Below, piece after piece: positions 1 to 53,750 of a stretch of DNA of 53,750 bases. The DNA lies in contig VGHK01000013.1 in NCBI GenBank assembly GCA_016868305.1, positions 1-53,750 on the forward strand, read 5' to 3'. This DNA is from Betaproteobacteria bacterium (GTDB lineage: Bacteria > Pseudomonadota > Gammaproteobacteria > Burkholderiales > Burkholderiaceae_A). Positions within the stretch are counted from its first letter, which is position 1. Each line of letters begins with the position of its first letter. The notes below the pieces were generated by a model. That model saw only the letters and a program-made list of their open reading frames with translations. It was not told the origin of the DNA and ran no database searches. A program made the position numbers and the translations under genes.

Positions 1-843
1 CACCGCCTGAATAAACAAGAGACCCATCCCAGGCCATTGGAACACGGTCTCGGTGATGATCGCAAAGGCAATCAGGCCCCCGAGCTGAAGCCCGGTAATG
101 GTAATCACAGGAACCAGAGTATTCTTCAGGGCATGACCAAAGTTAATAGCGCGGGCCGAAAGCCCCCGGGCCCGGGCAAACCGAATGTAGTCTGTGCGTA
201 AGACCTCGAGCATCTCAGTGCGCACCAGACGCATGATGAGTGTCAGTTGAAAAATCGCCAGGGTGAGGGCCGGAAGTATTAAGTGCCGAATGCCTGCCCA
301 GGAAAAAAGTCCCGTGGTGAATCCTCCGACACTCACCACTTCCCCCCGTCCGAAGCTTGGAAGCACCCCGAGGCCTACCGAAAAAATAAGGATCAGGAAT
401 ATGCCAATAAGAAAGGTGGGAAGGGAAACACCAAGAAGCGATATGGCCATGAACACCTGGGCAAGCGCCGAGCCTCGCCGAATGGCGGCATAGACCCCCA
501 TGGGAATACCAATCACCAGCGCAATCACCGCTGCCACGAAGGCAAGCTCAAGGGTTGCCGGAAGACGCTCGGCAATCAGTGTTGACACCGAGATCTGTTG
601 CCGAAGGCTCATACCAAACTCGCCCTGCACCGCATTACCCAGAAAATGCACAAACTGCACTACGACGGGAGAATCGAGCCCCAGCTCTCTACGCAAGAGA
701 TCCACCTGATCCTGAGTAGCGTCTTGCCCAAGAATGAATAGCACCGGATCCCCCACGTACTGAAACAGCACAAAGGAGACCAGGGCCACGACAAGTAAAA
801 CAAAAAGGCCCTGCAGGATCCTCTGTGCGATAAACGCGATCAC
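1..843 (-). CDS. Peptide-type ABC transporter inner-membrane permease (DppB/OppB family), 3' end outside the window
   Basis: This is the integral-membrane subunit of a dipeptide/oligopeptide-type ABC importer. The frame stays open from a GTG at 843 (reading VIAFIAQRILQGLFVLL) to the window edge, giving about 281 residues of a family that is usually 305-340 long, so only the last transmembrane part is missing. The N-terminal membrane helix, the soluble loop with GLDSPVVVQFVHF, and the EAA-type cytoplasmic loop (DYIRFARARGLSARAI) that contacts the ATPase are all visible. It lies 36 bp downstream of the binding-protein gene on the same strand, so the two are co-transcribed. The GTG start is chosen because it matches the usual DppB N-terminus; no clear ribosome binding site is seen. 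The substrate is unknown: the family also carries nickel, haem and glutathione. Confidence 0.88.
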   Translation of the reverse strand, partial: MIAFIAQRILQGLFVLLVVALVSFVLFQYVGDPVLFILGQDATQDQVDLLRRELGLDSPVVVQFVHFLGNAVQGEFGMSLRQQISVSTLIAERLPATLELAFVAAVIALVIGIPMGVYAAIRRGSALAQVFMAISLLGVSLPTFLIGIFLILIFSVGLGVLPSFGRGEVVSVGGFTTGLFSWAGIRHLILPALTLAIFQLTLIMRLVRTEMLEVLRTDYIRFARARGLSARAINFGHALKNTLVPVITITGLQLGGLIAFAIITETVFQWPGMGLLFIQAV

Positions 844-879
844 AGGATTTCTAGCAGGGCCATGGGCGACTGGATCGCC

Positions 880-2463
880 TTACTTAACGACGATGAGTCG
901 CCAGTCGAGACGATTATCGGCCCGGTGAATGACATCAATATTCTTCTTTGCGGCCCAGGGGATGATCTGGTTATGCAGCGGAATATGAGCCACCGTATCG
1001 TTTTGCAGCTGCAGCGCCTCGCGCATCAAACGGGGACGGATGAAGGGGTCAGTCTCTGTCTTGATACGGTCAATGATTGCATCCATCTTGGCATTGCTGT
1101 AGCGGCCCACGTTGTAGTTGCCGTCAGCCCCGGTGGTCTTGGTGCGCACCAGTGACTGTACCGAATAGAGCGCATCGAATGTCGGAACACCCCAGCCCAG
1201 CATATAAATGCTTGCCTCATGCCTCAGAATCATGGGGAAGTAGTTCACAAGAGGCAATGTGCGTAGCCTGGCACGCACCCCTATCTTAGCCCACATGGCG
1301 GTTACCGCCTGGCATATCTGCTCGTCGTTTACGTACCGATTGTTGGGGCAGGCAAAGTCAACCTCAAAGCCATCGGGGTAGCCCGCCTGGGTGAGCAGGC
1401 GTTTGGCTTCCTCTGGGCTGTAGGGAAAGCGCTTGTGGACCGCATCGCTCCAGCCGTCTACCTGAGGCGATACCAGCGCCCCAGTGACCTGGGACTGGCC
1501 ACGCATGACCACCTTATGGATATTGTCAATATCAATCGCCTGATAAAGCGCCTTGCGCACATTCACGTCTTTTAAGGGGTTCTTTCCCTTTACGTTACTG
1601 CCGGGGAGTTCATCGCGAAACTGGTCCATTCCAAGAAAGATCGTGCGGTTCTCCGCCCCATCGATAACCTGCAGGTTATTGTTGGCACGGAGCCTAGGTA
1701 GGTCTTGCGGGGTGGGGTCCAAGACAAAGTCGATCTCCCCTGACAACAGGGCGGCCATGCGGGTGGCATCGGCTTTAATGGGCTGATAGATGATCTCTTC
1801 GACATTGGTGGGAAACCTGCCTTTGCCCCACCAGTTTGGGTTTCTCACCAGAACCAGTCGCTGATCGGGCTGCCACGACTTCACCATAAACGGGCCGGTG
1901 CCCATGGCATTGCGATGGGCAAACGACTCGTCCTTGGTCTTCATGTCCTTGGGCTCTTGAGAGTTGTTCTTCTCTGCCCAGGCCTTGCTCATGATCCGAA
2001 GCTCGGTGAGCTGCCGAACCAGTACCGGATTGGGGGCTGACAGCAGAATATCAACGGTAAGGTCGTTGACCTTGACCACCTTTTCGATACCCTGGGTGTA
2101 AATAGCAAAATTTGATGTCTTCGACAGCGCGCGGTTAAGTGAAAAAACCACATCATCGGCGGTGAATGCAGAGCCATCGCTAAACTTCACTCCCGACCGC
2201 AGGCTAAACCGCATCTGGCGGGCGCTGATTTCGGTCCATGATGTCGCTAGAAGGGGTTCGGGACGAAACGTTGTGCTGTTATAGGTTACGAGCGTCTCGT
2301 AGATGGCAGCATGAATACCATTGGAGAGCGCGTTGTTCTGAGAATGAATATCAAGCGTTGGAATATCACTAGCAAAAGACCACTTAAACGTCTTGGCCGC
2401 GACCGGCCCAGAGACAAGCACGGCGGATACAAAAGCCGCCACAACAAACGATACTGGTTTCAT
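880..2463 (-). CDS. Periplasmic substrate-binding protein, family 5 (DppA/OppA-like)
   Basis: This is the solute-binding component of the peptide-type ABC transporter, acting in the periplasm. The 527-residue product is typical of the family. It begins with a Sec signal peptide (about residues 1-23, cut after GPVAA). The mature part shows the SBP_bac_5 pattern: a DIPTLDIHSQ start, IYETLVTYN, the VKFSDGSAFTADDVVFSLNR segment, and a MGTGPFMVKSW block followed by LVRNPNWW. ATG at 2463 is preceded by GGGAGGA at proper spacing, so the start is firm. The permease follows at once. The substrate cannot be read from sequence; peptides are the default expectation, but opines, haem and glutathione are possible. 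Confidence 0.9.
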   Translation of the reverse strand: MKPVSFVVAAFVSAVLVSGPVAAKTFKWSFASDIPTLDIHSQNNALSNGIHAAIYETLVTYNSTTFRPEPLLATSWTEISARQMRFSLRSGVKFSDGSAFTADDVVFSLNRALSKTSNFAIYTQGIEKVVKVNDLTVDILLSAPNPVLVRQLTELRIMSKAWAEKNNSQEPKDMKTKDESFAHRNAMGTGPFMVKSWQPDQRLVLVRNPNWWGKGRFPTNVEEIIYQPIKADATRMAALLSGEIDFVLDPTPQDLPRLRANNNLQVIDGAENRTIFLGMDQFRDELPGSNVKGKNPLKDVNVRKALYQAIDIDNIHKVVMRGQSQVTGALVSPQVDGWSDAVHKRFPYSPEEAKRLLTQAGYPDGFEVDFACPNNRYVNDEQICQAVTAMWAKIGVRARLRTLPLVNYFPMILRHEASIYMLGWGVPTFDALYSVQSLVRTKTTGADGNYNVGRYSNAKMDAIIDRIKTETDPFIRPRLMREALQLQNDTVAHIPLHNQIIPWAAKKNIDVIHRADNRLDWRLIVVK

Positions 2464-2604
2464 GAAATCCTCCCGGCAATCTAACGATTTATATGTGCGC
2501 AGAAGCAGAGCCTTAGTCCTGCTTGTTGGGTAAACTTCGAAACTGTATAGCGAAATGAGGCCCGAAGCTTTGGGCCCTGGGAATTCCCCTAGATGGTTTA
2601 CCGT

Positions 2605-2717
2605 GGATTACGGGATTACGGGATTACGGTGACAGTTTGATTACGGTGACAGTTTACTTAATTCTCTTCGAGAATTAAGTAAACTGTCACCGTAATCCAC
2701 CGTAATTGCGCGTAATC
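2605..2717. repeat. Structured intergenic palindromic repeat, copy 1 (REP/RAYT-like)
   Basis: The centre is a perfect 28-bp inverted repeat (2639-2666 with 2670-2697) and a 3-base loop, TTC. To its left are three tandem 8-mers GGATTACG (2605-2628) and two direct 17-bp copies of GATTACGGTGACAGTTT (2622-2638 and 2639-2655). To its right CACCGTAAT is repeated in tandem (2688-2707). A second copy with the same architecture lies at 30732-30828. The form suggests a non-autonomous hairpin element of the kind moved by IS200/RAYT (Y1) transposases, but no transposase gene is present here. It sits between the promoter region of the binding-protein gene and the tRNA. Confidence 0.8.
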
Positions 2718-2733
2718 TCATAATCCGTATCCA

Positions 2734-2809
2734 GCCTCCGTAGCTCAGTGGATAGAGCATCTCCCTCCTAAGGAGAGGGTCGCACGTTCGATTCGTGCCG
2801 GAGGCGCCA
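2734..2809 (+). tRNA. tRNA-Arg, anticodon CCT
   Basis: A 76-nt cloverleaf folds cleanly. The acceptor stem is GCCTCCG/CGGAGGC, the D stem GCTC/GAGC, the anticodon stem TCTCC/GGAGA with loop CTCCTAA (anticodon CCT), and the T stem GCACG/CGTGC with loop TTCGATT. The discriminator base is G and the CCA end is encoded (2807-2809). It reads AGG codons. A weak -10-like CATAAT lies at 2719-2724, just beyond the palindromic repeat; no matching -35 is seen. tRNA genes are common integration sites, but no integrase or duplicated 3' end is visible. Confidence 0.97.
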
Positions 2810-2856
2810 TTTCCGCTCTCTTTTACTCTAGCCACGGTACCCAGTAACATACCCCA

Positions 2857-3369
2857 ATGTCGGTATACCGATTTCAGATAGAGCGATCCACCTTCGAGGC
2901 TCTGGGCCCCACCCAGACCAACTCCCGGTCTGTCTTAGATTTTTTTGACGACAAAAAGCTCTCCAGCACGCAACGGCTGTTCTTCAAGCTCTGGTCGAGC
3001 AACAAGGTAAATACGACCGTCTTAGAGCCTGACAAGACAATTCTGCACGCCGGAGAGGTGCCCGACACCGGGTTTCTGATTCTCGCCGGCGAGGCCTATG
3101 TGGTGATTGGTGACGACACGTTAATTTTAGGCCCGGGCAGCGCCATTGGTATTGCTGAGGGGCTCTGCGATATTCCTATGCGCGCAAGCTATGTCTCTAA
3201 GACCGCGCTTACCGTTAAGGTTATTCCCATGCCCAATGCAATCCGTGAAGTCAGCCACGCCAACTCTGGGCTTAAGGGAATTTGCAGGCTCACGGCAAAG
3301 CGCATTCTTGATGATCGCCTCAAGGACATTCCGGCCCAGTTGCGGACAGATACGAACCCCCGCCCATGA
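2857..3369 (+). CDS. Small protein with a degenerate cyclic-nucleotide-binding-like fold (type A, copy 1)
   Basis: This 170-residue soluble protein looks like a single CRP-type beta-roll (cNMP_binding) domain with a short family-specific N-terminus (YRFQIERSTFEAL). The segment FLILAGEAYVVIGDDTLILGPG fits the beta-roll, and GIAEGLCDIPMRASYV occupies the phosphate-binding-cassette position, keeping the Glu and Arg-Ala-Ser but not the canonical FGE spacing. There is no helix-turn-helix, so it is not a CRP-like regulator. It is paralogous to the gene at 3862 (shared SGLKGICR, IAEGLC, FQIE). Its stop overlaps the ATG of the next gene by 4 bp (ATGA), so the pair is translationally coupled. No clear Shine-Dalgarno precedes ATG 2857. 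Ligand and function are unknown. Confidence 0.75.
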   Translation: MSVYRFQIERSTFEALGPTQTNSRSVLDFFDDKKLSSTQRLFFKLWSSNKVNTTVLEPDKTILHAGEVPDTGFLILAGEAYVVIGDDTLILGPGSAIGIAEGLCDIPMRASYVSKTALTVKVIPMPNAIREVSHANSGLKGICRLTAKRILDDRLKDIPAQLRTDTNPRP

Positions 3370-3803
3370 CACCCACCGAAGTCGCCTACCCTGCAGCCTC
3401 GCTGCTCTTTCGCAAGGGAGATCCGGCCAAGGCTTTCTATGTCTTACAGTCCGGAAGAGTAGCCCTCTTTAATTCTGCTCTGCAAGGATATGGACAGGCA
3501 AAGTCTGGCCCACAGCCGAGCCCCGCAAAGGCACCATCGCTCTCCTCTCCGGCGTTGGAATCAGCGCTTGCCATCCTTGCCCCCGGAGACTCGTTTGGCG
3601 AGCAGGCGATTCTGTCGGGTGGGGTACGCAGCGTCTCTGCCTGGGCTATTGAGCCAACCGTCTGTCTCGAGATCACCGCTGACGGGCTTCGCAACATGCT
3701 TGACAACCAACCGGGTCTGCTCAAACCTCTTATCGAAGCCCTGCTGCTGCAGCTTTATATGAAGAACGAGTTTCGATCTATTCATGCCCCCGACTTTCTC
3801 TAG
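3366..3803 (+). CDS. Cyclic nucleotide-binding domain protein (type B, copy 1)
   Basis: This 145-residue protein is essentially one cNMP-binding domain. The start (LLFRKGDPAKAFYVLQSGRVALF) is the usual first half of the beta-roll. GDSFGEQAILSGGVRSVSAWA is split here only by my reading: FGEQAIL followed by RSVSA matches the phosphate-binding cassette, with Glu and Arg in place. An insert of about 25 Pro/Ser/Ala-rich residues interrupts the roll between these parts. The C-terminal helix (LKPLIEALLLQLYMKNEF) is shared with the gene at 4361. There is no DNA-binding domain. It is coupled to the preceding gene by a 4-bp overlap, suggesting the two proteins form a complex. The ligand is unknown, though cAMP or cGMP is plausible. 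Confidence 0.78.
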   Translation: MTPTEVAYPAASLLFRKGDPAKAFYVLQSGRVALFNSALQGYGQAKSGPQPSPAKAPSLSSPALESALAILAPGDSFGEQAILSGGVRSVSAWAIEPTVCLEITADGLRNMLDNQPGLLKPLIEALLLQLYMKNEFRSIHAPDFL

Positions 3804-3861
3804 CTATCACCAGGCCTGCCACCTGACTCAAGAATAGCCCTAGCCTTCCGATTACGAGAAG

Positions 3862-4350
3862 ATGGAAAAACCAGTCGAATTCCAAATCGAGAAATCCGCC
3901 TTCGACGACCTGAGCCTCACCGCCCTGCGCCACGAGAGCGTGGCCTTTTTCGATGAGAACAAGCTCAGCGGCCAGGAGCGCCTCTTCTACCGCGTCTGGG
4001 CCAGCCGGCAACTGCAGACCGGAGTCTTCGAACCCGGGCAGGTCATCCAGCGCAAAAACCAGGTTCCCAGCTACGGCTTTGTGGTCGTGTCGGGCAACGT
4101 AGAGGTAGAAGACGACGATGGCCATTACCTTCTCGGCGCGGGAACCGTCATCGGCCTTGCAGAAGGCCTATGCGAACTGCCCTCGCGATATACCTACGTG
4201 GCCCACGATGCGGTAAGCTGCAAGCTAATTCCCATAGATATTGCCTGCCGTGAAATCGGGCGTATCAACTCGGGGCTTAAGGGTATCTGCCGGTTCACGG
4301 TGCAGCGCATCCTGGGCGAGCGGGCTGCCTGCCCCGACTTTATGCGGTAA
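3862..4350 (+). CDS. Small protein with a degenerate cyclic-nucleotide-binding-like fold (type A, copy 2)
   Basis: This 162-residue product is a diverged paralogue of the protein at 2857. Shared landmarks run in the same order: FQIE(K/R)S, FFD(D/E), L(F)(Y/F)(K/R)(L/V)W, the beta-roll with a GF-hydrophobic run, G(I/L)AEGLC(D/E)(I/L)P and NSGLKGICR. By eye about four in ten positions agree, so the duplication is old. The putative ligand cassette (GLAEGLCELPSRYTYV) again deviates from the CRP consensus. No HTH, membrane segment or signal peptide is present. It lies 58 bp after the first pair and 10 bp before the type B gene at 4361, repeating the A-B order. Confidence 0.75.
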   Translation: MEKPVEFQIEKSAFDDLSLTALRHESVAFFDENKLSGQERLFYRVWASRQLQTGVFEPGQVIQRKNQVPSYGFVVVSGNVEVEDDDGHYLLGAGTVIGLAEGLCELPSRYTYVAHDAVSCKLIPIDIACREIGRINSGLKGICRFTVQRILGERAACPDFMR

Positions 4351-4360
4351 GGTAAGGGCT

Positions 4361-5284
4361 ATGGCAGAACCTATTTCTACCATGGAAGAAGTCTGTGAGC
4401 AGGCGACACTGCGCAATATGGTGATGCGCGAGGCTACCCGCCAGGCCTCCGAGAGCCTTCAGTCGGCCCTGCGAACCGTGGTGGGCTCAGACCAGGTGCC
4501 CGAAGAATTCCTTCCAAAGATCGAGGCGCCCGCACCCGATATCGAGGCTCTGCTTGCCCTCTTCGCGCCCGAGCAGTCCGGAGACGAAAATGTTGCTGCT
4601 GCAGTGCCAGCGGTTCCAGCAACCCCCTTGCCGCCGAGGGTGCAGGCCGCACCTACCGCCCTGGCCAAAAGCCCAGTCCCGCAGTTGCAGCCCGCCGAGG
4701 CGCCCAAACCAGCTACCGTTACCGCAAAAGAGCCCGCACCGGCGACTGCGCCTATGGCGGCTTCGCAGACGAAAACAGCTTCCGACATTACGGCCCCAAA
4801 TGAGCCTCTGGCCACAGACAAAAAAATCACATTCCAGCCCATGTCCTGGCCTTCTTTTGGGTCATCGCAGCCCGCCCCATCAGCCAAGGCAAGCGAAAAA
4901 CCAGCCCCGCCCATTCCAGCCCTCGGGCCCAACGAGGTCTACTTCGCACCCGATGAGATCCTGTTCCATAAAGGAGACCCGGCAGACCGGTTCTATATGA
5001 TTCGTCAGGGCGAGGTAGGTCTTTTCGAACCCAGCACCCAGAAACAGATTGCCACCCTGAGCATGGGAACCTCTTTTGGCGAACAGGCTATCCTGGTGGG
5101 CGGCGTGCGCAGTGTGTCGGCGCGGGCAATTGGTGGTGTGGTCTGCCTTGCTATTTCGGCCCAGACCCTCAGAGATATGCTTGAGGTAGAACAGGGATCG
5201 ATTAAGCCCGTGTTTGAATCGCTCTTGCTCCAGCTTTACCTACACAACGACCTGCACGCCCGCGGGCATAAGTACAACGCCTAG
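4361..5284 (+). CDS. Cyclic nucleotide-binding domain protein with long N-terminal Ala/Pro-rich extension (type B, copy 2)
   Basis: The 307-residue product has three parts: a helical, acidic N-terminus (about residues 1-75, with ATLRNMVMREATRQASESL), a long Ala/Pro-rich linker of low complexity (about 75-185), and a C-terminal cNMP-binding domain (about 190-290) with FHKGDPADRFYMIRQGEVGL and a good phosphate-binding cassette, FGEQAILVGGVRSVSARA. The C-terminal domain is clearly homologous to the protein at 3366, which lacks the extension. I chose ATG 4361, preceded by a purine-rich stretch and 10 bp after the previous stop, over an upstream in-frame ATG inside that gene. The disordered tether could let the sensor domain reach a partner. 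No output domain is recognised. Confidence 0.78.
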   Translation: MAEPISTMEEVCEQATLRNMVMREATRQASESLQSALRTVVGSDQVPEEFLPKIEAPAPDIEALLALFAPEQSGDENVAAAVPAVPATPLPPRVQAAPTALAKSPVPQLQPAEAPKPATVTAKEPAPATAPMAASQTKTASDITAPNEPLATDKKITFQPMSWPSFGSSQPAPSAKASEKPAPPIPALGPNEVYFAPDEILFHKGDPADRFYMIRQGEVGLFEPSTQKQIATLSMGTSFGEQAILVGGVRSVSARAIGGVVCLAISAQTLRDMLEVEQGSIKPVFESLLLQLYLHNDLHARGHKYNA

Positions 5285-5296
5285 CCCGAACACCCG

Positions 5297-6115
5297 CTAT
5301 AAGGTTAGTTGCTGCCCCTCTTTGGCAACAAATGCATCAGGCCACATGTCGTGCGCCTCTTCTGCGATGCGATCCATAACGTTGTCATCATGATCAGGAT
5401 CGTGATGAAAGATTGCCAGCTGCTCGACTTCTGCCGCCTGGCATAGCCGAACACCCTGCTGCCAGGTGGAATGGCCCCATCCAGCATAGCGAAAGAACTC
5501 CTGATCGGTATACGTACTGTCGTATATCACCAGGTTTGCACCATGAATCAAGGTAAGAATCTCGGGGTCAAGCTTTCCTGGCCGATGCTCGGTGTCGGTA
5601 ACGTAACAGACCGACACGCCGTCATAGTCAACGCGATAGCCTGTAGCGCCTTGGGGATGGTTTAACGGCGCGGTGCGCAGCACAATACCATCGCCAAGGT
5701 CGATAGTCTGCCCTGCCATAAAGTCACGAAAGATAATGTCAGCGGCAAACCGGTCTATCGCAATGGGAAAAAACGGCTCGGACATCTGCTCTGCCAGAGC
5801 CTCTTGAATGGTCAACCCCTGAGCCTGTAGATTTCCGGCCCATACCGCAAGGCTGAAGTCGGCCTGATAAAGCGGCTTAAAAAAAGGCAGGCCCTGAATA
5901 TGATCCCAGTGCACATGAGACAGGAATAAATCGGCCGCAAGGAATCCCTGAGACTGCACCCAAGGGCCCAATGGCCGAATACCAGAACCCGCATCGAAGA
6001 TAAGAAGCCTATCTTTACAGGCTATGGTGACACAGCTGGTATTGCCACCATAACGCAGGTAGCTACTAGAGGCACACGGTATGGTTCCCCGAACCCCCCA
6101 GAACCGAACCCTCAT
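5297..6115 (-). CDS. MBL-fold metallohydrolase (PhnP/RNase Z-like; possible class II cyclic-nucleotide phosphodiesterase)
   Basis: This 272-residue protein is a soluble zinc hydrolase of the metallo-beta-lactamase fold. The N-terminus MRVRFWGVRGTIPCASSS and the GGNTSC motif are typical of the COG1235 group. The metal site reads SHVHWDH (His67, His69, Asp71, His72), with further ligands expected in VTDTEH and in AIFHHDPDHDD. The group includes phosphodiesterases of cyclic nucleotides and cyclic phosphates. It is convergent with the cNMP-binding genes (12 bp between stops), so a role in removing the nucleotide those proteins sense is an attractive inference. The family assignment is firm; the substrate is not. 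Confidence 0.88.
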   Translation of the reverse strand: MRVRFWGVRGTIPCASSSYLRYGGNTSCVTIACKDRLLIFDAGSGIRPLGPWVQSQGFLAADLFLSHVHWDHIQGLPFFKPLYQADFSLAVWAGNLQAQGLTIQEALAEQMSEPFFPIAIDRFAADIIFRDFMAGQTIDLGDGIVLRTAPLNHPQGATGYRVDYDGVSVCYVTDTEHRPGKLDPEILTLIHGANLVIYDSTYTDQEFFRYAGWGHSTWQQGVRLCQAAEVEQLAIFHHDPDHDDNVMDRIAEEAHDMWPDAFVAKEGQQLTL

Positions 6116-6171
6116 ACGCGGCCTACAGTTTCAGGACCTGGGGTCATTGCTGGAGAGAAAGCAGCTGGGGC

Positions 6172-6384
6172 TTATTCGTAGCTGACGCCACATCCAAAGC
6201 CAGAGCCCTTTTTCTCGGCGCGTTTCTGGCACTCTTCTCGAGTCTTGAAACAGTCGCTGGTGTAGTCGCCTGATTTTTTGTCTACGATGCACCACTGGGT
6301 TTTCTTTGCATAAGCAAGCTGCGTACCGCCAATGAAGAACACAGTGGCGAAGAAGGCAGAAATGAATATAGCTGCTTTAGACAC
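6172..6384 (-). CDS. Small secreted four-cysteine protein (DUF3551-like)
   Basis: This 70-residue product starts at a GTG (6384) preceded by AAAGGAA. A signal peptide covers about residues 1-26 (cut after QLAYA), leaving a mature peptide of about 44 residues with four cysteines (WCIVDK, SDCFKTREEC, FGCGV). It probably forms two disulfides in the periplasm. The WC...C..REEC...C pattern resembles the small DUF3551-type proteins of proteobacteria, whose function is unknown. It lies between dusA and the metallohydrolase on the same strand, 35 bp after dusA's neighbourhood begins downstream, so it may share their transcript. Confidence 0.72.
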   Translation of the reverse strand: MSKAAIFISAFFATVFFIGGTQLAYAKKTQWCIVDKKSGDYTSDCFKTREECQKRAEKKGSGFGCGVSYE

Positions 6385-6419
6385 GGCAGTTTCCTTTCAA
6401 GTTGTCTACAGCCTGAAGC

Positions 6420-7382
6420 TTACCCCATCTTGAAGGGTCGTACCCCTTCAGACATTGCCCTTCGCCAGTGACGCGCTCCTGGCTGCCCGTGATACAGGCC
6501 ATGCCAGTGCCGCGCCATGCTGCGGGCGGGAACCCCAGAGGCCAGCCCGGCGTCGTAATAGGCCGAAAGTGGGCTGATAACCGCCTCTCGCGCTGACGGC
6601 CGACGGGCGTCATGACCAAACAGAGCCTGGTCGAGGGCATGCATAAGCCACGGGTCGTGATAGGCAGCGCGGCCAATCATGACTCCATCGAGGCCTGGCA
6701 GACAATCCACAGAGCCTGGATGCGGTGCGCACGGCTGCATAAGGGACAGAGCCTGATCAAACGTGGTGATTCCACCATTGATCACGAAGCGGGCTTGCGG
6801 AAAATCCCGCTTAAGCCTGCGCACAACCGCATAGCGCAAAGGCGGAATCTCACGATTCTCTTTGGGCGAAAGGCCCTTAAGTATGGCGCTACGCGCATGC
6901 ACCAGAAAGACATTACAGCCCGCAGCCATAAGGGTGTCCACAAACCTAGAGACAAAGTCGTAACTGTCATCATGGTCCACGCCAATGCGATGCTTCACAG
7001 TTACCGGCACCGCCACTGCCTCGCGCATGGCCCGAATGCAGTCTGCCACCAGCCCAGGCTCCCGCATTAGGCAGGCGCCAAAGGCGCCCTTCTGCACCCG
7101 CTCGCTGGGGCAGCCGCAGTTCAAATTAATCTCGTCATAGCCCCATTCGGCACCAATCGTTGCGGCACGGGCCAGGTCATCCGGTTCGCTTCCTCCCAGT
7201 TGCAGCGCCACAGGATGTTCAGCGGAGTTATAGCCAAGTAGCCGTTTAAGATCGCCATGGAGAATAGCGCCCGTGGTGATCATCTCGGTGTAGAGCAAGG
7301 CATTGGGGGCGAGCAGGCGGTGAAAAAACCGACAGTGCCGGTCGGTCCAGTCCATCATGGGCGCCACGCAGAGCTTATGCAT
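6420..7382 (-). CDS. dusA: tRNA-dihydrouridine(20/20a) synthase DusA
   Basis: This FMN-dependent flavoenzyme reduces uridines 20/20a in the tRNA D-loop, using NADPH. The 320-residue length is normal. Visible family features are the N-terminal VAPMMDWTDRHCRFF, the YTEMIT block, QLGGSEP, the NLNCGCPS phosphate/FMN loop, the catalytic cysteine in GAFGACLM, VKHRIGVD (substrate/FMN contacts), LVHARSAILKGLSPKENR and INGGI. GVMIGRAAYHDPWL closes the barrel. These wordings are DusA-specific rather than DusB or DusC. The ATG at 7382 is 36 bp after the TonB receptor's stop, and no strong ribosome binding site is seen. Confidence 0.95.
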   Translation of the reverse strand: MHKLCVAPMMDWTDRHCRFFHRLLAPNALLYTEMITTGAILHGDLKRLLGYNSAEHPVALQLGGSEPDDLARAATIGAEWGYDEINLNCGCPSERVQKGAFGACLMREPGLVADCIRAMREAVAVPVTVKHRIGVDHDDSYDFVSRFVDTLMAAGCNVFLVHARSAILKGLSPKENREIPPLRYAVVRRLKRDFPQARFVINGGITTFDQALSLMQPCAPHPGSVDCLPGLDGVMIGRAAYHDPWLMHALDQALFGHDARRPSAREAVISPLSAYYDAGLASGVPARSMARHWHGLYHGQPGARHWRRAMSEGVRPFKMG

Positions 7383-7418
7383 GGCGCCGAAGTGTACCGG
7401 CTTCTAAAACCCCAAGGC

Positions 7419-9518
7419 CTAGAAACGGGTAACGGCCTTTACTCCGAACATCCAGTTGCGCTCGGGGGAGGGTTCAAAAGGCGAGGGGTTATTCACGATC
7501 ACCGAGCCTACGTATTTCTTATCGAGCAGGTTATCAATACGGGCGAAGACTTGCAGGTCGGTTACACCCATGTTTCGAGAATAGCCTGCGCGCAGCGCTA
7601 CCGTCTCGAATGGATCCGCACTAAGGGTGTTGGTGTCGTTGGCATAACGACGGCCCACCGACTGCATCTCTATGCCCGCCGACCAGCCCTGAGGCATTGA
7701 ACGGGCGGTGCGAGACTCGGCCCACTCTATTTCGCCGAAGACCACATGCCCAGGGATACCGGGAATGTTGGTACCGGAGGCAATCGGGGTGGTTCCGGCA
7801 ACAAAGGCGGTATCGAAGCTTGCATCGATCACGCTGGCGGCAAAAACAGATCGCCACTGGTCAGACCAGCTTCGAACCCAAGACAACTCTGCCCCCAGCC
7901 GCTTGGTCTTGGGAGCGTTTTTGAACGAGGTTCTCCCGAATGCGGACTGATCCGTTACGATCTCATCGGTAGAACTGACCCAGAAGAAGACGGCGGATAA
8001 GCGCTGACCAGAATCAGGGCGCCACTTGATGCCGAATTCCGCCTGGTCATTTTTGGAGGCACGGATCGACTGGTTGAATGTTGAGGTGGGCGTGGCACCC
8101 ATACTGCTACTGGCATAGGCCACTTCGGCCAGGGTTGGGGTTTCGAAACCACGCCCATAGTTCACAAAGACATTGGTGTTGGGGCTCACATGGCGCGTAA
8201 CTCCAAAGGCGGGGCTAAACTGGGAATAACGAACCTTTCCTGAGCCATCGGCATTTTGCGCTGTCTCGGGAATAAAATCCCTGCTTTCGAATCGCACCTC
8301 ACCGAGACGCGCACCAGCGGTTACCGAATAACGCTCAGATACCAAGAAGTTGCCTACAACGAAGGCATTACTCGACTGGGCGATATTGTCTTCGTCTCGG
8401 GTTGGGGCGCCCAACTTCTCACCATCAGAGGCATTACCCCCCTGCCTGCGTTCCTTTGCGTAGTCAGACTCCAAGCCCACGGTAAAAAGCGTAGGAACTC
8501 CAGCCAGGGTCTGGTTTTGAGAGGCAGACAGTCCAAGACCGTAATAGTCACGATCAAGGCCTACCCACTGACCAGTTGCACCCAGTGCCTGATACTGCAG
8601 ATTCTCCCGCTGCCCACCATAGATGCGGCCTTCCCAGGTACGGCCTGCGGAATCCTCATGCCGAAGCGTGCTACCGATTTGCTCCTGCGACGTGATCTTA
8701 CGTACCCGCCTTGCCACAGTGTTGGTACCAGCCTGTGTACGGTCGCTTGCCAGCTGCGCGGCCGTGAGGCCCGCAGGATCGAGCGCATACGGCTGATCCC
8801 ACACATTCAAGCTAAAACTGAGTTGCGTCTTCTCCGACTGCTTAAGGTCATACTTGCCATTGAACTGCGTGCGCTTCGCGGCACTATTCACCCGATAGCC
8901 ATCGGTTTCAAAATGACTGTAGTCAGCCAAAAATCCCGCCTTGCCAGAGGTGGTGGAGAACTGTACGTCCCCCCGCCGCAGGCCATACGCACCGGTGAAG
9001 CCCATGAGGGAAAGCTCTGGCACCTCGGACGCCTTGCGGGTGAAGGCCTGAATCACCCCGCCAGACGAATTGCCGTAGAGCACTGCTAAGGGGCCACGCA
9101 GCACCTCGATGCGGTCGGTAGAGGTGAGCGCGAAGGTAGAGGCCTGACCCTGGCCGTCAGGAATAGAGGCGGGAATGCCATCGGTGAGAAGCTTAATACC
9201 CCGCACCCCGAAGGCAGCCCGGGCACCAAAGCCCCGAATCGAGATCTGGGGGTCCTGGGCATAGTTATTGCGGTTTGAGGCCGAAACCCCAGGAATGCGA
9301 GACAATGCCTCAGAGACATTTACCTGTGGGCCCGCCACCGACAGCGTGTCCGCCCCCACCGAATTAATCGCCGCAGGTGCGTCAAAGGCCTGCTGCTCCT
9401 GACGGTTAGCACTCACCACGACCTCATCAAGCACCGACTGGGCGATGGCAAGGGGTGCAAAGCCAGCTAATATCGCAGCGACCGAGGGCACGACACGAAA
9501 GACAAAGCGCTTTTTCAT
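7419..9518 (-). CDS. pqqU: TonB-dependent outer-membrane receptor of the PqqU/YncD type (probable PQQ importer)
   Basis: This 699-residue outer-membrane gated channel has a signal peptide (about residues 1-26), a TonB box (VLDEVVVSA), a plug with the block NYAQDPQISIRGFGAR, DGIPASIPDGQGQ and VLRGPLAVLYGNSSGG, and a beta-barrel ending in an aromatic residue (VTRF). The plug block, FETPTLAE, and the C-terminal DNLLDKKYVGSVIVN/EPSP strand match, as I recall them, E. coli YncD, renamed PqqU for pyrroloquinoline quinone uptake. The start at ATG 9518 has AAGGAGT upstream; a longer in-frame start at 9563 adds a sequence with no signal-peptide character. A PQQ-family dehydrogenase and a cytochrome c gene lie just upstream on the same strand. 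The receptor family is certain; the PQQ substrate is a good inference. Confidence 0.82.
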   Translation of the reverse strand: MKKRFVFRVVPSVAAILAGFAPLAIAQSVLDEVVVSANRQEQQAFDAPAAINSVGADTLSVAGPQVNVSEALSRIPGVSASNRNNYAQDPQISIRGFGARAAFGVRGIKLLTDGIPASIPDGQGQASTFALTSTDRIEVLRGPLAVLYGNSSGGVIQAFTRKASEVPELSLMGFTGAYGLRRGDVQFSTTSGKAGFLADYSHFETDGYRVNSAAKRTQFNGKYDLKQSEKTQLSFSLNVWDQPYALDPAGLTAAQLASDRTQAGTNTVARRVRKITSQEQIGSTLRHEDSAGRTWEGRIYGGQRENLQYQALGATGQWVGLDRDYYGLGLSASQNQTLAGVPTLFTVGLESDYAKERRQGGNASDGEKLGAPTRDEDNIAQSSNAFVVGNFLVSERYSVTAGARLGEVRFESRDFIPETAQNADGSGKVRYSQFSPAFGVTRHVSPNTNVFVNYGRGFETPTLAEVAYASSSMGATPTSTFNQSIRASKNDQAEFGIKWRPDSGQRLSAVFFWVSSTDEIVTDQSAFGRTSFKNAPKTKRLGAELSWVRSWSDQWRSVFAASVIDASFDTAFVAGTTPIASGTNIPGIPGHVVFGEIEWAESRTARSMPQGWSAGIEMQSVGRRYANDTNTLSADPFETVALRAGYSRNMGVTDLQVFARIDNLLDKKYVGSVIVNNPSPFEPSPERNWMFGVKAVTRF

Positions 9519-9602
9519 TGCGTTACTCCTTCCACCATAAACGCGGTTCACCGAAAACCCCACCGAAGATCAATCAGCGTTGCTAATAACGAGCAGACCA
9601 GC

Positions 9603-9980
9603 TTAGGCGCACGGGTAGTGCGACGAGACAATCTCGCGCACCAGGCTTGCAGCGTTATAGCGGCGCAGATCCGGGCGCTGCGTCAAAGTCTGAATGACCA
9701 GCCCATAAACGCTCTCTGCCGGAACATCCACCCCAATGCAGATCTTGGCGTCTCGCAGGTGCATCAGGCCATCCAGAAAGCCTAACACATAAGATCGCGC
9801 TGAAGACTGCGCAGGATCCTCAGAAGAGACAGCCATTGCGTACAAAGTGTCTCCGGTCATAAACCGCTCAGACTGCGCCGCTAGGGCAGGCTGCGAGGCC
9901 ATCCAAAGACCGCCACAAAAGCCACCCAGCATGAAAACAGCACACATTTTGGCCTGCTGCAGTGCAGGCCGACCAATCAC
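9603..9980 (-). CDS. Rap1a/Tai-like periplasmic protein
   Basis: This 125-residue product has an N-terminal signal sequence (cut near ALAAQS, about residue 35). The mature part carries the Rap1a/Tai pattern: a GDTLYAMA-like first helix, YVLGFLDGLM, a cysteine in AKICIGVDVPAESV, then LTQRPDLRRYNAASLVREIV and a terminal HYPCA. The two cysteines probably form the family's disulfide. Named members are immunity proteins against type VI amidase effectors, but most homologues have no T6SS context and there is none here. The start ATG overlaps the cytochrome c stop by 4 bp (ATGA), so the two are translated together. A role linked to cytochrome c or the PQQ enzyme is therefore as likely as immunity. 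Confidence 0.68.
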   Translation of the reverse strand: MIGRPALQQAKMCAVFMLGGFCGGLWMASQPALAAQSERFMTGDTLYAMAVSSEDPAQSSARSYVLGFLDGLMHLRDAKICIGVDVPAESVYGLVIQTLTQRPDLRRYNAASLVREIVSSHYPCA

Positions 9981-10321
9981 TTCGGTTCCTCCACAGTGAC
10001 CTTAATAGACGTGTACCAGGCCACCACATTGTCGATGTCTTCTTCTGAAAGACTCTTGGCAATCACGGACATCACCTCATGGGCACGCTTACCCGTCTTG
10101 TAGTTACGGATCTGATACGCCATGTACTCTGGAACCTGCCCGGCGAGATTAGGGGTCATGGGCATCTGCGCCTTTCCATAAAGCCCGTGGCACGTAGCGC
10201 ATGCCTGCTGCGCCCGAATCTTGCCTGCCGCTGGATCTCTGGCAGTCGCAACACCAGCGATCGACAAACATACCGCGGCAAATACAGCCTTGCGTGCAAA
10301 CCAAGTGAAAGACCCTGTCAT
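9977..10321 (-). CDS. Class I cytochrome c, single haem (periplasmic)
   Basis: This 114-residue c-type cytochrome has a signal peptide (cut near VATA, about residue 28), a single haem-binding CATCH motif (residues 41-45) and a likely axial methionine in HEVMSVIAKSL (Met84). GYQIRNYKTGKR-like wording (YQIRNYKTGKR) and the C-terminal EEDIDNVVAWY helix are typical of cytochrome c553/c4-type domains. ATG 10321 is preferred over GTG 10327 because GAGGAG sits 5 bases before it. It lies downstream of the PQQ-type dehydrogenase but beyond a strong terminator. It is a natural electron acceptor for that enzyme, passing electrons to a terminal oxidase. It could also serve another periplasmic dehydrogenase. 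Confidence 0.9.
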   Translation of the reverse strand: MTGSFTWFARKAVFAAVCLSIAGVATARDPAAGKIRAQQACATCHGLYGKAQMPMTPNLAGQVPEYMAYQIRNYKTGKRAHEVMSVIAKSLSEEDIDNVVAWYTSIKVTVEEPK

Positions 10322-10336
10322 ACCCACTCCTCATTC

Positions 10337-10374
10337 AAAAAAAAAACCAGCCCCCCGAAACCTCGAAGGGCTGG
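10337..10374 (-). terminator. Intrinsic terminator after the PQQ-type dehydrogenase gene
   Basis: A 7-bp GC stem (CCAGCCC 10347-10353 with GGGCTGG 10368-10374) is flanked by ten A's at 10337-10346, which read as a U tract on the minus strand. It lies 29 bp past the stop of the gene at 10403 and just before the cytochrome c start. It should limit read-through from the dehydrogenase into cytochrome c. Confidence 0.85.
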
Positions 10375-10402
10375 CCTTGATACGACTACTAGTTAGACAT
10401 TA

Positions 10403-11683
10403 TTACTGCGCATACGAGATGCGATAGATAGCACCAGCAAAGTCGTCAGACACCAGAATGGAACCATCCTTCATGACGGCAATGTCCACCGGACGGCCAC
10501 GATACAAGCCGGTTTCGGGATCTAGGAAGCCAGAGGCAAAGACCTCCATCTTGCCTGCGGTGCCATCAGCGTTGATGGGCACAAACTGCACTTCAGCACC
10601 ACTGGGCTTCGTGCGGTTCCAAGAGCCGTGCGACGCAACAAAGACGCCCCCCCGATACTTCGCTGGGAACTTGTTACCCGTATAGAAGGCCATACCCAAC
10701 TGCGCCTGGTGGGCGGGAAACTCTACCTGGGGGAAGATCGCGCCTTTGGGCTCTGGCATGTCCTTTAGGTCAGGCGCTGCAGGGGAGCCAGCCACCTTGA
10801 ACTTACCATTCCAGTAAGGGAAGCCAAAGTGCTCGCCAGCCTTCGTGGAACGATTGAGTTCGCCCGGGGGAACATCATCGCCAAGACCATCGACCTGGTT
10901 ATCGGTCCACCAGAGCGTGCCGTCTTTGGGATTGAAGTCCATGCCAACCGAGTTACGCCCTCCCTTGGCAAAGACCTCGCGACCGCTGCCATCGAAGGGA
11001 TCAAGGCGAATAATTCCGCCAATACCCGTCTTTTCGTACAGGTCGATCTTGCCCCTGGGCTGAACGTTGAAGGGCTGACCGAGCGTTACATAGAGCTTCT
11101 TGTCGGGTCCGATGCGGCAGGTGCGCGCGCCGTGGTTAAACGACTCTTCTTCGACAGGAATAAGCCTGCCCTGGGGTACAACCTCGATAACCGCAACATC
11201 CGGACCCTCATAGAAGAACTCGGCCGCGGGGAAGTTGAGTACGCGGTTGTGCTCAACCACCACCAAAAAGCCATCACGCGTCCAGCAGACCGCATTGGGG
11301 TTGGTGAACTTCAACGAGGGTGCAAAAGACTTCACCTCGTCGGCAACGCCATCGCTATTGCGGTCGGTTACCGCCCAGACCGTGGTCTTGCGGGTACCCA
11401 CAAAGAGCATGTTCGTGGAGGGTGCTACAGCCATGTGCCGGGCATCAGGCACGATTGCGAAAAGGTCAATCTTGAAACCAGGGGGCAGCTTGACCCGCTT
11501 TAAATTCGCACGAATCGCGTCTGCATTTTTGCCTTCTTGCGGAACAACAGGAATATTTAAATCGGTAGTAGCCACCTTAAACTGCTTGAGCGTGGCAAGT
11601 TTGTCAGACGCAAGGGCCGGGGCCTGCGCCGCAATGCCCAAAGAAACAGCCAGGGCGACTGAAGACAGACGGAATGCTTTCAT
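10403..11683 (-). CDS. PQQ-dependent sugar dehydrogenase / L-sorbosone dehydrogenase-like protein
   Basis: This 426-residue periplasmic quinoprotein has a six-bladed propeller. A signal peptide (about 1-25, cut after PALA) precedes the blades. Family wording includes KLPPGFKIDLFA, MLFVGTRKTTVWAV, NHGARTCRIGPDKKLYVTLG, GRNSVGMDFNPKDGTLWWTDN and GEHFGFPYW, with a closing SILVSDDFAGAIYRI. It should oxidise an aldose or sorbosone-type sugar, passing electrons via PQQ to a cytochrome. The start ATG has AGGAGAT 7 bases upstream. It is first in a strand-wise run with cytochrome c and the PqqU-like receptor, but a terminator follows it. Substrate is unknown, and PQQ dependence is inferred from the family; no pqqABCDE is in the window. 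Confidence 0.85.
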   Translation of the reverse strand: MKAFRLSSVALAVSLGIAAQAPALASDKLATLKQFKVATTDLNIPVVPQEGKNADAIRANLKRVKLPPGFKIDLFAIVPDARHMAVAPSTNMLFVGTRKTTVWAVTDRNSDGVADEVKSFAPSLKFTNPNAVCWTRDGFLVVVEHNRVLNFPAAEFFYEGPDVAVIEVVPQGRLIPVEEESFNHGARTCRIGPDKKLYVTLGQPFNVQPRGKIDLYEKTGIGGIIRLDPFDGSGREVFAKGGRNSVGMDFNPKDGTLWWTDNQVDGLGDDVPPGELNRSTKAGEHFGFPYWNGKFKVAGSPAAPDLKDMPEPKGAIFPQVEFPAHQAQLGMAFYTGNKFPAKYRGGVFVASHGSWNRTKPSGAEVQFVPINADGTAGKMEVFASGFLDPETGLYRGRPVDIAVMKDGSILVSDDFAGAIYRISYAQ

Positions 11684-11818
11684 ATGGTTGATCTCCTAGG
11701 ATTTTCTAAACGCACTCGCCACAGTAGTTTTGCGAGCAACCTTCACTGTAGCGCAGTAGTTCCCGCGCTCTGCCTATGACTAACCCTAGGATGCGAAAAC
11801 AACGGTTTCGCGAAAACC

Positions 11819-14065
11819 CTAGGTGAAAAGACCGCCGGCGCGGCGGGTGACCCGGGCCATGGCAGTTTGCAGAACCTCGTCAATGCCACCCTGGGCCGCT
11901 ATGCCTATACGCTGCCGAGCGCGGGTGATACCGGTATAGAGCAGTTCGCGGGTCAGCCCACGCTGGCGCGAATCAGGCAGAACCATCAGGCATTCATCGA
12001 ACTCAGATCCTTGCGACTTATGGACCGTGAGGGCAAAAACGGTCTGGGCACTGGTAAGACGACTGGGCAGAACCCATCGCACGCCTCCGGGGGCATCGTC
12101 AGTCAGAAAAGCAACCCGCAGCGCCTCCGTGCGGCTCGCATTTACCGGATGCCCTATCGGTAACGAAAAAGTAACGCCCATATCCCCATTCATAAGACCC
12201 AATGAATAGTCATTGCGGGTAACCAGCACCGGACGGCCCTCATACCAGAGCCCCTGCGGCACGAGTAAGCCCTCGCGGGCAAGTAAAGACTCGATTACTA
12301 GGTTGACCTGATCAATCCCCAAGGGCCCCGCCCGAATCGCGCAGAGCACCTGGAAACAGTGACGCGCCAGTAAGACCTTTTCGGCCCACTGGCTGTAGGC
12401 CTCGGCTGTGGCCCCCGCAGCGGGCCGCAGCCTATGCAGTAGCTGCAGAAAACCATCCAGACCATGCCCGAAAGCCGGTGCACCGCGACGGCCACTGCTG
12501 CGGTTCAGGCAGAGGGAAAAGACCCGATTAAGTGCCGCTGGTAGTGGCCCGGTAAGCGTGTGCAGTCTCACCGCGTCGTCTTCCGCATGCAGCGCCTGGC
12601 TTAGCGCCTCGGAATGCCCCGCATGCACTGCAGAGGCAATCCTGCCAATTCCCCCTGAGGGATCAAACCGTCTGCTACCTCGCAACATGACCACCTGCTG
12701 ATCCAGGTCTCGGCCCTCGGCACGAATAGACGCTGCGGGAATTTGCACGCCAGTGGCCTCTAACACCCACTGGGCCGTATCTGCCCAGTAATCTCCAGAC
12801 TCGGCCCGTGCGCAGAGCTGGCTAAGCACACCGCCCGCCTCCACCGAGGACAGCTGGTCTTTGTCCCCAAGCAGCACAAGCCGGGCAGCTTCAGGAAGAG
12901 CCACGACTACCGCGGCCGTCATCTCCAGGTCGATCATCGAGGCCTCATCGATTATCAGAAGATCAATAGGCAGGGGTTGCCGTGCATCATGCTGAAACCG
13001 ACGGGAATCGGTCCGTGCTCCCAGCAGCCGATGCAGCGTGGTCACCTCAGTGGGGATGGACCGCATGAGCACATCGTCGTTCTGCATGAACTTGGGCAGC
13101 AGTTGCCGTGCGGTCACCAGGGCCGCGCGCAGACGGGCCGCCGCCTTGCCTGTGGGTGCTGCTACCGCTATGCGCAGCGGCTGTGCCGCTGGCTTGGCAA
13201 AGGCCATGGTCTGCAGCAAGGCCAGAAGCCGAACCACGGTGGTGGTTTTACCGGTGCCCGGTCCCCCGGTGATAACGGCAAAGCTGCTGCGGGCTGCTAC
13301 CGCGCAGGCAATTTTCTGCCAGTCGATGGGCTGGCGGCGGGCGGTCTGCCCGTCTGTGGGCTGGCCACCTTTGGTCTGGCTGTCTTTGGGCTGCCCGACC
13401 TCGGCCTGACCGTCTGTGAACCGACTGTCTTTAGGCGGACCCGAGCCCACGGACAACTCAGTCGACGGAAAAAGTGCAGAGAGCACCGAGACAAACAAAG
13501 GCCAGGAGTCCGCTGCGGCCGCGTCATTGGGAGAGGAGTTGGCCGTGCTCGTTGTCAGCCGATACCTGATGGCGGATTCCACCAGCCTTTCGTAGTGCCA
13601 GTAGCAACGCAGATAAAGCCGATGGCCCGCGATAACCAGAGGGCAGGTGTTGCCAAGTGCAGACTCCCCCGGTGACACCAGACCCGTTACCTCCGACAGG
13701 CTCTGTACCCAGTTGGCAAGACAAAGCCCGGCCAGACTCATGCGGATCTCACGCGCCTCTTCTGACACCGGGGTATCGGCTGTATCCGCTGCTGGCTCGG
13801 TCAATCCAAGGGCCTCGGCCGGGTCTTCCAGAACATGGGCAAGGTCGAGACAGACATGGCCTCTGCCCAACTGATAACTCGCCAGCCCCACCGCAAGCAG
13901 CACCGGTGAAGAAAGGCCGGGTAGGCGATCGGAGAAAAACCGAACCAGCGCTTTATCGACCGGCCGCAGAATGCCATCAGGCTTATCAGAACGATCAGAG
14001 CCATCAGAACCCTCAGTGCCAGCGGCCCCTGCAACGCCCGCCATTCCACCCTTGGCGTCCGTCAC
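11819..14065 (-). CDS. recD: Exodeoxyribonuclease V alpha subunit RecD
   Basis: This is the fast 5'-3' helicase motor of RecBCD. At 748 residues it is longer than E. coli RecD (about 608). Walker A is ITGGPGTGKTTTV, motif II is LLIIDEASMIDLEM, and the C-terminal helicase part has ALTVHKSQGSEFDE and LLYTGITRARQRI, all typical of superfamily 1B. Two low-complexity stretches account for extra length: an N-terminal Gly/Ser/Asp repeat (9-bp DNA units at 13985-14020) and a Gly-Gln/Lys-Asp-rich stretch before the Walker A domain (about 13340-13440). The ATG overlaps the recB stop by 4 bp, so it is translationally coupled and last in the operon. Confidence 0.95.
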   Translation of the reverse strand: MTDAKGGMAGVAGAAGTEGSDGSDRSDKPDGILRPVDKALVRFFSDRLPGLSSPVLLAVGLASYQLGRGHVCLDLAHVLEDPAEALGLTEPAADTADTPVSEEAREIRMSLAGLCLANWVQSLSEVTGLVSPGESALGNTCPLVIAGHRLYLRCYWHYERLVESAIRYRLTTSTANSSPNDAAAADSWPLFVSVLSALFPSTELSVGSGPPKDSRFTDGQAEVGQPKDSQTKGGQPTDGQTARRQPIDWQKIACAVAARSSFAVITGGPGTGKTTTVVRLLALLQTMAFAKPAAQPLRIAVAAPTGKAAARLRAALVTARQLLPKFMQNDDVLMRSIPTEVTTLHRLLGARTDSRRFQHDARQPLPIDLLIIDEASMIDLEMTAAVVVALPEAARLVLLGDKDQLSSVEAGGVLSQLCARAESGDYWADTAQWVLEATGVQIPAASIRAEGRDLDQQVVMLRGSRRFDPSGGIGRIASAVHAGHSEALSQALHAEDDAVRLHTLTGPLPAALNRVFSLCLNRSSGRRGAPAFGHGLDGFLQLLHRLRPAAGATAEAYSQWAEKVLLARHCFQVLCAIRAGPLGIDQVNLVIESLLAREGLLVPQGLWYEGRPVLVTRNDYSLGLMNGDMGVTFSLPIGHPVNASRTEALRVAFLTDDAPGGVRWVLPSRLTSAQTVFALTVHKSQGSEFDECLMVLPDSRQRGLTRELLYTGITRARQRIGIAAQGGIDEVLQTAMARVTRRAGGLFT
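13340..13440. repeat. Degenerate short tandem repeat inside recD
   Basis: Imperfect copies of a TGTCTTTGGGCTG/CTGGC-type unit follow one another here, on the + strand reading GTCTGTGGGCTGGCC, GTCTTTGGGCTGCCC and similar. On the minus strand they encode repeated GQPxDxQ-like residues (GQPKDSQT, GQPTDGQT). The stretch lies between the N-terminal domain and the ATPase core of RecD, where it would form a flexible linker. Confidence 0.6.
13985..14020. repeat. Four 9-bp tandem repeats near the start of recD
   Basis: Units ATCAGAACG, ATCAGAGCC, ATCAGAACC and CTCAGTGCC follow without gaps and stay in frame (multiple of three). On the minus strand they encode the Gly-Ser-Asp run close to the RecD N-terminus. 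Copy-number change would alter length by three residues without breaking the frame. Confidence 0.7.
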
Positions 14066-17000
14066 GACAGGCCCCCTCCTTCCCCACCGAGAAAAAGTCG
14101 GTCAAGTGACTCGATAGACGCCCGTGGCGGCCGCTCGAAGTGCACGCCCTTGCAGGGCCCGTGCAGACCACGCAGAAAAAAGTAGGCGGCCCCGCCAATA
14201 TGCTGATCGTAAGAATAGTTGGGAATACGGCCGCGCAGCAGGCGATGCAGGGCCAAGAGATAGAGCGCGTACTGCAGTTCGTAGCGGTTCTCCAAGACCG
14301 AGGCCGCAAGAGCGTCTGCGGTGTAGTCGGCATCGGTGGGCCCCAGCCAGTTCGACTTGTAGTCCACCACAAAGTAGCGGCCCTCATGCAAGACAATGAG
14401 GTCGATAAAGCCCTTGAGCATGCCGGTCACTTGATGCGCAGTAAGTGGCTTACGGGCCCTGCCCGGAAGGCATGCGGCACCGACCAGGCTATCGACTGCC
14501 GCGACATCCACCGCGCAGGCTGCAATCCAAAACTCGAGTTCCGGCCGTGTCTGCGTGCCCCTATCGAGTTGCAGGGTTAATCCTGCCAGAGGCAGTTCGG
14601 TGCGCATCCAGCCAAGCAGCCACGGGCTGATCTCCCCCGCCCATTTGGCCCAGCCAAAGGCCTGACAACGGCGGCTAACTTCCTGGGCAAAGGCCTGCGG
14701 CGCAGCTGTAACGTTGGCAAAGCCCTGACGCGCCGCCCATTCCAGAAGCCCATGCAGAAAGGTTCCTGGCTCTGAGCCTTTTGGAAATCGGTGCAATGGC
14801 CCCTTCGGCGAGATCGGTGTCTCAAGCCAGGGCTGAAAAGGCTCCTGGCCCATTTCCATGAGGTTCTCTGTGCCGGGGGAGTCTAGCGGCAGGGTGGCCA
14901 CAGCAGTTTCCAAATCTGTTAGACGCGCCCGCGTCTTGATCCCTGAATAGCTCGACACGGACCAGCCATCATGGCCCTGCCGCGTTGGTTCGCGGGCGCG
15001 GCCGCCAGAAGACGCAGCGAGACTGCGCTGCGGAGTGCGGCTGCGGCTCTGCCTGTCGGTGGCAGTCGCTGCAGCGGCAGGGTTCTTCCTGCCTGAGAAA
15101 TCAGGCCCAGCCGTGCCGCTACGCGCATACTGCTCGCCATCGCCCGGGCCTGCAAAGACCGCACGAACCTGGTGATGATCAAGGTTTTCGGCCCACTGTT
15201 GCATGGCGGTGAGAAAGTCTCTGGAGGACCCATGGTCAGGCCACAACAGGTAATCAATAGCCCTGGGACTTTGACTCTGAATAGGGCCAATACCAATCCA
15301 GAGCAGGTGTTCGGCTCGGGTAAAGGCCACGTAGAGCTTACGAATATCCTCTGCAAGACGCTCGGCATCGGCAAGGGCCAGCACATCGTCGCCCACCTCA
15401 TCCCAGGCAAGTACCAGCTGGCCATCTGCGCTATGCCGCTTGATCGGACGATCATTAGGCTTTACCGGGCGCGCGGCAGAGGCAAAGGGCACCACCACCA
15501 CCGGGTACTGCAGCCCCTTGGCCTTATGAATGGTTACCACCCGTATCAGGGCGTCATCGGTCTCAAGCCGCCTGCGCTCGCCGTCTTCATCACCCGAGGC
15601 CGCGCTGCGCTGCTGGGCAAAATACCGAAGCAATGCCTGCGGCCCTTCAAGCCGAACACTGGCCTGTTGTAACAGTTCTGCAAGATGCAGCAGGTCGGTA
15701 AGAATGCGCTCTCCAGTCTGCCCACGGGCGTCTTCAGGCACCTGTAAGAGCCGCTGGGCAATACCGAAGTCCACCAGAATCTGGCGCAGCATGGGCAGCA
15801 CCCCGCGACGCAGCCAGACATCGCGATAGCGTTGGAACTGCCCCAGGCAGGCCTCCCAGTCAAGCGCATTACGGGTAAGGGCAAAGAGGTCTGGGATCGA
15901 TAAGCCCAGGGCCGCAGTCGCTAGGGCAGCCCGCACTAAAGACTCATCCTCGGGGTGGGCACAGGCCTGCAACCAGCGGTAGACATCCTCAGCCTGTGGG
16001 CTCTGGTAAACCGATTCTTTATCCGACAGATAGACCGACCGCAGGCCTAGGCCACCAAGGGCTATGCGCACAAAGGCTGCCTGCTGGCGGTTATCGACAA
16101 GCACGGCAATATGCCGGGGCGCAAGGGGCTCCCAGTTTCCCGAGCCCGCAGCCGCGAACCCCATCTGCCCGGCTTCTGCCAGGGACAGCCAATAGGCGAT
16201 CTGCCCGGCACAGGCGCGCGCCATGTCGTTCAGGTACTGGTCTTTGGTAACGCTCCCATCAGCTACATGAGGCGCATCGGCTGCATCACCCCCATCAGCC
16301 GTATCAGACGCATTACCCCCATCCCCCCTCGCCGGGGCATGCACCGTCCAGATGACAGGGCATACCGGCCTGCCCTGCTCGGTAAGTAAACGCGTAGGGG
16401 TCCGCGCGCCCACTCGGATAAACGGAACGGGGTTGTTCTCTCCCTCACGAAAAAGAAAAGCGCCCTTACCCTGCGCGCGCAACTCGGCCCGCTCGAACAC
16501 CGTATTGACGGCATCAACCAACTCTGGGGTAGAGCGAAAATTCTGTTGAAGACTGTAGATTCTCTCCCAGGCATCGCGACGCGCCCGCAGATAGGTGTAG
16601 ATATCGGCCTGACGAAACGAATAGATTGCCTGCTTGGGGTCACCGATCATTACCAGGCAGGTCTCTGGCCTATTCTGCGCCACGCTATAAATGCGGTCGA
16701 CGATCTCGTACTGCAGGGGGTCTGTGTCCTGAAACTCATCGATCAGGGCTACCGGAAACCGGGTGCGGATGGCCGCGGCCAGACCGGGCCCGGTTTCGCC
16801 ACGCAGGGCCTGCGCGAGCCGCCCGAGCATGTCGTTGAAGTCGAGTTCGGTGCGCATTCGGCGCTCGCCCTGACAACGGGCCACCACCCAACGCAGCGCA
16901 TGCTGCAGTAATGCGGACCGAGGGCTCGCAATAGCGGTTATAACCGCGTGCAGCTCGGGAAGGGCCTGAATCGCGGGATGGTCTGGCGGGCTGCCCTCTT

Positions 17001-17952
17001 TCCAGACCTCTGCCAGCCCCTGCAGGGTCAGGCGCGTCCATCCGCTATTGAGCGTTAGATTAATAGCAGCGGGGTCGCCCGCCCAGCGCGCGATGGCATC
17101 AAGCCAGCTTCCATAGTTGTTCTTCCTAAGCACTCTGCGATCGAACGCATTAGCAGCATCAGCCTGAGCAAAGACCGCCTGCAGCTCGGGCACCCACTGC
17201 GCCCAGTTTGTCTTGTGGGGCGCCAGATGGTGCGCAATAGCGCGGTCGTGGGCGCGACAGATTTCCTCAGGCCCCGATTCATCAGGCTTGTCATTCTCAG
17301 CAGACCAGGCCGCATAGGGAATAAGAGGCCGCAGCAGCATATCTAGGTAGGAAGGGGTCTTCCAGAACTTTGCGATGCGGTCCATCACTGCCATCGGCAG
17401 TGGGTCGTAGAAACGCCGCCAGTAGTCGCGCACGGCCTGCTGACGCTGAGCCTCGCCATCGGTCTGCAGCCGCTGCTGAAAAAGATTCAGGCTATCGAAG
17501 GCATGCTCTCGCAGCATGCGATAACACCAGCCATGAATCGTGGATATGGCTGCAGCATCCATAGCCTGCGCAGCGGTTTGTAGGGTCTGGGCATGTAACG
17601 GCCACTGGTCTTGTGCGAACTGACTACGCCAATTCGTAAGAAGCGGCAGTAATGGCCTTGACTGGTCAGCCTCCAGAAGCCTCTGGCCAAAACAACGCGC
17701 CGCAAGGCCTAGGGCTTCGCGAATACGGCCGCGCAGCTCCTGGGTGGCCGCCTCGGTAAAGGTGACCACGAGAATTTCTTCGGGAGACCTGCCAGGCTGC
17801 TGGGAATCTCCCGGCCCTGGGTGGGCGAGCACTAAGCGCAGGTAGAGCAAGGTAATGGCAAAGGTCTTGCCCGTTCCTGCGCTGGCCTCGATCAGCTGGC
17901 TTCCCCAGAGTGGAAACTGTAGAGGCTCCAGTAGCCTTGGCGCAGCGATCAT
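14062..17952 (-). CDS. recB: Exodeoxyribonuclease V beta subunit RecB
   Basis: This is the 3'-5' helicase and the nuclease of RecBCD. Its 1296 residues exceed E. coli RecB (about 1180). Walker A is EASAGTGKTFAI (about 22-33), motif II LIDEFQDTDPLQYEI, motif III MIGDPKQAIYSFR, and RVVTIHKAKGLQYPVV with YVAFTRAEH completes the UvrD-type helicase. The C-terminal nuclease domain has HGLLEWAA, GMLKGFIDLIVLH and the metal-binding VVDYKSNWLG. A Gly/Ala/Asp-rich low-complexity insertion (GDGGNASDTADGGDAADAPH; DNA near 16260-16340) and a Ser/Arg-rich linker before the nuclease domain account for extra length. It overlaps both recC and recD by 4 bp. Confidence 0.96.
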   Translation of the reverse strand: MIAAPRLLEPLQFPLWGSQLIEASAGTGKTFAITLLYLRLVLAHPGPGDSQQPGRSPEEILVVTFTEAATQELRGRIREALGLAARCFGQRLLEADQSRPLLPLLTNWRSQFAQDQWPLHAQTLQTAAQAMDAAAISTIHGWCYRMLREHAFDSLNLFQQRLQTDGEAQRQQAVRDYWRRFYDPLPMAVMDRIAKFWKTPSYLDMLLRPLIPYAAWSAENDKPDESGPEEICRAHDRAIAHHLAPHKTNWAQWVPELQAVFAQADAANAFDRRVLRKNNYGSWLDAIARWAGDPAAINLTLNSGWTRLTLQGLAEVWKEGSPPDHPAIQALPELHAVITAIASPRSALLQHALRWVVARCQGERRMRTELDFNDMLGRLAQALRGETGPGLAAAIRTRFPVALIDEFQDTDPLQYEIVDRIYSVAQNRPETCLVMIGDPKQAIYSFRQADIYTYLRARRDAWERIYSLQQNFRSTPELVDAVNTVFERAELRAQGKGAFLFREGENNPVPFIRVGARTPTRLLTEQGRPVCPVIWTVHAPARGDGGNASDTADGGDAADAPHVADGSVTKDQYLNDMARACAGQIAYWLSLAEAGQMGFAAAGSGNWEPLAPRHIAVLVDNRQQAAFVRIALGGLGLRSVYLSDKESVYQSPQAEDVYRWLQACAHPEDESLVRAALATAALGLSIPDLFALTRNALDWEACLGQFQRYRDVWLRRGVLPMLRQILVDFGIAQRLLQVPEDARGQTGERILTDLLHLAELLQQASVRLEGPQALLRYFAQQRSAASGDEDGERRRLETDDALIRVVTIHKAKGLQYPVVVVPFASAARPVKPNDRPIKRHSADGQLVLAWDEVGDDVLALADAERLAEDIRKLYVAFTRAEHLLWIGIGPIQSQSPRAIDYLLWPDHGSSRDFLTAMQQWAENLDHHQVRAVFAGPGDGEQYARSGTAGPDFSGRKNPAAAATATDRQSRSRTPQRSLAASSGGRAREPTRQGHDGWSVSSYSGIKTRARLTDLETAVATLPLDSPGTENLMEMGQEPFQPWLETPISPKGPLHRFPKGSEPGTFLHGLLEWAARQGFANVTAAPQAFAQEVSRRCQAFGWAKWAGEISPWLLGWMRTELPLAGLTLQLDRGTQTRPELEFWIAACAVDVAAVDSLVGAACLPGRARKPLTAHQVTGMLKGFIDLIVLHEGRYFVVDYKSNWLGPTDADYTADALAASVLENRYELQYALYLLALHRLLRGRIPNYSYDQHIGGAAYFFLRGLHGPCKGVHFERPPRASIESLDRLFLGGEGGGLS

Positions 17953-20900
17953 GCGGCCTCTGCCCTCGCCTGCCTAGTCTGCCGAATCGGTATCACCTGG
18001 GCCGTGGCTTTTATAGGAGCATACAGACGGCTACAGAGGGTGAAAAACGATCCGTCTTGCACCAGGGCGGCAAAACTGGGGTAGGCGCGGGCTAGATAGG
18101 GGCTACGGTCTAGCTCTCCTAAAGAAGACGGATTCACGTACGGATTGCCCTCATAGGCCTCCCGCACGCTTTTTAGGTCCGATCGGGGCTTCTCACTGTG
18201 CGCGATTGGGGAGTCTGACCCTGGGCTTTTCGCCATTTTTTCCGCCCTTTTTTCCGATTTATCCGAAGAGGCAGAAAGCCAGGCAAATCCGGTGCGTGCC
18301 GCCAATGGCAGGGGGCGGCACAAGGCCTCGCAATAGGCGGAGCCCAGGTCGGTGAGCAGTTGCTGCGCATGCCCAAGATCGATGGGCGCAAAGCTAACAT
18401 CGGCATTGAGCCCCAATACCTGGGTGGTCATCGCGCAGCCAAGCTCTTCTGCAGCCACGACCTGCAAGGCCAGGTGTTCCACCCAGAACCCCAAGAGCTT
18501 GTCGAAGGAAACCGTACCCTTCTCATCACGCAGCCGCCGAGGGGTGACAACAATGCGAGTTCCCTCATTGCCCAGACAGAAACACTGGTCGATGCGGTCT
18601 ACCAGCATGAGTGGTGCTGGCAGCTGCAGCCCACTTGCCAGGCTATCTTCCAGACCATCTTCGAGACTCACTTCGGGACTCACTTCGGGACTCACTTCCG
18701 GACCAACTGCCAGGCTAACCTCCAGGCCCACTGTGAGGTCAGCTTCGCGGGCTGGGCCATCAAAACCCAGACGCAGTGCCTCATACCGGGCATACAACGC
18801 CCGAGCCTCTGCAAGCGCCTCTGCCATCCAGGTGTCACGGGCAGCCCCCACGGGGAGATCGCCAGCCGCCCTGATCTGCGCCATGGCCCGATCAAGCAGC
18901 CCGTCAAGGGAAAGCTTTTGATCAAAGGCCTGATAGCAGGCATCCACCAGTGCCTGCTCCTGCGCGAAGCGGCTAAGCCCAGTCACCAGGAAGGTCTCTT
19001 CATCGTCTTCGGCAACAGATCGCGCCTCACTAAAGCTGACCTTCAGGCGCTCTTTGAAAAAAACCGCTGCGGGCTCTTTAAGGAAGGCCGTCAGTTCGGC
19101 CAGGCGTACCTGAGTGCTCGCGCCGCTGCGCTCGCCGGTATCGGTAGAGTCGCCAGAAGGCAGCGGCAGGGGCAGGTGCTGCCCGGCCCAGTAGGCGGTG
19201 TCTGTGGCCCCCATTCCATCGGCCTGCCATTCCCGGCCATAGGTAAACCAACGGTCTGCACCCGCCGACCCCGCTAACGGAAAGTAGGCAGGATGAAAGG
19301 GCTGGAGACGATGCCCCTGGGCGAGGGCCACCGACAGCCTTGTCTCTGAGTTGGGTGAGTTTGCTCTGGCTACCCAGGCATCGTCGATATGGTCGCGCAG
19401 CTGACCGACCAGCACCGAGGGCGCGCGGTCGGAGTCATCGACAGGGCTTTTGCCAATCCAGCTAATGTAAAGGGTGTCGCGGGCTGAGACCAGCGCCTCA
19501 AGAAAAAGATACCGGTCGTCATCGCGGCGAGACCGGTCACCTGGCCGCAGGTCATGGCGCATCAGGTCGAAGTCTGCCCGCGGCCTGCTGCGGGGAAACT
19601 CGCCATCGTTGAGGCCCAGCAGACAGACCATGCGAAACGGAATCGCCCGCATCGGCATCAGGGTGGCAAAGGAAACCCGCCCCGCAAAGAACCGCTGGCC
19701 AAACTGCTGCTGGGTAATACGGGCCTGCCATTCCGACCGCACCACCGAGAGTGGAATGGGGTCATCGAACCTGGCCTCAGAACAATCTTGTTGCCAGTCG
19801 AGCAGGGCCGACTGCGCCTGCAGCAGAAAGGCTTTTTCTTCGGTGGACTGTGGCGTAAAGAAGTCGCCCAGCATTGCCGCAAGCAGAGCAGCCCAGGCTG
19901 CTGGACTCGCCGACTCGGCAAGCCTGGCGCGGTAGTCGCGCATAGTGGCAATAACTAGCGCCAGAGAGCCCACGCAGCTGGCCTCCAGGCCCGAGACCTC
20001 GGCATACGGCGAAATCTCCTGCCAGAGCGGCGTCTGACTGGTGGCAGCAAGGCTGTCTCCCACCGCATAGCCCAAGAGCATGCGCTCAAGACCAAAGACC
20101 CAGGTGTTCTGATCGACCGTATGGCCGGCGAAGGCGCCGCGATGCTCGGCATCAAGCGCCCAGCGCACATTCGACTCGCGTATCCATTGGCCAAGCAGCG
20201 GCAGCTGTGCCTCTGGCAGACCGATGCGATGGCGCACTGCCGGCACCCCTAAAAGAGCCATGAGCTCCGAGGCCGTGCACCGTGCCTCGGGAAGCGCTAA
20301 TAGAAAATCCAGGGCCTGCGCCATAGGCAGCTGCTGACTGAGTACCCGGTCGGTAATCGAGAAGGGGATTCGTCGGGGGTCGTCTGCCGCGTGCTGGCCA
20401 AACACAGCCTCAATCACCGGGGCATAGGCATTGATGTCGGGCACCATGACCACGATATCGCGGGGCTGCAGGGTCGCGTCACGGTCAAAGGCATCAAGCA
20501 GCTGGTCGTGCAGAATCTCTAGCTCGCGCTGCGGGCTGTGCGACTGATGAAAGACGATCGATCGGTCAAGGGCATTAGCAGGAAGCCCATGATGCGTCTG
20601 GCCCTGCAAGATGTTGTCTTGCAGTTGATGCAAGAGGCTGTCTCTGCCCGGGCTCTCAAAAAGATCGATGCGCTGACTGGGCTGCCCATACCGGTCGTCG
20701 ATCCGAGGCTCTTCGGTTGCCTGAAGCAGGCCCATATAGTCGCGGCCCTGCTTGCCCCAGGCCGACAGCAGGGTATGCGTGGGCTCTGACCAGTCTTCCC
20801 GGCAAGGGTTATGCACGCAGACAAAGATCTCACTGCACTTGGCTATTGCCTGCAAGACCTCCAGTGACTGCCTAGGCAGTGCCGAGACACCAAAGACGAA

Positions 20901-21587
20901 GAGCCGTGAGGGCAATCCGACAAGACGCACCGCAGACCCGTAGACCTTGTGCAGAAAGGCCTGATGCACCGTTGCCCGACTCGTCTGACCTTCGGGGCCG
21001 ACATCACCAAGCAGGTCGCGCCAGAGCGCTGGCTGCCAGAGATCGGCCGGTGCAATAGGGCTCTGACTGCGGTCGGCATGAATGATGACGTTGCGGCCCT
21101 CGGCCCAGGCATTGAGCCAGTCTGCGCGATACACCTGGTACTGGTCAAAGAGGTCGGCAACCTGCTGCGCCAATTGGTAGCAGCGGTTAGGGTCTCGCTC
21201 TGGCCCCAGAAATCGCACCAGGGGCAGATACAGCGGCTGCTGCGGCAGCAATGAGAGCAGCCGCATTAACCGCCAGACGAGCCGCTCTTTATCAAAGGCC
21301 GACGTGTCGGGAACCGCATCGGCACCAAGCACCGCGCGGTAGGCCTGCCAGACAAACCGCGAGGGCAGAGAAAGATCAAGACAGGCCGCGATGCCCAGAC
21401 CCCCACCGCCATCGGCCGCCGGGTTTTCAGCAAGGCCCAGCTTGAGCCACTGGGCTACCCCATTGCTCTGCACCAGAATTGTTTCGTCTTCGAGGCCAAG
21501 AAGCGGGTGGCGCCGTATCCAAGACACCAGGAAGTCGCGCAAGGCCTCCGGCCGATTGCTATGGATGAGCTGCAGCCCCTGGCCCAT
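17949..21587 (-). CDS. recC: Exodeoxyribonuclease V gamma subunit RecC
   Basis: This is the Chi-recognition and scaffold subunit of RecBCD. The 1212-residue product opens with LIHSNRPEALRDFL and VQSNGVAQWLKLGLA, the family's start. It continues with the inactive-helicase folds (VMVPDINAYAPVIEAVFG, RIPFSITDR, CLLGLNDGEFPR, DDRYLFLEALVSARDTLYISW). It exceeds E. coli RecC (about 1122), partly because of a PEVS/GLED-type low-complexity stretch encoded by 12-bp tandem repeats (18665-18700). It is the first of three overlapping genes recC-recB-recD, and rmuC lies 42 bp upstream on the same strand. No clear ribosome binding site is seen at 21587, but homology begins there. Confidence 0.95.
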   Translation of the reverse strand: MGQGLQLIHSNRPEALRDFLVSWIRRHPLLGLEDETILVQSNGVAQWLKLGLAENPAADGGGGLGIAACLDLSLPSRFVWQAYRAVLGADAVPDTSAFDKERLVWRLMRLLSLLPQQPLYLPLVRFLGPERDPNRCYQLAQQVADLFDQYQVYRADWLNAWAEGRNVIIHADRSQSPIAPADLWQPALWRDLLGDVGPEGQTSRATVHQAFLHKVYGSAVRLVGLPSRLFVFGVSALPRQSLEVLQAIAKCSEIFVCVHNPCREDWSEPTHTLLSAWGKQGRDYMGLLQATEEPRIDDRYGQPSQRIDLFESPGRDSLLHQLQDNILQGQTHHGLPANALDRSIVFHQSHSPQRELEILHDQLLDAFDRDATLQPRDIVVMVPDINAYAPVIEAVFGQHAADDPRRIPFSITDRVLSQQLPMAQALDFLLALPEARCTASELMALLGVPAVRHRIGLPEAQLPLLGQWIRESNVRWALDAEHRGAFAGHTVDQNTWVFGLERMLLGYAVGDSLAATSQTPLWQEISPYAEVSGLEASCVGSLALVIATMRDYRARLAESASPAAWAALLAAMLGDFFTPQSTEEKAFLLQAQSALLDWQQDCSEARFDDPIPLSVVRSEWQARITQQQFGQRFFAGRVSFATLMPMRAIPFRMVCLLGLNDGEFPRSRPRADFDLMRHDLRPGDRSRRDDDRYLFLEALVSARDTLYISWIGKSPVDDSDRAPSVLVGQLRDHIDDAWVARANSPNSETRLSVALAQGHRLQPFHPAYFPLAGSAGADRWFTYGREWQADGMGATDTAYWAGQHLPLPLPSGDSTDTGERSGASTQVRLAELTAFLKEPAAVFFKERLKVSFSEARSVAEDDEETFLVTGLSRFAQEQALVDACYQAFDQKLSLDGLLDRAMAQIRAAGDLPVGAARDTWMAEALAEARALYARYEALRLGFDGPAREADLTVGLEVSLAVGPEVSPEVSPEVSLEDGLEDSLASGLQLPAPLMLVDRIDQCFCLGNEGTRIVVTPRRLRDEKGTVSFDKLLGFWVEHLALQVVAAEELGCAMTTQVLGLNADVSFAPIDLGHAQQLLTDLGSAYCEALCRPLPLAARTGFAWLSASSDKSEKRAEKMAKSPGSDSPIAHSEKPRSDLKSVREAYEGNPYVNPSSLGELDRSPYLARAYPSFAALVQDGSFFTLCSRLYAPIKATAQVIPIRQTRQARAEAA
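18665..18700. repeat. Three 12-bp tandem repeats inside recC
   Basis: GACTCACTTCGG occurs twice without change (18665-18676, 18677-18688) and once with one transition region changed (18689-18700). On the minus strand it encodes repeated P/S-E-V-S residues. Weaker related units extend on both sides. Being a multiple of three, a slipped copy would add or remove four residues without a frameshift. Confidence 0.85.
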
Positions 21588-21629
21588 CAGCGACTCTGAG
21601 GCCAGGGCCCGCGCCCATAAACCCCTGCC

Positions 21630-23105
21630 CTATTGCGCAGGGCCATCGCGCGCAGGCTGATCGGGCGAGTTTTCGGGCGGATTGTCGAGCGGGTTTTCGT
21701 GCGGAATGCTGTCGACATCATCGGCCACCGTAGCGGACTCCGACAGGTCGAGCTCGAGCATGGCCCGACTGGCGATTGCCTCGGGAATTGGGCTCTTGGG
21801 TGCCACCCCCAGGCTTTCAAAGTGCTTGGCCTGACTCACCAGGTTGCCCCGGCCCAGGTAGAGCTGGCCAAAGGCCTTGTCGTAGCTGGTCTTTACGACG
21901 TCGATCTGACGGCCCAGGGTTTCCATGGTCTCTAGAAAGGTAACCAGCTTGCGATAGATCTTGGCAGCACGGTCGATCAGATCGGCCGTATTGGCATTCT
22001 GTTCTTCAAACCGCCAGAGCTGCCGCACGATGTTCAGGCTGGTGAGCAGTGTGGTGGGCGTGGCCACCAGCACATTTTGTTCAATAGCCTTTTGAAAGAG
22101 CGACTCATCGGCCTTTAATGCCTCCACAAAGGCCGACTCCACCGGCACAAACATAAAAACAATCTCGGGGCTGTTAAGCCCGGGAAGCTCAAAATAGCTG
22201 CGATTTGACAGTTCACGAATACGCTCGGAAACCGCTGCCACATGGTCTTTTAAGGCCAGCATTCGCTCGGGCTCGTCTTCGGCATTTACATAGCGGGTAT
22301 AGGCATTAAGAGACACCTTGGCATCAATGACCAGATGCTTGTTCTGCGGAAGAAAAACAACTACATCGGGGCGTTTGCGGCCCTCTTCGGTATGAAAGCT
22401 CTGCTCGCGCTTATAGTCTCGGCCCTCGCGTAGGCCGGATCGATCCAGCACATTGGCAAGCACCAGCTCTCCCCAGTTGCCCTGCTTTTTCACGCTGCCC
22501 TTTAATGCCGTGGCAAGCCCGTGGGCCTCTTCGGTCATTTTCTGGTTTAGAGCTTTGAGCTGCAAGAGCTCCTGGCGCAGCGCGGCCTGCTGCTCCGCAT
22601 CCTTCAGGTGAATCTCTTCGACCTTGGCCTTGAATTCCACCATACGTTCGCGCAGGGGCGTGAGCAGCTGGCCCAGGCTTGCCTGATTCTGCTCGGCAAA
22701 CCGCTTGGTTTTTTCTTCCAGAATGTCATTGGCCAGCGACTTGAACTGGTCTGACATAGCCACCTTGGCATCTTGCAAGAGCGCGATCTTCTGCTCGTGC
22801 AGGGCAGCCTGCGCCTGCAACTCGGCACGCAGAACCACCGCCGCGCGCTCTGCCTCTTGTGCCAGCTGCTCGGCGTTCTCGCGGGCCTGACGCTCGCCCT
22901 GCAGTAAAACAAGCCGTTCCTGGGTGCGGGCGATCTCGGCGGCCATAACAGACTCAGCCTCTCGAACCGCAGTAGCCATGCGTGCGCGCATGACCAGCCA
23001 GACCACCAGGGCAGCAGCCGCTGCCGCAAGCACTGCCGCAATCGTTGCGACGATTACAATCGGGGAGTTGATCACCGCCGTATCATGACGTAAGTAAAGA
23101 GACAT
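21630..23105 (-). CDS. rmuC: DNA recombination protein RmuC homologue
   Basis: RmuC is a membrane-anchored nuclease-fold protein that limits DNA inversion at inverted repeats. This one is 491 residues. A single N-terminal transmembrane helix (IVIVATIAAVLAAAAAALVV, about residues 16-35) is followed by a long coiled coil (about 45-200, Glu/Gln/Ala-rich). The RmuC domain has KKQGNWGELVLANVLD, GLREGRDY, RKRPDVVVFLP, HLVIDAKVSLNAY, FVPVESAFVEAL and LVATPTTLLTSLNIV. The ATG (23105) overlaps the start codon of divergent trhO by 2 bp; a GTG at 23075 is an equally possible start that would remove the overlap. It heads the rmuC-recC-recB-recD run. Confidence 0.94.
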   Translation of the reverse strand: MSLYLRHDTAVINSPIVIVATIAAVLAAAAAALVVWLVMRARMATAVREAESVMAAEIARTQERLVLLQGERQARENAEQLAQEAERAAVVLRAELQAQAALHEQKIALLQDAKVAMSDQFKSLANDILEEKTKRFAEQNQASLGQLLTPLRERMVEFKAKVEEIHLKDAEQQAALRQELLQLKALNQKMTEEAHGLATALKGSVKKQGNWGELVLANVLDRSGLREGRDYKREQSFHTEEGRKRPDVVVFLPQNKHLVIDAKVSLNAYTRYVNAEDEPERMLALKDHVAAVSERIRELSNRSYFELPGLNSPEIVFMFVPVESAFVEALKADESLFQKAIEQNVLVATPTTLLTSLNIVRQLWRFEEQNANTADLIDRAAKIYRKLVTFLETMETLGRQIDVVKTSYDKAFGQLYLGRGNLVSQAKHFESLGVAPKSPIPEAIASRAMLELDLSESATVADDVDSIPHENPLDNPPENSPDQPARDGPAQ

Positions 23106-23904
23106 GGCTATTCTAAATCTTGCCGCCTATCAGTTCACTGCCATTACCGACACGCAGGCCGTACAGCGTGATCTGCTGGCGCAGGCCACCGGCTTAGGCA
23201 TTAAAGGCACGATTCTGGTTACGCCCGAGGGCCTGAATGCCTTTCTGGCGGGCCCCGAAGGCCCATGCCGGGCAATGCTGGCCTGCCTGCGGGCGATACC
23301 CGGGTTTGCACAACTGCAGGCCAAGGAAAGCTGGTCGGACACGGTTCCCTTTCAGCGGTTAAAGGTCAAGTGCAAGAATGAGATCATCCGCATGGATCAT
23401 CCGATGATCCAGCCCGAAAAAAACCGTGCCCCTGCGGTAGATGCCCAGACCCTTGCCCGGTGGCTCGACCAGGGCCATGACGACCAAGGCCGCCCCGTTG
23501 TTATGCTCGATACCCGTAACGACTTTGAGGTTGACTATGGCCGGTTTGCCAATGCCATCGACTGGCGTATTCAACGGTTTACCCAGTTTCCGCAGGCCGT
23601 GCGAGACCACCGCGATACGCTCGCAGGTAAAACCGTGGTCAGCTACTGCACCGGGGGCATTCGCTGTGAGAAGGCGGCACTCTTTATGCAGGCCCAAGGC
23701 CTAGACCGGGTGCTGCAGCTTGAGGGCGGAATACTGAAGTACTTCGAAGAAACCGATGGCCGCCACTGGCAGGGCAGCTGCTTTGTCTTCGATGCGCGCG
23801 AGGCACTCGATGCTGATCTGCAGCCAGCACCCAGATCGCTCGGGCCTAGCCCGCAGTTACCGCGCCGACCAGCCAGTCTCTTGGTTTTATCGCCCGATAA
23901 ATAG
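23104..23904 (+). CDS. trhO: tRNA uridine(34) hydroxylase TrhO (rhodanese family, UPF0176/YceA)
   Basis: TrhO hydroxylates uridine at tRNA position 34, the first step to 5-methoxyuridine or 5-oxyacetyluridine. The 266-residue protein has the N-terminal acylphosphatase-like domain ([31 protein letters not shown]), KVKCKNEII and the rhodanese domain with [17 protein letters not shown]. The active-site loop is [15 protein letters not shown]. The C-terminal cysteine-rich tail of some members is absent. ATG 23104 has a purine-rich AAAGAG upstream. The 3' end overlaps convergent hemF by 59 bp. Confidence 0.94.
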
Positions 23905-24781
23905 CCGCCTCGGGGCTGTCTGGCGCAGGATGCCAGTCGTAGCGCCAGGTAACCACCGGCGGCATGCTCATTAAGATGCTCTCGGCCCGCCCGCCGCTTT
24001 GCAGGCCAAAATGGGTGCCGCGGTCGTAGACCAGATTGAACTCCACATACCGGCCGCGACGATAGGCCTGAAACTCGCGTTCGCGGGCGCCGAAGGCATG
24101 GCCTCTTCGGCGCTGCACGATGGGCAGATAGGCGTCCACAAAGGCATTGCCCACCGCCTGGGTCATGGCAAAACTCTGGGCAAAGCCGAGTTCTGAAAAA
24201 TCGTCATAGAAAACGCCGCCAATACCCCGGGCCTCGTCACGGTGCTTGAGATAAAAGTATTCATCGCACCACTCTTTAAACCGCGGATACAGCGCAGGCC
24301 CGAAGGGCTGTAAGGCCCGGGCACAGGTCTGGTGAAAGTGCACCGCGTCTTCGTCAAACGGATAGTAGGGGGTGAGGTCCATGCCGCCGCCAAACCACCA
24401 GATGTCTTCTTCACCAGCCCGTACGGCCTTGGCAACAAACACCCGCACATTCATATGCACCGTGGGCACATAGGGGTTGTACGGGTGAAATACCAAAGAC
24501 ACGCCAATCGCCTCAAACCCCCGGCCCGCAAGTGCGGGACGGTTTTGGGTGGCCGAGGGAGGAAGGTGGTCTCCGCGCACATGCGAAAAACCCACGCCAC
24601 CGCGTTCGAGCAGGCCGCCGCCTTCAATAATGCGGGATCGGCCATCGCCGCGTAAGGGCGAGTCGTCGGGCTTTACCCAGGCGTCCTCGGCAAATGCATG
24701 GCCGTCTTCAGCGGATACCGCCTGGGTGATCCGGTCTTGCAGCCCCAAAAAATAGCGGCGCAGCTCGTCAACATCAATCAT
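23846..24781 (-). CDS. hemF: Oxygen-dependent coproporphyrinogen III oxidase HemF
   Basis: HemF oxidatively decarboxylates coproporphyrinogen III to protoporphyrinogen IX in haem synthesis, using O2. The 311-residue length is normal. Hallmarks are [80 protein letters not shown] (my reading in parts) and [20 protein letters not shown] near the C-terminus. The start overlaps the panE stop by 4 bp, so the two are coupled. It indicates an aerobic lifestyle, or at least growth with oxygen. Confidence 0.97.
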
Positions 24782-25782
24782 GGCTGGCTCCCCGGTTTTC
24801 GTGTCTCTAGAAGCTTTATCAGGGCATACAAGGCCAGATTCGCTGGGGTGGCAATGCCCAGCGCATGGCCACGCCGCACAATCAGGCCATTTAGGTGCTC
24901 AATCTCGGTAGGCTTGGCGCGGGCGACATCCTGGGCGGTAGAAGAACGCTGGCCCGCCATGGTCTGACCGATCTTTTCTGTGGCAGCGCGCGCGGCCTTC
25001 AGCGTAAGCCCAATGCCGTCAGCCTGGGCAACAGCCACCACCTCGCGCACGGCGGCATCCATAAGGTCACGCATTGCCGGCACCGCCACAATCTGCCCGT
25101 AGGGCATCTGAGATAGGGCCGATACGGCGTTGTAGGCGCAGTTCACCACCAGTTTGCCCCAGAGTTCGGCCATCACCGATTCGGAAATTTCCACCACCAC
25201 CCCGGCCTTGGCAAAGGCAGACTGCACCTCGGAGAGCCGCTCTACCGCCGACGGTTCACCCGATTCGCCCGCCTGCAGCGGACCAATCACGAGTTCTCCC
25301 CGGCCATGGTGGGTGACATGCCCAGGCTCGGACAGGGCGGTAGCCACATAGACCGCTGTGGGCACCACCAAGACCCCGCTCAGCCCCCTAGCCTGAAGAA
25401 CGCGCTGCAGACGCTCTGGGTTGTCGACACCATTTTGCATGCTCAGAACCACCGCCTGGGGATGCAGAAACGGGGCGATCTGCTCTGCCACCAGTTCGGT
25501 GTCGTAGGACTTCACGGTTAAAAGCACCAGCCGGGCGCCAGAGATATGCGAGGGGTCAACGCTTGCCTGAATATCAGTGAGCAGATGCTCATGGCCATCG
25601 GCCATGGTGATGCGTAGCCCTTGGCCTGTGACCGCCCGAACATGGGCCTCGCGCCCAATCAGCGTCACCGCATAGCCCGCCTTGGCAAGCAGCCCGCCAA
25701 AGAAACTGCCCACCGCACCTGCTCCCACAACTGCGACATCGGGCTGGCGGTGACCCCTATGGAAATGAGAAGACTCTGTCAT
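24778..25782 (-). CDS. panE: 2-dehydropantoate 2-reductase (PanE/ApbA family)
   Basis: This enzyme uses NADPH to reduce ketopantoate to pantoate in pantothenate synthesis. The 334-residue protein has a Rossmann dinucleotide motif near the N-terminus ([18 protein letters not shown], about residues 15-32), [19 protein letters not shown] and, in the C-terminal ApbA_C domain, [18 protein letters not shown], which has the catalytic lysine, plus [14 protein letters not shown]. These are all PanE hallmarks. Some paralogues reduce other 2-oxo acids, so the exact substrate is likely rather than certain. It precedes hemF in the same transcript and is divergent from pgi (45 bp between starts). Confidence 0.9.
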
Positions 25783-25827
25783 GGGCTGCCATTAAAACAT
25801 CTTCCAAGGTTTTCGCTACAGTGGGGC

Positions 25828-27540
25828 ATGGCAACAAATGCTCTGCCCAGTTTCCCGTTTGCAACCCCGGAACTGAATCCGGCCTGGCAGGCGGTCGCAC
25901 AGATAGCCCAAGGGGCTCTGCCCACTATTTCCGCGCTTCGCAGCCCCTACGACTGGGCGCCTGGATCTGCGTCTACGACCGCGCCCACGCCTATGTTCAT
26001 ACCCGCCTGGACAGACCGCGATACCGCCTTGCAGTTCTCTGCCGCCGGCATAACGCTGGATGCGCGCAACCAGGCCCTCGGACACGATGCCTGGCGGGCG
26101 CTCTTGCACCTCGCTGAGACCCAGAGGGTCTTTGACTGGGCGAGCGCCCAGCGGCAGGGCCTTCTGGTCAACACCACCGAAGGCCGCCCTGCCCTACATG
26201 CCTTATTGCGGGCCGGAGCGCCGGATAGCCAACCCGATCTCGGCGCTGCGCTGGTCAACAGCCCGTCCTCCGCAGGGCCCATCGCCTCAGCGTCCGAAGA
26301 GACCGATCCCAGGTCAGCGGTTTTTACGGAACGCGAACGGATGCTGGCTGCCGCGCAGGCCATTCGAGAGGGTGCATGGAAGGGATTTAACGGGGCAGCC
26401 TTCACCGATGTGGTGAATATCGGCATCGGGGGCTCCGATCTGGGGCCGCGCATGGCGGTACAGGCCTTGGCAGGGCAGCCCGACTCCACTTCCGCCCCTC
26501 GCGTGCACTTTCTCTCCAACCCCGATGCCTGGACCGTTCAACCACTACTGGCATCCCTGAACCCTGCAACGACATTATTTATTCTGCAGAGCAAATCGTT
26601 TACCACCCCCGAAACACAGCGGATTGCCGCAACCGCCCAGGACTGGCTTGCGGCTGCCGGGTGCCCCCCCGAAAAGCGCATGGCCCACTGGGTGGTTGTC
26701 ACTGCGCGCACCGACCTTGCCCAGGCCAGCGGCTTTCTTCCGAACCGACTATTTCCCATCTGGCCCTGGGTGGGCGGGCGTACCTCGGTCTGGTCTTCCA
26801 TCGGGTTGCCTCTGGCGGTGGCCATCGGGCCGCAGGCATTTCGGGATTTTCTTTCTGGCGGCCGGGCCATGGACGATCACTTCTGGTCCGCACCGGCAGA
26901 CAGGAACATGCCGTTGGCGATGGCGCTGATTGCCCTATGGAATCGGCATTTTCTGGGCTGTCCCACGCAGGTGTTGGCGGTTTATAGCAGCCCCCTGGCA
27001 GGTTTTTTGCCCTACCTGCAACAACTGGAAATGGAGTCGCTGGGCAAGCGCACCCATATCAACGGGCAGCCAACAACCATCGCCACCGGCGCCATTATCT
27101 GGGGTGGGCTTGGCATCGATGGTCAGCACGCCTACTTTCAGCTGCTGCATCAAGGCCAGCATCGGGTGCCGATAGACTTTCTTGCCGTGGCTCATGATCC
27201 CTGCCCCATGCCCAATGCACCAGCCCATCAGGCTATGGTTCATACCAACCTGCGGGCCCAGGCGCAGGCCCTGGCATTAGGGCGGTCACCCGAAGAGACA
27301 GCGGCGTTTCTGCGCCAGGAGGGGCTGAACGCCGAGACAATCCAAAGCCTCACCCCGCATCGCAGCTTTCCCGGCAATGTTCCCAACAGCAGCCTGTGGC
27401 TCAACGAACGCGACCCATTTCATCTCGGCGCGCTCACCGCCCTTTATGAGCACAAGGTATTCTGTCAGGCCATGCTCTGTCAGATCCAGCCGTTTGACCA
27501 GTGGGGGGTCGAACTGGGAAAGTCTCTTCTGCCCCGCTAA
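25828..27540 (+). CDS. pgi: Glucose-6-phosphate isomerase
   Basis: Pgi interconverts glucose-6-phosphate and fructose-6-phosphate in the cytoplasm. The start ATG 25828 (GGGG just upstream) gives 570 residues, close to the usual 550. The frame is open further upstream, but that part is antisense to panE and shows no homology. Family motifs are NIGIGGSDLGPRMA, ILQSKSFTTPET, WPWVGGRTSVWSSIGLPLA, MESLGKR, GTNGQ-like INGQPTT and the C-terminal signature WGVELGKSL. Its stop overlaps the start of the CYTH-CHAD gene by 1 base (TAATG), and ppk2 follows, so glycolytic and polyphosphate functions share a transcript. Confidence 0.96.
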   Translation: MATNALPSFPFATPELNPAWQAVAQIAQGALPTISALRSPYDWAPGSASTTAPTPMFIPAWTDRDTALQFSAAGITLDARNQALGHDAWRALLHLAETQRVFDWASAQRQGLLVNTTEGRPALHALLRAGAPDSQPDLGAALVNSPSSAGPIASASEETDPRSAVFTERERMLAAAQAIREGAWKGFNGAAFTDVVNIGIGGSDLGPRMAVQALAGQPDSTSAPRVHFLSNPDAWTVQPLLASLNPATTLFILQSKSFTTPETQRIAATAQDWLAAAGCPPEKRMAHWVVVTARTDLAQASGFLPNRLFPIWPWVGGRTSVWSSIGLPLAVAIGPQAFRDFLSGGRAMDDHFWSAPADRNMPLAMALIALWNRHFLGCPTQVLAVYSSPLAGFLPYLQQLEMESLGKRTHINGQPTTIATGAIIWGGLGIDGQHAYFQLLHQGQHRVPIDFLAVAHDPCPMPNAPAHQAMVHTNLRAQAQALALGRSPEETAAFLRQEGLNAETIQSLTPHRSFPGNVPNSSLWLNERDPFHLGALTALYEHKVFCQAMLCQIQPFDQWGVELGKSLLPR

Positions 27541-29135
27541 TGGTCTCGCTTATGCCAGCTCCCAAGACTAAGACGCCAGAAAGCCGCCAAATCACGCAAA
27601 CAACCGAGACAGAGATCTGCCTCGCAGGCCCGTTCACGCTGGCGCTGCTGCGCAAGTCGCAGTGGTTTTCTGAGGTAAAACCGATTCGCCAGCAGCTGCG
27701 GGCGGTCTATTTCGACACCCCCACGGCTGATATCGCAAAGGCTGGCGCAGGCCTGCGCATTCGCCGAGAGTCTGGGTCGTGGGTGCAGACGCTCAAGGTA
27801 GAAACCGCATCGGGAAGCCGTATCGAGTACAGCCACATTCTGAAGCAAAAGACCCTGTACCCTTTACCAGAGATCGCCAAAGAGGGACTGCCCACAGCGG
27901 CAGCGCTCAAGGCCCATCGGCTAAGCAGGGCCGCAATACTGGCCCTCAAGAAACCCTCGTCGCTTCAGCCCCTGGTCGAAGTCCGCGTCACGCGACAACA
28001 GTGGCTGCTGCACTTCGAGCAGAGCCACATTGCAGTTGCCCTCGACATTGGGTCTGTCCGGCGTCCTTCGCAGCCGCCACCGGCGGGCATGTCCAACACC
28101 GCCCCGCAAGACGAGGAGAGGCTCGATATTAATGAGCTCGAACTCGAACTGATGGCAGGCACCAGCCAGGGGCTCTGGAGGCTCGCGGCCGCGCTTATCG
28201 GCTGGTTGCCACCCTTGGGGTTTGGTCTTGAGCCACGGTCAAAGGCCGAGCGCGGCCTTGCCTGGGCATATCCTGCTCTGGCGGAGGCAGCCTCGCGAAC
28301 TGCCCGGCAGCAAACGCGCCGAAAACTAACCGCGCAAGACCGAAGCCTTGGCACTGTGCTGGGCCATCATCTGAAGGCGGCCGTCCTCACCCTAAGCTAC
28401 CGCATCATCCAGGCGCGGTCGCGTATCGACCCGGAAGACACACACCAGGCACGCGTGGCCCTTCGGCAGATTCGTACCCTGTTAAAGCTGCTGGTTTCCG
28501 CTGGCTTCCCGAGGCTGGTCGAGGGCCTCTTACCCCGATGCGCAGAAGTCGCCGATGCGCTTGGCGAGCTGCGAGACCTCGATGTGGTCATCGACGCGCT
28601 GGTGCAGCCACTGGTTGCCAGACTGCCCAAAGACCCCGCCCTTCGGGCCATGGCCAAGGGGGTCGAACAGTACCGAGAGGCAATACGTAAGGCCCTGCGA
28701 CAGCATCTCGCCGAGCGCGAGATACCGCTGCTGCTATTTGCGCTAGGGCAGCTAAGCGAGGAAATGCCCAAGACGCACACCGTCATGTCTTCGGAAGAAT
28801 TCGCCCGCTGTGAGGCACGCCGGCTGCGCAAGAGAGTTGCGCGCCGGGAGCGTATCTCTGCAACAGAGCCCTCTGCGCAGGCCGACCATCGTCTGCGTCT
28901 GGCCCACAAGGCGTTACGGTATGCAATCCCCATACTGCAAGACCTGAACGCACCGCAAGACCTGAAGGCCTGGGCAAAGGCCTCTGCCAGGGCGCAAGAA
29001 ACTCTTGGGCTCGCCCAGGACAAGGCCACCGCACGCAAGACCATTACCAACGCACTAAGGGCCTCCCCCATGGACGCCACCATGCAGGCACGCGCGCTGG
29101 CGGTGATAGAAGGGTTTCTTCTGGCACAACAATAA
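27540..29135 (+). CDS. CYTH-CHAD domain protein (inorganic triphosphatase / polyphosphate-binding)
   Basis: This 531-residue cytoplasmic protein has an N-terminal CYTH domain (about 15-220), with ETEICL in place of the ExExK-like start, then VYFDTP, GLRIRRE, QTLKVE and LDINELELELMAG. A C-terminal CHAD domain (about 270-530) carries the conserved HQARVALRQIRTLLKL histidine/arginine pattern and LRLAHKALRYAIPIL. E. coli YgiF has the same fusion and is an inorganic triphosphatase; CHAD domains bind polyphosphate granules. The ATG at 27540 shares a base with pgi's TAA; an internal ATG at 27552 is an alternative. The adjacent PPK2 gene supports a polyphosphate role. Confidence 0.88.
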   Translation: MVSLMPAPKTKTPESRQITQTTETEICLAGPFTLALLRKSQWFSEVKPIRQQLRAVYFDTPTADIAKAGAGLRIRRESGSWVQTLKVETASGSRIEYSHILKQKTLYPLPEIAKEGLPTAAALKAHRLSRAAILALKKPSSLQPLVEVRVTRQQWLLHFEQSHIAVALDIGSVRRPSQPPPAGMSNTAPQDEERLDINELELELMAGTSQGLWRLAAALIGWLPPLGFGLEPRSKAERGLAWAYPALAEAASRTARQQTRRKLTAQDRSLGTVLGHHLKAAVLTLSYRIIQARSRIDPEDTHQARVALRQIRTLLKLLVSAGFPRLVEGLLPRCAEVADALGELRDLDVVIDALVQPLVARLPKDPALRAMAKGVEQYREAIRKALRQHLAEREIPLLLFALGQLSEEMPKTHTVMSSEEFARCEARRLRKRVARRERISATEPSAQADHRLRLAHKALRYAIPILQDLNAPQDLKAWAKASARAQETLGLAQDKATARKTITNALRASPMDATMQARALAVIEGFLLAQQ

Positions 29136-29155
29136 AAAAGCGTAGGGGACGTACG

Positions 29156-30001
29156 ATGAAATCGATAGCAAAAAAGAAGAAAAAGAGCGGTGCTGGAGAG
29201 CTTTCTGCGAAGGCCTACGCCAAGACGCTGCGGTCGCTACAGATTGAGCTTGTGAAAATGCAGGAATGGGTTGTGGCAACCGGCGCCAAGATCGTGGTGA
29301 TATTTGAGGGCCGTGACGCTGCGGGCAAGGGCGGTGCCATTAAGCGAATCATCGAGCCGCTCAACCCGCGTGTCTGTCGGATTGTGGCGCTGCCCAAGCC
29401 TACAGAAACCGAGCGGCACCAGTGGTATTTTCAGCGCTATGTGGCCCACCTGCCTACGGCAGGCGAAATCGTGCTCTTTGACCGATCTTGGTACAACCGC
29501 GCAGGGGTTGAACGGGTTATGGGCTTTTGCACGCCCGCAGAGACCAGCGACTTTCTTAAGTCTTGCCCCGAGTTCGAGCGCATGCTGGTTCGGTCTGGCA
29601 TTCGCCTGATCAAATACTGGTTCTCGGTTAGCCCCGAAGAGCAAGAGCTGCGATTTCAGGAGCGCGCCTGCAACCCCTTAAAGACCTGGAAGCTCAGCCC
29701 AGTTGACATTGAGTCACGCGCGCACTGGCACGAGTACTCAAAGGCCAAAGACGCCATGATGGCGGCTACTGATATCCCGCAGGCACCCTGGTTTGTAGTG
29801 GATGCGGATGTTAAAGAAAGGGCCCGTCTCAACTGTATTAAACATCTGCTCAGTGAGATTCCGTACAAATCAGTACGGAGGGGGCCTATTGTGCTACCCG
29901 ACCTGCCGCAGCCATCGAAAAAGACGCCGCGCCGGCCTCCGAAGGAGGCACAGCGCTTTGTTCCGGATTTTTTTGAGCAGCTACAGGCTAATGGGGCCTA
30001 G
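29156..30001 (+). CDS. ppk2: Polyphosphate kinase 2 (PPK2 class I-like), copy 1
   Basis: PPK2 transfers phosphate between polyphosphate and nucleotides, usually making ATP or GTP from the diphosphate. This 281-residue protein has a Lys-rich N-terminus, Walker A FEGRDAAGKGGAIKR (about 50-64), Walker B/lid region IVLFDRSWYNRAGVERVMGF and IKYWFSVSPEEQ, and KLSPVDIESRAHW. Length and the single domain fit class I. It lies 20 bp after the CYTH-CHAD gene with AGGGGA as ribosome binding site, and ends 3 bp from the convergent phasin stop. A second paralogue lies at 34570; this copy lacks that one's acidic N-terminal extension and has a basic Pro/Arg-rich C-terminus. Confidence 0.94.
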   Translation: MKSIAKKKKKSGAGELSAKAYAKTLRSLQIELVKMQEWVVATGAKIVVIFEGRDAAGKGGAIKRIIEPLNPRVCRIVALPKPTETERHQWYFQRYVAHLPTAGEIVLFDRSWYNRAGVERVMGFCTPAETSDFLKSCPEFERMLVRSGIRLIKYWFSVSPEEQELRFQERACNPLKTWKLSPVDIESRAHWHEYSKAKDAMMAATDIPQAPWFVVDADVKERARLNCIKHLLSEIPYKSVRRGPIVLPDLPQPSKKTPRRPPKEAQRFVPDFFEQLQANGA

Positions 30002-30004
30002 GCC

Positions 30005-30583
30005 TTACTCAGCCGAACCGCGCTTGCGCGAGGGAGCTTTGGCGGCGCCGTTTACAACCGACTCACCAGCCTTGGCAACGGCCTCAACGTTGGCCTCTAC
30101 CATGTCGACGACCTGCTTGGTCGCCTTGTTCACGGCCTCGTAGGCGGTATTGGAGGCGCTAAAGGCCGACTTCACCAGAGCAACCACACCCTCTGTGCCC
30201 GAAGGAGCCGTCTTGTTCATTTCGTTGATCATTGCAGCGACCGACTTGTTGGCCTCAGCGACCTGGTGCTCAGCAAGGCGTGCAAACTCAGTTGCTGTCT
30301 CGGCATTGATGGCATAAGCCTTGCGTGCGTAGCTGGTGGCCTTGACAGCCAAAGGCTGGGTGTTGTGCTGGGCGGCAGCATAAAACTCTTGGTAGTCTTT
30401 CACGCCAAGCATCTGGTTGGAAGCCTCAGCAACATCGGCAAGGCTGGAACGCATGGCCTTGAGGTTGAGGTCAATCTGCTTTTCGATAGCGTCAAACGAC
30501 GTGGCTGCCACCTGGGCAAACATGGCGTTGCTAGTCTTCACAGCGTTTAAAACCTGGTCAGGGGTAACGATAGCGTGGTTCAT
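30005..30583 (-). CDS. phaP: Phasin (PHA granule-associated protein)
   Basis: Phasins coat polyhydroxyalkanoate granules. This 192-residue protein is almost all amphipathic helix, lacks cysteine, and has the phasin_2 pattern (NLKAMRSSLADVAEASNQM, VKDYQEFYAAAQHNTQPLAVK, SYARKAYAINAETATEFARL). The C-terminus is Lys/Arg-rich (KAPSRKRGSAE). The start has AAAGGA (30590-30595) at good spacing. A strong sigma-70-type promoter and a pair of TGC-containing inverted repeats lie upstream. It points to a PHA-storing organism. It faces ppk2 3' end to 3' end with a 3-bp gap, placing two storage-polymer genes side by side. Confidence 0.94.
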   Translation of the reverse strand: MNHAIVTPDQVLNAVKTSNAMFAQVAATSFDAIEKQIDLNLKAMRSSLADVAEASNQMLGVKDYQEFYAAAQHNTQPLAVKATSYARKAYAINAETATEFARLAEHQVAEANKSVAAMINEMNKTAPSGTEGVVALVKSAFSASNTAYEAVNKATKQVVDMVEANVEAVAKAGESVVNGAAKAPSRKRGSAE

Positions 30584-30616
30584 GGTAAATCCTTTCAGTA
30601 GTTAAATTGACGAACA

Positions 30617-30687
30617 TTGTTGCAACGCAGAAGTTGAAAACTGTTTTGTTTACAACATGAGGGGAATAATATGCGGCGCTGCAACAA
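30617..30687. promoter_or_regulatory. Inverted TTGTTGCARCGC pair at the phasin promoter (candidate PhaR-type operator)
   Basis: TTGTTGCAACGC lies on the + strand at 30617-30628, and the same word with one change (TTGTTGCAGCGC) lies on the minus strand at 30676-30687, exactly inside the spacer between -35 and -10. One site would block polymerase and the other lies downstream of the likely start. PHA regulators of the PhaR type bind TGC-rich sites at phasin promoters, so autoregulation by PhaR is a reasonable guess. No phaR gene is in the window. Confidence 0.5.
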
Positions 30688-30694
30688 AAGTCAA
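30666..30694 (-). promoter_or_regulatory. Sigma-70-type promoter of the phasin gene
   Basis: On the minus strand TTGACT (30689-30694) and TATTAT (30666-30671) are separated by exactly 17 bases. Transcription would begin near 30658, giving a leader of about 75 bases before the phasin ATG. Both boxes are close to consensus, which fits a highly expressed granule protein. Confidence 0.8.
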
Positions 30695-30731
30695 GCCCCC
30701 CGACAAAAATATTTTTTCCAGCCCTGATTCC

Positions 30732-30828
30732 GAATTACGGAATTACGGTGACAGTTGGAATTACGGTGACAGTTTACTTAATTCCCGTAGGGAATTAAGT
30801 AAACTGTCACCGTAATTCACCGTAATTC
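30732..30828. repeat. Structured intergenic palindromic repeat, copy 2 (REP/RAYT-like)
   Basis: A perfect 29-bp inverted repeat (30758-30786 with 30790-30818, loop GTA) is preceded by tandem GAATTACG units (30732-30747) and two direct copies of GAATTACGGTGACAGTT (30740-30756, 30758-30774), and followed by two copies of CACCGTAATT (30808-30827). It matches copy 1 (2605-2717) in order and core sequence. The differences are consistent: GAATTACG replaces GATTACG throughout, and the stem tip CCC/GGG replaces CTC/GAG with pairing kept. Confidence 0.85.
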
Positions 30829-30908
30829 CGAGCGATTGCTACTGAGGGCCTGGGCATTCAGGCAGATATACAACGCTAGATGTCAAAAGTTTTGACAGGC
30901 GCAGGTGC

Positions 30909-31526
30909 CTAGGGCTCTTCCTCCGGTCGGACGATGCCATACTTTTTAATGTAATAGTAAAGATGCTCCCGGGTGATCCCCAGGCGTCGGGCCGCCTCAG
31001 ACACGTTGTGGCCCGTTTCCCCAAGAGTGGTGCGCACGATCCTTTCCACCACCTCCTCGCGGGCCATCTTCAGCCCCTCTTCCGAAGACACGTCCGCCAC
31101 CACCATGACCGGAAACTTACCCTCCTGGTTACGCAGGGTTTTCTCGCTGCGGCTAAAGAAGGCCGCCTTACTCAGGGCAAATTCCAGCCGTTCCTTACTG
31201 AATGGCTTTGACAAAACGTCGAAGGCACCCGCCTTCACGCACCGCAACTGGGCATCTTCGTGGCTCTGCCCAGAGACCACAATCACCTTCAGAAGCACAT
31301 TCCACAGCCGCGCCTGTTCTAAGAACCAGAGCCCCTCGGTGATGTCCTGCGGATCGGGCGGAAGCCCGAGATCGAGCATTACCAGTTCTATCTCCGGGTC
31401 GCCCTTGAGCATCGCCAGGCCGTCACGGGCGTTCGTAGCCTCGTCTGCCTCATGACCCAACTCCTCCACCAAAGCGCGCTGCAAAGGCCGAAGCTGATGG
31501 TCATCTTCAATGATCAAGACTCTCAT
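30909..31526 (-). CDS. Response regulator with Fis-type helix-turn-helix (no AAA+ domain)
   Basis: This 205-residue regulator has a receiver domain (about 1-125), with acidic pocket IEDD, phospho-acceptor Asp52 in VMLDLGLP, and the conserved lysine in VLSKPFSKE, followed by a linker. Its C-terminal Fis-like HTH reads NVSEAARRLGITREHLYYYI. There is no sigma-54 ATPase domain, so it resembles RegA/ActR-type regulators rather than NtrC. ATG 31526 is chosen because MRVLIIEDD is the natural receiver start; the frame is open further upstream without homology. It is divergent from the histidine kinase at 31547 (20 bp between starts), its probable partner. Output genes are unknown. Confidence 0.9.
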   Translation of the reverse strand: MRVLIIEDDHQLRPLQRALVEELGHEADEATNARDGLAMLKGDPEIELVMLDLGLPPDPQDITEGLWFLEQARLWNVLLKVIVVSGQSHEDAQLRCVKAGAFDVLSKPFSKERLEFALSKAAFFSRSEKTLRNQEGKFPVMVVADVSSEEGLKMAREEVVERIVRTTLGETGHNVSEAARRLGITREHLYYYIKKYGIVRPEEEP

Positions 31527-31546
31527 ATTTAAGGATTCTAAATAGA

Positions 31547-33322
31547 ATGGTTCTACAACACCATCCTTTTTTCGTCGCGATGTCGCTGATAGCCGTGATC
31601 TTTTCGGCAACGACCGCATCGATCATTTCAGTCCGGGCTGGCAGGACCGAGCATGGCCGCATGCGCACCTGGTGGTATTTTGGGGCCGCAGTAAGCCTAG
31701 CTGCGGGTATCTGGTCGATGCATTTCATCGGCATGGTGGCCATGCAGTTCCCTTTCCCGGTGCAGTTTCAGCCCGAACTCACCGCCGCCTCATTCCTGCC
31801 CGCCCTCGTGGCAGGCCTCGGCCTTGTCACCATGGCCCGACGAAACCGCATCACATGGCCGTCCCAGGGCCTTATCTTTGGCCTTACTGCCCTCGGCGTT
31901 GTGGCTATGCACTACACCGCTCTGGCCGGAATACAGTTCTCACCCGGGACGCCAGCGATTTTAGGCCAGACCCTCCCAGATTCCCTTGACCAGAACCTCT
32001 CTGCCGCGCTGGACCAGCACGCGGGCCCCGCCATACCGATTCTTATCCTGCTGGTCATCGCCAACCTGATCGGCATTTTGGTGTCGGTCTTTGACCATCG
32101 GCTTGAGGATAGCCAGCGAAAGCGGGCAGATGACCTCGCCCATACCAACCGGCAACTCGGCTCCCGAGCCAGACAACTCTCATACGAGCTGGCGCGGGAG
32201 AAGACTATATTCGAGGCTGCCATAGACGCTACCCAAGACTGCATCTGGTCTTGGCGTCCTGACACCCAGGAGCTCTTTCTCTCAAGCCACCTGCACGTGT
32301 TATCAGGAACCGACCCACACGATTCCATAGCCACACTCGAAGAATTAGAAATGCGCCTGCATCGCAAAGACCAGCCAGCGTTTCGCAAGGCATTTCAGGC
32401 AGCGATAGTCGACCCCGTTGGTCAGATGCGGCTCAAGGCACGCCTGCGCCAGACTGATGGTGGCTGGCGCTGGGTGCTGTTTCGCGCCCGCATGGTCTCG
32501 CGTCCCAAGGCTCCTACCATGTTGGTTGGAGCGATTTCTGACATTCAGGCCCTGCAGCATGCCGAGGAAGAGGCCCGGCAGCTCGCCGAGCAGCAGCGCG
32601 AGATCGCCCACCTGCGCAGCCGAATCGTACGGATATTAAGCCATGAGCTGCGGACACCGTTGGCTGTGGTCACGACCAGTGCCGATCTGCTCGAGACCAT
32701 TGCGCAGGCCCGATCTGATGACCAGAAGGCACGGCTGGCCCGATACTTCGGAAACATCCATCAGGCCCTGCACAAGATCGAATCTATTTTGAACGACGCG
32801 CTGCAGTTCAATCGACTGGAAACGGGCGACCGCATCGTCTCTTTCAACTGGGTCGCACCCGTTGCGCTTGTGCAAGAGGCCGTGCGATGGGCCTGCGACG
32901 GCCAGAAAAAACCGAGAACTTTGGTGGAAATCCGCGACCATGGTTTCCATGGGGAAGTGCAAAGCGATGCCCGTCTGCTCGAGCTCGTGCTGCGCAACCT
33001 TCTCACCAATGCCCTGAAATACGGGCAGGACAAGCCGGTGCTTGTCGAATTCCTTGCTGACGAGGACCGCCTCTGTATCGATTTCATCGACAACGGAATG
33101 GGCATCCCCGAGTCGCAGCAGGTGCAGCTCTTTCGGGCCTTTTTTCGCGGCAACAATGTGGGCGCCCTACCCGGCACCGGGCTGGGGCTATCTATCGCCC
33201 GGCGTGCAGCAGAGGCCTGTGGGGGCGAGCTCATGCTCGTTACCAGCTCACCGCAGGGCAGCCGATTCCGGCTGATTCTCCATGGAAGCCCCCGTAGGAA
33301 AATTTCTGCACCTGGGACATAA
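31547..33322 (+). CDS. MHYT-domain sensor histidine kinase
   Basis: This 591-residue inner-membrane kinase has an N-terminal membrane sensor with several hydrophobic helices (about 5-180). It carries two MHYT-type motifs, SMHFIG (57-62) and MHYT (121-124), thought to bind copper and sense O2, CO or NO. A coiled coil (about 185-220) and a PAS-like domain (about 225-340) follow. HisKA has the H-box ILSHELRTPL (His366), and HATPase_c shows LRNLLTNALKYG, DFIDNGMGIPES and GTGLGLSIARRA. The known MHYT domain usually has more motif repeats; two is few. AAGGA lies upstream of ATG 31547. The M20 gene follows after 7 bp and is likely co-transcribed. Confidence 0.9.
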   Translation: MVLQHHPFFVAMSLIAVIFSATTASIISVRAGRTEHGRMRTWWYFGAAVSLAAGIWSMHFIGMVAMQFPFPVQFQPELTAASFLPALVAGLGLVTMARRNRITWPSQGLIFGLTALGVVAMHYTALAGIQFSPGTPAILGQTLPDSLDQNLSAALDQHAGPAIPILILLVIANLIGILVSVFDHRLEDSQRKRADDLAHTNRQLGSRARQLSYELAREKTIFEAAIDATQDCIWSWRPDTQELFLSSHLHVLSGTDPHDSIATLEELEMRLHRKDQPAFRKAFQAAIVDPVGQMRLKARLRQTDGGWRWVLFRARMVSRPKAPTMLVGAISDIQALQHAEEEARQLAEQQREIAHLRSRIVRILSHELRTPLAVVTTSADLLETIAQARSDDQKARLARYFGNIHQALHKIESILNDALQFNRLETGDRIVSFNWVAPVALVQEAVRWACDGQKKPRTLVEIRDHGFHGEVQSDARLLELVLRNLLTNALKYGQDKPVLVEFLADEDRLCIDFIDNGMGIPESQQVQLFRAFFRGNNVGALPGTGLGLSIARRAAEACGGELMLVTSSPQGSRFRLILHGSPRRKISAPGT

Positions 33323-33329
33323 TCTAGGC

Positions 33330-34532
<1,203 letters not shown>

Positions 34533-34569
34533 CAGTCGCGATTCGCCCGCTAAGCGCCTTGCCCACGCG

Positions 34570-35505
34570 CTAATAGACGGCGGGCACAATCAGTTCTTTG
34601 GGCACGGGATGCCGAATATAGTCGGGGTTTTTCACCCGCGCCGGCAGCACCACCTCAGGGTGTTCCAGTTCCTCATAGTGAATCAGGCTTAACAGGTGGG
34701 CCATGTAGTTTAGCCGCGCCCGCTTTTTGTCGTTACCCTCGACTACCCACCAACGGGCCTCGGGAATATGGCTGCGCTCGAGCATGGTTTCTTTGGCCTT
34801 GGTGTAGGCCTCCCAGCGCCGCCGCGACTCCAGGTCCATGGGCGAGAGCTTCCATTGTTTTAACGGATCTTTAATGCGCATGGTAAAGCGCACATGCTGC
34901 TCCTCATCGCCGATCGAAAACCAGTATTTGATTAGCAGAATTCCCGACCGCACCAGCATCTTTTCAAACTCCGGCACCGTGCGAAAAAACTCCTCGTATT
35001 CTTCATCGGTGCAAAAGCCCATCACCCGCTCCACCCCCGCCCGGTTGTACCAGCTGCGGTCAAAGAGCACGATCTCGCCGGCCGCTGGCAGGTGCGGAAT
35101 ATAACGTTGAAAGTACCACTGGGTGCGCTCGCGCTCATTGGGCGCGGGCAGCGCCACCACGCGACAGACCCGCGGGTTAAGCCGCTGGGTAATGCGCTTA
35201 ATTGCCCCGCCCTTGCCTGCCGCGTCCCGGCCCTCAAAGAGCACCACCACCTTGAGCTTCTTGGCAACCACCCAGTCTTGCAGCTTTACCAGTTCGCCCT
35301 GAAGCCGAAAAAGTTCTTTAAAGTACAGGCGTCGGTCAATTGCCCCGTCGGCCGTTGGCCCTTGGGGAGGCATGTCCATAAGAAGCTCATCGAGCCGATC
35401 GTCGTCAAGCTCCATTTCGAGCTCTTCGTCGTAGCTATCGATCAGGTCAGCATGGGCGCGATGCTGTAGAGAAACGTCTGTTGGCCCCGGAGTCTTGTTT
35501 TTCAT
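34570..35505 (-). CDS. ppk2: Polyphosphate kinase 2 (PPK2 class I-like), copy 2
   Basis: This 311-residue paralogue of the protein at 29156 shares the same active-site wording: FEGRDAAGKGGAIKR for Walker A, RSWYNRAGVERVMGFCT and KLSPMDLESRRRW. It differs by an acidic N-terminal extension (about 1-50, with DEELEMELDDDRLDELL) and a different C-terminus (PDYIRHPVPKELIVPAVY). The N-terminal acidic segment followed by RRLYFKELFRLQGELVKLQDWV is usual for class I enzymes. It is 44 bp downstream of pepN on the same strand. Two PPK2 enzymes within about 4.5 kb suggest different nucleotide preference or direction; which is which cannot be read from sequence. Confidence 0.94.
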   Translation of the reverse strand: MKNKTPGPTDVSLQHRAHADLIDSYDEELEMELDDDRLDELLMDMPPQGPTADGAIDRRLYFKELFRLQGELVKLQDWVVAKKLKVVVLFEGRDAAGKGGAIKRITQRLNPRVCRVVALPAPNERERTQWYFQRYIPHLPAAGEIVLFDRSWYNRAGVERVMGFCTDEEYEEFFRTVPEFEKMLVRSGILLIKYWFSIGDEEQHVRFTMRIKDPLKQWKLSPMDLESRRRWEAYTKAKETMLERSHIPEARWWVVEGNDKKRARLNYMAHLLSLIHYEELEHPEVVLPARVKNPDYIRHPVPKELIVPAVY

Positions 35506-35549
35506 GGAAACGAGTCTGCTCCAAGTTCATTAAGATTCCATGACAAATA

Positions 35550-38279
35550 TCAAACATCGAGAAACCGGCTACAGACCTCTGCAACATCTGGCGGCAGGCC
35601 CGGCGTGGCGGCCAGGGCCTCGATCGCCTGTTGCATCGCGGCCCTGCGGCTGGGCTCAAAGGTGCCCCAGCGGTCCAGCGAACGGGCCAGCCGGGCGGCC
35701 AGCTGCGAGTTACGCAGGGCAAGCGCCCCGAGCGTCTCGGCCCATAGCCGATAGCCATGGCCATCGGACCGGTGAAACCCCGATAGGCTTGCCATGAAAT
35801 ACACGCCCAAGACCGCCCGTACCCGATTGGGATTGGCAAGGTCGTACAAGGGATGGGCCAGCAGGCTCTGCACCCGTGCAAGGATCGTGTAGCCCTCCTG
35901 GTCGTGAATTCGCGGCGTGGAAATCTGAACCGAAAACCACTTGTCCATCGATAGCGGATCCTGGGCATAGCGCTGGGCAAAGTCATCAAGCCCGCGCGCG
36001 GCCGCCTGCGGCGCGACATGCTCCAGGCTCACCAGGCCAGCCAGGCAGGCCATGCGCCGGGTCATATTGGTTGCCCGCTGATAGCGACGCCACAAGGCCT
36101 CCGCACGGTCTGCATCGGGGGCAAGCAGGGTCGCCATCGACTGCGCCAGATGGCCCAGGCTGCGACGGCCAATATCGATGGCATTTGGAGAATAGGGCTT
36201 GTCGTCTGCGGCATCGTTGTGCAGATCCAATTCGCGCCAATGGCCTTCCATGGCCAGGGCCATTGCCAGTCGCAGCGCCTCCAGGCGGGCGCGGATCTGC
36301 ACCGGATCCACTGCATGGCCTTCGGCCGCCCAGGCCTCGACCACCGTATTGTCGGCGGGCACTGCCAGGGCAAGCGCCTTAAAGGCATCGCTGAGGTCTG
36401 GGCTGGTGAGCACCCGAGCAAGGGTCTGCATCACCGCCTGCCTGTCATCGGCCAAAGCTAAGGCGGGCATCAGCTGACCCATCATCAAGCGCTGGCAGGC
36501 CTCCCAACGGTTAAAGGGGTCTGGGTCGTGGCCTGCAAGAACGCCCAGCTGGGTAGTGGTATAGGGATAGTCCAGCGCCACAGGTGCCGAAAAATGACGC
36601 AGCAGCGAGGGGATGGGCGCGGCCCCACCACGCTGCTCGGGCAGATCAAGGGCAAGGGTAACGGTGGCTTCATCGATCAGCAGCACCTGGCCTGCAGAGA
36701 CCGATTGGGCTAGGCGGGTACCGGCCCCTTGGGGTAAGGCAATGTCATCGCCCGAAGAAGACAGCAGCCCCCAGACCAGGGGAATGGGCAAAGGCAGCTT
36801 CTGCGGGCTTCTGGGGTCGAGCTGCTGGGTCAGTTCCAGGCAGTACCGACCCGTTTCTGCATCCCAGGTGTCACGTACCTCGAGCCGGGGCGTACCCGGC
36901 GTGTCATACCAGCGCATAAACGGGGTAAAGAGCTCCGAGCGGCCGTTCGCATCGAGAATCGAAGAGACAAAGTCTTCGCAGGTGGCCGCCTGTCCGTCAT
37001 GCCGCGCAAAGTACAGATCCATGCCCTTGCGAAATCCCGCAACCCCCAAAAGAGTCTGCAGCATGCGAATCACTTCGGCGCCTTTTTCATAAACCGTGGC
37101 CGTGTAGAAGTTGCGTATCTCCTGGTACTCGGCGGGGCGAATCGGATGGGCCATCGGGCCAGCATCTTCCGGGAACTGATGGGCACGTAGGGTGCGCACG
37201 TCTTCAATTCGCTTCACCGCCCTGCTGCTGGCGGCCTGCTCTGCCGTCAGGCCCTCGGCCAGCATATCGGCGGTAAATTCCTGGTCCCGCAACACCGTGA
37301 GCCCCTCTTTCAGGGTGAGCTGAAACCAGTCGCGGCAGGTAATGCGATTCCCCGTCCAGTTATGAAAGTACTCATGGCCAATCACCGCCTGCACCAGCTC
37401 GTAGTCTTTGTCGGTGGCCGTATCGGGGTCGGCCAGAACATACTTGGTGTTAAAAAGGTTCAGCCCCTTATTCTCCATGGCGCCGGAGTTAAAGTCAGGC
37501 ACCGCCACAATCATGAAACGCTCAAGGTCGAGCTCCAGGCCAAACCGTTTTTCGTCCCAGAACACCGAATGCTTCAGGCTCTCCAGGGCATGGCCCGCGC
37601 GCACCAGGTCTTCGGGCTTGGTATAGACCTGCAAAAGCTTCGGCGCGCCACTTTGGCTAGTGATCGTTTCTTCAATACACGACAGCGATGCAGCCACCAG
37701 GGCAAACAGATAACTGGGCTTGGGAAAGGGGTCGTGCCAGACCGCGGTTTTAATGCCGTCTTTGGTCTGCTCAGAGATAAGGTTTCCGTTGGAGAGCAAC
37801 ACCGGAAAGGCCTCTGCAGGGCCGCGCAGGGTGACCGTGTAGCAGGTCAGTACATCGGGCCGGTCGAGAAAATAAGTGATCCGCCGAAATCCTTGCGACT
37901 CACACTGGGTATAGAGCCCACCCCGGCTGGCGTAGAGGCCCATGAGCTCGGTGTTGGCGGTGGGGTTTAGCCGAGTCTGCAGCTTGAGCCGCCCACTATC
38001 TGCGTCTTTGAGGACAAATACCGTGGGCGATACCGTAAAGGCCTCTGCCGCAAGGGGCGTATCGTCCCGCCAGGCGGTTACAAACTCCAGGGCATCACCC
38101 GTAAGTACCAGGTCGCATGCCTGCCCCGAGACAGAGGCAAATCCAAAGTCTGCTAACACCATGGTCTCGGTAAGGCCCAGACTGAAGTCCAGGGAAATGT
38201 CGGTAATGCGATGTGTTGGCGGCTGATAGTCCAGCCGACGAATCAGTGGGGCAGACAAACCAGACTGACCTTCTTTCAT
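35550..38279 (-). CDS. pepN: Aminopeptidase N (M1 family)
   Basis: PepN is a cytoplasmic zinc aminopeptidase. The 909-residue length is normal for the proteobacterial form. The substrate-binding GAMEN motif is at 266-270 (in FNSGAMENKGLNLFN), the zinc ligands are HEYFH (302-306) and Glu325 in LKEGLTV, and VAVPDF and WHDPFPKPSYLFALVA are typical. The C-terminal domain with NRWEACQRL, DPLSMDKWFSVQ and NPNRVRAVLG matches the DUF3458/PepN C-terminus. ATG 38279 has AAGGAG upstream. It lies head to head with the thioredoxin-like gene at 38345 (65 bp between starts). Confidence 0.97.
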   Translation of the reverse strand: MKEGQSGLSAPLIRRLDYQPPTHRITDISLDFSLGLTETMVLADFGFASVSGQACDLVLTGDALEFVTAWRDDTPLAAEAFTVSPTVFVLKDADSGRLKLQTRLNPTANTELMGLYASRGGLYTQCESQGFRRITYFLDRPDVLTCYTVTLRGPAEAFPVLLSNGNLISEQTKDGIKTAVWHDPFPKPSYLFALVAASLSCIEETITSQSGAPKLLQVYTKPEDLVRAGHALESLKHSVFWDEKRFGLELDLERFMIVAVPDFNSGAMENKGLNLFNTKYVLADPDTATDKDYELVQAVIGHEYFHNWTGNRITCRDWFQLTLKEGLTVLRDQEFTADMLAEGLTAEQAASSRAVKRIEDVRTLRAHQFPEDAGPMAHPIRPAEYQEIRNFYTATVYEKGAEVIRMLQTLLGVAGFRKGMDLYFARHDGQAATCEDFVSSILDANGRSELFTPFMRWYDTPGTPRLEVRDTWDAETGRYCLELTQQLDPRSPQKLPLPIPLVWGLLSSSGDDIALPQGAGTRLAQSVSAGQVLLIDEATVTLALDLPEQRGGAAPIPSLLRHFSAPVALDYPYTTTQLGVLAGHDPDPFNRWEACQRLMMGQLMPALALADDRQAVMQTLARVLTSPDLSDAFKALALAVPADNTVVEAWAAEGHAVDPVQIRARLEALRLAMALAMEGHWRELDLHNDAADDKPYSPNAIDIGRRSLGHLAQSMATLLAPDADRAEALWRRYQRATNMTRRMACLAGLVSLEHVAPQAAARGLDDFAQRYAQDPLSMDKWFSVQISTPRIHDQEGYTILARVQSLLAHPLYDLANPNRVRAVLGVYFMASLSGFHRSDGHGYRLWAETLGALALRNSQLAARLARSLDRWGTFEPSRRAAMQQAIEALAATPGLPPDVAEVCSRFLDV

Positions 38280-38344
38280 GCCTTAGCTCCTTACCAATGG
38301 ATGGTATAAGTGTGCATGATTCTCGCGCCAACACCCAAAATCCC

Positions 38345-38890
38345 ATGAAACAGTTCTTCAGGAAAAACCGTGTTTTTCTCATTAGCTTCGCAGTGCTCTG
38401 GGTGGGTGTTCAGGTCTGGCAGACGCGGTCTGTGCCGTCGGGGCCACCGCCCCAGGCAGCGCTGTCTCTGGCCCTCCCGCTCATAAACAATGGCGACATC
38501 ATTGAAAACCATACGCTCGAACAGGCCATTGGCGCGCTCCGTGAGAGCCACCCCGGTACGCCCATAGCCCTACACGTCTGGGCGGAATGGTGCAGTTTCT
38601 GCAAGCTCGAAGAGGCCAGCATTAGCACCTTGGCCTCGGAGTATCCGGTTATTACCGTTGCCATTCAGTCGGGCGATGCCGCCCGCGTGCAGCGCTATCA
38701 GCAAGACCGGGCGCTCAACTGGCGCACAGTGGTCGACAGCAAGGGACAGATCTCCTCCATGCTCGGGGCCAGCGGCGTACCCACCTTTATGGTCATAGAC
38801 AATGAAGGGCACTTGCGCACGCCCACCATGGGCTACACCAGCCTCTGGGGTATGCGGCTGCGGCTGCTCTGGGCCCGAGTCATCGCCTAG
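38345..38890 (+). CDS. Membrane-anchored thioredoxin-fold protein (ScsD/TlpA-like disulfide oxidoreductase)
   Basis: This 181-residue protein has an N-terminal membrane anchor (FLISFAVLWVGVQVW, about 11-25) and a periplasmic thioredoxin domain. The active site is HVWAEWCSFCKLEE (Cys83 and Cys86) and the cis-proline loop is GASGVPTFMV. It resembles ScsD and TlpA-like proteins that reduce or shuffle disulfides. I chose ATG 38345, just before the basic KQFFRKNR anchor lead; the frame is open upstream and an ATG near 38297 is possible. It precedes the fimbrial operon, where pilin and chaperone cysteines would need disulfide handling, though the link is only positional. Confidence 0.85.
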   Translation: MKQFFRKNRVFLISFAVLWVGVQVWQTRSVPSGPPPQAALSLALPLINNGDIIENHTLEQAIGALRESHPGTPIALHVWAEWCSFCKLEEASISTLASEYPVITVAIQSGDAARVQRYQQDRALNWRTVVDSKGQISSMLGASGVPTFMVIDNEGHLRTPTMGYTSLWGMRLRLLWARVIA

Positions 38891-38947
38891 GGCCCAGACT
38901 CGCCAATCAGGGCGCGAGCCCGTAAAAGATTTTTTCATCATCCGCTT

Positions 38948-39034
38948 GAGGCAGTAGTCGACCCCCAGTCGGGGGCCTCAGAGTTCTCCCTGCCGATTCC
39001 GCCATGGGGCGGAACGTTATCTACTGACAAGGAG
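38948..39034 (+). promoter_or_regulatory. Leader region of the fimbrial operon with two hairpins and a strong ribosome binding site
   Basis: Between the thioredoxin-like gene and the pilin lie two hairpins. The first has CCCCC (38962-38966) paired with GGGGG (38971-38975) over an AGTC loop, and an outer GAGGC/GCCTC match. The second has TTCCGCC (38997-39003) paired with GGCGGAA (39008-39014) over ATGG. AAGGAG follows at 39029-39034, 5 bases before the pilin ATG. There is no U-run after either hairpin, so they are more likely mRNA-stability or attenuation structures than classical terminators. No confident -35/-10 pair is seen. Confidence 0.5.
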
Positions 39035-39039
39035 AAACT

Positions 39040-39531
39040 ATGAAAAAGCATTTACAGACGCTTCTTCCCGTTGCTATGGCACTTGGCCTGACCGGCCTGG
39101 GAATGAGCAAGTTGGCGTGGGCTGCCAGCGAGTCGTCTTCTTTTAGGGTGGGCATTGATGTTGTCGCTACATGCTCTATCTCAGCGGCCGACATGACCTT
39201 CAACACGATAACCACCGGAACGACGGCGCAGACGGATGCTGAAACTCAAATCACTGTGAATTGTTCAAGTGGCGCGCCCTACTCGGTCTCGCTGAGCAAC
39301 GGATCAAATTTTTCGGCGGGTCGCCGCCTCGGAAGTAACGGGTCATTCATAAATTACTCCCTGTTTAAGGACAACAGTCGCACGGCCGAATGGACTTTGA
39401 TAAGCGGGTTGAACGGAACCGGAACTGGTGGCGATCAAACCCTGCCTATATTCGGCCGAATCGCCGCGGGCCAGAGCGTTCCTAACATGGGTGCGTACTC
39501 CGACACTATCGTTGCCACCGTCACCTACTAA
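39040..39531 (+). CDS. Spore-coat-U (SCPU) domain pilin, archaic chaperone-usher fimbriae
   Basis: This 163-residue secreted subunit is the CsuA/B-like major pilin of archaic (sigma) chaperone-usher pili. A signal peptide (about 1-29, ending LAWAAS) precedes the SCPU domain (about 33-163). The domain has the cysteine pair in VVATCSISA and ITVNCSSG, YSVSLSNG, and a final YSDTIVATVTY donor-accepting strand. It is the first gene of a three-gene operon and has the strongest ribosome binding site. A/T is somewhat richer than in the neighbouring genes. It is the only pilin in the cluster. Confidence 0.88.
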   Translation: MKKHLQTLLPVAMALGLTGLGMSKLAWAASESSSFRVGIDVVATCSISAADMTFNTITTGTTAQTDAETQITVNCSSGAPYSVSLSNGSNFSAGRRLGSNGSFINYSLFKDNSRTAEWTLISGLNGTGTGGDQTLPIFGRIAAGQSVPNMGAYSDTIVATVTY

Positions 39532-39540
39532 GGCCTAGCC

Positions 39541-40260
39541 ATGCCCCACTCGACAATGTCAGTGTCCGCAGCACGACTTGCGCAAGGCTGGTCCTTGCTG
39601 GTCTTCGCCAGTCTGGCCGTGCTTGCCAGCCTGCCATCAGTTGGCCATGCGGCGCTGGGTATTTCGCCACCCCAGCTGTTTCCAGACCGTTCGGGCATTG
39701 TCGTTACCGAGGTTCAGTCGAGCATGACCAGCGCCTCACGCTGGTCGGTTCGGCTGGTGGGCTGGGGTCCTGCAGGCGAAGAAATCGTAGGCGTGCCAGG
39801 CGATGTCTCTCCACGTTTCTTTGGTCTTGCACCCGGTGGCCGGCAACTGATTCGCGCCCGCATTAAAGAAGGCACCCGCTACCATCGGCTGCTGATTGAG
39901 CAGATTCCAGAGACCGACAATGAGATTACCGGCCTGGCCTTCCGGTTTCGTTTTAGCCTGCCTGTGTATCACCATCGCCAGGAGCCGGTTGCGCTTAATC
40001 CCGCAGTGGCTCTTGCGGAGGGCAGTTGCGCCAGCTTCCGCAATCCCGAAAAACTGGTGGTGCGCCTTGCGCTTGATACAGATATTGCAGGCCCCCAGAC
40101 TCTCTTGCCTGGAGAGACCACCCAGCTCTGCCGTAAGGGAGCCCCAAGAGATACGGTAACGGCAGAGGCTGCCAGCCCCCGCAGCGACAACGCGACGGGT
40201 GCGGACAATAGGTCTGACGGAATGTCGGTTGCGGCGTCCTCTTCAGCCGCCGCAGACTAA
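39541..40260 (+). CDS. Periplasmic fimbrial chaperone (archaic chaperone-usher system)
   Basis: This 239-residue two-immunoglobulin-domain chaperone is CsuC-like. A signal sequence (about 1-36, ending VGHAALG) precedes the PapD-like N-terminal domain: ISPPQLF, FGLAPGGRQLIRARIKEG, YHRLLIEQIPE and FRFRFSLPVY. The second domain keeps CASFRNPEK and TTQLCRKG, whose cysteines probably pair. An extra C-terminal tail of about 45 residues is Ser/Ala/Asp-rich and low in complexity, which is unusual for these chaperones. It follows the pilin by 9 bp and the usher start is 1 base beyond its stop. Confidence 0.88.
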   Translation: MPHSTMSVSAARLAQGWSLLVFASLAVLASLPSVGHAALGISPPQLFPDRSGIVVTEVQSSMTSASRWSVRLVGWGPAGEEIVGVPGDVSPRFFGLAPGGRQLIRARIKEGTRYHRLLIEQIPETDNEITGLAFRFRFSLPVYHHRQEPVALNPAVALAEGSCASFRNPEKLVVRLALDTDIAGPQTLLPGETTQLCRKGAPRDTVTAEAASPRSDNATGADNRSDGMSVAASSSAAAD

Positions 40261-40261
40261 A

Positions 40262-42781
40262 ATGGGGGCCGCCCTTGTGGCTGCCCTCTGCCTGCTGCTC
40301 AGCGCACCCTCGCGGGGAGATGCAGACCCCGCGCACCCCTTGACTGCTCCCGGCAATCTGTCACTTGACCGCGACAGCCTCGAATTACGCGCGCTGGAGC
40401 TTAATGGCCAGCAGGTCTCAGCAGGCAGTCTCACCTATCTCGTCGACGACCTCTGTCTGGTGCAGGAAGACAGCCTGCGCCCTCTGCTGGCGAAGAACGA
40501 CCTCGCACAACGTGCCATTGATCAAGAGACCTTTCTGGTCCTCACACCGCCCGCGCGCTGCGAGCACGACGATGCGGTCGGCGTCTTGCGCCTGCAGCTT
40601 CCCGCCAGTTGGCTCAAAGAACAGGCACTGCGGCTGAGCAGCCGCAGCACACCCAACCCGCTTCCCCTTCTTCTCGGAGCCTCGATCGACGACCCCGAGG
40701 CCCGCATCCGCGGCCTTAGCGCGGCACACCTCGACCTGGTGGCCGACCGGCACCGACTGCAATGGGGGCTTGGCGCAGCCCACCAAGGCCTGCAGGTATT
40801 CGTTACCGGTGGCCAGTCTGCTGCGCAGACCCCCAAGGCCACCATCGACTGGGTCTGGCCTTCGGGTGCGGCCCTAAGGCTGGGTGACCAGGTGGTCCGC
40901 CAGGGGCCCGAACAGCAGCCCCGCAGCCTGCGCGGGCTATCACTGACCAACCGGCTGCAGGTGCTGCGCCCCAGCGGTCTGGGCCAGGGTCAGGTGGCCC
41001 TGGATGCACCAGCGCGACTGCAGTTCTTCGATACCCAAGGCCAGCCGCTCTTCGCTACGGGGCTGCTTCCGGCAGGGCGCTATCGGCTCGAGGGGCTGGG
41101 TGCGCCCAGCCTACCTGGGCTGCTCACGGTGCGTATCGAGGGCCTCTCGGGGCAGACCGAGACCATCCTGCTGCCCTGGGTAGCAAGCCCCCTTCTGCTT
41201 GCGACCGGCGCTCGCCTGTGGGATGTCTGGATAGGCGAAACTTCCGCAGAGAACCCGACCGGTCTGCAGCCTGGGCTGCAGGCGACAAGCCCTTCCCAGT
41301 CCCTCGCCTTCTCTGGCCTCTGGGCCCAGGGATGGAATAGCACCGAAACCCTGCGACTGGGGCTGGGCCATGAACACGATTTCACCCAGGCCTATGCGGG
41401 CGTGTCTAGCCAGCGGTGGCAGGGCCTGCTGGTATCTGCAGACCTGGGGCTTGCCTGTCATGGGCAACACTGCCTGGCCACGGGTGGGCTCGACATCTCT
41501 GGCCAGCCGCGGTCAGGCCTGCAATGGTCAGCCGGTCTGAGGCGGCAGCTTCAGCACGCCAGTGCTGCATCCAGTCTGGCAGAGCCCGCGCAAGACCCGC
41601 TCACCAGCACAGCGCTGCGCATGGGGCACACGCTGCGGCTATCGGCAAGCCAGCGCCTGCGGCCGGGCACAACGCTTACCAGCCAGCTGTCCTTGGGCCA
41701 AGGAAGGCTGACCCTCGTGGGCCTGCAGCAGCGCATCAGCACCCAAGCCAGCCTGCAGGCAAGCCTGCGCACGGGATATACGGGTCCCGGCGCCAAGCCC
41801 CTGACAAGTGCCTTTATCAGCCTGCATCTGGCACTGCCCGATCGCCCCAGCGCAACGAGCCCCACAGGCAGCCCAGGCGCCCCCGGCGGCTACAGCAGCC
41901 GCCGCAGGCTATCGGCTGGCCTGCAATCGGATAATGGTGGCACTGCTAGCAACGGCCGCAACCCTGCTTCGGCCAGCGTCTCATACCAGCAGTCATTAGG
42001 CGGCGGGGCCTCTGCCCCGCAGATTGGGCTTACGAGGGCTACGGGCGGCAACGCCCGCCAAGAGCTGCGGCTGCAGCAGGCAGCATCCTGGGGAGACATC
42101 AGCCTGCAGGCCCGTCAGCCCCAGGGGCAGCAGGCCTCGGTAGATCTGTCCCTGGCAAGCAGAGTCTGGCTGACAGCCAAAGGGATGCACCTGGGCCCGG
42201 TGGGGGATCACAACCTGGTAATCCATACCCTGGGGCATCCCGACCTGCGGCTGCAGCTTGGACGACAGACTGCCGCGACCAACGCCAAAGGCATTGCCGC
42301 CTTTGGGCGCACTCCCGCATGGACCGAGGCGCAGTTTCGGCTCGATACCCAGTCGATTCCCTTTGACCTGCACTGGAAGACCAGCCAGGTGCGTCTGCCC
42401 ACAGCGGCCCGCCGGGCCTACTGGATTGACCAGACCCAGGAGACCATTCGTATCCAGGAATATCGGCTGCAGGTGTCGGCTGCCGGACTTGCCCGGCTAA
42501 GCCGTATCGAGACCCGAAACGGCCAGCCGGTGGCCTTCACGCCAGAGGGCTATCTGGATATCGCATCACTCGCGCAGCTGCCCCTTACCGCGATCACGCA
42601 GGATGGCCAGCGCCTGACCTGTCACCAGGCAAGGCCAAGCGACACCGCCCAAGAAAATACCCGAGACCCCACGGGCGACTCAGTGGTATGGATAGACTGC
42701 CCCGGCCTGGCGCCTGAACCGGCACCCCGGCGGCCACAGATTCGCGAGGCCCTCTCGGGGCCTGCCCCCTCTTCGGGATAA
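40262..42781 (+). CDS. Outer-membrane fimbrial usher (archaic chaperone-usher system)
   Basis: This 839-residue beta-barrel pore with plug assembles the pilus at the outer membrane. After a signal peptide (cut near PSRGDA) come an N-terminal chaperone-binding domain (CLVQEDSLRPLL, with cysteines), a barrel with LFATGLLPAGRYRLEGLG and many Gln/Ser-rich strands, and C-terminal beta domains ending in VVWIDCPGL. The chosen ATG (40262) lies 1 base after the chaperone stop; an in-frame ATG at 40199 lies inside that gene and lacks signal character. The next gene encodes an esterase, so the tip-adhesin subunit (CsuE-like) usual after the usher is absent. Confidence 0.85.
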   Translation: MGAALVAALCLLLSAPSRGDADPAHPLTAPGNLSLDRDSLELRALELNGQQVSAGSLTYLVDDLCLVQEDSLRPLLAKNDLAQRAIDQETFLVLTPPARCEHDDAVGVLRLQLPASWLKEQALRLSSRSTPNPLPLLLGASIDDPEARIRGLSAAHLDLVADRHRLQWGLGAAHQGLQVFVTGGQSAAQTPKATIDWVWPSGAALRLGDQVVRQGPEQQPRSLRGLSLTNRLQVLRPSGLGQGQVALDAPARLQFFDTQGQPLFATGLLPAGRYRLEGLGAPSLPGLLTVRIEGLSGQTETILLPWVASPLLLATGARLWDVWIGETSAENPTGLQPGLQATSPSQSLAFSGLWAQGWNSTETLRLGLGHEHDFTQAYAGVSSQRWQGLLVSADLGLACHGQHCLATGGLDISGQPRSGLQWSAGLRRQLQHASAASSLAEPAQDPLTSTALRMGHTLRLSASQRLRPGTTLTSQLSLGQGRLTLVGLQQRISTQASLQASLRTGYTGPGAKPLTSAFISLHLALPDRPSATSPTGSPGAPGGYSSRRRLSAGLQSDNGGTASNGRNPASASVSYQQSLGGGASAPQIGLTRATGGNARQELRLQQAASWGDISLQARQPQGQQASVDLSLASRVWLTAKGMHLGPVGDHNLVIHTLGHPDLRLQLGRQTAATNAKGIAAFGRTPAWTEAQFRLDTQSIPFDLHWKTSQVRLPTAARRAYWIDQTQETIRIQEYRLQVSAAGLARLSRIETRNGQPVAFTPEGYLDIASLAQLPLTAITQDGQRLTCHQARPSDTAQENTRDPTGDSVVWIDCPGLAPEPAPRRPQIREALSGPAPSSG

Positions 42782-42851
42782 GAAATTCATACCACCGAAC
42801 GGGTTTGCGTGCTTAAATCGGAGGGTCGGGTTCCTGCCACAGGAGGGTTTT

Positions 42852-43457
42852 ATGGCAACGCCTCTCTCCCCCAAAGATCTCTGCCTTATATATGTTCATG
42901 GCTTTCGCAGTTCACCAAAGTCGAGTAAGGCCATGCAGCTTTCCCAATGGATGGCCAGCGAAGGGGTACGGTTCGAATGCCCCGCACTCGACATTGCCCC
43001 GCTCACGGCCCTCGATGAAATCTCTTATCTGGTCGAAAACGCCCTTGTCGACGGCTATCAGCCGCGTCTCATTGGCAGTTCGCTGGGAGGCTTTTATGTC
43101 AGCTGGTTTATGGAACGGCATCCCCAAAAAAGCCAGTTTCGGGCGGCACTGATCAACCCTGCCTGCTGGCCCGCGCGCGACCTGGTCGACCAGGTCGGGC
43201 CCCTGCAGTCATGGCATGGCCCAGAGATTCTGCAGTTTCAGTCGGAATACATCGACGACCTGAAGTCTATGGAGGTGGGCCTCACCGACCCCCACCGCTA
43301 TATGCTCGTGGCCGCTAAAGGCGACACAGTGCTTGACTGGAATGAGATGGTGGCCCGCTATCCGGGATGCCACACGCGCATCGTGGAAGGCTCTGACCAC
43401 AGCCTGTCCGACTTTCCCGACCACTGGCCCACTATGAAGGCCTTTTTGTTTCAGTAA
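42852..43457 (+). CDS. yqiA: YqiA/YcfP-type alpha/beta-hydrolase esterase
   Basis: This 201-residue cytoplasmic hydrolase resembles E. coli YqiA, an esterase of short acyl substrates. It has LIYVHGFRSSPKSSK (oxyanion region), the nucleophile elbow LIGSSLGGFY (GxSxG, Ser77), the acid in AAKGDTVLDW and the histidine in VEGSDHSLSDF. AGGAGG sits 5 bases before the ATG. Its 3' end overlaps the convergent MFS gene by 26 bp. The physiological substrate is unknown; in E. coli the gene is with parE and cpdA, which are not here. Confidence 0.88.
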   Translation: MATPLSPKDLCLIYVHGFRSSPKSSKAMQLSQWMASEGVRFECPALDIAPLTALDEISYLVENALVDGYQPRLIGSSLGGFYVSWFMERHPQKSQFRAALINPACWPARDLVDQVGPLQSWHGPEILQFQSEYIDDLKSMEVGLTDPHRYMLVAAKGDTVLDWNEMVARYPGCHTRIVEGSDHSLSDFPDHWPTMKAFLFQ

Positions 43458-44793
43458 AGGGAATACGCAGTAAAAGCACCAGCCCCACGACAAAAAACAG
43501 GCCCGTTACAGCAATGGCCATGCGGTGGTTGTTCTGCGTGAGGGCGGTGGTCAGGCCATAGGCCAAGGGGCCCAGAATCGAGGCTAGGTGCACGGCCACT
43601 CCCCAGTAGCCAAAGACCTCGGCCTGTCGGTCTGCGGGCCCCAGTACCGAAATAGCAGCACGAGCACCGCTCTGGGAGGCGCCCATGGCAAGGCCCGCCA
43701 GATTGGCAGCCAGCCAGAACATGGCCTCGGTTTCACCCACGGCAGCCACCAGCACCATCAGAATCCAGGCCAAGAGGCTGATCACCAGGCTATTGCGATG
43801 GCCCACGCGGTCTTGAAATTTTCCAAACAAGAAGGCACCAATACTCGCGGTGATGTTAACCACTAACACCAAGAGAATCGTCTTGGCCATGTCAAAGCCC
43901 ATGACCTGCTGGGCATAGACCGCCGCAAGCGTAATCACAGTAGCCACGCCAGCCTGATAGACCGTTATACAGACCAGCATCTTCCGCAAGGGTAGGTCTG
44001 GTGAGAGGCGCGACCATCCCGCCCAGAGCCGTCGCCAGGCGCCTTTCCAGTCTTCGGACGCCGCCACAGCCTCGGTATCCCCACCAATACCCGCCGCAGT
44101 TGCATATCCCCGATGCCCAGCCAGCACTGCCAGCGCAGGGAAACCCACCACCGCAAAAAGAATCGCCACCAGTACCATGGCACCGCCCACCAGCCACTGG
44201 GCGGGCAGCCCGCCCGAGGCCGAGAGGGTGAGGCCGAAAGCGTCTGCCAGCCCCGGCGCAAAGGCAGGGGCAACCGCCTGAATCCAGACAAGGCTCAGCG
44301 CCAAGGCCAACAGCCCGCCCCAGTAGCCCCAGGCCCAGCCATAGCCAGACAGGCGCCCCAGGTGGCTCGGGGGCGAAAGCTCTTGCAAATAGCCGGCGGT
44401 AAGGTCTTGGTGGCTGGCATAGGCGAGGTTGGAAACGACAAGTAACACTGCGGCCAAGAGCCAGTTGCCCGGGCCCACCGCGGCGAGGCCCGCAGTAGCC
44501 AGCACACAGGCAATGGTGGCCCAGAGGAGCAGCCGGCGCTTAGCACCATAGGCATCGGCATAAGCCCCAAGCCAGGGGGCAGAGACCATCACCAGCAGAT
44601 AGCTCACAGAGAGAATGACCGTCCAGGCCAGTGTGGCCAGGGGGTTGTCGGCCATGACCACCGAGACAAAGTAGGCATTAAAAACGGCTGTGAGCACCAC
44701 CGTGGTGTAGCCCGAATTGGCAAAGTCGAGGCTGGCCCAGGCCCAGAAGTCGCGCCGCCGCACGCCGGGGTTTAAGAGTTCTGAATAAGGCAC
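43432..44793 (-). CDS. MFS transporter, UMF1 (Atg22-like) family
   Basis: This 453-residue inner-membrane protein has about 12 hydrophobic helices. The start FWAWASLDFANSGYTTVVLTAVFNAYFV and the SYLLVMVSAPWLGAYADAYGAKRR loop are typical of the UMF1 family, whose Atg22 member exports amino acids from the yeast vacuole. Bacterial substrates are largely unknown. A central hydrophilic loop (about residues 205-245) separates the two six-helix halves. The start codon is GTG at 44793 with AAAGGA 8 bases upstream. It is divergent from miaB and overlaps yqiA at the 3' end. Confidence 0.9.
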   Translation of the reverse strand: MPYSELLNPGVRRRDFWAWASLDFANSGYTTVVLTAVFNAYFVSVVMADNPLATLAWTVILSVSYLLVMVSAPWLGAYADAYGAKRRLLLWATIACVLATAGLAAVGPGNWLLAAVLLVVSNLAYASHQDLTAGYLQELSPPSHLGRLSGYGWAWGYWGGLLALALSLVWIQAVAPAFAPGLADAFGLTLSASGGLPAQWLVGGAMVLVAILFAVVGFPALAVLAGHRGYATAAGIGGDTEAVAASEDWKGAWRRLWAGWSRLSPDLPLRKMLVCITVYQAGVATVITLAAVYAQQVMGFDMAKTILLVLVVNITASIGAFLFGKFQDRVGHRNSLVISLLAWILMVLVAAVGETEAMFWLAANLAGLAMGASQSGARAAISVLGPADRQAEVFGYWGVAVHLASILGPLAYGLTTALTQNNHRMAIAVTGLFFVVGLVLLLRIPFTETKRPS

Positions 44794-44853
44794 AATACGA
44801 TCCTTTCCACGCGAGTGGCCCTCCAGTTATAAGCCTGAGACGGTAACTCTGTT

Positions 44854-46167
44854 ATGAACGCCAAAGTCTATGTGCGCACCTTTGGGTGCCAGATGAATGA
44901 GTATGACTCAGCCAAGATGATCGATGTGTTACAGGCATCGCATGGGCTGGAGTCTACCGACCGGCCCGAAGAGGCTGACGTTATTTTGTTTAACACCTGC
45001 TCGGTACGCGAAAAGGCGCAAGAAAAGGTCTTTTCTGACCTCGGGCGGGCGCGTGACCTCAAGAAACTCAAGCCGCATCTGGTGATTGGCGTGGGCGGCT
45101 GTGTGGCCAGCCAAGAGGGAGAGGCCATTGTGCGCAGGGCGCCCTATGTAGACCTGGTCTTTGGCCCACAGACGCTGCACCGGCTTCCAGCCCTCATCGA
45201 GGCGCGCAGGTCTACGGGACGGCCGCAGGTAGACATCAGCTTTCCAGAGATTGAAAAATTCGACAACCTGCCCCCTGCCCGCGTAGAAGGCCCCTCGGCC
45301 TTTGTCTCGATTATGGAAGGCTGCAGCAAGTACTGCAGCTTCTGTGTGGTGCCATACACAAGGGGTACCGAGGTGTCACGGCCGGCCGAAGATGTTCTGG
45401 CCGAGATTATTGAGCTCACCGATCAGGGGGTAAAAGAAGTTAGCCTGCTGGGCCAGAATGTAAACGCCTTTATCGATCCGAGCACCGGCACCGACTTTGC
45501 CGACCTGCTGCGCATGATCCACGACCTGCCCGGTATCGAGCGCATTCGCTACACCACCTCACACCCCAAAGAATTTAGCCAGCGACTCATCGACGTCTAT
45601 GCAGAACTGCCCAAGCTCGTAAGCCATGTGCACCTGCCGGTGCAGTCGGGTAGCGACCGTATTCTTATGGCCATGAAGCGCGGCTACACCGCGCTTGAGT
45701 ACAAGAGCATTGTGCGCCGCTTAAAGGCGGTGCGGCCCGATGTGTCGCTGTCCACCGACTTTATCGTGGGATTTCCGGGCGAAACCGAAGAAGACTTTGC
45801 CGCCAGCATGCGGCTTATTGAGGCTGTGGGCTTCGACCATTCCTTCTCGTTTGTCTATAGCCCCCGGCCCGGTACCCCCGCGGCATCGCTAGCGGACGAC
45901 ACCCCCGCTGAAGTCAAGCTCAAGCGGCTACAGACCCTGCAGGCAGCCATCGAGGCCAATGCCCAGGCGGTAAGCCAGGCCATGGTGGGCAAGGTCTTCT
46001 CGGTGCTGGTGGAGGGCCCTGCAAAAAAGAATGCCAACGAACTCATGGCCCGTACCGAGAACAATCGCGTGGTGAACTTCCCAGGGCCCGCCCGGTTGAT
46101 CGGCCATATGATTCCCATACGCATTACCCAGGCCTTAAGCCACAGCCTGCGGGGCGAGGCCGTCTAG
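44854..46167 (+). CDS. miaB: tRNA-2-methylthio-N6-dimethylallyladenosine synthase MiaB
   Basis: This radical-SAM methylthiotransferase adds the 2-methylthio group to i6A37 of tRNAs reading UNN codons. At 437 residues it has the UPF0004 domain with three cluster cysteines (Cys12 in [11 protein letters not shown], Cys49 in NTCSVREKA, Cys83 in GVGGCVAS), the radical-SAM motif CSKYCSFC (Cys157, 161, 164) followed by VVPYTRGTE, and [27 protein letters not shown]-terminal TRAM domain (about 375-435) completes it. It heads the miaB-ybeZ-ybeY-ybeX-lnt cluster; ybeZ begins at the very next base. Confidence 0.97.
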
Positions 46168-47220
46168 GTGCGGGCCGATCGCGGCAGCGGTGCGGTGCAA
46201 AGGCTAAGCCTGTTGGAGCACGACAATCATGGGCTTGCGGCCCTCTGCGGGCCGCTGGAACAGAACCTGCGCGCTATCGAAACCGGGCTTGATGTCAGCA
46301 TTCGCCGGCGCGGCCCGATATTCGAGGTCTCTGGCGGACAGCAGTCGGTAGCCCGGGCCACGGCCTTGCTTGAGAACCTTGCCCAAAACCCAGACACCAT
46401 TCGACTGGAGGACCTGCAGTTGGCCATGGTGGAACACCGCCCCATGGGCAGAACAAAAGGGCTAGGCACGATGGCCAAAGCGGGTGCCAAAGACACCGCC
46501 GAAAGCCATGACGACGCAGGTTTAGAGGAAAGCCTCTTGCACCCCGAGGCCGAAGAGGAAGGTGCCGTACTGCGCACCCGCAGGCGCGACCTGCGCGGCC
46601 GCACGCCCAATCAGCGTCAGTACCTGGCGCAGATTCTGAGCCATGATGTCTGCTTTGGTATTGGGCCGGCAGGCACTGGAAAGACCTTTCTTGCTGTGGC
46701 CTGCGCGGTGGATGCCCTTGAGCGGGATCTCGTGCAGCGCATTGTGCTGACCCGGCCGGCGGTAGAGGCCGGCGAGCGGCTTGGCTTTCTGCCGGGAGAC
46801 CTTGCCCAAAAGGTAGACCCCTATCTGCGGCCCCTTTACGATGCCCTCTACGATCTCATGGGCTATGAAAAAGTAATTAAGCTCATCGAAAAGCAGTTAA
46901 TCGAAATTGCCCCACTTGCCTATATGCGCGGCCGCACCCTCAACCATGCCTTTGTCATTCTGGATGAAGCCCAGAACACCACGCCAGAGCAGATGAAGAT
47001 GTTTCTTACACGCATTGGTTTTGGCAGTAAGGCCGTGATTACCGGAGACCCCTCGCAGATCGACCTTCCCAAGGGGCACAAAAGCGGGCTGATTGATGCC
47101 CACAGTGTGCTGCAGGGCGTGCGGGGTATCGCATTTTTGGAGTTCACCAGTCGCGATGTGGTGCGCCATCCGCTGGTGGCGCGGATTGTCGAGGCCTATG
47201 CCCAGCAGTCTTCGGCTTAG
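46168..47220 (+). CDS. ybeZ: PhoH-family ATPase YbeZ
   Basis: This 350-residue cytoplasmic ATPase of the PhoH family partners the ribonuclease YbeY in rRNA handling. Walker A is [15 protein letters not shown] (about 165-180), and further motifs are [36 protein letters not shown] (Walker B) and [14 protein letters not shown]-like N-terminal domain precedes the ATPase. The start is a GTG directly after the miaB TAG with no gap, so expression depends on translational coupling. ybeY begins 23 bp before its stop. Confidence 0.93.
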
Positions 47221-47656
47221 CCTGCAATGGGCAATGCCCAGAGCGCCAGAGGCATGGCCCCTGCCGCGGCCACGTATTCGAAGGCTGCTGCTCGCAAGCC
47301 TCGGTGCCCAGGGAATACTTGCCGAGATCACCGTACGGCTGGTGGGCCAAAAAGAAGGTCGGCAGATCAACCGCGAGTTTCGTGGCAAAGACTACGCCAC
47401 CAATGTGCTCACCTTCGCCTATCAGCATCACCCCGTGGTACAGGCCGACCTGGTGCTCTGCCTGCCAATTTTGACCCGCGAGGCAGGCGCCCAGCATAAA
47501 GACCTTTCTGCGCATTTTGCGCATATGCTGGTGCATGGCATGCTGCATGCGCAGGGGCTTGACCACGAAGACCCCGAGGAGGCCGAGCATATGGAGGGCC
47601 TAGAGCGACGTATTTTGAAACGGTTTCGACTGCCAGACCCGTATTCGGTACACTAG
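47198..47656 (+). CDS. ybeY: Endoribonuclease YbeY (rRNA maturation factor)
   Basis: YbeY is a zinc-dependent single-strand RNase needed for 16S rRNA 3'-end maturation and ribosome quality control. The 152-residue product has the three-histidine metal motif HMLVHGMLHAQGLDH, KDYATNVLTFAYQ and ADLVLCLPIL. I chose ATG 47198, which gives the usual length and begins [10 protein letters not shown]; longer in-frame starts lie deep inside ybeZ and are not homologous. It overlaps ybeZ by 23 bp. In this copy the usual GDI in the DLVLC block reads VLCLP, a small oddity. Confidence 0.93.
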   Translation: MPSSLRLSLQWAMPRAPEAWPLPRPRIRRLLLASLGAQGILAEITVRLVGQKEGRQINREFRGKDYATNVLTFAYQHHPVVQADLVLCLPILTREAGAQHKDLSAHFAHMLVHGMLHAQGLDHEDPEEAEHMEGLERRILKRFRLPDPYSVH

Positions 47657-47683
47657 TGGGGTGTTTAACTCTCATGCCAGTGC

Positions 47684-48556
47684 ATGTCAGACCCAGACCC
47701 TAGGCCCTCGGGCCTGAGTCATTCCCTCAAGCGTCTGTTCGGCCGTTTCTTTGGCCGCAGCGACGACAAAGAAGAGCTTATTGAGCAGCTCCGAGAGGCG
47801 CAGGCCCATGCTGTCATTGATGCCGATGCGGTGTCGATGATGGAAGGCGTGCTCCAGGTGGGCGATCTCGCCGTGCGCGACCTGATGGTGCCGCGCGCGC
47901 AAATGGATGTGCTCGATATCAACGACCCGCTCGACCAGATTCTACCCTTCGTGCTGCAGACGGCTCACTCTCGGTTCCCGGTGATCGACGGCAATAAAGA
48001 CAATGTCATTGGCATTCTGCTGGCCAAAGACCTTTTGCGTGTCTTGGCCGACGATGAAGACGATGTTCGCGGGCTGCTGCGGCCTGCGGTATTTGTGCCG
48101 GAGTCTAAAAGGCTTAATGTTCTGCTGCGCGACTTTCGTAATAACCGCAATCACATTGCTATTGTTGTTGACGAATACGGCGGCGTGGCGGGCCTGATCA
48201 CGATTGAAGATGTCATTGAACAGATCGTAGGAGACATTGAAGACGAGCACGACACCGACGAGGAAGAAGACAACATTATTCCCGTCGCCCACGAGCCCGG
48301 CCTTTTCCGCATTAAGGCGCTCACGCCGATTACCCAGTTTAATGAGGCATTTGCCTGCGCTCTGTCCGATGAAGACAGCGATACCGTGGGGGGGCTGGTT
48401 ACCGACCATCTCGGCCGCGTACCCCATCGCGAAGAGCATGTCCAGATCGCAGGCTTTGACTTCGAAGTGCAGCGGGCCGATGCTCGTATGGTGCAGATGC
48501 TGCTGGTACGTCGCCTGCCCGATACCTCGGAGCAGCCAGACGCTGAGGGCCAATAG
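47684..48556 (+). CDS. ybeX: CBS-domain protein YbeX/CorC
   Basis: This 290-residue soluble protein has two CBS domains (about 65-185, with VRDLMVPRAQMDVL and IAIVVDEYGGVAGLITIEDVIEQIVGDI as visible parts) and a C-terminal CorC_HlyC domain (about 205-280). It lacks the membrane DUF21 part of the larger paralogues. YbeX/CorC is linked to magnesium/cobalt efflux and to ribosome metabolism, fitting its place after ybeY. The acidic EDEHDTDEEEDN stretch lies between the two domains. lnt begins 3 bp after its stop. Confidence 0.95.
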   Translation: MSDPDPRPSGLSHSLKRLFGRFFGRSDDKEELIEQLREAQAHAVIDADAVSMMEGVLQVGDLAVRDLMVPRAQMDVLDINDPLDQILPFVLQTAHSRFPVIDGNKDNVIGILLAKDLLRVLADDEDDVRGLLRPAVFVPESKRLNVLLRDFRNNRNHIAIVVDEYGGVAGLITIEDVIEQIVGDIEDEHDTDEEEDNIIPVAHEPGLFRIKALTPITQFNEAFACALSDEDSDTVGGLVTDHLGRVPHREEHVQIAGFDFEVQRADARMVQMLLVRRLPDTSEQPDAEGQ

Positions 48557-48559
48557 CCC

Positions 48560-49996
48560 ATGAGTCTGGTTCTACCGGGGTGGCTGGAGAGCCTCGGAGC
48601 GCTGTTCTTCCTGGCAATTCTTATTCGCCTGTTTAAGACCCCCGCGGAATGGGCCGCCTGGCTAGCCAGCGGCCTGCTGATCGTAGGCTGCCTATTTGGC
48701 TTTCACTGGATCTTTATCAGCCTGCATACCTATGGCGAGATGCCCGCGATTATTGCCGGGTTTGCCACCATTCTTTTGGCACTCTATGTAGCCGCATACG
48801 GCCTCTTGGCAGGCTGGCTGGTGCGTCGGTTTCATTTGCAGCCTCTTGCCATCGCAGGGCTTATTACATCGCTGGAATGGCTGCGTGGCGTAGCCTTTAC
48901 CGGCTTTCCCTGGCTCAACTGGGGCTACCAACAAGTCGACAGCCTGCTTGCAGGCTTTGCCCCCTGGATCGGCGTCTATGGCGTGGTCTTTGTCACCGCG
49001 CTGTCTGCCGCCTGGCTGGCCCAAGGGCTGCCCCGCCCCCTGCTCGCCACCGTGTTTCTGCACCTGGCTGGCGGGGTGGCGGGCACCATTGCGCTCACCA
49101 GTCCATCGGGGCTCCCGCTGCAGGCTGCGCTGGTACAGACGGCCATTCCACAGCAGATGAAGTTCGACCCGGCCCATGCCCTCGCCGGAGAGCAGACGGT
49201 GCTCAGTCTTGCCGCAGTAGCCGCCAACCCAGGCAGCCGGCTAGACCTTATCGTGCTGCCCGAAACCGCCCTAATTCAGCCATGGAACCGGGTATCTGCC
49301 AGCACCCAAGAAGCCTTACATCGCATTGCTGAGCGCAGCGGTGCCAGCCTCATTACGGGCATTCCGCTGCAAGATGCCCGCGGCTGGACCAACTCGGCAA
49401 TTCTGATCAAGCCGTCGGAGCCCGCAGGTCAGTATGCCGCACGCTACGACAAGCACCATTTGGTGCCCTTTGGTGAGTTTATTCCCTGGGGGTTTCGCTG
49501 GTTTGTCGACCTGATGAACATGCCCCTGGGGGACTTTCGGCGCGGGGAACCCGTGCAGACCCCTTTTATGGTGAGTGACCAGCGCATCGGCGCCAACATC
49601 TGCTTTGAAGACTTGTTTGGCGAAGAGATTATCCGCGCGATGTCTCCTGAGCGATCAGAACGCGATCAGCCAACGATCTTGCTGAACCTGAGCAACCTTG
49701 CCTGGTTTGGCAATACCAATGCCCTCAGCCAGCACCTTCAGGTGGCCCGTATGCGCTCGCTTGAAACCGGACGGCCAAGCCTTCGGGCCACCAACACCGG
49801 CATGACCGCCGCCATTGACCACAAGGGGCGGATAATCGCACAGTCACTACCCCAGGAGACAGACCTGCTGGTTGCCCAGGTGCAGGGCATGACAGGCGTC
49901 ACGCCCTACATTCGGTTTGGCAACCTGCCGGCACTGGGTCTGGCGCTCTTAAGCATTGCCACCAGTCTGATTATTGTGGGCCTGCGCAAAGGCTAG
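48560..49996 (+). CDS. lnt: Apolipoprotein N-acyltransferase Lnt
   Basis: Lnt N-acylates the cysteine of lipoproteins in the inner membrane, the last maturation step before export. At 478 residues it is slightly shorter than the usual 500-530, the difference being at the N-terminus. Six or so hydrophobic helices (about 10-175) precede the nitrilase-fold domain, whose catalytic triad is Glu235 (VLPETAL), Lys298 (RYDKHHLVPFGEF) and Cys348 (NICFEDLFG). A final helix anchors the C-terminus. It ends the miaB-ybeZ-ybeY-ybeX-lnt run, and its stop codon overlaps the stop of the convergent ABC permease gene by 4 bases within a GCTAGC palindrome. Confidence 0.96.
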   Translation: MSLVLPGWLESLGALFFLAILIRLFKTPAEWAAWLASGLLIVGCLFGFHWIFISLHTYGEMPAIIAGFATILLALYVAAYGLLAGWLVRRFHLQPLAIAGLITSLEWLRGVAFTGFPWLNWGYQQVDSLLAGFAPWIGVYGVVFVTALSAAWLAQGLPRPLLATVFLHLAGGVAGTIALTSPSGLPLQAALVQTAIPQQMKFDPAHALAGEQTVLSLAAVAANPGSRLDLIVLPETALIQPWNRVSASTQEALHRIAERSGASLITGIPLQDARGWTNSAILIKPSEPAGQYAARYDKHHLVPFGEFIPWGFRWFVDLMNMPLGDFRRGEPVQTPFMVSDQRIGANICFEDLFGEEIIRAMSPERSERDQPTILLNLSNLAWFGNTNALSQHLQVARMRSLETGRPSLRATNTGMTAAIDHKGRIIAQSLPQETDLLVAQVQGMTGVTPYIRFGNLPALGLALLSIATSLIIVGLRKG

Positions 49997-50763
49997 CGGT
50001 TCTGGCCACGAAATGCCCAGCCGGTAAAACGCTTTTCGATCAGCGCCGTGCAGATATAGAGCAGGATACCGAGCACCGCCAAGACCAATAGCCCGGCAAA
50101 GACAATCTGCACCTGAAAGGCCGCCTGGGCATCGAGCATCAGCTTTCCGATCCCTTTGTTGGCGCCCACGGTTTCAGACACCACCGCGCCCACGAAGGCC
50201 AGCGTAATGGCCACCTTCAGCGACCCAAAGAAATACGGCAGCGACCGCGGTATACCCACCTTGCGCATGATGTCGAGCTTTGAGGCGCCCAAGGCCCGCA
50301 GCACGTCTTCGAGCTCGGGCTCGGTGGTGGCTAGGCCCGTGGCGACGTTTACCACGATTGGAAAAAACGAGATGAGAAACGCCGTGAGGATGGCAGGAAT
50401 TTCTCCGAGACCAAACCAGAGAATAAGCACGGGCACCACTGCCACTTTAGGAATCGAGTTAAAGCCCACCAAAAGAGGGTAGACACCGGCATAGATTGCC
50501 TTGTGCCAGCCCACGGCAATACCCATTAAAAGCCCAAACACTGTAGCAAGCGCAAAGCCTGCCAGGGTAGTCCAGAGCGTCACCCAGGAGTTACTGATAA
50601 TTGGGGCTCGGAATTCGATAAGCGCGGCAAAGATCACCGAAGGCGCAGGCAGAATGGTAAGCGGGATACTAAAAACCCGGCAGGCAAGCTCCCATATAAC
50701 AAAAAGGCCAATCGTAAAGGCGGCCGGCGAGACCACCTTCACCATAAATTCATCGCGGTCCAT
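49993..50763 (-). CDS. NitT/TauT-type ABC transporter permease
   Basis: This 256-residue inner-membrane permease has about six helices. The ATPase-contacting loop reads EDVLRALGASKLDIMRKVGIP, matching the EAA motif. It resembles SsuC, TauC and ThiX-type proteins. The ATG overlaps the ATPase stop by one base (TAATG), so the two are coupled. It is last in the transporter operon: binding protein, ATPase, permease. Substrate is taken from context only: the neighbouring uraH and allantoate-amidohydrolase-like genes suggest a purine- or ureide-type compound. Confidence 0.9.
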   Translation of the reverse strand: MDRDEFMVKVVSPAAFTIGLFVIWELACRVFSIPLTILPAPSVIFAALIEFRAPIISNSWVTLWTTLAGFALATVFGLLMGIAVGWHKAIYAGVYPLLVGFNSIPKVAVVPVLILWFGLGEIPAILTAFLISFFPIVVNVATGLATTEPELEDVLRALGASKLDIMRKVGIPRSLPYFFGSLKVAITLAFVGAVVSETVGANKGIGKLMLDAQAAFQVQIVFAGLLVLAVLGILLYICTALIEKRFTGWAFRGQNR

Positions 50764-51545
50764 TAGTGCTTGCCTCCAATCATGCTGCGTAGTTCGTGCA
50801 CCACGTCTTGAAACTCTGCGGTGTAGGTAACCTCAAGGTCGCGTGGGCGGGGAATCGTAACCCTGCATTTTTTCACGATACGACCAGGGCGGTTGGACAT
50901 GACATAGACGGTATCGGCCAGAAATACGGCCTCGCGCAGGTCATGGGTGACCAGCATTACCGTAACGCCGCGCGCGGCATGAATGTCGCGCAGGGCGCAC
51001 CAGAGCTCTTCTCGGGTAAAGGCATCGAGCGCGCCAAAGGGCTCATCGAGCATCAGCACCTCGGGCTCATGAATAAGCGCTCTACAGATAGAAGCACGCT
51101 GCTGCATGCCGCCCGATAACTGCCACGGAAACTTGTCGGTAAAGCCGGTGAGGCCCACCGAGTTAAGAAGGTCTACCGCCTTTTGCTTGTACTCAGCCCG
51201 ATGAGAACCGATGCGCTGCCGATGGGGCGGCACGATCTCCAGCGGCAGCAGAACGTTATCGACACAGGTGCGCCAAGGCAGAAGGTTGCTGTTCTGAAAG
51301 GCCATGCCGACAGACTTCAGCGGCCGAGTAACCGTTTCGCCCTTTACCTTGAGCTCGCCCTTGGACACCGGATGCAGTCCACTGATGAGCTTCATGAGTG
51401 AACTCTTGCCACAGCCCGATGGCCCCACCACGGCAATAAACTCGCCGGGTTCAATATCGAGGCTCACATCCTCAATCGCAGGAACGGCAGACGCTCCCTT
51501 GCCATAGGCCATGGAGACATTGTTTAAGACTACCAAAGGATCCAC
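50763..51545 (-). CDS. NitT/TauT-type ABC transporter ATP-binding protein
   Basis: This roughly 260-residue ATPase has Walker A GPSGCGKSSLMK, the Q-loop in GMAFQNSNLLPW, the signature QLSGGMQQRA, Walker B VLMLDEPFGALD and the H-loop VTHDLREAV. It is the SsuB/TauB type. Two GTG codons near the N-terminus are possible starts: 51545 has AGGGGG about five bases upstream, while 51551 has the G run immediately adjacent, so I prefer 51545. It lies 107 bp after the binding-protein stop and a strong hairpin sits in that gap. Confidence 0.93.
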   Translation of the reverse strand: MDPLVVLNNVSMAYGKGASAVPAIEDVSLDIEPGEFIAVVGPSGCGKSSLMKLISGLHPVSKGELKVKGETVTRPLKSVGMAFQNSNLLPWRTCVDNVLLPLEIVPPHRQRIGSHRAEYKQKAVDLLNSVGLTGFTDKFPWQLSGGMQQRASICRALIHEPEVLMLDEPFGALDAFTREELWCALRDIHAARGVTVMLVTHDLREAVFLADTVYVMSNRPGRIVKKCRVTIPRPRDLEVTYTAEFQDVVHELRSMIGGKH

Positions 51546-51592
51546 GGGCACCCCCTATTGCTTACAAATACCACTTAACACTCACCACAGGA

Positions 51593-51622
51593 CCCCTCCC
51601 CGCGATAAATCACGGGGAGGGG
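51593..51622 (-). promoter_or_regulatory. Strong hairpin between the binding-protein and ATPase genes
   Basis: CCCCTCCCCG (51593-51602) pairs perfectly with CGGGGAGGGG (51613-51622) across a 10-base loop. It lies just downstream of the binding-protein stop codon with no U-tract following. Hairpins in this position commonly protect the upstream mRNA or reduce read-through, giving more binding protein than ATPase and permease. It may act as a leaky terminator. Confidence 0.75.
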
Positions 51623-51658
51623 CTTTCAGGTCAGCGAAGGCTTTAACAACGGTAATTC

Positions 51659-52660
51659 TTACTGCACCAGGCGCTGCTCGCGCGGGGGCAGAAACTCAGA
51701 AGTAAAGATATCCTGAGCCTTGGGCTTGTTGGTGTACTTAAAGGTCAGACCGATCTGGTCGATCGAACGCGAAAGCCGACCCATATCGACACCACCGAGG
51801 CCATTCTTGCGGACATCGGGGGTAACGAAGTTACGGGTAATCGAAAGCTTCAGGCGCTCAAGTTCCACGTCGCGCTTGGCGATCTGGTTACGGGCCATCA
51901 GCGAATCGATTGCGGTCTCAGGCGACTTGACAGTCTCTTGAATTCCCTTAATGGTGGCGCGCACAAAACCTGCAACCGCCTTGGGATTGGCCTTGGCAAA
52001 GTCGGGGTTGACGATGATCACGTTGCCATAGAGGTCAACGCCGTGGTCTTTCATGAGCATGACCACAATGTCATCATCAGAAGCGCCATTGGCCTTTAGG
52101 TTCATGTACGACGAGAACCAAAAACCCGTAATGGCATCAACCTTGCCCTGCACCAGCATGGGCTCGCGCACCGGAAAGCCCACATTCTCGATCTTTACCT
52201 TGGAGGCATCGATCTTGTTGGCATCCACAAAGATGGGCCACTGGGCATAAGCCCCGTCGGGTGCTGGCGCTCCGAGAATCTTACCCTCAAGGTCTTTTGG
52301 CGTTTTAATGCCGGTTTTCTTTAGGGTGATGATCGCGAAGGCAGGCGTGTCATAGACCATCTGTACGGCTTTAATCGGGCTATTGGCCGCATTGTCGCGG
52401 TACTTCACCAACGAATTGATATCGGCAAAGCCCAGTTGATAAGCCCCGGAGGCAACACGGTTAATCCCCTCCACCGAACCGGACCCTGGATCAACCGTCA
52501 CATCAAGCCCTTCGGCCTTGTAAAAGCCCTTATCAATCGCAACAAAATAGGGCGCTGCTGGCCCCTCAAATCGCCAGTCGAGTGCAAATTTGATCGCTGT
52601 TTGTGCATAGACACTGCCCGTTACCAGCAATCCACCTACGAGGGCTGCAAGAAGTTTCAT
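51659..52660 (-). CDS. ABC transporter substrate-binding protein, NMT1/THI5-like
   Basis: This 333-residue periplasmic binding protein has a signal peptide (about 1-19, cut after SVYA). The mature start (IKFALDWRFEGPAAPYFVAIDKGFYKAEGLDV) is the NMT1/THI5 pattern, followed by SGAYQLGFADINSLVKY and GAPAPDGAYAQW. The start ATG 52660 has AAGGAG 6 bases upstream, better than the GTG one codon before. Related proteins bind hydroxymethylpyrimidine, taurine, nitrate or purines. Given uraH and an amidohydrolase upstream on the same strand, a purine/ureide or hydantoin ligand is the best guess. No thiamine riboswitch is seen upstream. Confidence 0.9.
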   Translation of the reverse strand: MKLLAALVGGLLVTGSVYAQTAIKFALDWRFEGPAAPYFVAIDKGFYKAEGLDVTVDPGSGSVEGINRVASGAYQLGFADINSLVKYRDNAANSPIKAVQMVYDTPAFAIITLKKTGIKTPKDLEGKILGAPAPDGAYAQWPIFVDANKIDASKVKIENVGFPVREPMLVQGKVDAITGFWFSSYMNLKANGASDDDIVVMLMKDHGVDLYGNVIIVNPDFAKANPKAVAGFVRATIKGIQETVKSPETAIDSLMARNQIAKRDVELERLKLSITRNFVTPDVRKNGLGGVDMGRLSRSIDQIGLTFKYTNKPKAQDIFTSEFLPPREQRLVQ

Positions 52661-52767
52661 CACTATCTCCTTAAAAAGACCATCCAGATCAACGTTAAAT
52701 TTCTAACTACCCATTACTGCCATTGCTCCAACCACTTATAAATGCAATAAACACTCCACTCTACAGG

Positions 52768-53127
52768 TCAACTACCCCGATAAGTGGAATAACTCCAAGG
52801 CGTGCAGACCAGCGGCACGTGGTAACTACCGACGGCCTCAGCAAGTCCAAACTCTAGAGACACTTCATCGAGAAATGCCGGGTCAGGAAGTACCTGACCG
52901 AGGCCTCGAAAATACGCCGCCACCCCAAAGACCAGCCGATAACGCCCGGTCGGAATAGTCTCGCCCTCAAGCAACGGACGGTCGGTCCTGCCATCGGCAT
53001 TGGTCTGGGTCTGGGCCACGGGCGCCCAGGCATCTTTTTCTGCAAGCCTGCGGTCAAGCCGAATCGCCATGCCTGCTGCCGGCCGGCCCGAGAGGGTATC
53101 CAAAACATGGGTGCTGAGCTTGGCCAT
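52768..53127 (-). CDS. uraH: 5-hydroxyisourate hydrolase (transthyretin-like)
   Basis: This enzyme hydrolyses 5-hydroxyisourate, the product of urate oxidation, in uric acid breakdown to allantoin. The 119-residue product has KLSTHVLDTLSGRPA with the catalytic His7, TNADGRTDRPLL (Arg region), GRYRLVFGVAAYF and the C-terminal YSTYRGS tetrad that defines the family against true transthyretin. It is a cytoplasmic form, with no signal peptide. ATG 53127 has AGGAG at long spacing (10 bases). It follows the amidohydrolase gene by 8 bp, so they share a transcript. Confidence 0.95.
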   Translation of the reverse strand: MAKLSTHVLDTLSGRPAAGMAIRLDRRLAEKDAWAPVAQTQTNADGRTDRPLLEGETIPTGRYRLVFGVAAYFRGLGQVLPDPAFLDEVSLEFGLAEAVGSYHVPLVCTPWSYSTYRGS

Positions 53128-53135
53128 AGAACGGT

Positions 53136-53750
53136 CTACTCCTGTGCCAGTCGCTGGCAAAAACCTTCGAAGGCGGCCACCGCAAGCGCCATATCTTCGC
53201 GCGTGGTCGACTCCAATGGGTTGTGGCTAATGCCATGGTTCTCGCCACGTACAAAGAGCATGGCCTGCGGCAACCGCTCGTGCAGCTTCATGGCGTCGTG
53301 GCCCGCCCCACTCGGAAGATACTCCACCGGCAGCCCCAGCGCAGCAACCGCAGCCGCCCAAAGACCTTGCAGCCGTTTGTCGCAGGGCGCCGCCGAGGCG
53401 CGCAGCACCTCTTCTACCGAAAACTGGACATCGCGGGCAGTGCAGATCGATGCCACCGCAGCCAACACATCGCGGGCTAAGGCATCACGGTCGTCGTTAT
53501 TCGGCGCGCGCAGATCAAGCGACAGCATGCAGGCACCGGGTACGGTATTAATTGAGCCCTGTGGCACCTGCAGCATGCCTACGGTGCCCACGAGGCCTGG
53601 CTGCTGGCGAGCACGGGCCTCTGTAGCCAAAATAATTTCCGCCGCAGCACAGGCCGCATCTCGGCGCTGGTCCATAGGCGTTGTACCCGCGTGGCTGGCC
53701 TGACCGCGCAGCTGCAGCCGATAACGCAGGCTGCCATTAATAGCAGTCAC
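53136..53750 (-). CDS. Zn-dependent M20 amidohydrolase (allantoate amidohydrolase / hydantoinase-type), 5' end outside the window
   Basis: About 204 C-terminal residues are present and the frame runs off the right edge. The dimerisation domain (LRGQASHAGTTPMDQRRDA, GLVGTVGMLQVPQGSINTVPG) and the C-terminal metal region (PSGAGHDAMKLH, GISHNPLE) match the AllC/HyuC group of M20 peptidases. Next to uraH, allantoate amidohydrolase in purine breakdown is likely, releasing ammonia for nitrogen supply. N-carbamoyl-amino-acid amidohydrolase and ureidoglycolate amidohydrolase are close relatives and cannot be excluded without the N-terminal half. Confidence 0.85.
   Translation of the reverse strand: MTAINGSLRYRLQLRGQASHAGTTPMDQRRDAACAAAEIILATEARARQQPGLVGTVGMLQVPQGSINTVPGACMLSLDLRAPNNDDRDALARDVLAAVASICTARDVQFSVEEVLRASAAPCDKRLQGLWAAAVAALGLPVEYLPSGAGHDAMKLHERLPQAMLFVRGENHGISHNPLESTTREDMALAVAAFEGFCQRLAQE

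Follow-up and report, generated by a model that had tools for sequence, protein, structure and literature searches.

Introduction

The window analysed here (the whole stretch of 53,750 nucleotides, positions 1 to 53,750 of contig VGHK01000013.1, GenBank assembly GCA_016868305.1) contains a row of four small genes in which two kinds of protein, A and B, alternate. B looks like an ordinary cyclic-nucleotide-binding (CNB) protein, and A looks like a CNB protein deprived of its ligand contacts. Do two such unlike proteins work together, and, if so, on what?

Organization of the locus

The features of the locus are collected in Table 1. The original prediction of an A-B-A-B order with a stop/start-coupled first pair was borne out: the ORFs from 2857 to 5284 are all on the forward strand, A1 and B1 share a 4-nt overlap (ATGA), and A2 is followed by B2 after 10 nt if the start of B2 is taken at the ATG at 4361 (the mechanical ORF begins at TTG 4241).

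Table 1. Genes of the A-B-A-B locus and the adjoining hydrolase gene (positions in the window).
Gene	Position	Strand	Description	Pfam and motif evidence
A1	2857..3369	+	non-canonical cassette IGIAEGLC, predicted CNB-fold family	PF00027 21.4 bits (below the cut-off of 27.5)
B1	3366..3803	+	putative short CNB subunit, canonical FGE...R cassette	PF00027 65.0 bits, two stretches
A2	3862..4350	+	non-canonical cassette IGLAEGLC, predicted CNB fold	PF00027 31.2 bits
B2	4361..5284	+	putative long CNB subunit, canonical CNB domain	PF00027 65.9 bits
MBL	5297..6115	-	metallo-beta-lactamase-fold (MBL) hydrolase, convergent with B2	PF12706 68.4 bits, HxHxDH motif

In a Pfam scan (E up to 1), none of A1, B1, A2 and B2 showed an HTH, a cyclase or any other enzyme domain. 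The claim that no output domain is present thus stands for the four proteins themselves, but a candidate output does exist in the MBL gene, which lies 12 bp downstream of B2 and recurs near A/B or other CNB genes in other genomes. A Crp-like transcription factor was rejected on account of the missing HTH. Sub-threshold cupin matches were observed for both A1 and A2.

The assignment of the A proteins to the cNMP fold was supported by modelling. The AlphaFold2 model of A2 (pLDDT 74.7, with the final 30 residues poor) resembles the CNB domains of SLC9C1, HCN, PKA-R and others, with VIA Z up to 13.9; from this model, and for A1 from its 42-44% identity to A2, the A proteins are predicted to have the CNB fold. 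The model of B2, which is poor overall (pLDDT 53.9), starts with a predicted N-terminal helix (8-41), which leads through a linker of about 115 residues, modelled with low confidence, to the CNB domain, for which Foldseek returned CNB matches, and a C-terminal helix. In B1, the alignments place an insert that interrupts the beta roll. Judged by sequence, A1 and A2 can be assigned to one family, and B1 and B2 to the ordinary CNB proteins.

Distribution and linkage of A and B

The A profile was searched in 26 genomes of the window's family and matched in 13, which we count as 12 because the match in G064 is weak and lies in a 620-aa frame. The family is not a product of chance, since the profile detects genomes that were left out of it, with scores up to 222 bits (G219); A1 itself, which is part of the profile, scored 238 bits. 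A search of 399 genomes of the order gave some match in 32 of them, and strong A matches outside the window's family came from four other families, represented by G253, G349, G310 and G136. Outside the family, the neighbourhoods were read for these four strong genomes and for four weak ones (G333, G144, G362 and G051), the matches of the latter looking like other CNB proteins. When 369 genomes of the class were searched at E 1e-8, the sole match besides the window's genome came from G697, where the CNB protein is longer (41.9 bits).

That A and B are linked also in other genomes was confirmed by the profile search: A-type matches above 44 bits number 25 (20 from the family, 5 from elsewhere), and in 24 of them, as a raw count, B adjoins A or is fused to it, the A of G136 being cut by the contig end. 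Seen from B, 13 of the first 29 of the more numerous loci listed score at least 160 bits and the others at most 62; 12 of these 13 high-scoring loci adjoin A or are fused with it, and the last is at a contig edge. We tabulated 22 pairs from 15 genomes in four families (G253, G349 and G310 in addition to 12 from the window's family). Not included are the two fusions (G200 and G202), a B of G201 whose neighbouring A is broken, the A of G136 that the contig end truncates, and a contig-edge B in G206. A is upstream of B in 22 of 22 pairs, with ORF gaps from -61 to +46 nt. Natural fusions occur in both orders, as a 284-aa B-A protein in G200 and a 271-aa A-B protein in G202, the A half of which scores weakly (22 bits).

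The genome of the window (97% complete) gave seven CNB matches in six proteins, every one of them belonging to an A/B pair, the third of which is on contig C14. Because no further CNB gene was found there outside the three pairs, these may be the sole cyclic-nucleotide receptors of the CNB fold in this organism.

The tabulated B proteins are of two lengths. Eight of the 22 are long (184-307 aa) and have an N-terminal motif in common, of which the long B of G202 has only the second half; the other 14 are short (116-147 aa) and are devoid of this N-terminal part. One of the three B proteins of G201 (G201_1) has lost the beta roll while keeping its N- and C-terminal parts, and was assigned as B from its position and its end motifs; the other two retain the roll.

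The ligand cassette

According to the accessible part of PMC2246266, the canonical phosphate-binding cassette of CNB domains has the motif FGE...R. Its Glu is present in all 21 B proteins that have a roll and in none of the 22 A proteins; the Arg at +9 is found in 20 of the same 21 B proteins (the B of pair 3 has a His instead), again as against none of the A proteins. Both residues are present in B1 and B2, which share FGEQAIL and R-S-V-S, so that the description of B as near-canonical and of A as deviant proved accurate. In the A proteins, Leu or Ile replaces the Glu in 22 of 22, and an ungapped comparison places an Arg one position later in 10 of 22, A1 and A2 included.

It should be noted that the A cassette is itself conserved: G-[LI]-[AS]-[EQ]-G was found in all 22 A proteins, and the form in the window is I-G-[LI]-A-E-G-L-C. 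Compared by eye, it differs from all 30 family consensus cassettes given in Table 1 of PMC2246266. The glycine of the beta2-beta3 turn, as we place it, corresponds to an invariant column across 18 aligned A proteins. Because this glycine is linked to cAMP coupling in the available portion of PMC2246266, its invariance in A would fit the descent of the A family from a cAMP-binding ancestor.

Co-inheritance and origin of the tandem

The distance matrices of A and B are strongly correlated (r 0.944; 21 pairs were compared, after removal of the one whose B lacks the roll); none of 5000 permutations reached this value, the largest being 0.52, and the nearest neighbours are concordant between A and B in 16 of the 21 pairs. 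Part of this correlation is shared descent.

Concerning the original prediction of a tandem duplication, the layout is indeed tandem, but the duplication does not appear to be recent. In the joint tree, in which the G310 row is flagged as a long branch, pair 2 groups with G203_1 (support 84/73) and pair 3 with G201_2 and G202 (81/94), and the position of pair 1 is not settled. A tree constrained to unite pairs 1 and 2 is worse by 18.6 log units (AU p 0.044), which rejects a recent tandem duplication weakly, near the limit of the test. Because pair 2 groups elsewhere and the forced pairing is marginally rejected, pairs 1 and 2 are probably old paralogues, and their arrangement is probably not a fresh duplication.

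The neighbouring MBL-fold hydrolase

Homologues of the MBL hydrolase are encoded by 10 genes in 9 of the 26 family genomes, and all eight copies in A/B-bearing family genomes lie between -13 and 169 bp from an A or B gene (raw count). Their orientation relative to A/B varies, from convergent in the window to divergent in G212 (twice) and in G216-G219; in G200 the MBL gene is co-directional, with the B-A fusion on one side and an A-B pair on the other. When the family and f11 searches are considered together, 14 of 16 MBL genes, again a raw count, have a CNB or A/B gene adjacent or one gene away. The exceptions are G211, with no CNB gene on its 7.4-kb contig, and G260, whose contig ends beside the MBL gene.

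The association extends to single small CNB proteins. In G208, one CNB gene adjoins the MBL homologue, and a CHASE2 cyclase follows one gene beyond; of the six f11 genomes, five carry a small CNB gene at a distance of one gene from the MBL gene, and one of these, G289, also has an adjacent cyclase. These loci therefore resemble the A/B loci in having an MBL gene of the same orthologue family close to a CNB gene and, in G208 and G289, a cyclase gene in the same stretch, but differ from them in having one CNB protein instead of an A/B pair, with far lower scores (15-45 bits) against the A and B profiles.

As for the enzyme itself, the gene following the A/B pair in G349 encodes an MBL-fold protein whose best match is Lactamase_B_2 (60.3 bits); it also matches PDEase_II with 52.3 bits (cut-off 23.7), the best stretch covering only 63 of 340 positions. 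The MBL protein of the window gave no match to PDEase_II (PF02112) in Pfam at E up to 1. Since the solved structures closest to it in sequence are those of ribonuclease Z, it might act on RNA or another phosphodiester instead.

Cyclases, chemosensory genes and other neighbours

In G216, G218 and G219, a CHASE2-cyclase gene is located 9-11 kb on from the A/B pair, in the same cluster, which comprises A/B, MBL, a TPS-type exoprotein, a CHAT protein, a 248-aa protein with no Pfam match, the CHASE2 cyclase and a ShlB-type transporter (annotated by Pfam on G216; G218 and G219 were assigned by layout and cyclase score, and the contig of G219 ends inside the cyclase). The CHASE2 cyclase of the window's genome is on another contig, where it adjoins a POTRA-type transporter gene.

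A different setting is found in G253, where the A/B pair terminates a chemosensory cluster, in convergent orientation to cheA, and is preceded by CheW and CheR genes and, at a distance of about 10 kb, by a class III cyclase of the response-regulator type. A gene for an HD-type phosphodiesterase-like protein is about 20 kb from this pair, and a 45%-identical HD gene adjoins the cut A of G136, where chemosensory genes follow about 10 kb on; the HD-type proteins score 21.1 (G253) and 14.6 bits, both under Pfam's cut-off of 24.8. Chemosensory genes are also beside the pair in G200, whose cyclase, on another contig, is like that of G253 (591 bits between them). CheB, CheY, CheA outside G253 and CheW in G200 were named from sequence appearance.

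In five A/B-bearing genomes of the family, G201, G202, G203, G204 and G207 (75-92% complete), neither the class III and class I cyclase profiles nor the search for MBL homologues gave a match. One of the five, G201, is the genome with the roll-less B. Around the pairs G000_3, G203_1, G203_2, G253_2 and G310 and those of G201, G202, G204 and G207, no cyclase or phosphodiesterase gene was noticed by phmmer with the MBL query and by reading of the ORF starts.

A tie between A/B and class III cyclases was ruled out in the family, where a cyclase is present in 7 of 12 A/B-bearing and 8 of 14 other genomes. Cyclase and MBL do co-occur, the cyclase being present in 9 of 9 genomes with MBL vs 6 of 17 others (Fisher p 0.0024) and, within the A/B-bearing genomes, in 7 of 7 with MBL vs 0 of 5 without (p 0.0013), both values ignoring the kinship of the genomes.

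A defence system of the Pycsar/CBASS type was rejected, as PADLOC gave only 17.6-19.7 bits to B1 and B2 over the CNB part and nothing for A1, A2 and MBL. PHROGs returned nothing for the A and B proteins, and a plasmid-borne origin was discarded after the B2 query gave one Crp-like match in one plasmid.

Discussion

We regard it as quite probable, judging from the sequences and arrangement of the pairs, that A and B together form one stand-alone cyclic-nucleotide receptor, each being one of its two subunits. B would bind a cyclic nucleotide through its intact phosphate-binding cassette; A, with the canonical phosphate contacts lost, would pair with B and carry or stabilise the signal. In the window's genome and in several relatives, the receptor would sit in circuits that comprise a phosphodiesterase and a class III cyclase of the CHASE2 or response-regulator type, and its most likely direct target would be the putative co-encoded phosphodiesterase, gated in trans, which appears to be the output with the best positional support. 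Taken as a whole, this explanation is on balance likely; that phosphodiesterase gating in particular is the output of A/B is a tentative suggestion that we consider somewhat doubtful. Because five A/B-bearing genomes show neither an MBL homologue nor a class I or class III cyclase, some pairs must have a different mode of action, respond to a cyclase of another kind, or have become uncoupled.

A two-subunit receptor might act on another protein, reached either by way of chemosensory proteins or by the long B with its N-terminal helix and flexible linker. We find this plausible, if short of likely: it would agree with the motif common to the eight long B proteins, with the ends kept by the roll-less B of G201, with the retention of A/B in genomes lacking MBL, and with the chemosensory genes near pairs in G200, G253 and, at a distance, G136, but the 14 short B proteins have no such N-terminal part and the chemosensory linkage is limited to three genomes. 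It is quite improbable that A and B form separate homomers, with co-regulation as the sole reason for their proximity; homodimers are common among CNB proteins, but this reading would have to accommodate the nearly invariable linkage, the correlated distances and the fusions in both orders. A decay of CRP-like regulators, of which the pairs would be remnants, could be read from the one B without a roll, the broken A in G201 and the small MAG genomes, but is very improbable in view of the conserved motifs, the intact frames and the several genomes that keep multiple pairs.

It is also conceivable, although unlikely, that A senses a second ligand other than a cyclic nucleotide, making A/B a two-input gate. 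The cassette common to all A proteins exceeds what a drifting scaffold would need, and non-canonical CNB cassettes may bind other ligands, CooA, a CNB-fold protein binding heme, being the example in the accessible part of PMC2246266; on the other hand, no clue to such a ligand emerged, and the conservation could also reflect an interface with B.

A close parallel to a two-subunit receptor with a gated phosphodiesterase is offered by GbpA and GbpB of Dictyostelium, in which, in the available text of PMC11988041, an MBL phosphodiesterase and two CNB domains share one chain, and ligand binding to both domains activates the enzyme. Both systems bring an MBL-type enzyme together with two CNB domains, and the window system possibly works in a similar way by analogy. 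However, its parts are encoded by separate genes, and one of its two CNB proteins has a non-canonical cassette; both natural fusions join A and B only. Because its parts are on separate chains and the phosphodiesterase activity of its MBL protein is putative, we do not consider it a GbpA/GbpB member. In its most detailed form, which we rate as rather unlikely, A, B and MBL would make up a three-gene, trans-acting cyclic-nucleotide-gated phosphodiesterase, a split bacterial counterpart of GbpA/GbpB with one CNB subunit as a pseudo-receptor (or reader of a second ligand), plugged into CHASE2-cyclase or chemosensory cyclase circuits in different relatives.

Other known systems can also be compared. 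The PKA regulatory subunit and PKG also have two unlike CNB domains acting as a unit, and the best sequence matches of the A profile in PDB are the CNB domains of PKG, followed by those of PKA-R; the CNB proteins of the window, however, are separate chains, and the A cassette has neither Glu nor Arg. With the CRP/FNR proteins, A and B have the CNB fold in common but not the HTH, for which A and the short B are too small beside their CNB domain. No paired CNB module like A/B was found described in the open-access literature searched.

Genes for a normal-looking and an altered CNB protein occur side by side, frequently with enzymes for synthesis or breakdown of the messenger close by, and this points to a bacterial receptor in two parts of which that literature gave no example. 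If this is true, bacteria would possess a receptor composed of two unlike CNB subunits, a receptor and a pseudo-receptor, outside transcription factors and channels, which would open to experiment how a CNB domain without ligand contacts can remain indispensable, and how a second-messenger circuit comes to include a breakdown step under the control of its own receptor.

Structural variants of the B protein

Within the beta roll of B1, the short CNB subunit of the first A/B pair, some 25 residues are inserted, and the insert breaks the Pfam match in two. None of the other 17 B proteins in the alignment has this insert. In a relative (locus L047), a B protein adjoining an intact A has lost the CNB beta roll, while its N-terminal motif and C-terminal helix are retained.

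Coordinates of the features discussed
Feature	Sequence	Position (strand)
Inverted repeat	window	2639-2697
tRNA-Arg(CCT)	window	2734-2809
B1	window	3366-3803 (+)
Second repeat set	window	30741-30817
pepN-like/PPK2-like counterparts	window	34570-38279
pepN-like/PPK2-like genes	L052 (genome G203)	4787-8562
Roll-less B	L047	2350-2904
Histidine kinase region	L177	8713-14157
A/B-MBL and secretion genes	L165	3214-16845

Repeats and genomic surroundings

Upstream of the tRNA gene lies a perfect 28-nt inverted repeat (loop 3 nt), whose first 17 nt are also present as a direct copy just before it. A similar set, with 1-2 mismatches, recurs at about 30.7 kb, and shuffled sequences yielded no such sets; the two may represent a small mobile repeat.

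Pair 2 has its nearest relative in genome G203, immediately 3' of genes named, from sequence appearance, pepN and PPK2, whose counterparts in the window are about 30 kb away from pair 2. At L177, another relative's locus, a chemosensory operon is preceded by genes for a response regulator and for a class III cyclase of the response-regulator type (the cyclase also found in genome G200). A PAS-rich histidine kinase (1236 aa) is encoded divergently from these two genes.

At locus L165, A/B and the metallo-beta-lactamase-fold gene (MBL) are adjoined by a TPS exoprotein, a CHAT-TPR protein, a CHASE2 cyclase and a ShlB-type transporter, a layout of a secretion cluster with cyclic-nucleotide signalling attached.
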